DNA of 21,695 nt from a virus, in the IMG/VR virus record IMGVR_UViG_3300047325_000096, positions 1 to 21,695 of that record. One strand, 5' to 3'. Within the stretch, counting starts at the first letter, position 1; each line of letters begins with the position of its first letter. Shown piece after piece: positions 1 through 21,695 of this stretch. The translations under genes and the position numbers were made by a program. The notes beneath the pieces were generated by a model. That model worked only from the letters and a program-made list of their open reading frames with translations, made no database searches and had not been told where the DNA came from.

Positions 1-284
1 ACGGAGATGGCCGGCGCCGGCGTGCGAGCGACCGAAGCCTCGATCATCATGTTCGCCCGGATCACGGCCGTGACCTTGTTCACGTCGATGGTCTGGCCGA
101 CGAACTGGGGCAGCCCGGCCCCATAGGACGGCTCCCAGATATAATCGCCGGGGTTCGTCATCAGGCGGCGCAGGACGCGTAACTGGCTGCGGGTCAGGCC
201 GGATGCCGTCAGAAGATCGGCATTCGCGGCTACCGCCAGATCGCTCTTCCAGAGGTGATAGATATCGACCGAGCTCGACGACAT
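1..284 (-). CDS. Baseplate wedge protein, gp25/gpW-like (partial)
   Basis: The 5' end of a gene that runs off the left edge; 94 complete codons are present, starting at an ATG (282-284). The product begins MSSSSVDIYHLW and carries the stretch GDYIWEPSYGAGLPQFVGQ, which resembles the conserved core of small phage baseplate proteins of the T4 gp25 / P2 gpW / Mu gp46 type. Such proteins form the baseplate wedge next to the hub. It follows the PAAR gene with a TGATG stop/start overlap, so it belongs to the same operon. The position after the spike genes fits the family. The exact subfamily is not certain because the C-terminal part is missing. Confidence 0.7.
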   Translation of the reverse strand, partial: MSSSSVDIYHLWKSDLAVAANADLLTASGLTRSQLRVLRRLMTNPGDYIWEPSYGAGLPQFVGQTIDVNKVTAVIRANMMIEASVARTPAPAIS

Positions 285-544
285 CAGGCGGCCGTCACGG
301 TGGGGCTACCGGCGATGATGACGGCGCCGCATCCGGCCGTGTCACCCACCCGCACGAGTCCGTGTCCGCCGTTCTTCACCGCCGAACTCGACGTGAGCGC
401 GGTCACGCCGTGGCCGTGAATCGGGCACGAGTGCTGATCACCCGCCCGCGCGACACCTTTGCCATCGGCATTGACGTTGCTCGACGCTGAAATGATCGTG
501 CCGCCGTGGCTGCTGGTATCGCCAAGACGCGCGACTGCTGGCAT
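284..544 (-). CDS. PAAR-domain tail spike tip protein
   Basis: An 86-residue protein that starts MPAVARLGDTSSHGG and contains the repeated G-D pattern of PAAR proteins (ARLGD, ARAGD, VRVGD). In this family such a domain folds into a small cone that caps the trimeric spike, holds one zinc ion through His and Cys, and helps puncture the cell envelope when the tail contracts. Candidate ligands are H13, H38, C40, H43 and H45. The length of about 85-95 residues is typical of a single-domain PAAR protein with no toxin extension. It lies 11 bases after the gpV-like spike gene, its expected partner, and overlaps the next baseplate gene by TGATG. Confidence 0.88.
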   Translation of the reverse strand: MPAVARLGDTSSHGGTIISASSNVNADGKGVARAGDQHSCPIHGHGVTALTSSSAVKNGGHGLVRVGDTAGCGAVIIAGSPTVTAA

Positions 545-555
545 GGTCCGGATCC

Positions 556-1110
556 TCAGTTGAGGGCGATCGCTGGCGCCGACATCGTGATCTCGCTCGA
601 GGCGGTCACGGCGACTTTGCCGCTCGACGTCAGGGCGACATCCCCGGTCGAGGTGACAGTCGTCTTGCCGGTCACCGTGGCCGAGAGATCCCCGCCGACG
701 GTGGCCGTCAGATTCTGGTGGGAGATCACCTCGACCGAACCGTCGTTGTGAAATTTCAGCAGCGACCCGGACTGATGAACGAGCCAGAACTCGCCGGCCG
801 GACAGCCGGTCGGGGCCGCGTGATCCAAGTCGAAGACGCCGCCGATGATCACGCCGGAATCGACGTCATCCTCCTGGAAGATCACCTTCACCTGGGTGCC
901 TGGCAGCGGCGGCGTGAGGAAACCCCAGCCGGCGCCGACGGCGGCCGATCGGATCGGAAGCCAGTTCGTGAGCTTTCCTTCCGGCATCAGCATGACGCGT
1001 GCGGCGTATCGATTTGGATCGTAGGTGTCGACGATACCAATCCGCGCCCCGCGACCGGCGAACGCGGCATCGATCTCACGCCGGACCCAGTTCGCGAAAT
1101 CGGCGCTCAT
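556..1110 (-). CDS. Baseplate assembly protein V, spike (gpV/Mu gp45-like)
   Basis: A 184-residue protein of the phage baseplate assembly V family, which forms the trimeric central spike below the tail tube. The N-terminal 110 residues have the expected OB-fold sequence (GIVDTYDPNRYAARVML, then LPGTQVKVIFQEDD and GVIIGGVFD). From about residue 125 the sequence becomes a run of short beta strands rich in T, S, V and G with alternating hydrophobics, as in the triple-stranded beta-helix of gpV. The start ATG (1108-1110) overlaps the stop of the hub gene by ATGA. The separate PAAR gene just downstream suggests that the tip is supplied in trans rather than by the end of this protein. Confidence 0.88.
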   Translation of the reverse strand: MSADFANWVRREIDAAFAGRGARIGIVDTYDPNRYAARVMLMPEGKLTNWLPIRSAAVGAGWGFLTPPLPGTQVKVIFQEDDVDSGVIIGGVFDLDHAAPTGCPAGEFWLVHQSGSLLKFHNDGSVEVISHQNLTATVGGDLSATVTGKTTVTSTGDVALTSSGKVAVTASSEITMSAPAIALN

Positions 1111-2225
1111 GGCGTGACCTCAGAATAGGTCGAATGGTTCTTGACGCGGAATCGCATGCCGTAGCCTGAACCGAAGCCGATCTCGCGCTCGATCCGATCC
1201 AGGAAATAGGTCTGATCCCAATCCGTTCCGGTCCCGATGACCTGCATCACCGACTGCATAGTCAAGAGGCTGTCACCTGGGAGTGTCCCCTCGACGATCC
1301 GCTCGTGGCGGCTGAGGTCGAGGAGCCGCTTGTTCGCTTCGGCCTGCGCCTGACCCTGCGTCAGGTTCGGCAGGTTGAAGACATAGGTCTGCGCGCCAGC
1401 CTTTCGCCCCGAGCGGCCGGAGCGGAGTGCGTTCGTCGACCGCGCCTCGGCCTTGACCGACTTTCCGGTCTCCCGGCTATGGCTCAGCACCGTCACGACG
1501 ATGTCGCGCGCGATCGTCAGTGCCCGGCTGAATTGCAAGCTCGTCGCGTTGCAGCTGGGTAGGCCGCCCGCCGGCGCCGGCACCCACTGGATGAGATACG
1601 GCGGTGTGCTCGATAGGTCCGGCGCCGGTCCGAAGTAGAGCGTGTTGCCCTGCACCAAGACCTGGAACCCCTCGCGCTGGCCGAGCGCGGTCAGAAAGTC
1701 CCACTCGGTTTCCTCGCGCGTCAGGCGGCTCCCCTCGTCATCGTAATAGACGCCGACCGGGGTGCTCGTGTCGGTGACATTCGGCGTGAGACCCTGCTCC
1801 GTCGCCAGTTTGGTCGCAATCTGGCTGGCCGTCAGCTGCGGGTATTTGTCGGTCGTCTTGGTATCGATGAACTTCGACGAATAGTCCCGGCCGGTGACCG
1901 TCACGGTGCCACGGATCGAATCCACATTGACTTCGTCGGCCAGGCCGATGAGCAAGTTCGTCGGTGACAGCAGCGCGCCAGAGGACTGGTCGAGAAAGGC
2001 AACCGAGAGGCTGACCTCGATATCCGTCTCTGTGCTCCAATAGGCCCAATCGCTTGTGCTGGGCTGGCCGTAAAGCGGGAGCGAGAGCCGGAAGGTGTCA
2101 CTCTGGTAGTGGCTGTTGTTGATGACCGAGAAGTCGGTGAAGCGGTCGAGTGCCGTTCCGTTCAGGGTGACGACGCCCCGCGGTGCGCGGAGCGCGGATG
2201 ATGAGGTCGGGTTATTGACCGCCAA
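1107..2225 (-). CDS. Tail hub protein, gpD/Mu gp44-like
   Basis: A 372-residue protein that fits the late control D / Mu gp44 / T4 gp27 class, which forms the trimeric hub joining tube, spike and baseplate. The N-terminal part is beta-rich (GVVTLNGTALDRFTDFSV). The middle has the hub-like segment DEGSRLTREETEWDFLTAL, where an engineered-looking string of polar residues leads into a WDFL motif common in this class. The C-terminal part has EANKRLLDLSRHERIVEG and the final beta domain. It overlaps the gpX-like gene by 14 bases. The only initiation codon upstream of the conserved region in this frame is TTG at 2,223-2,225; no ATG fits, and the ribosome binding site in front is weak, so the exact start is uncertain. 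Confidence 0.8.
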   Translation of the reverse strand: MAVNNPTSSSALRAPRGVVTLNGTALDRFTDFSVINNSHYQSDTFRLSLPLYGQPSTSDWAYWSTETDIEVSLSVAFLDQSSGALLSPTNLLIGLADEVNVDSIRGTVTVTGRDYSSKFIDTKTTDKYPQLTASQIATKLATEQGLTPNVTDTSTPVGVYYDDEGSRLTREETEWDFLTALGQREGFQVLVQGNTLYFGPAPDLSSTPPYLIQWVPAPAGGLPSCNATSLQFSRALTIARDIVVTVLSHSRETGKSVKAEARSTNALRSGRSGRKAGAQTYVFNLPNLTQGQAQAEANKRLLDLSRHERIVEGTLPGDSLLTMQSVMQVIGTGTDWDQTYFLDRIEREIGFGSGYGMRFRVKNHSTYSEVTP

Positions 2226-2403
2226 GGATGCCGCCGTTGCCGCCTGTCGGGTCCGGGGACGGGATCGTGAGCGTGGTCAAGCCCGTGATCATCGGATCCA
2301 GCAGGCCATTGGCTGCCGCGATCCTGTTCCACTGTGTGGCGTCTCCATACTCCTCGAGCGCGACGCGGTAGAGCGTCGTGCCGCTCACGGTCCGGGTTTT
2401 CAT
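2212..2403 (-). CDS. Tail protein X, LysM-like
   Basis: A 63-residue protein starting MKTRTVSGTTLYRVALEEYG. It has the signature of phage P2 gpX: a short LysM-type fold with TLYRVALEEYGDATQWNRIA, then a hydrophobic LTIPSP near the end. Members of this family are small baseplate/hub-associated proteins, and the LysM-like fold may contact peptidoglycan or other tail proteins. The ATG at 2,401-2,403 overlaps the stop of the gpU-like gene by ATGA. A longer reading frame extends upstream in the same phase, but it runs antiphase across the whole gpU-like gene and is rejected as the start. Confidence 0.82.
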   Translation of the reverse strand: MKTRTVSGTTLYRVALEEYGDATQWNRIAAANGLLDPMITGLTTLTIPSPDPTGGNGGILGGQ

Positions 2404-3182
2404 GTGCCGAGGAAATCCAGATTTGCCGACATGCGCGTCAGCGAATTGTCGATCACGTTGAGGCTCGGCAACTGGCTCGTGAACGAAGCAACGCTCGTGA
2501 GTTGCGCCGCACCGACCGGCCCCGACTGCCCTGGGACGAGGCCGCCGAGCGTCGTGAAGCTGGAAAGCGCGAGATTGGCCGCGCCGGTTGCGCTTCTGAC
2601 CAAGCCCTGGGCGCTCGCGATGCTGCCCTGTAGACCCGACACGGCTGAGGCGGACAGCCCGACCAACGAACCGATTTGACCTATCCCCGTCTGGATAAGG
2701 CCGAGAGCCGCGCTGATTGGAGCGTTTGCCAGCGCCGCGGCCTCGGAAATGGCCGTCGACAGGTCCGTCGCGAACAAGACGTCGATGCTGTAGTCCTCGT
2801 CGATCGCCTGCGGCGTCGTGAGATCCTGCAGAACCGTCAGCGTGATCTTGAACGGCACCAGGTTGATCTGCTCGTAACTCGCCTCGAAGTTCGAGACGAT
2901 GACCGAGTAGAGGAACTCGCCCCAGCTGAGGATGACCGATTGGCCGGCGATTCGGAGCGCATCCAGCGCCCTGGCGCGCGGCACGGCATCGTCGCTCAGG
3001 AACTTCGCCGACCAGGAAATCTCCTGATCGTCCCGCCCCATCGCGTCGATGACGCGCGCGCCCCCCGGCAACTTGTGGATATTCAGCTGGTGCGCGCCGC
3101 CGAACGGGATCGCCTCCGGGACCTCGAAGCCCCGGAAGATCACCGCATCGAGCTGGACGTGCGTGGTCAGGAAGGCGGGCAT
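2400..3182 (-). CDS. Tail protein, gpU/Mu gpN-like
   Basis: A 260-residue tail protein. Residues 1-120 resemble the P2 gpU type: a beta-rich head with ISWSAKFLSDDAV, then ALDALRIAGQSVILSWGEFL, a pattern in which the protein describes a tube-end or hub ring. The segment VIVSNFEASYEQINLVPFKI continues the same fold. The second half (about 130-260) is rich in A, S, G and L, helical, and probably an elongated stalk, as in DNA circularisation/Mu gpN proteins that follow the tape measure. The ATG at 3,180-3,182 is preceded by GGAGAG at good spacing. In transcription order it follows the tape measure, but the hicAB cassette lies between them on the other strand, so read-through of about 0.65 kb is needed. 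Confidence 0.68.
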   Translation of the reverse strand: MPAFLTTHVQLDAVIFRGFEVPEAIPFGGAHQLNIHKLPGGARVIDAMGRDDQEISWSAKFLSDDAVPRARALDALRIAGQSVILSWGEFLYSVIVSNFEASYEQINLVPFKITLTVLQDLTTPQAIDEDYSIDVLFATDLSTAISEAAALANAPISAALGLIQTGIGQIGSLVGLSASAVSGLQGSIASAQGLVRSATGAANLALSSFTTLGGLVPGQSGPVGAAQLTSVASFTSQLPSLNVIDNSLTRMSANLDFLGT

Positions 3183-3205
3183 CGAAACGCTCTCCGGACA
3201 ATAAT

Positions 3206-3224
3206 GATAGCGCTTTCCGCTATC
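3206..3224. promoter_or_regulatory. Palindrome upstream of hicA, putative HicB operator 1
   Basis: A perfect inverted repeat with 7-base arms and a 5-base spacer: GATAGCG-CTTTC-CGCTATC. It lies in the intergenic space between the divergent gpU-like gene and hicA. Its half-site differs by one base from that of the second palindrome at 3,241-3,259, and the centres are 35 bases apart. HicB antitoxins with a ribbon-helix-helix domain usually bind such paired palindromes and repress their own promoter. Binding by this HicB is inferred. Confidence 0.6.
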
Positions 3225-3232
3225 GATTGCGC

Positions 3233-3261
3233 TTGCGTGTGATATCGTATTTCGATATCAT
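3233..3261 (+). promoter_or_regulatory. Putative hicAB promoter
   Basis: A -35-like TTGCGT at 3,233-3,238 and a -10-like TATCAT at 3,256-3,261 are separated by 17 bases. The -10 box matches the sigma-70 consensus at 5 of 6 positions and the -35 at only 3 of 6. The spacer and most of the -10 box are covered by the palindrome at 3,241-3,259, so a repressor bound there would block RNA polymerase. A start site about 7 bases after the -10 box falls at or next to the hicA ATG (3,268). Confidence 0.4.
3241..3259. promoter_or_regulatory. Palindrome upstream of hicA, putative HicB operator 2
   Basis: A perfect inverted repeat, GATATCG-TATTT-CGATATC, which extends to 8-base arms with the flanking T (3,240) and A (3,260). 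It ends 8 bases before the hicA start and overlaps the predicted -10 box. It shares the half-site pattern GATAnCG with the palindrome at 3,206-3,224. Confidence 0.65.
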
Positions 3262-3267
3262 CATTCC

Positions 3268-3522
3268 ATGAACAGCAAGCACCATAAGACGCTCGACGCG
3301 ATCTTCAGCCGGCCGACCCGGGCCGATATCCGTTGGTCGGATATCGAGGCCTTGGTGATCGGCTGCGGCGGCTACGTCCAGGAAAGGGCTGGAAGTCGGG
3401 TCGCCATGACGTTGAATGGTGTGCGCGCCAGCTTTCACCGACCGCATCCGAAGCCGACCACCAAGAAAGGCGCCGTGGATGCGGTCCGACTGTTCCTCAC
3501 TAACGCGGGAGTGAAGCCATGA
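3268..3522 (+). CDS. hicA: HicA family toxin (mRNA interferase)
   Basis: An 84-residue protein starting MNSKHHKTLDAIFSRP and closely fitting the short HicA toxins of the type II HicAB systems. HicA has a double-stranded-RNA-binding-like fold and cleaves mRNA until HicB neutralises it. The middle holds GSRVAMTLNGVRASFHRPHP. Many HicA proteins have a catalytic His in a GSH motif; here that position is R, as in the subfamily that ends in FHRPHP, and the His residues of that motif are the likely active ones. It is transcribed opposite to the surrounding tail operon, so it looks like an inserted cargo gene. No Shine-Dalgarno sequence precedes the ATG. The stop overlaps the hicB start by ATGA. Confidence 0.9.
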   Translation: MNSKHHKTLDAIFSRPTRADIRWSDIEALVIGCGGYVQERAGSRVAMTLNGVRASFHRPHPKPTTKKGAVDAVRLFLTNAGVKP

Positions 3523-3842
3523 CCATGGAATACAAGGGCTACACGGCCGGCCCAATCGATTTCGACCCCGAGGACGAGACGTTCTCCGGCGTCGTTCTCG
3601 GCCTCAAGGATGTCATCCACTTCGAAGGATCGAATGCGGCGGATCTGCGCGCCTCTTTCCAGGGTGGTATCGACGATTATCTGGCGCAGTGCGCCGAGCG
3701 TGGCGAGGAGCCGGATCGGCCGTTCAACGGCAAGATCCTGGTCCGCACCGCGCCGGAATTGCATCGGAAGGCGGCGACCCGCGCGGCAGCGGAGGGATCA
3801 AGCCTCAGCCAGTGGATCGCCCACCTCATCGAGGCCGCTTAG
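3519..3842 (+). CDS. hicB: HicB family antitoxin
   Basis: A 107-residue protein with the usual HicB layout. The N-terminal part (about 1-60) is the degraded RNase H-like HicB domain, with YKGYTAGPIDFDPEDETFSG and the DVIHFEG stretch. The C-terminal part (about 68-107), KILVRTAPELHRKAATRAA and SLSQWIAHLI, is a ribbon-helix-helix DNA-binding domain of the Arc/MetJ type. It should bind HicA and repress the operon. A clear ribosome binding site, GGGAG at 3,507-3,511, lies 7 bases before the ATG, while hicA has none, which would favour antitoxin production. Its stop lies 2 bases from the convergent stop of the tape measure gene. Confidence 0.92.
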   Translation: MTMEYKGYTAGPIDFDPEDETFSGVVLGLKDVIHFEGSNAADLRASFQGGIDDYLAQCAERGEEPDRPFNGKILVRTAPELHRKAATRAAAEGSSLSQWIAHLIEAA

Positions 3843-3844
3843 GG

Positions 3845-6502
3845 TCAGCGGACCGGGCTGTAGCTCAAGGTGCTGTCGAACCCGGCCATGCCGGTACGCG
3901 GGCCGTTCAGCGTGCGTGCGGCGTTGTCGAGGATCAATTGCCCTGCCGTGCGCCCGTCGAGTTGGACGGTAGCGCCATTGAGCTGGTCGCCGAGCGTCCT
4001 GACCGCTCCGATGAGCTCATCCATCTTCCCGTCGGAGCTCGATCCAGGATCGCTGCTCGATCCGCTGGTCGCCGAACTGTCATCGCCGCTCGCGTCGAAG
4101 CGCGAGCCGCGCGCCATGCGTGCGCCGGCCATTGGCGACGTGTTGCTGGTCGCTCCGTTGCGATCGATCGGCGCCAGGCCAAACCAGCCCCGGATGTCGT
4201 TCTTCACTGGATCGAGCAAGCCATTGATGAACGAATCGCCGGCGCCGTCCTTGCGGTATTTCGGGCTCACGAAGTCGTCGACCCCGGCCGTGGTGCCTTT
4301 GGCTTGTGCGCCCAACGCAAGTAGCCCAGCGATCGTACTGATTGCCGTGACCACGGCTCCAAGCCCGGCAGCCGCAGCAGCACCGCCAGCAAATGGTGCC
4401 GCCGAGCTTGCCAGGGTTGAGATCCCCGCGGCCAAGAGCGGCAAACCGGCCTTCAGTACCATGAACGAGCCGACCGCGGTCGCGAGCGAGCCGATACCAA
4501 CGGCCATGACCCCAAGACCTGCGCCGATCGCAACGACGGTCGTTGCCATGGTCGGGTTGTCCTTGACCACTTCGGTTACCGACCGGATTGCCTCGGCGAG
4601 GCCCTTCAGCGCGGGGATCACGATCGGGATGATGTCGATGCCGAGCTCGGTGTAGAGGTCCTTCCATGCGGCCTTGGCAGCTTCCTCGGCGCCCTGCGGC
4701 GTGCCGAGGGCGGTCTTGTGGAGATCGTCGAGGCCCATGGCGCCCTCGTTGATCCCCATGTTCTTCCTGACCTTGTCTATCTGCTGGAACAAAAGGCTGT
4801 ACATTGCGGCAGCCGTGCGGTTCGTGAAGAGCGTCCCGAGCTCGTTCACGATCGCCTTGTCATCGGTGATGCCGTGCGCCTTGAAGGCGGGCAGCAGGAT
4901 GTTCTGCAGGAATTTCAGCGGATCGGAGCCGACCAGGTCGCCGCCCGCCACCGCACCGGGATGGATTGCCAGCAGCTTGCCGGTCGAGCTGAACTCGACG
5001 TTCTTCTCGTTGAACGGGTTCTTCCCGAACAGAGCCTCATTCTGCTCCGCCGTGTTGCCGCCAAAATCGGCTGTGCCGCCGGAGAGCAGCCCGAGCCGCT
5101 TCAGTTCGTTCATCGTGCGTTGGGTGGTGCGGCCCTGCCCGAGGTTCTGGTAGGCACTCATCAGGCCGGTGCCGGCGCGCTGGCCGCCCATTTCCTGGAT
5201 CAGCGGCTCCATCTGGTAATAGAAGGTCTTGTCGTCCTGCAGACGGCCGGCGACGCCCGCCGTCTTGAGGAATGCCAAATAGTCGGACGGCAGCACATTG
5301 CCGCTCGTGCCCGAGATGACGTGCTGCGCCAGGTCGGCCTGGGTGCGCATCTCCTCCGCAGACCGGAAGCCGCCGCGCATTTCGATGACCTTGCCCAAGG
5401 CTGCGGCCTGAGCCGGATCGAACTTGTTTCGGCCGGTGAACACGGCCGCGTTTGCGAATTCCATATCGGCGATCAGCGGCGCGATAGCCTTCGCCTCGTC
5501 ATAGTTGCCCATGGCGGTATGGAGCGCGGCGAGCGTCCGCATCATATCGGTCGAGGATACCCCGATTCCGTGCACGCCGCGGGCAAACTTGTCCGCATCG
5601 GCGTTGACGACGTCGCCGAGGTTCAGCGCCTTGAAGGTGGCGAACGTCTGCTCGTATTCCTTGCCAGCTTCGTAAAAGTCGTGGATGGCGCCGAGTGTCT
5701 CCTTGCCGGCATGCTCGATGCCATAGCCGGCGTCGGACAGCGCAAAGCCGCCGAACATGCCGCCGTACCCGCCGCCGCCGAAACCGCCCCCACCAGCACC
5801 GCCGCCGGCTGCCGCCGCTCCAGATCGCGACGCGTTGAGGCTCGGACCGATCCCGCGGCCACCGCCGGCACCCGCCAGCGCAACACTGCCGCCGCCCCCG
5901 CCTCCCGGCGGGATAATGCCAGCGGCCGCCCGAGCGGCGAGCGCGCCTGGCGTGGCGCTGCCACCGATGGTGACCATCTCGCGCGGCCCGATCGAAGCGA
6001 GCGATCTGGTGGCCGGAAGCGGTGCGATAATCGGTGGCTGCGGGGGCAGCACCTGCGGCAACGGCATGATCTTCGGCCCGGCCGCCGCCTTCCCGCCGTC
6101 AATGACGGTGAACTGGGGGCGATTGACATTCGCCGCCTGATCGAACTGCTTTGCGAATGCGTCGGCCGCGGCCCGGCCGGTCGCGTTGCCCCAGGCGCGC
6201 GCAGCGCGCTCCGATGCGCTCTGGCTCCGGCTGAAGGCTTCCGACCAGCCGTTCGCAGCGCCGCCCTGAGCCTGCTTCATGGCGCGCGTGACGCGGCCAA
6301 TGTTGCGCTCGATGTCCTGCGCGAAGGTCTTCGACATCGATTCGGCTGCATTCGCCTGCGACTTACCCAAGCCACCCAGCGCCTGTTCGGCTGCCTTGGC
6401 GAGCTTGTTGATCTTCATCAGATCGCGTGCCATCGCCGCGAATTCCGCTGCGCCCTGGTACTTGTAGGCGATCGAGATGCCGATTTTGTACGCTTCGACC
6501 AT
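3845..6502 (-). CDS. Tail tape measure protein
   Basis: An 885-residue protein, the longest in the tail operon, at the expected place after the assembly chaperones. It sets tail length and is later ejected with the DNA. The N-terminal 120 residues are helical with many A, K, E and Q (coiled-coil-like). Residues 195-255 are an extreme glycine-rich linker. About 290-640 is a helical region of the kind seen in Mu-like phage tape measures. About 648-735 is a strongly hydrophobic A/G/V/L stretch that could span a membrane in two or three passes, as in tape measures that form a channel. The C-terminal 100 residues are polar. The start ATG (6,500-6,502) has an AAGGAGG ribosome binding site 5 bases upstream. 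By the usual rule of about 0.15 nm per residue the tail would be near 130 nm. Confidence 0.9.
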   Translation of the reverse strand: MVEAYKIGISIAYKYQGAAEFAAMARDLMKINKLAKAAEQALGGLGKSQANAAESMSKTFAQDIERNIGRVTRAMKQAQGGAANGWSEAFSRSQSASERAARAWGNATGRAAADAFAKQFDQAANVNRPQFTVIDGGKAAAGPKIMPLPQVLPPQPPIIAPLPATRSLASIGPREMVTIGGSATPGALAARAAAGIIPPGGGGGGSVALAGAGGGRGIGPSLNASRSGAAAAGGGAGGGGFGGGGYGGMFGGFALSDAGYGIEHAGKETLGAIHDFYEAGKEYEQTFATFKALNLGDVVNADADKFARGVHGIGVSSTDMMRTLAALHTAMGNYDEAKAIAPLIADMEFANAAVFTGRNKFDPAQAAALGKVIEMRGGFRSAEEMRTQADLAQHVISGTSGNVLPSDYLAFLKTAGVAGRLQDDKTFYYQMEPLIQEMGGQRAGTGLMSAYQNLGQGRTTQRTMNELKRLGLLSGGTADFGGNTAEQNEALFGKNPFNEKNVEFSSTGKLLAIHPGAVAGGDLVGSDPLKFLQNILLPAFKAHGITDDKAIVNELGTLFTNRTAAAMYSLLFQQIDKVRKNMGINEGAMGLDDLHKTALGTPQGAEEAAKAAWKDLYTELGIDIIPIVIPALKGLAEAIRSVTEVVKDNPTMATTVVAIGAGLGVMAVGIGSLATAVGSFMVLKAGLPLLAAGISTLASSAAPFAGGAAAAAGLGAVVTAISTIAGLLALGAQAKGTTAGVDDFVSPKYRKDGAGDSFINGLLDPVKNDIRGWFGLAPIDRNGATSNTSPMAGARMARGSRFDASGDDSSATSGSSSDPGSSSDGKMDELIGAVRTLGDQLNGATVQLDGRTAGQLILDNAARTLNGPRTGMAGFDSTLSYSPVR

Positions 6503-6569
6503 CTCGCCTCCTTCTTGGCGCCCTCTATGGCGTGGATTAGTGTCAGACCGTTTTCATCTGGAGGTCGAA

Positions 6570-7028
6570 ATGCGTTTAGCACTTTCCATTATAGTAGCGA
6601 CCACCACGTTCGCGTGCCTTTCAGCGTCCGCTGCCGATCACGAAGCGGATGCTGAAGCCATCGCGGCCGTCATGCAGAAGGAAATCGCCCGCGTTCAAGC
6701 AATTCAGCCCTCGCGCCTCGCGATCCATGCGCCTGCAGAAATCTGCGAATCAGAAGATGGTCTGCACGAGGCCATGGTCGCCACGCTCCAGAGGGACGCC
6801 GCGCATCTGATGGCTATCCCCGGATGCTACAGCCTCGGCAAAGGCACGAGGGTCGCAGTCCTTGACTTCCCGAACCCGCTGACAGCCCACATCAGAATGA
6901 TCTTGCCGCCAGGCTCCCAGTCACCCTTGCAGGGCAGCGAATACTACATGCTGCCGGCGAGCATCGATGATATCGGCAACATTCCACCGTCTCTTCTGAT
7001 TGGTGGCGGGGCGAAGGCGAAGAAGTAG
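6570..7028 (+). CDS. Secreted protein of unknown function (phage cargo gene)
   Basis: A 152-residue protein on the strand opposite to the tail operon. The start chosen is the ATG at 6,570, because GGAGG (6,560-6,564) lies 5 bases before it and a good signal peptide follows: MRLALSIIVATTTFACLSAS, with a signal peptidase I site expected after residue 21 (ASA). The longer frame starting at 6,477 lacks this and would overlap the tape measure. There is no convincing lipobox. The mature part holds two cysteines (C59 and C86) that could form a disulfide, and a GCYSLGKGTRVAVLDF motif. It ends KAKK. I recognise no family. Placement and export suggest a lysogenic conversion or superinfection exclusion protein; that is inference. 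It resembles the C-terminal part of the protein at 21,163-21,600 in layout. Confidence 0.72.
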   Translation: MRLALSIIVATTTFACLSASAADHEADAEAIAAVMQKEIARVQAIQPSRLAIHAPAEICESEDGLHEAMVATLQRDAAHLMAIPGCYSLGKGTRVAVLDFPNPLTAHIRMILPPGSQSPLQGSEYYMLPASIDDIGNIPPSLLIGGGAKAKK

Positions 7029-7041
7029 AGCTTGCGCTCTA
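7026..7041. other. Small hairpin at a convergent gene end
   Basis: TAGAGC-TTGC-GCTCTA is a perfect inverted repeat with 6-base arms and a 4-base loop. The stop codon of the secreted-protein gene (TAG, 7,026-7,028) forms one arm and the stop codon of the convergent gp10-like gene (7,039-7,041) forms the other. It could pause RNA polymerase in both directions, but there is no U tract and the stem is short, so terminator activity is doubtful. Confidence 0.35.
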
Positions 7042-7488
7042 TTCGATGATCCCCTTAACGACCGCCTGCCCCAGCATCCTCGTGACGCGATCGCCCTCCT
7101 CGACGGCCGCGGCGCCGAGGACTGACCTGGGCGGTATGCTTCGGGTTCCAAGCTCCTGCCAGAGCAGGATGTCCGAATTGGAGCCGACGACCGCCTGACT
7201 GCCTTCGCTGTTCCGCTCGATGCTGTCGCGCGTCTCGCCGCTGCGCAGCAACGCGTCGGCCGGCGGGTAGCCGAGCCGGGCGCGCTCCTCTTGGGTGCTG
7301 TCGGCCAAAGGCGCCCACGCGACGAATGGGCCGGCCGCCGGCTGCTCCGGCACGCCGATTCGATCTTTTGCCGCCTGCTGGACGACCGCAGCAGCCTTGT
7401 CGAGTGTCTTCTGTGCGTGCGCCGCGCCGCGCCCATGCATGCGCGCAAGGTGCGGTAGGAAGGCGTCAATGCTGTTGAACGATCGCAT
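7039..7488 (-). CDS. HK97 gp10-like tail/virion morphogenesis protein
   Basis: A 149-residue protein resembling the HK97 gp10 / phage virion morphogenesis group, which act at the head-proximal end of the tail or in tail completion. Family-like features are a helical N-terminus with AAAVVQQAAKDRIGV, the central WAPLADSTQEERARLG, LLRSGETRDSIE, and the ending WQELGTRSIPPRSVLGAA. The start chosen is the ATG at 7,486-7,488: it lies 5 bases after GGAGG, and it overlaps the stop of the frameshift product by TGATG. An adjacent ATG at 7,491 is too close to that ribosome binding site. An upstream GTG at 7,530 lies inside the frameshift extension. Its place between chaperones and tape measure is unusual for this family. 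Confidence 0.68.
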   Translation of the reverse strand: MRSFNSIDAFLPHLARMHGRGAAHAQKTLDKAAAVVQQAAKDRIGVPEQPAAGPFVAWAPLADSTQEERARLGYPPADALLRSGETRDSIERNSEGSQAVVGSNSDILLWQELGTRSIPPRSVLGAAAVEEGDRVTRMLGQAVVKGIIE

Positions 7489-8119
7489 CATCGCCTCCGT
7501 TTCGGCGGATCGGGCTTTCGCTCGCGCCACGCCATCTTCTTCCAGTCGAACTTACCGCCTTCGAATTGACCTAAGATCACGCCCCAGGCGAGACGCTGGG
7601 CTTCGTCCAAGCTAAAGGCGACGTCGAAGGGAACCCCGTTCTTTACCAGCCACAGGCACTCAATGAGCGCGGGGTCGGCGGCTAGTTTTTTGCGGTGCCG
7701 GCGACCTCATCCTCGTCGACCACGCCGAAGTAGCTTTTGACCGCCGCGCCGACGGCATTCAGCCCCTCATCGCCCAAGCGCGAAACCATTGCCTCGAGTT
7801 GGCGCTCGGTGATGGGGGGCGCAACCGGCTCGCCATCGATCTCCGTGACCGATGCAGCCAGAGCTGCATAGCCCATGTAGACCTCGTTGGCCGACAACTG
7901 GCCGCCGAGCGCCTTGAACAGGCGCATGCGATCGAGCGGCGAGAGCTTCTTGACGCCGATCGACCGGCCGCGCTCATCCTTGGTGCGCACGATGCCATTG
8001 GCGTCGGCAACGAACTGCTGGGTCGGCGTCGTGGAGGCGGCCGCCGCTGCAGGAGCGCCAGGGCCCTCGTCTGCTTCTGCCGTGATACCGGTCGCGCCGA
8101 CCAATTCCATCTCCGTCAT
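7488..8119 (-). CDS. Tail assembly chaperone, long form made by -1 frameshift (GT/E' type)
   Basis: A predicted 210-residue fusion made when ribosomes shift back one base at 7,685-7,691, before the TAG stop of the short form. The first 145 residues are shared; the 65 added residues begin LAADPALIECLWLVKNG and contain FSLDEAQRLAWG and FDWKKMAWRER, the pattern seen in the second part of phage tail assembly chaperones. The extension has no start codon or ribosome binding site of its own near its beginning, and without frameshifting 7,489-7,681 would be a gene-free gap in an otherwise packed operon. The product should bind the tape measure protein and recruit tube subunits. The stop TGA (7,488-7,490) overlaps the start of the next gene. 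Confidence 0.82.
7682..8119 (-). CDS. Tail assembly chaperone, short form (G/E type)
   Basis: A 145-residue protein between tube and tape measure genes, the classical place of the tail assembly chaperone. An A/P/T-rich N-terminal segment (about 12-35) precedes a compact helical domain with KKLSPLDRMRLFKALGGQL, a tract shared by chaperones in many contractile phages. The start chosen is the ATG at 8,117-8,119, which overlaps the tube stop by TGATG and has GAAGGTGG upstream; an in-frame start at 8,152 lies within the tube gene. The gene ends with GCA AAA AAC TAG, so that the last codons form a slippery site. Most ribosomes should stop here and some make the longer form. Confidence 0.85.
   Translation of the reverse strand: MTEMELVGATGITAEADEGPGAPAAAAASTTPTQQFVADANGIVRTKDERGRSIGVKKLSPLDRMRLFKALGGQLSANEVYMGYAALAASVTEIDGEPVAPPITERQLEAMVSRLGDEGLNAVGAAVKSYFGVVDEDEVAGTAKN
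7685..7691 (-). promoter_or_regulatory. Slippery heptamer A_AAA_AAC for programmed -1 frameshift
   Basis: On the minus strand the codons GCA AAA AAC TAG give a perfect X_XXY_YYZ heptamer with the stop directly after it. A shift by one base makes ribosomes read CTA GCC GCC GAC and continue for 65 codons. The location, at the 3' end of the first chaperone frame, is the one where tail-chaperone frameshifts are known in many phages. A downstream stimulatory structure was not established by eye. Confidence 0.85.
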
Positions 8120-8562
8120 CACGCCACCTTCTTTCGGAAGCTCGCCCGCCACGAGACCGTCTGGGTGAGAATGTCGTCACCCTTGGCATCGCCTGCGTTT
8201 TCGAACCTCATGGCCACGCCCTCGAAGCGGTACTGCGAGAGGATGCCGTTGACCTCGGTGATGGTCTCCGAGATGGTAAAGGACCACAGCGAATTGCCGT
8301 TGAAGAAGTCGAGTTCCATCTCGGCGAACAGGTCGTCGAGCACGGAATTGCCTCGATCGATCTCAAACGTTCCTTCCCAGCCGGCGGGCTGGCTGCCGAA
8401 GCGAGGGACGCCGTCGAGCGCCGTCGAGGTGTGCTCCTTGGTGAGCTGGGACTTCTTGAACTCGGTCACGATCTGCGGGTCGACCAGGCCGTTCGGCCCG
8501 TTGATCACGAGCGTGACGTCGGCGCCGACGTTGTAGCCGCCCTGGCCAGTGTTCACGGGCAT
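8119..8562 (-). CDS. Tail tube protein
   Basis: A 147-residue protein directly after the sheath gene, where the tube gene belongs in contractile phages. It is beta-rich, starts MPVNTGQGGYNVGADVTLVI, and contains KKSQLTKEHTSTALDG and the typical late segment LSQYRFEGVAMRFEN, followed by TVSWRASFRKKVA. Many tube proteins of the XkdM/Mu gpM type have about 120-150 residues and show this order of strands. It stacks as hexameric rings around the tape measure and forms the inner channel. The start ATG (8,560-8,562) has a TGGAG ribosome binding site 4 bases before it. Its stop overlaps the chaperone start by TGATG. Confidence 0.83.
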   Translation of the reverse strand: MPVNTGQGGYNVGADVTLVINGPNGLVDPQIVTEFKKSQLTKEHTSTALDGVPRFGSQPAGWEGTFEIDRGNSVLDDLFAEMELDFFNGNSLWSFTISETITEVNGILSQYRFEGVAMRFENAGDAKGDDILTQTVSWRASFRKKVA

Positions 8563-8609
8563 GGGATGCGCTCCAGTTGGGTGATGAGGCGATGGTTAAA
8601 GCGGAGGGC

Positions 8610-10493
8610 TTACGACTGCTGGCCGACCCGCGTCACGGTGACGGATTGGCCGCCCTCGAGGTTGACGATGAAGAACTCGACGACCGACAGATACGTGACG
8701 CGCACGTCCGCCTGCATGTAGCCGAGGGCCACGCGCGGCTGCGGATTGTTGCTATCGTCGAGCGTGACCTGGAAGGCCGGCGAGCCGTCCGCCGTGCCGA
8801 TCTGCCCTTGAGCTTGCATGGCGGCGAGGAAGGATTCGATCGAACCCTTCGCCTGAAGGCGCAGGCTCTGCGTTTGCAGCTTGCCGACGAACTGGCCCAT
8901 CGCCGAATTGAGCGTGGTGGCCAGATAGTTGGTCAGGCGGGTGTAATTGTCGCCATGGACCAGCGCATTCGAGGACGAGTTCCGGCCGAACCGGACGCCA
9001 AACTGCGCGCCGGCCGGGATGGGGTTGGTGATGACGTCGAGACCACCCTGCCCGATCACCTGGAGCTCGGCGTCGCTATAGGGCGCGCCGGTCTGGCTGC
9101 GCTGGGTCCCCACCACGCCGAAGACCTGCTTATTGAGCGCCGAGTTCTGCGGGGCGAGGTTCGCGAGCAGACCGGCGACGAAGGCCTGCGGCGAGACGAG
9201 CCGGATCACGCCGTTTACGGCATCGGACCAATAGACCCAGTCGCCCAGCATCAGCTTGAACCAGGCGCTGTCGATGCCTGCCGCCTGTTTGTTCGCGACG
9301 GCCGTCGAGGGCGTGTCCGAGAAGGGGCCCGTGCCGACGACGTAGGTCTCTTCCTGCTGGGCGAAGGCGACCTGGGAAGTCCACTGGGTGCTGTCGTCGG
9401 CGTCCGCGAGCATGACGACACCCGTACCGGCGTTCCGCAGGGCATACATGCCCTTGCGCGGCGTGGTGTCGACGCCGACCAGTGTGGCGGCCGTAATGGT
9501 CGTGACACCGTCGGTGCCCCCGGAGAGCGTGGAACTCCCGAGCGTCGGGACGCTCACGGACGTGCCGGCCGTGGCCCTCACCAACTGGGACGGACCGCGC
9601 TGGGCGGTCTGGCCGAAGTTGATGGCGTTCGCCATGTTGACCCACAGCTGCGCGCCGGCGCCCCCGATGTTATCGAAGGTCTCCGGCTGCAGGCCGGGCA
9701 TGCTGACGACCGCCTTATAGGTCGGGGTGGATGGCGTGCTGCTGCTGCCGGCTGAGAGCGTGAACTGCGCGGCGTTGCCCAGGGAGCCGGTGTATTTCGA
9801 GGCGATCGTGATCTGGGCGGTGGCTGCGGCGCCTCCGGCCAGCGTCGCGCCCGAGGCGGTGGCGCCGGTGACGTTGGTCGCGAGCGTGAAGCTGTTGCCC
9901 GCAATGCCGACCTGTCCGTAGGTGACGGTCAGCACGGTCGCGTTCGCCGCGTAGGTGCACTTGGACAGGTTGGCGTCGGCCGAGCCGGCCAAGAAGCCTT
10001 GCAGGGCCGTGAGGGTCGCGGAGAGGCTACCACCGATGTTCACCTGGTTGCCGCTCGCGCCAGAGGCGACGAAGGTGACTACCGTGCCGCCGATCGTGAT
10101 CGTCGAGGCGGCCACCGGGTTGGCGGTGAAGGTGACGGTGCCCGATGCCTGCGACCCGCTGACGCCGCCGATCGCGACCTGTGCGGCTGTGTCGGTCCCG
10201 TCCGTGACGCGAACGCCCAGCATGTTGTTCGCGCCCTGCTGCGTCGCGATCGCGGCGGCAGTGCCCATATCGTACTTGCGGTTCTGGACGGGTCCGAACA
10301 GCTGCGCGTACTGGGACATGCTCCCGAACACGGTGGGAATGCCGACCGGCCCCCACGGGGCGGTGCCGACGATGCCAAGCACGTTGGTCGGCACACCGTT
10401 GAGCGTCGAGATGTCCGGCGACAGGATCTGGATGTAGGCGTCCGGCACGACGAGCGCGGTCGTGTTCAGCTGGCCGGCGAGGCTGATGGGCAT
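8610..10493 (-). CDS. Tail sheath protein with an inserted beta domain
   Basis: A 627-residue contractile sheath protein. The N-terminal part has VPDAYIQILSP and NVLGIVGTAPWGP, both typical of sheath subunits; the C-terminal part has SALNKQVFGVVGTQRS, FGVRFGRNSSSNALVHGDN, the helix TRLTNYLATTLNSAMGQFVG, and an end domain with VTYLSVVEFFIVNLEGGQ, which carries the donor strands that lock neighbouring subunits. Residues about 112-222 do not belong to the sheath core: they form a T/G/V/A-rich beta domain set between VTDGTDTAAQVAI and TAQITIASKYTGSLGN, which are contiguous in ordinary sheaths. The family's usual length is about 390-520 residues, and the insert explains the excess. The start ATG at 10,491-10,493 has GGGAG 9 bases upstream. 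Confidence 0.93.
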   Translation of the reverse strand: MPISLAGQLNTTALVVPDAYIQILSPDISTLNGVPTNVLGIVGTAPWGPVGIPTVFGSMSQYAQLFGPVQNRKYDMGTAAAIATQQGANNMLGVRVTDGTDTAAQVAIGGVSGSQASGTVTFTANPVAASTITIGGTVVTFVASGASGNQVNIGGSLSATLTALQGFLAGSADANLSKCTYAANATVLTVTYGQVGIAGNSFTLATNVTGATASGATLAGGAAATAQITIASKYTGSLGNAAQFTLSAGSSSTPSTPTYKAVVSMPGLQPETFDNIGGAGAQLWVNMANAINFGQTAQRGPSQLVRATAGTSVSVPTLGSSTLSGGTDGVTTITAATLVGVDTTPRKGMYALRNAGTGVVMLADADDSTQWTSQVAFAQQEETYVVGTGPFSDTPSTAVANKQAAGIDSAWFKLMLGDWVYWSDAVNGVIRLVSPQAFVAGLLANLAPQNSALNKQVFGVVGTQRSQTGAPYSDAELQVIGQGGLDVITNPIPAGAQFGVRFGRNSSSNALVHGDNYTRLTNYLATTLNSAMGQFVGKLQTQSLRLQAKGSIESFLAAMQAQGQIGTADGSPAFQVTLDDSNNPQPRVALGYMQADVRVTYLSVVEFFIVNLEGGQSVTVTRVGQQS

Positions 10494-10514
10494 GACGGGG
10501 TCTCCCAGAAATGC

Positions 10515-10541
10515 AAAAGCCCCGCTCGAATGGCGGGGCTT
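10515..10541 (-). terminator. Intrinsic terminator upstream of the sheath gene
   Basis: On the minus strand a 9-base perfect stem, AAGCCCCGC with GCGGGGCTT (10,517-10,525 and 10,533-10,541), encloses a 7-base loop and is followed by a run of four U. In the plus direction no U run follows. It lies after the stop of the gene at 10,583 and before the sheath start at 10,493, so it should limit read-through from the genes upstream. The U run is short, so termination is probably partial. Confidence 0.75.
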
Positions 10542-10582
10542 GCGGTCTCAGGCGGTCGAGGTTGCGGCCGGGGTCGGCGGCC

Positions 10583-11446
10583 TCAGGAAACGATCGTGAT
10601 CGGGCTGCTGATGACGGCGTCTGTCGTGAAGTCGGAGACGACCGTGGTCGACATGACGGGAGCCACCACCTCGTAGGACCGGGTCATGAGGTAGGTGCTA
10701 TATTCGACCGCAGTGATCAGGTCGCGGCGATAGATCAGCGCCTTCTCGGCGCTGTCGGAATCGATACTTCGGACGAAAGCGCTGTGCGCGATGCTGCCGT
10801 CCTGCAGGGGCACGCGCTTGGCGAACCGCATCATCGGCTCGATCGTGCTTCCGACCAGATCACGAAGGGCCGGGGTCGGCGCCCACACGGTGATACGGAA
10901 GCCCTGCTTCGTCTGGCCGACGTTCGTCCCGGTCATGCCGGAGACGCCGACGCGCCCCACCATGTGCCGCGCACCTGGAATGGTGACCGTCGACCAGCTC
11001 GCGGTTGCGGGCTGCGACACCGAGACGAGCGCAGCCAGTCCGGCGGCGATGCTGTCGAGCGTGTCGCCGGCCTGAACGGCATAGATGAACGCCTGGTCGT
11101 CGATTATGAGGCCGACGTTCTGCGGAACCGCGATCGTTCCGGCGATCGTCGCCGTCGTGCCGCTGATCGCGACCGACAGGGTCGCCGTGTCAACCTCGAA
11201 GACCCGGTCGATCATCGGAAAGCGGGTGGTGTTCTTGCCGTCCTGCTGCGGGAACACGGAGACGTTCACGATGCCGGTACGGATGTCCTTGTCGAGCTTG
11301 TCGCGCTCCGGCCAGCCGCCGTAGATCCGGCAGCAGGCGCCGACGGCTGGCGAAGCTGGGTTGGTGCCGGACGGCACACCCTGCGGATAGAGGGTAGCGC
11401 CGATCAGCGCTGCGAGCGCCTCGCGGACGTCCGAGCTATCCGCCAT
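10583..11446 (-). CDS. Putative tail terminator/tail-completion protein with LysM-like segment
   Basis: A 287-residue protein immediately upstream of the sheath gene. Its first 85 residues (REALAALIGATLYPQG, then GGWPERDKLD and GIVNVSVFP) look like the small alpha/beta fold of tail-end proteins that close the tail tube toward the head. From about residue 120 to 142 the segment IYAVQAGDTLDSIAAGLAAL resembles a LysM or related beta-alpha-alpha-beta motif. The part after 182, GFRITVWAPTPALRDLVG, returns to the first fold. The order (before sheath and tube) fits a terminator or joining protein, but I cannot assign a named family with certainty. The start is 1 base after the stop of the preceding gene. 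Confidence 0.55.
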   Translation of the reverse strand: MADSSDVREALAALIGATLYPQGVPSGTNPASPAVGACCRIYGGWPERDKLDKDIRTGIVNVSVFPQQDGKNTTRFPMIDRVFEVDTATLSVAISGTTATIAGTIAVPQNVGLIIDDQAFIYAVQAGDTLDSIAAGLAALVSVSQPATASWSTVTIPGARHMVGRVGVSGMTGTNVGQTKQGFRITVWAPTPALRDLVGSTIEPMMRFAKRVPLQDGSIAHSAFVRSIDSDSAEKALIYRRDLITAVEYSTYLMTRSYEVVAPVMSTTVVSDFTTDAVISSPITIVS

Positions 11447-11447
11447 C

Positions 11448-12101
11448 TCAGGCTTGCCCGGACATCGCCGTGATGCGCCAGCCGAGGTCGGTCAGTTCGG
11501 CGCTCGAGACAACGAACCTGCGGCCGAGGTCATCGCGGATGATGAAGGAGCTGTCGATGACGATGCCGTCAAACACGGGCAGCAGGATCGACCACCACGG
11601 GTTCCGGATCCCATCAGGCAGGCTCGTGTCGCTCTTCTCGCCCTTGGTGCCCTGCAGGATGGAGGCCGGCCATTGCCCCATGATGATGGTCTCTTGGGCC
11701 GCCGTATCGCCGCCATATGTCGGGATGTAGCCCGCGCTCGACTGCTGATAGGGCACCAAGACGTCGACCGTCCGAGGCGCCTCGACCACCATGATTGGGG
11801 CTAGGTGCTGCTGGGCAGCGATATAGTAGGTGCCACCTTCGCCGCCCGCGTCCGACAGGATGTCCATCGGCTGCGTTCGCGTCGCGTCAAAATACGCGTA
11901 CCAGAGCGGGTTGCCGTACTTGTTAAACGTGGTGAAGGCCGCGTTCGCCCCCAGCAATACCGGGAGACGCTGGACCAGCGGAACATGGTTGAGCGGGTTG
12001 AAAGCGTCGATCGCTCGCAGCACGTCGAAGTGGCGCCCGGCCTTGGCCGCGCCGCGGGCCTGTCTCCGGTAGATGAGGCTCTGCAGGCGCTCGCCGTCCA
12101 T
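11448..12101 (-). CDS. Phage structural protein of unknown role
   Basis: A 217-residue protein starting MDGERLQSLIYRRQARGAAK at the ATG 12,099-12,101, which overlaps the preceding stop by TGATG. A frame open further upstream is rejected because it lies antiphase over the preceding gene. The N-terminal 20 residues are basic and helical; the rest is aromatic and beta-rich (LWYAYFDATRTQPMDILSD, IMVVEAPRTVDVLVPYQQ), with a last domain around FIIRDDLGRRFVVSSAELTD that looks like the small barrel common in phage joining or tail proteins. Its operon place next to the tail-end gene suggests a connector or tail-tip function. I do not recognise the family and the role is inference. Confidence 0.6.
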   Translation of the reverse strand: MDGERLQSLIYRRQARGAAKAGRHFDVLRAIDAFNPLNHVPLVQRLPVLLGANAAFTTFNKYGNPLWYAYFDATRTQPMDILSDAGGEGGTYYIAAQQHLAPIMVVEAPRTVDVLVPYQQSSAGYIPTYGGDTAAQETIIMGQWPASILQGTKGEKSDTSLPDGIRNPWWSILLPVFDGIVIDSSFIIRDDLGRRFVVSSAELTDLGWRITAMSGQA

Positions 12102-12316
12102 CAGATGCGCTCGACCTGGATCGCGCCGCCGCACCACACATGGAAGTTGGCGCACACCTGTGCGGCCTCCTCGGCGGTCGCGCCGGCGTGGAGTGCGCCG
12201 TAGGCCATCTCTCGTCCCGCGCCCTGCGCAGCATAGGCACAATCGATCGCGAATACCGAAGTGCCCTCGACCTTCCAAATCGTGCCGTCGGCTCCGAGGA
12301 GCAGCCCTATCGGCAT
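12101..12316 (-). CDS. Fragment resembling phage HslV/proteasome-like protein (C-terminal half)
   Basis: A 71-residue frame from the ATG at 12,314-12,316. Its last 40 residues, with GAGREMAYGALHAGATAEEA and then CGGAIQVERI, match the C-terminal part of phage proteins related to HslV-type Ntn hydrolases, where a G-S-G/A-G, Y-A-x-G-A and A-G-A-T-A-E-E-A pattern is usual. The N-terminal half, with the catalytic Thr and the first strands, is missing, so no peptidase activity is expected. The frame stays open for 29 codons upstream but there it runs antisense over the ProQ gene. Either this is a real small protein or a relic cut at the junction of the two arms. It has only a weak ribosome binding site. 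Confidence 0.5.
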   Translation of the reverse strand: MPIGLLLGADGTIWKVEGTSVFAIDCAYAAQGAGREMAYGALHAGATAEEAAQVCANFHVWCGGAIQVERI

Positions 12317-12689
12317 GTCGTCACTCGTCGCGCGCTTTCCGGACGCCTTCGCGCCCCGCGGCGCTCGCAAGCAGCCGCTCAAGATCGGAATTCGGGCCGA
12401 CATCCTGGCGCTGTGGCCCGAGGCCTCCCCTCACGACCTCGATCGCGCCCTCATGGATTACACGAGCGGCTTCAAATACCTGGTCAACCTGACCGAGGGA
12501 GCAGCCCGCATCGACCTCTCGGGCCACGCCGCCGGCGCCGTGACCGCCGATGAGGCGAAACACGCGGCCGCGCGCCGCGCCAAGCTCAACCGCGCAGCCG
12601 ACGCACGCCGTAATCGCCGCCACCGCCAGGCCATCGAGGCCGACCCGATCGCCTCCATCATCGACTTCGCAGAGGACGACGCAGCATGA
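12315..12689 (+). CDS. ProQ/FinO-family RNA chaperone
   Basis: A 124-residue protein, the first gene of the rightward operon. The start chosen is the ATG at 12,315-12,317 (MSSLVARFPDAFAPRG), which begins at the first part of the FinO domain; an earlier in-frame ATG at 12,261 would add 18 residues with no likeness to the family. The segment RKQPLKIGIRADIL, then ALMDYTSGFKYLVNL, and HAAGAVTADEAKHAA fit the ProQ/FinO RNA-binding fold closely. The C-terminal third is basic (ARRAKLNRAADARRNRRHRQ) and ends in an acidic DFAEDDAA tail. Such proteins bind structured RNA and guide sense-antisense pairing. A GAGGAG stretch lies about 13 bases upstream, longer than usual. The stop overlaps the next start by ATGA. 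Confidence 0.88.
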   Translation: MSSLVARFPDAFAPRGARKQPLKIGIRADILALWPEASPHDLDRALMDYTSGFKYLVNLTEGAARIDLSGHAAGAVTADEAKHAAARRAKLNRAADARRNRRHRQAIEADPIASIIDFAEDDAA

Positions 12690-12964
12690 CCGACTACACG
12701 AACCGTGTCCTGCGCCACAGGACGACCGGGCAGGTCGCCGTCGTTTCCGGCCAGTCCTGGAACATCCTGGGTCAGATGGTCCTGCGCCTCAAGCATGGGG
12801 ACGGCACGCCGGAGCGCATCACGCTGGCTGCGGTCGAAGAGGCCTACCAGTGGCTGGATGGCGTCACGGTCGTGACGCCCGACCTGGGCCCGAACGTGGT
12901 CCGCCTCGTTCCGCGAGAGCGCGCCGCTGCGTCGGCGCCGCACGACGGGGGCTCGGCGGCATGA
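12686..12964 (+). CDS. Small protein of unknown function
   Basis: A 92-residue protein, MTDYTNRVLRHRTTGQVAVV, placed second in the rightward operon. About 70 residues look like one small beta/alpha domain with TTGQVAVVSGQSWNILGQMV followed by an acidic helix (VEEAYQWLDG); the last 18 residues are a disordered A/P/G-rich tail. There is no signal peptide, membrane segment or metal motif. It overlaps ProQ and the next gene by ATGA on each side, so translation is probably coupled. I recognise no family. Confidence 0.65.
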   Translation: MTDYTNRVLRHRTTGQVAVVSGQSWNILGQMVLRLKHGDGTPERITLAAVEEAYQWLDGVTVVTPDLGPNVVRLVPRERAAASAPHDGGSAA

Positions 12965-13134
12965 GCTCCTCCAAGCCCATTGACCACGTGCCCGACTGGA
13001 AGCGCCGCGAGGGCCAATTGCGCGGGGCCCGGAAGTGCCGCGGCGTGCGCCGGAGCGAGGCGTCCAAGCAGTTGGCCGAGGAAGCCTTGGCGCTGCCGAA
13101 GATCACCATCGCCGATGGGAGTGAGCAGCCGTGA
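12961..13134 (+). CDS. Small basic protein of unknown function
   Basis: A 57-residue protein from the ATG at 12,961, which overlaps the preceding stop by ATGA. It is strongly basic in the middle (WKRREGQLRGARKCRGVRR) and then has a short helix (EASKQLAEEALALPK). The charge suggests nucleic acid or protein binding, but nothing more specific can be said. A frame open upstream in the same phase is a shadow of the two earlier genes. Confidence 0.6.
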   Translation: MSSSKPIDHVPDWKRREGQLRGARKCRGVRRSEASKQLAEEALALPKITIADGSEQP

Positions 13135-13262
13135 CCGCCATCCCCGCCCGCATCGCGCGGCGCCGCCGGGCTCGCCTCGTCAAGGAATGGGCGGTGCCCC
13201 TCCTCATGCTCGCCGCCGTCGTCGGCGCCCTTATCCTCCATGGAGCGAAGTTCCAGCCATGA
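13131..13262 (+). CDS. Small single-pass membrane protein
   Basis: A 43-residue frame with a GTG start at 13,131 that overlaps the preceding stop by GTGA. It has a very basic N-terminus (ARIARRRRARLVKEW) followed by one hydrophobic span (AVPLLMLAAVVGALILHGA, about residues 21-39) and a short C-terminal tail. This is the layout of a tail-anchored or single-pass inner membrane protein with the N-terminus in the cytoplasm. Its stop overlaps the start of the nuclease gene by ATGA, so it fills an otherwise empty slot in the operon. Its job is unknown. Confidence 0.62.
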   Translation: MTAIPARIARRRRARLVKEWAVPLLMLAAVVGALILHGAKFQP

Positions 13263-14110
13263 CCGACGTTTTCATCCGCGCCTCTAGCCTGTCCGGCTAT
13301 GCCGATTGTCCGCGGCGCGCCGCGGCCAAGATCTTCGCCGCCGCCGTCAAGGAAATGGGATTCGAGCTTCGGCAAATCCCGTCGAGTATCGGCGCCAGCA
13401 TCGGAACCGCCGTGCATACCGGCATGGCAACCACGCTCATGCACAAGGCCGAGACGGGCGAACTTGCGCCCGAGGATGCCACGACGGACGAGGTGATCGC
13501 TTCGCTGCGCGATCGTGCCGCCGAGGGGGTCTTATTCGACCGAGAAACGCCGGAGCTCAACACGGCCGAGCAACAGGCGCTCCGGATGACCCGCGTCTAT
13601 CGTTCGACGGTCGCCCCGCAAATCGAACCGATCTTGGTCGAGCGCCGCCTCGAGGCTGAGGTCAAGCCCGGGCTTATCCTCACCGGGCAGTCCGACGTCA
13701 TTGCCCGCGAGCCCGGCAAGGTCCGAGATCTCAAGACCGGCAACAAGATGGGCAACCACGCGCCCCAAATCGGCGCCTACTCGCTCCTCGCTCGGTCGAC
13801 CGGCGTGGAGATCAATGCCGCGTGCATCGACTTCGTCCAGCGCGTCTCGATGAAGAAGCCACAACCGGACGCGATCTCATCGCCGGTCGAAGTGATCCGA
13901 GCCGAGACGGCAGCCATCAACGTCATTCGGCGAATGGATCACGACCTGCAGGTTTTCACTGCTGGCGACCACGAGCAGGGCCTGGCCGCCGGTGACCCGT
14001 GGGCGTTCCTTGCGAACCCATCGAGCATGCTCTGTTCGGCCAAATGGTGCCCGGCACACGGCACCCCCTTCTGCACTGAACACGCGAAGATCGAAGAGGA
14101 GACCGTCTGA
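13259..14110 (+). CDS. PD-(D/E)XK nuclease with Cas4/AddB-like iron-sulfur cysteines
   Basis: A 283-residue nuclease of the RecB/Cas4 group. Residue 17 (YADCPRR) is the isolated N-terminal cysteine; three more lie at C259, C264 and C272 (CSAKWCPAHGTPFC), the arrangement that holds a 4Fe-4S cluster in Cas4 and AddB. In between are H53 in GTAVHTGM, D146 in GQSDVI, D157-x-K159 in RDLKTGNK, and Q170-x3-Y174 in QIGAYSLL, which are the metal and DNA-binding motifs of the family. It probably resects double-stranded DNA ends and hands the strand to RecT. The start at 13,259 overlaps the membrane-protein stop; the frame open upstream is a shadow. The stop overlaps recT by TGATG. Confidence 0.88.
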   Translation: MTDVFIRASSLSGYADCPRRAAAKIFAAAVKEMGFELRQIPSSIGASIGTAVHTGMATTLMHKAETGELAPEDATTDEVIASLRDRAAEGVLFDRETPELNTAEQQALRMTRVYRSTVAPQIEPILVERRLEAEVKPGLILTGQSDVIAREPGKVRDLKTGNKMGNHAPQIGAYSLLARSTGVEINAACIDFVQRVSMKKPQPDAISSPVEVIRAETAAINVIRRMDHDLQVFTAGDHEQGLAAGDPWAFLANPSSMLCSAKWCPAHGTPFCTEHAKIEEETV

Positions 14111-15129
14111 TGTCGGCCGCTGTCCGCCCTGCTTTGCCGTCCGCCCGCACGCCCAGCGTGCCCGAGAGCTCGCTCCCGAATGTCGGTGTCGGTTTCAGCA
14201 CACTCCAGTCCTTCGAGTTCACCCAGCGAGCGGCGAAGGCCTTCGCGAACTCGACGCTCGTTCCAGAGGCATTCCGGTCTGTCATCCCGAACAAGCGCAA
14301 CAAGGACGAGTACATCGACAATCCGAATGCGCTCCCGAACTGCATCATCGCGCTCAACATGGCGACGCGCATGGGCGCCGACCCGCTGATGGTGATGCAG
14401 AACCTCTATGTGGTGGAGGGCCGGCCGTCCTGGTCTTCGCAGTTCATCATCTCGGCCATCAACTCGTGCGGCCGCTTCTCGCCTCTCCGGTTCGACCTGT
14501 CCGAACCGGGCGAGGAACAGGAGGTCGAATTCGAGACCTATCGGTGGGAGAACCGGCAGAAGGTCACCTACACCGCCAAGACGAAAATCCGACCGCGCAC
14601 CTGCCGCGCCTGGGCGATCGAGAAGGCGACCGGCGAACGGCTCGACGGCCCCGAGGTTTCGATGCAGATGGCCCTCGAGGAGGGCTGGCTCCAGAAGAAC
14701 GGCTCGAAGTGGCGCACGATGCCAGAGGTCATGCTGCGCTACCGCTGCGCCGCCTTCTTCGGGAAGCTCTATGCCCCCGAGCTCCTGATGGGGATGACCA
14801 CCGTCGAGGAAGCGCACGACATCATCGATGCGAGCCCAGGCGCAGACGGTAATTTCGAGGTCAAGGGCGCATCGGCCATTGTCGATGAAGGCTCCTCGGC
14901 CGGCCCGACCATCGATGGGCAGGCCGAGACCGTCGACGACGATGGCGTGATCCACACGAACTCGACGGCCGGCGCCGGCGATGCTCCGGAGACGGGCTCC
15001 GCGACCAAGCCCGACGAGAGCGCATCCGAAAAGACCGAAGCATCCAAGGACGAGGCGCCCAGCGGCAAAGCTGAAGCTTCGGAGCCCGACGGCCGCCCGG
15101 CCCCGCCCGACCTCTTCGGTGAGGAGTAA
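14110..15129 (+). CDS. recT: RecT family single-strand annealing protein
   Basis: A 339-residue protein whose middle (about 35-235) has the RecT pattern: ALPNCIIALNMATRMGADPL, MVMQNLYVVEGRPSWSSQF, the segment WENRQKVTYTAK, and KWRTMPEVMLRYRCAAFFG. RecT proteins coat single-stranded DNA and anneal it to a complementary strand, independent of RecA. The C-terminal 90 residues are acidic and low in complexity (SAGP to PPDLFGEE) and may bind host proteins; the ending PPDLFGEE is the kind of short acidic tail that meets SSB or a clamp. It forms a pair with the nuclease before it, in the order used by RecE/RecT-like systems. Confidence 0.93.
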   Translation: MSAAVRPALPSARTPSVPESSLPNVGVGFSTLQSFEFTQRAAKAFANSTLVPEAFRSVIPNKRNKDEYIDNPNALPNCIIALNMATRMGADPLMVMQNLYVVEGRPSWSSQFIISAINSCGRFSPLRFDLSEPGEEQEVEFETYRWENRQKVTYTAKTKIRPRTCRAWAIEKATGERLDGPEVSMQMALEEGWLQKNGSKWRTMPEVMLRYRCAAFFGKLYAPELLMGMTTVEEAHDIIDASPGADGNFEVKGASAIVDEGSSAGPTIDGQAETVDDDGVIHTNSTAGAGDAPETGSATKPDESASEKTEASKDEAPSGKAEASEPDGRPAPPDLFGEE

Positions 15130-15135
15130 TCCCCC

Positions 15136-16866
15136 ATGCGTGCGCAGATCCGCAACCACCGTGGCGTGGCCACGGCCGACCTCGACATCGACGGCGTGGT
15201 GCTCATCGCCGGCGACAACAATCAAGGCAAGAGCAGCACGCTCAGCGCCTTGGCGGCCGCGGCGACCGGCCGGGGCCTGCCGGAGGGTATGACGAAGGGC
15301 GCAGCCGGCCAGCTGGTGCGCGCCGGTGCCGACGACGGCTTCGTCGCGCTCTCGACCGACGCCGGCAAGATGTCGATCCCGTTCCCGTCGCTGGAAGCGG
15401 TCGGCACCGGCCGGCCGCCGCGCGCATCGCTCTACGCCGCCGGCCTCGTCTCGCTGCTGGACCAGGATGACAAGGCTCGGTCCCGGGCGCTGATCGAGTT
15501 GCTGAAGGCAGAGCCTACCAAGGACGATCTGGCTCAGGCGTTCCTGGAGCGCGGGATCTGGACCGGGAAGCCGGAAGGCATGCCCGAGGAGATGGCTTGC
15601 CCGCTTATGGAGCAGGTCTGGTCGAAGATCGAGGCCACCGGATGGGACGGCGCGCACGATGCGGCCGTGAAGCGCGGCACGAAGCTGAAGGGCGCCTGGG
15701 ATGACATCACCGGCAAGAAGTATGGCAGCAAGGTCGCCGACGGCTGGAGCCCGGAAGGCTGGCTGCCCGAGTATGCGACCGAGACGGTCGACGACCTGAC
15801 GACGCGCCTCGCCACCGCCAAGACCGCGCTGGAAACGGCGCTGACCGGCGCGGCCGTGGACGGCGCCGAGCGCGAGCGGCGGGCCGCCTCGGCGGCGCGC
15901 GTCGAAGACCTGACCGCCCAAATCGCGGGCGCCGAAGAAGCTCTGGCCGCCGCGCAGGCTGAACTCGAGCCGGCCGAAGCCCATCGCAAGTCTCTGCCGG
16001 ATGGAGCGGGTTATATCGGCATCCCGTGCCCCCATTGTCAGGGCATGGTCGTGACCAGCCGGACGACCACCGGCGCCATCGAACTGCACAAGGCGCAGAA
16101 GGACATTCCGGACGAGGAGAAGCGGCGCCAGCGGCTGGCCATCGCCGATGCCGACGGCAATCTCTCCAACATCCGTGGGCGCATCGCCACCTGCCACGCC
16201 ACCCTCGGCAAGCTCCGGAGCGACCTCGGTGCGGCGCAGGCCGACGCCGAGTGGCTGGCCGCCAACCCACCGAAGGAAGGCGCAGGGGCCAATATCCCGG
16301 CGGCGCGCCAGGCTGTCTCGGATCTGGAAGCTCTCCTGCGGCTCGTCTCGACCAAGCAGCGCGCGGCCGAGCGCCACGCGGAGGTCGTCGCGAACCAGGT
16401 CGTCATCGATCTGCTGGCCCCGGGCGGATTGCGCAAGAAGAAGCTCGGCGAGGTGATCGAGGCCTTCAACACGGCCCGGCTCGCCCCGCTCTGCGCCACC
16501 GCGCGCTGGCAGTCGGTCGAGGTGCGCGAGGATCTGTCGATCACCTACGGCGGTCGGCCCTATGCGCTGCTGAGCGCGTCGGAGCAGTGGCGGGTCAAGG
16601 TCGTCGTCCAGATCGCCATGGCGAAGCTCGACGGATCCGACCTGGTGCTAATCGACGCGGCCGACATCCTGTCGAGCAAGCGCCGGAACGGCCTGATGGC
16701 CCTCCTGGCGACGATGGAGGTCCCGGTGGTGGTCGCGATGACCTACGGCACCCCCGAAAAGGTGCCCGATCTCGCCGACGCCAAGATGGGCAGGACATAT
16801 TGGATCGCCGATGGCGTCGCTTCGCCCCTGGCGGCGGTCAAGCAGCAGCTGAAGAAGGCGGCCTGA
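15136..16866 (+). CDS. Rad50/RecF-like ATPase with zinc-hook motif
   Basis: A 576-residue ATPase of the SMC/Rad50/RecF kind. The P-loop is GDNNQGKSS (26-34). About 218-290 and 312-420 are two helical coiled-coil arms, and at their turn lies C298-P-H-C301, a Rad50-type zinc hook that would link two molecules. The signature LLSASEQWRVKVV (478-490) replaces LSGGQ. The Walker B segment is LVLIDAADIL (503-512): D507 is present but the position after it that is usually the catalytic Glu is Ala, with another Asp at 510. It lies 6 bases after recT. It probably loads or stimulates the nuclease or RecT on DNA ends. The family is widespread in phages but rarely named. Confidence 0.88.
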   Translation: MRAQIRNHRGVATADLDIDGVVLIAGDNNQGKSSTLSALAAAATGRGLPEGMTKGAAGQLVRAGADDGFVALSTDAGKMSIPFPSLEAVGTGRPPRASLYAAGLVSLLDQDDKARSRALIELLKAEPTKDDLAQAFLERGIWTGKPEGMPEEMACPLMEQVWSKIEATGWDGAHDAAVKRGTKLKGAWDDITGKKYGSKVADGWSPEGWLPEYATETVDDLTTRLATAKTALETALTGAAVDGAERERRAASAARVEDLTAQIAGAEEALAAAQAELEPAEAHRKSLPDGAGYIGIPCPHCQGMVVTSRTTTGAIELHKAQKDIPDEEKRRQRLAIADADGNLSNIRGRIATCHATLGKLRSDLGAAQADAEWLAANPPKEGAGANIPAARQAVSDLEALLRLVSTKQRAAERHAEVVANQVVIDLLAPGGLRKKKLGEVIEAFNTARLAPLCATARWQSVEVREDLSITYGGRPYALLSASEQWRVKVVVQIAMAKLDGSDLVLIDAADILSSKRRNGLMALLATMEVPVVVAMTYGTPEKVPDLADAKMGRTYWIADGVASPLAAVKQQLKKAA

Positions 16867-16868
16867 CC

Positions 16869-17252
16869 ATGCCGGCGCCCCGCATCGAACGGCCGTCGCT
16901 GGCGTGGAACCGCCGAAAGCGGCCGGACATGTCGCCCGCGCACAAGGCGCTGGTGAAGCAGTTGCCGTGCCTGGTCTGCGGCCGGTCCTCCGATGACCCG
17001 CATCATCTGATGCGGACCGGCGAAGTCGTGAACGGCAAGGCGATGTCTCGCACCAGCGCCGACAAGTGGGCGCTCCCTGTGTGCCGGGACCATCATGACC
17101 AAGCCCACGACGCCGGCGACGACGAGGCTTGGTTCGCGGCTCAGGGCATCGATGCGCGGGCCGTGGCGCGCTCCCTGTGGTCCGTCACTGGCGACCTCGA
17201 GGACATGCAGAGGGTCATCTTCCGAGCTTCCCAGTTGCGGAGGGCCGAATGA
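16869..17252 (+). CDS. HNH nuclease-like protein, DUF968/Ref-like
   Basis: A 127-residue protein with zinc-binding C34-LV-C37, the pair H45-H46 after SSDDP, and then C72-RDH-H76-DQAH80. This arrangement, with a PCLVCG start and a late CxxHHDxxH, is the one in phage DUF968/recombination nucleases of the Ref type. It may cut DNA during recombination or packaging. The C-terminal part is helical (WFAAQGIDARAVARSLW), as is common in DUF968. The ATG at 16,869 is 2 bases after the ATPase stop; the open frame upstream is a shadow of the ATPase gene. Its stop overlaps the next start by ATGA. Confidence 0.8.
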   Translation: MPAPRIERPSLAWNRRKRPDMSPAHKALVKQLPCLVCGRSSDDPHHLMRTGEVVNGKAMSRTSADKWALPVCRDHHDQAHDAGDDEAWFAAQGIDARAVARSLWSVTGDLEDMQRVIFRASQLRRAE

Positions 17253-17593
17253 CGCCGGTCCAGCGCGACACCCTGCAGGTGATCAGCACCTACATCGCCG
17301 AGCACGGCTGCTCGCCCAGCTACGAGGACATCCGGATCGGGCTCGGCATCAAGTCCAAGGGGCGCGTCCATGCCATCGCCGCCGAGATGAAGCGCCGCGG
17401 ACTGATCGATTTCGATCATGGTCACTCACGGAGCATCCGGATCCTGGACCCGAACGACACACCCGATCTGGTCGCGGTGAGGCTCCGGGCTCTCCATGAG
17501 GCTGCCGACATCGCCGTCCGCTTCGGCATCGATGGCGCGCGCGCCGCGGTCGCCATCCGCAAGCACGCCGACGCGCTGGGATCAGCGCCATGA
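17249..17593 (+). CDS. LexA-type winged helix DNA-binding protein without protease domain
   Basis: A 114-residue protein. Residues 1-65 match the DNA-binding domain of LexA: MTPVQRDTLQVISTYIAEHG, SPSYEDIRIGLGIKSKGRVH, and MKRRGLIDFDHGHSRSIRIL. The Ser/Lys peptidase half of LexA is missing, so it cannot cleave itself. The last 45 residues are a short A/R-rich helical part. A role as a repressor of part of this operon or as a competitor for LexA sites is possible. It lies inside the operon, not next to a promoter. No LexA-type box was recognised by eye. Confidence 0.82.
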   Translation: MTPVQRDTLQVISTYIAEHGCSPSYEDIRIGLGIKSKGRVHAIAAEMKRRGLIDFDHGHSRSIRILDPNDTPDLVAVRLRALHEAADIAVRFGIDGARAAVAIRKHADALGSAP

Positions 17594-18018
17594 CCGAGAT
17601 CATGCTCGTCAAGGTGCCAGGCGGCTTTCGGCCGGCCGACCCGCGCGCAGAGGACACCCTGAAGGGCATCCGGGCGGGCGAGATCGTCAAGGCCCAGGTC
17701 AGTCGGCCGCGCAATCCGCAGCAGCATAGGCTGTTCTGGGCGTTCCTCACTCTGGTCCAGCAGAACACCGACCGGTGGCCGACGCCGGAGGCGCTCCTGC
17801 AGGCGATCAAGATCCACCTCGGCCATTTCGACAGCGTCGAGATGGTCGACGGCCGGGTCGTACCGCACCCGCGCTCGATCTCCTTTGGCTCCATGCCGCA
17901 GGACGACTTCCGCCGGTTCATGAACGACGCGATCGACCTCGTCGTGACCCGGATCATCCCCGGCCTCGACCGGGCCGACCTCGAACGCGAAATCTTCGAA
18001 ATGGTGGGAGCACGTTGA
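17590..18018 (+). CDS. DUF1367 family phage protein
   Basis: A 142-residue protein with the DUF1367 pattern: an N-terminal EIMLVKVPGGFRPADPRAED, then AGEIVKAQVSRPRNPQQHRL and FWAFLTLVQQNTDRW, a helix with ALLQAIKIHLGHFD, and a late FGSMPQDDFRRFMNDAIDL. The family is found in phage recombination/replication regions, and in lambda-like phages it lies near Nin genes. The function is not established; some relatives bind single-stranded DNA or act as recombination helpers. It overlaps the LexA-like stop by ATGA and is followed after 2 bases by the next gene. Confidence 0.85.
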   Translation: MTEIMLVKVPGGFRPADPRAEDTLKGIRAGEIVKAQVSRPRNPQQHRLFWAFLTLVQQNTDRWPTPEALLQAIKIHLGHFDSVEMVDGRVVPHPRSISFGSMPQDDFRRFMNDAIDLVVTRIIPGLDRADLEREIFEMVGAR

Positions 18019-18020
18019 CC

Positions 18021-18440
18021 ATGCCCGCACACCGCCGAGCGCCGGCGAGCCAGCGCCAAATCGACATCATGCTCGAGCTCTGGCCGACCGACGCAACCAT
18101 TCCCGTGATCGCCGGCCGCCTGACGGACGGCCGGACCGCGGGCGAGCCCCATTTCGACAAGAACGGGGTGAACCGCCTCCGACTGCAGCTTGGCCTGCCG
18201 AACAGGCACAAGCCGAAATACGACGACCCGAGGGGATGCGCATGGAAATCGTACGAGACCTATCCTGACGGCACCCCGCACCCTCACGCCGTCCTTCCGA
18301 ATGCGAGCCCGGTCACCAGCTTTCGGGAGATCTGGAACAGCATCAACGACGCCGGTGCCTGGGAGGCCAACCCCTGGGTGGTCGCCTACAGCTTCACGGT
18401 CGCGCTCGGCAACATCGACAGCCTGCCGGTGGCAGCATGA
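18021..18440 (+). CDS. HTH-like phage protein of unknown function
   Basis: A 139-residue protein from the ATG at 18,021 (MPAHRRAPASQRQ). The first 65 residues have the look of a GcrA- or Sigma-type helix-turn-helix: RQIDIMLELWPTDATIPVIA, then GVNRLRLQLGLPNRH, where the LGLPNR ending is common in small alphaproteobacterial HTH proteins. The second half is aromatic (SFREIWNSINDAGAWEANPW) and unlike a known family. It probably binds DNA, but that is inference. The frame that stays open upstream is a shadow of the DUF1367 gene. Confidence 0.6.
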   Translation: MPAHRRAPASQRQIDIMLELWPTDATIPVIAGRLTDGRTAGEPHFDKNGVNRLRLQLGLPNRHKPKYDDPRGCAWKSYETYPDGTPHPHAVLPNASPVTSFREIWNSINDAGAWEANPWVVAYSFTVALGNIDSLPVAA

Positions 18441-18991
18441 TGGCTGCCGACACCCTCACCGTCAGCCAGCGGAGCCAGCTGGCCGCGCAGCTATTCCCCA
18501 ACGAGTGGGCGGCCGCAGCCAAGGGAGAAGGCCCGAACGCCAGCAATGCTCGGCGCCGGCTGAGGAAGCGCGCCGAGGCTGCGGCGGCCCTCCGGCATCA
18601 AGGCGTGCCGTGCCCGTACTGCGGCGGAGCGGCGGTCTTTCACCAGACCAGCAACCACCTCTACGGGCGCGACTACGGCCCGGTCTGGCACTGCGCCCCG
18701 TGCGGCGCCTGGGTTGGGTGCCATCCCGGCGGCAAGCCGCTCGGCCGGCTCGCGAACAAGGCGCTCCGCGACGCCAAGGTCGCCGCCCACGCCGCATTCG
18801 ACCCGCTCTGGCAGGCCAAGCAGCGCCGGGACAGCTGTTCCAAGGCCAAGGCCCGCGGCGCCGGATACAAATGGCTCGCCGACCAACTCGGGATCGATCG
18901 GAAGGACTGCCACATCGGCATGTTCACGGTCGAACAGTGCTCGAAAGTCGTCGAGGTGTGCGCGGCCTTCCGCACGAAGGTGCGGACATGA
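18437..18991 (+). CDS. DUF3268 family zinc-finger protein
   Basis: A 184-residue protein with a clear zinc-ribbon pattern: C59-PY-C62-G, then WH-C86-AP-C89-GAWVG-C95. After this follow GKPLGRLANKALRDAKVAAH and AFDPLWQAK, a stretch conserved in DUF3268, and the end CHIGMFTVEQCSKVVEV. The protein probably binds nucleic acid; no enzymatic site is visible. It is a common item in alphaproteobacterial phage early regions. Its start (ATG at 18,437, followed by another ATG) overlaps the preceding stop, and its own stop overlaps the next start by ATGA. Confidence 0.8.
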   Translation: MMAADTLTVSQRSQLAAQLFPNEWAAAAKGEGPNASNARRRLRKRAEAAAALRHQGVPCPYCGGAAVFHQTSNHLYGRDYGPVWHCAPCGAWVGCHPGGKPLGRLANKALRDAKVAAHAAFDPLWQAKQRRDSCSKAKARGAGYKWLADQLGIDRKDCHIGMFTVEQCSKVVEVCAAFRTKVRT

Positions 18992-19776
18992 CCAGGACCG
19001 CCGATATCCAGGTGGCGCTGAAGCGCTACTACCATGCGCCCGAATACGCGATCTTCTTCGAGGTGATGGACGCCACCGGCGCCCGCCACAACGGCTATGC
19101 CGATGCGATCGCGATGCCGCTCTGGCCCTCGCGCGGCACCGACCTGATCGGCATGGAGATCAAGGTCAGCCGGGGCGACTGGCTTAGGGAGAAGGCGAAC
19201 CCGGCCAAGGCCGAGCGCTTCGCCGCCCGGTGCGACCGCTGGTACCTCGTGACGGCGCAGCGTGTCGTGCTGATGGAAAGCGAGGTGCCCGACGGTTGGG
19301 GCTGGATGGAGCTTCACCCCGAGAAGGGCCTCGTGACCATGCGGCCGGCGCCGAAGCTCGAATCACAACCGTTGGACCGGCCGTTCTTCGCCGCCCTCTG
19401 CCGCGCCGCTCAGAACTTCAGCAAGGAGCATCTGGACGCCGCGATCGAAGAGCGTCTGGCTTCCGCGCGCCGGCAGGATGAAGCGATGCTTCAGCACCGG
19501 ATCGACGAGGCCCGGGACTGTGACAAGCGCGATGCCGAGATCATGGCCAAGATCCGCGCGGCCGTGGCGGAGAACGATGCCGTGCGCTGGCTCACCGACG
19601 CGGAGATGGTGGCAGCCATGGTCGCCGTCATGAAGTCGGGCACCGCATCGACCTACAGCGGCCTGCTGAGCGCCGCGGAGAAGCTGGAGGCTGCCGCCGC
19701 CCAGATCCGCGCCTCGCACGAGAGCCTTGCGCTCCCGCCGGCGCCCCCGAAGCCGGGCCGGAGGCGGGCAGCATGA
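18988..19776 (+). CDS. MmcB-like PD-(D/E)XK nuclease
   Basis: A 262-residue protein. The N-terminal 130 residues look like the MmcB DNA-repair nuclease family: FFEV (E25), GYADAIAMPLW (D39), and then GMEIKVSRGDWLRE with E57-x-K59 as the last metal ligands, plus NPAKAERFAARCDRWYLV. The fold is a restriction-type core expected to cut DNA or recognise lesions. The second half (150-240) is helical and coiled-coil-like (KEHLDAAIEERLASARRQDE, AEKLEAAAAQIRA), ending in a basic, P-rich tail. It could partner with the other nucleases in the operon. Whether it is active is not shown. Confidence 0.75.
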   Translation: MTRTADIQVALKRYYHAPEYAIFFEVMDATGARHNGYADAIAMPLWPSRGTDLIGMEIKVSRGDWLREKANPAKAERFAARCDRWYLVTAQRVVLMESEVPDGWGWMELHPEKGLVTMRPAPKLESQPLDRPFFAALCRAAQNFSKEHLDAAIEERLASARRQDEAMLQHRIDEARDCDKRDAEIMAKIRAAVAENDAVRWLTDAEMVAAMVAVMKSGTASTYSGLLSAAEKLEAAAAQIRASHESLALPPAPPKPGRRRAA

Positions 19777-20192
19777 CCTGGCACCTCATCATCCAGCGCG
19801 AGAACGGTCTCATCAGAGGCTCCATCCTCCGCGACCTCGCCGCCCGCACGTCTCCGCTCCTGCCCGGGCCGATCGCGAAAATCCCGCTGACCGACCACGA
19901 GCTCGAGCTCGGGCTGGAGGCGCTGACCGCTCAGTGGATGCGGACCAACGGCTATGCCCCGGTCACGCCGCCGGCACCAGCCCTGCCGGTCCCCGCGCGC
20001 CAGGGAAACCCCCGCGAACAGCGAACCCAGGAGCGAGATGAGATCCATCTCGGCACCGCCTCGGTCGGGCCGCTCCAGCTGCCGGACGGCCGCCAGGTCG
20101 AAATCGGCGACGGCCTCGTGATCCTCAGCACCTACCGCTTTGCCCAACTCGTCGAGGCCGCGCGCTTCGGCCGCCAACCCACGGACATTTGA
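19773..20192 (+). CDS. Phage protein of unknown function
   Basis: A 139-residue protein, MTWHLIIQRENGLIRGSILR, that starts with an ATGA overlap. The first 75 residues are a small alpha/beta domain (ALTAQWMRTNGYAPVTPP), a P-rich stretch follows to about 95, and the last 45 residues (LPDGRQVEIGDGLVILSTYR) form a second small domain. There is no signal, membrane segment or metal motif. I recognise no family. Confidence 0.65.
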   Translation: MTWHLIIQRENGLIRGSILRDLAARTSPLLPGPIAKIPLTDHELELGLEALTAQWMRTNGYAPVTPPAPALPVPARQGNPREQRTQERDEIHLGTASVGPLQLPDGRQVEIGDGLVILSTYRFAQLVEAARFGRQPTDI

Positions 20193-20200
20193 GAGGGATC

Positions 20201-21166
20201 ATGGGCGAAACCACCGCCATAGAATGGACCGACCACACCTTCAACCCGGTCTGGGGCTGCGTGAAGGTCTCGCCGGCTTGCGACAACTGCTATGCCGCCG
20301 CCTTCGATCATCGCCTCGGCGGCGAGCACTGGGGCGCGCACGCTCCGCTGAAGGAATTTGGCGACAAGCATTGGGCCGAGCCGCTGAAATGGGACCGTGC
20401 CGCGACCAAGGCCGGCGTGCGCCGACGCGTCTTCTGCGCCTCGATGGCCGACGTGTTCGACAATCGGTGGCCGGACGGCATCCGCGATCGCCTGTGGCGG
20501 CTAATTCTGGCTACGCCTAGCTTGGATTGGCTGCTTCTGACCAAACGCCCGCAGAACATCGCCAAGATGCTGCCACTGGATTGGCGCGCGGGCTATCCGA
20601 ACGTCTGGCTCGGCACAACAGTCGAGAACCAGGAGGAAGCCAACCGGCGCATCCCGCACCTGCTGAGCGTGCCGGCGGCGGTACGATTCCTGTCGTGCGA
20701 GCCGCTACTTGGTCCGCTCGACCTTGAATACCCAGAAGCGTTTTTTCCTGATGGGGCGCCGATGTGCTGCTCAGGATACGAGTGTGGCTGTCGCGGCCAG
20801 CCCATAGAGCCTCCGATGATCCATGGAATTTCGTGGGTGATCTGCGGCGGCGAGAGCGGACACAGCGCCCGGCCGATGCATCCGGATTGGGCGGTGTCCC
20901 TCCGAGATCAGTGTGCCGCCGCCGGCGTGCCCTTCTTGTTCAAGCAATGGGGCTCCCACCTACCCGGCAACATGGATGGCGACAACGGCCGGGGTGGTCC
21001 TGCCTATACCGTGGATGAGGAGCATTGCTCGGTCGACTATGATGACCTCGGGCGTGGGCGCCTCGCGGAAGCGCACGGCGCTTCCTTCATCCGCTTCAGC
21101 CACAAGAACACTGGCCGCCTTCTAGACGGGAAGGTCCATGACGGCTTCCCGGAGGTGCGGTCGTGA
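20201..21166 (+). CDS. Phage Gp37/Gp68 family (DUF5131) protein with radical-SAM-like cysteines
   Basis: A 321-residue protein that fits the phage Gp37/Gp68 family. The N-terminal NPVWGCVKVSPACDNCYA has C20-x6-C27-x2-C30, which resembles the iron-sulfur motif of radical SAM enzymes. Further conserved parts are VFCASMADVFD, LDWLLLTKRPQNIA, NVWLGTTVENQEEANRR, FLSCEPLLGPLD, WVICGGESGHSARPMHPDW, and PFLFKQWG. In radical SAM proteins such a cluster generates a 5'-deoxyadenosyl radical; no substrate is known for this family. The start chosen is the ATG at 20,201, behind GAGAGGG (20,191-20,197). A second cluster CCSGYECGC near residue 190 is unusual and lies in a P/G-rich loop. Confidence 0.85.
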   Translation: MGETTAIEWTDHTFNPVWGCVKVSPACDNCYAAAFDHRLGGEHWGAHAPLKEFGDKHWAEPLKWDRAATKAGVRRRVFCASMADVFDNRWPDGIRDRLWRLILATPSLDWLLLTKRPQNIAKMLPLDWRAGYPNVWLGTTVENQEEANRRIPHLLSVPAAVRFLSCEPLLGPLDLEYPEAFFPDGAPMCCSGYECGCRGQPIEPPMIHGISWVICGGESGHSARPMHPDWAVSLRDQCAAAGVPFLFKQWGSHLPGNMDGDNGRGGPAYTVDEEHCSVDYDDLGRGRLAEAHGASFIRFSHKNTGRLLDGKVHDGFPEVRS

Positions 21167-21600
21167 TCAACCGGCAGCCGAAATGGCCATGGCGCGACCA
21201 CCTCACTGAGGAAGAGCGACAGATCATCGAGGCTGGCGATGCGGCCAAGGCCGAGTGGCTGCGCCTTAGCCTGCCTCGGCAGCGCATCATGAACAGAGCC
21301 CTGCAGCGGGCGAAGTTCGCCGCTCGGACCGGCGCCGCCATAGCATTCGTCTTCCTCGCCTCGCCTGCTCAAGCCGCCGACCTTACCGTCCCGCCCGGCA
21401 TGATGCTCTGCCACACCGCCGCCGCTGCCGCCGATCCGAAGCACGAGGGATGCTGGCTCGCCAAAGGCGGCCAGCGGATCGACCACATCAACCCGGTCGT
21501 GACCTGGTCGCAGATCATCGTACGCTCGAGCGATGGATCGGAGACGGCCGCCGTCTATGCGCTGAAGGCCGACACCGACAAGCTGCAGGCGTTGCGCTGA
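21163..21600 (+). CDS. Membrane-anchored protein with a periplasmic Cys-pair domain
   Basis: A 145-residue protein with a GTG start (21,163) that overlaps the preceding stop by GTGA, and GGAGG 7 bases upstream. The first 50 residues are a cytosolic part with PWRDHLTEEERQIIEAGDAA, similar to a short leader found in several phage proteins. Residues 53-67 (AARTGAAIAFVFLAS) are a membrane or signal segment, followed by SPAQAAD, a good signal peptidase I site. The remaining 70 residues would be periplasmic and have two Cys (C83 and C97) in GCWLAKGGQRID. The layout of a Cys pair followed by a short beta domain is like that of the secreted protein at 6,570-7,028. Confidence 0.6.
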   Translation: MINRQPKWPWRDHLTEEERQIIEAGDAAKAEWLRLSLPRQRIMNRALQRAKFAARTGAAIAFVFLASPAQAADLTVPPGMMLCHTAAAAADPKHEGCWLAKGGQRIDHINPVVTWSQIIVRSSDGSETAAVYALKADTDKLQALR

Positions 21601-21695
21601 TGCCGGTCGAGCTCAGCCCCGAGGAGCGTGCGGTGATCGCGAAGCGGCACCATGACCGCATCGGCGTGCCGGTCGATCGGCAGCGCGCGCCGGCG
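21600..21695 (+). CDS. Partial CDS of unknown function
   Basis: The first 32 codons of a gene that runs off the right edge. It starts at the ATG 21,600-21,602, which overlaps the preceding stop by TGATG, and reads MPVELSPEERAVIAKRHHDR. The beginning resembles the short acidic-basic helix at the N-terminus of small phage proteins of this type of operon; nothing can be said of its function. Confidence 0.55.
   Translation, partial: MPVELSPEERAVIAKRHHDRIGVPVDRQRAPA

What the first reader, a model, noticed from the sequence alone, without database searches (positions are those of the whole stretch)
7488..8119. Programmed -1 frameshift on A_AAA_AAC makes a two-part tail chaperone
The short chaperone ends in GCA AAA AAC TAG, an ideal -1 slippery heptamer with the stop directly behind it. 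The -1 frame then stays open for exactly 65 codons, reads like the second half of tail assembly chaperones (FDWKKMAWRER), and ends in a TGATG overlap with the next gene. Without it, 7,489-7,681 would be an unexplained gap. An ordinary gene caller would miss the extension. Frameshifting in this position is known from lambda, P2 and others; this particular site was read from the sequence.
Basis: partly seen in the sequence, partly recalled or inferred. Interest (0 to 1): 0.72.

Follow-up and report, generated by a model that had tools for sequence, protein, structure and literature searches.

The report
Frameshifted phage tail assembly chaperone
This phage gene ends in a built-in ribosomal slip site that should make a share of the protein 65 residues longer; it is a sound and widely conserved example of a well-known trick for building phage tails, in a protein family that databases have not yet labelled.

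Summary
Confirmed. On the minus strand, ORF 8119-7682 ends GCA-AAA-AAC-TAG. The -1 frame then runs 65 codons to TGA 7490-7488, overlapping the next gene's ATG.

Comparison supports a real programmed -1 frameshift. In all 65 distinct viral loci examined (window included) and ten intact prophage loci, the extension lies in the -1 frame of the same upstream gene. 63 of 65 carry an in-register X_XXY_YYZ heptamer (12% expected by codon shuffling). Heptamer-to-motif spacing is 14 codons in 63 of 65, while the zero-frame stop wanders. The extension is under purifying selection only in the -1 frame, and most loci offer no start codon for separate translation. Many relatives keep a covarying hairpin 6 nt after the heptamer; the window's is weaker.

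The first half folds like the HK97 tail assembly chaperone and lies between tube and neck/tape-measure genes, so a lambda G/GT-type chaperone is very likely. Slippage and chaperone function were not measured.

New in detail: PHROG 20383 ("unknown function") is this chaperone's first half; the second half has no family in Pfam, PHROGs or NCBIfam and is mis-split in phage phiKX1. One correction: A_AAA_AAC is not the ideal bacterial heptamer; in E. coli A_AAA_AAG is much stronger.

The parts
7682..8119 (-). Short (G-like) tail assembly chaperone, 145 aa, zero frame, ATG 8119 to TAG 7684-7682
   Evidence: PHROG 20383 E 1.7e-22; AlphaFold2 pLDDT 84.7; fold match to HK97 chaperone 2OB9 Z 5.4
7685..7691 (-). 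Slippery heptamer A_AAA_AAC, stop TAG directly behind it
   Evidence: Sequence; in-register heptamer in 63 of 65 loci
7488..7685 (-). -1 frame extension (T-like), 65 codons plus TGA
   Evidence: conserved in viral and prophage loci; dN/dS 0.158 in this frame; AlphaFold2 pLDDT 93
7670..7678 (-). 5' arm of the putative stimulatory hairpin, 6 nt after the heptamer (7 of 9 pairs form in the window, one of them G-U)
   Evidence: Columns 14-22 of A3
7630..7638 (-). 3' arm of the putative hairpin, in the NGVP codons
   Evidence: Columns 54-62 of A3
7039..7488 (-). Next gene, neck/tail completion protein; its ATG overlaps the extension's TGA
   Evidence: PHROG 26 E 9.7e-12; Phage_tail_S E 7e-5
8119..8562 (-). 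Tail tube candidate, directly upstream
   Evidence: PHROG 12993 (unknown function) E 1.7e-38; position after the sheath gene; same order in relatives
8610..10493 (-). Tail sheath
   Evidence: PHROG 23 E 6.5e-43
3845..6502 (-). Tape measure protein
   Evidence: PHROG 28 E 1.8e-11

Best explanation
The stretch 8119-7488 encodes a two-product tail assembly chaperone of a contractile-tailed phage. Most ribosomes read the zero frame and stop at TAG 7684-7682, giving a 145-aa G-like protein. A minority slip back one base on A_AAA_AAC and read 65 more codons, giving a 210-aa GT-like fusion. By analogy with lambda, the G part binds the tape measure protein and the few T-bearing copies recruit tail tube subunits. 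Shown here by comparison: conserved slip site, conserved -1 frame, protein-level selection on the extension, chaperone-like predicted fold of the first half, and gene position. Inferred: that slipping occurs and at what rate, the role of the hairpin in the window, and the binding partners.
For: Sequence exact. The extension is in the -1 frame of the same upstream family in 65 of 65 distinct viral loci, none in +1, none fused in frame, and in 10 of 10 intact prophage loci (Acidocella, Paraburkholderia, Pseudogulbenkiania, Aquabacterium, Zavarzinella, Ralstonia, two Acetobacter, two Asaia). In-register heptamer in 63 of 65 against 12% by codon shuffling. Heptamer-to-NGVP spacing 14 codons in 63 of 65 although the stop lies 0, 3, 18 or 39 nt downstream. 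dN/dS 0.158 in the -1 frame versus 1.76 and 1.68 in the others. 51 of 60 scored loci have no start codon in the extension frame before the conserved motif, and none has a Shine-Dalgarno-like site there. Covarying hairpin 6 nt downstream in many relatives. First half: HK97 chaperone 2OB9 Z 5.4 over 99 residues and YqbN 3KLU Z 5.3, next unrelated row 2.6; several BFVD matches named tail assembly chaperone. Order sheath, tube, chaperone/extension, neck, tape measure conserved.
Against: No experiment. The fold match is moderate (Z about 5; Foldseek E 0.22 for 2OB9). No sequence-profile link to a named chaperone family except one weak hit (PHROG 344, one member of 47, E 0.003). A neck gene, and in the window an extra plus-strand gene, lie between chaperone and tape measure, unlike lambda. 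The hairpin is weak in the window. A_AAA_AAC is a poor slip site in E. coli (PMC5009743).
Confidence: 0.93

Rival explanations
1. The extension is a separate small gene translated from its own start by coupling to the upstream stop.
For: phiKX1 is annotated this way, from an internal ATG. Coupled starts are common in phage operons (general knowledge).
Against: 51 of 60 loci, the window among them, have no ATG/GTG/TTG in the extension frame before the conserved motif, and none has a Shine-Dalgarno-like site there. The phiKX1 ATG would cut off the conserved start of the domain. Coupling does not explain the heptamer or its fixed spacing.
Confidence: 0.03
2. RNA polymerase slips on the A run, and the fusion comes from edited mRNA rather than from ribosomal slipping.
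For: 58 of 65 loci have a run of at least six A.
Against: Six A is short for transcriptional slippage (general knowledge), and relatives use G_GGA_AAC, C_CCA_AAG and A_AAT_TTG, which suit tandem tRNA slipping but not homopolymer slipping.
Confidence: 0.03
3. A chance open frame, a sequencing error or a decayed gene.
For: A 65-codon open frame has about 10% chance at this composition.
Against: Same frame relation in 65 independent contigs and 10 prophages; protein-level selection in the -1 frame only.
Confidence: 0.01

Closest known systems
Lambda gpG/gpGT
   Same: Short chaperone plus a -1 frameshifted longer form, encoded between tail tube and tape measure genes (PMC5009743).
   Different: No sequence match by the profiles used; lambda slips on G_GGA_AAG (general knowledge), here mostly A_AAA_AAC; the zero-frame stop usually abuts the heptamer; a neck gene separates it from the tape measure gene.
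HK97 tail assembly chaperone (2OB9) and YqbN (3KLU)
   Same: Predicted fold of the first half (Z 5.4 and 5.3). An HK97-like chaperone cluster showed 6-7% frameshifting in experiments (PMC3711429).
   Different: 4-6% sequence identity over the structural alignment; contractile rather than flexible tail.
Mu-like and P2-like myovirus chaperones
   Same: Contractile-tailed phages with a frameshift before the tape measure gene (PMC2628397 citing Xu et al. 2004).
   Different: Mu was described as -2; no Pfam chaperone family matches here.
Komagataeibacter phages phiKX1 and phiKX2
   Same: phiKX1 read in full: same halves, same GCA-AAA-AAC-stop junction and gene order. phiKX2 matches both halves by tblastn.
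   Different: About 35% identity; extension annotated as a separate hypothetical protein.

Membership tests
Frameshifted tail assembly chaperone (lambda G/GT kind) | Gene lies between the major tail (tube) gene and the tape measure gene | tested here: met
   Sheath, tube, chaperone, neck, tape measure in window and relatives; tube assigned by position
[quoted passage not shown]
Frameshifted tail assembly chaperone (lambda G/GT kind) | Both halves conserved as protein | tested here: met
   Alignments A1 and A2; dN/dS in the -1 frame
Frameshifted tail assembly chaperone (lambda G/GT kind) | Short half shares a fold with solved tail assembly chaperones | tested here: met
   2OB9 Z 5.4, 3KLU Z 5.3, 5IR0 4.7, next row 2.6; moderate only, Foldseek E 0.22 for 2OB9
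Frameshifted tail assembly chaperone (lambda G/GT kind) | A curated sequence family for tail assembly chaperones matches | tested here: inconclusive
   No relevant Pfam or NCBIfam match; one of 47 members hits PHROG 344 at E 0.003
Frameshifted tail assembly chaperone (lambda G/GT kind) | Low-level -1 product measured; products bind tape measure and tube and are absent from the virion | not testable with these tools
   Needs mass spectrometry, reporters and binding assays
PHROG 20383 (unknown function) | Profile match of the short half | tested here: met
   47 of 47 first halves, best E 7e-56; window E 1.7e-22

The most novel reading that the evidence does not exclude
An unlabelled chaperone family of contractile-tailed phages in which the zero-frame stop usually abuts an A_AAA_AAC heptamer and takes part in the signal (slow termination holding the ribosome on the site), together with a hairpin 6 nt downstream, so that a heptamer weak in E. 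coli slips usefully in these hosts.
Probability: 0.2. Interest if true: 0.45.

Novelty: new member of a known kind. Interest (0 to 1): 0.3.

Why it matters
It assigns a function to PHROG 20383 (unknown function) and exposes a conserved 55-65 residue domain that Pfam, PHROGs and NCBIfam lack, probably because annotation drops or mis-splits it. The family is widespread in metagenomic and prophage myoviruses, so joining the two halves would correct many annotations. It also gives a large natural set of A_AAA_AAC sites in bacteria, mostly with the stop directly behind, useful for asking how a heptamer that is weak in E. coli works elsewhere. It does not change the understanding of tail assembly.

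Tried and rejected
In-frame fusion in some relatives: L008, L071 and L080 first looked open for 158-201 codons upstream, but a corrected partner search showed the usual -1 arrangement. An off-by-one in my window coordinate gave a false heptamer for the window; corrected. Separate start for the extension: rejected. Transcriptional slippage: judged unlikely from non-A heptamers in relatives. RNAalifold on the whole family found no consensus structure, because the hairpin belongs to a subset (columns 16-18 reading CAC, GAC and the like); in the other 20 sequences folding is unremarkable (median z -0.5). A pseudoknot in the window was drawn from the minimum-energy fold plus ACCCC/GGGGU, but it was not tested for conservation and is not claimed. 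Sequence search of the first half against the PDB gave only chance matches. VIA-align gave no match for the extension model (one search is unrelated), and BFVD gave only a weak one (A0A6J5SEC2, E 0.18). The first genome-contig scan with the first half found nothing; the extension alignment did. A tblastn of the window's own extension against isolated phage records found nothing.

Full report
What is there. The feature lies on the minus strand. ORF 8119-7682 encodes 145 residues and ends GCA AAA AAC TAG. The heptamer A_AAA_AAC occupies 7691-7685. The -1 frame is open from 7706 to the TGA at 7490-7488 and adds exactly 65 residues, LAADPALIECLWLVKNGVPFDVAFSLDEAQRLAWGVILGQFEGGKFDWKKMAWRERKPDPPKRRR. 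The TGA overlaps the ATG of the next gene. A slippery heptamer directly followed by a stop occurs once in the whole window on either strand, namely here; a 65-codon open frame alone would arise by chance about one time in ten at this composition. The slip has to happen in the 21 nt between 7706 and 7685, because upstream of 7706 the -1 frame is closed.

Surroundings. The tail genes run on the minus strand: sheath 10493-8610 (PHROG 23), tube candidate 8562-8119 (PHROG 12993, unnamed, assigned by position), this gene, a neck protein 7488-7039 (PHROG 26), and the tape measure protein 6502-3845 (PHROG 28). Relatives keep the same order, with the next gene overlapping or adjoining the end of the extension.

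Conservation of the frameshift. The extension found 165 relatives among viral contigs, of which 80 loci were fetched; the short half found 6. After removal of duplicates 65 loci remain, the window included. In all 65 the extension is in the -1 frame of an upstream ORF of the same family; none is in +1 and none is fused in frame. A canonical X_XXY_YYZ heptamer stands in register in 63 of 65: A_AAA_AAC 41 (window corrected), A_AAA_AAG 13, A_AAA_AAA 4, G_GGA_AAC 3, C_CCA_AAG 1, A_AAT_TTG 1; codon shuffling gives 12%. The two exceptions are L008 (GGGGGAATAG) and L021 (CGA AAA TAG). The distance from heptamer to the conserved NGVP motif is 14 codons in 63 of 65, while the zero-frame stop lies 0, 3, 18 or 39 nt after the A-type heptamers. 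So the heptamer, not the stop, is locked to the extension. Ten intact prophage loci from Acidocella, Paraburkholderia, Pseudogulbenkiania, Aquabacterium, Zavarzinella, Ralstonia, Acetobacter and Asaia show the same; two further loci are truncated or decayed.

Selection and alternatives. Among 54-57 pairs of extension sequences, median dN/dS is 0.158 in the -1 frame and 1.76 and 1.68 in the other two; the pairs are not independent. Of 60 loci scored, 51 have no ATG, GTG or TTG in the extension frame in the stretch before the conserved motif, and no candidate start has a Shine-Dalgarno-like site. This speaks against separate translation. Heptamers that are not A runs speak against polymerase slipping.

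Stimulators. In 32 relatives with a His/Asp/Asn codon at the first hairpin column, a 9-pair stem begins 6 nt after the heptamer. 84.7% of cells pair, against 33-50% in slid versions; the covariation score is 0.247 against 0.129 in shuffles and at most 0.123 slid. The clearest case joins an amino-acid difference to a synonymous one: C at the first position of the His codon always goes with the Val codon GTG (17 of 17), while G there goes mostly with GTC or GTT (18 of 25). That test ignores phylogeny. With the protein sequence kept and codons resampled, this subset folds with median z -2.6, against -0.1 in the middle of the first half over all sequences. The subset was chosen by its own column, so the size of the effect is somewhat favoured. 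In the window 7 of 9 pairs form, but folding is not unusual (z -0.7 and -0.25), so the hairpin is not established for the window itself. A purine-rich SD-like stretch upstream of the heptamer is commoner than in control stretches, 52% against 21%.

Function. All 47 aligned first halves match PHROG 20383, unknown function. The AlphaFold2 model (pLDDT 84.7) has HK97 tail assembly chaperone 2OB9 (Z 5.4, 99 residues, 4.3 A), YqbN 3KLU (Z 5.3) and a PICI protein 5IR0 (Z 4.7) as its only matches above Z 3, and several phage proteins named tail assembly chaperone among its best BFVD matches. Scores are moderate, but the independent agreement of fold, gene position and frameshift is hard to explain otherwise. 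The extension is predicted with high confidence (pLDDT 93) as a small helical domain without a solved counterpart found.

Against the known. Lambda G/GT frameshifting, its role and its broad conservation are established (PMC5009743; Xu et al. 2004 as cited there). For an HK97-like chaperone cluster 6-7% slipping was measured (PMC3711429). This case works like those and meets the sequence-testable defining features; the biochemical ones are untested. What differs is detail: an unlabelled family, mostly A_AAA_AAC rather than the E. coli-preferred A_AAA_AAG, a stop usually abutting the heptamer, and a neck gene before the tape measure gene. In phiKX1 the same junction (GCA AAA AAC TGA) is present and the extension is annotated as its own hypothetical protein; the paper describing that phage does not mention a frameshift in its main text.

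Verdict. The finding is right in observation and interpretation, with 'ideal' overstated. It is a new member of a known kind.

Noticed in passing
3268-3842, + strand: HicA toxin (PF07927, E 4.8e-8) and HicB antitoxin (PF05534, E 5e-17) pair inserted against the direction of the tail operon, between the tape measure gene and the next tail gene.
   Followed up: partly
6567-7028, + strand: Small protein with a signal-peptide-like start, opposite to the tail operon, between the neck and tape measure genes; no Pfam family.
   Followed up: partly
8119-8562, - strand: PHROG 12993 (unknown function) occupies the tail tube position here and in L037 and L044, so it is probably a tail tube family.
   Followed up: partly
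L088 (phiKX1) 3965-4506: Two adjacent hypothetical proteins in GenBank are the two halves of one frameshifted chaperone.
   Followed up: yes
L008 and L021: The only two loci without a canonical heptamer; L021 has A_AAA before TAG, L008 has a G run. They may slip differently or be poor sites.
   Followed up: no
17129-17593, + strand: Protein with only a LexA-type DNA-binding domain match (PF01726, E 8.7e-9), a repressor candidate.
   Followed up: no
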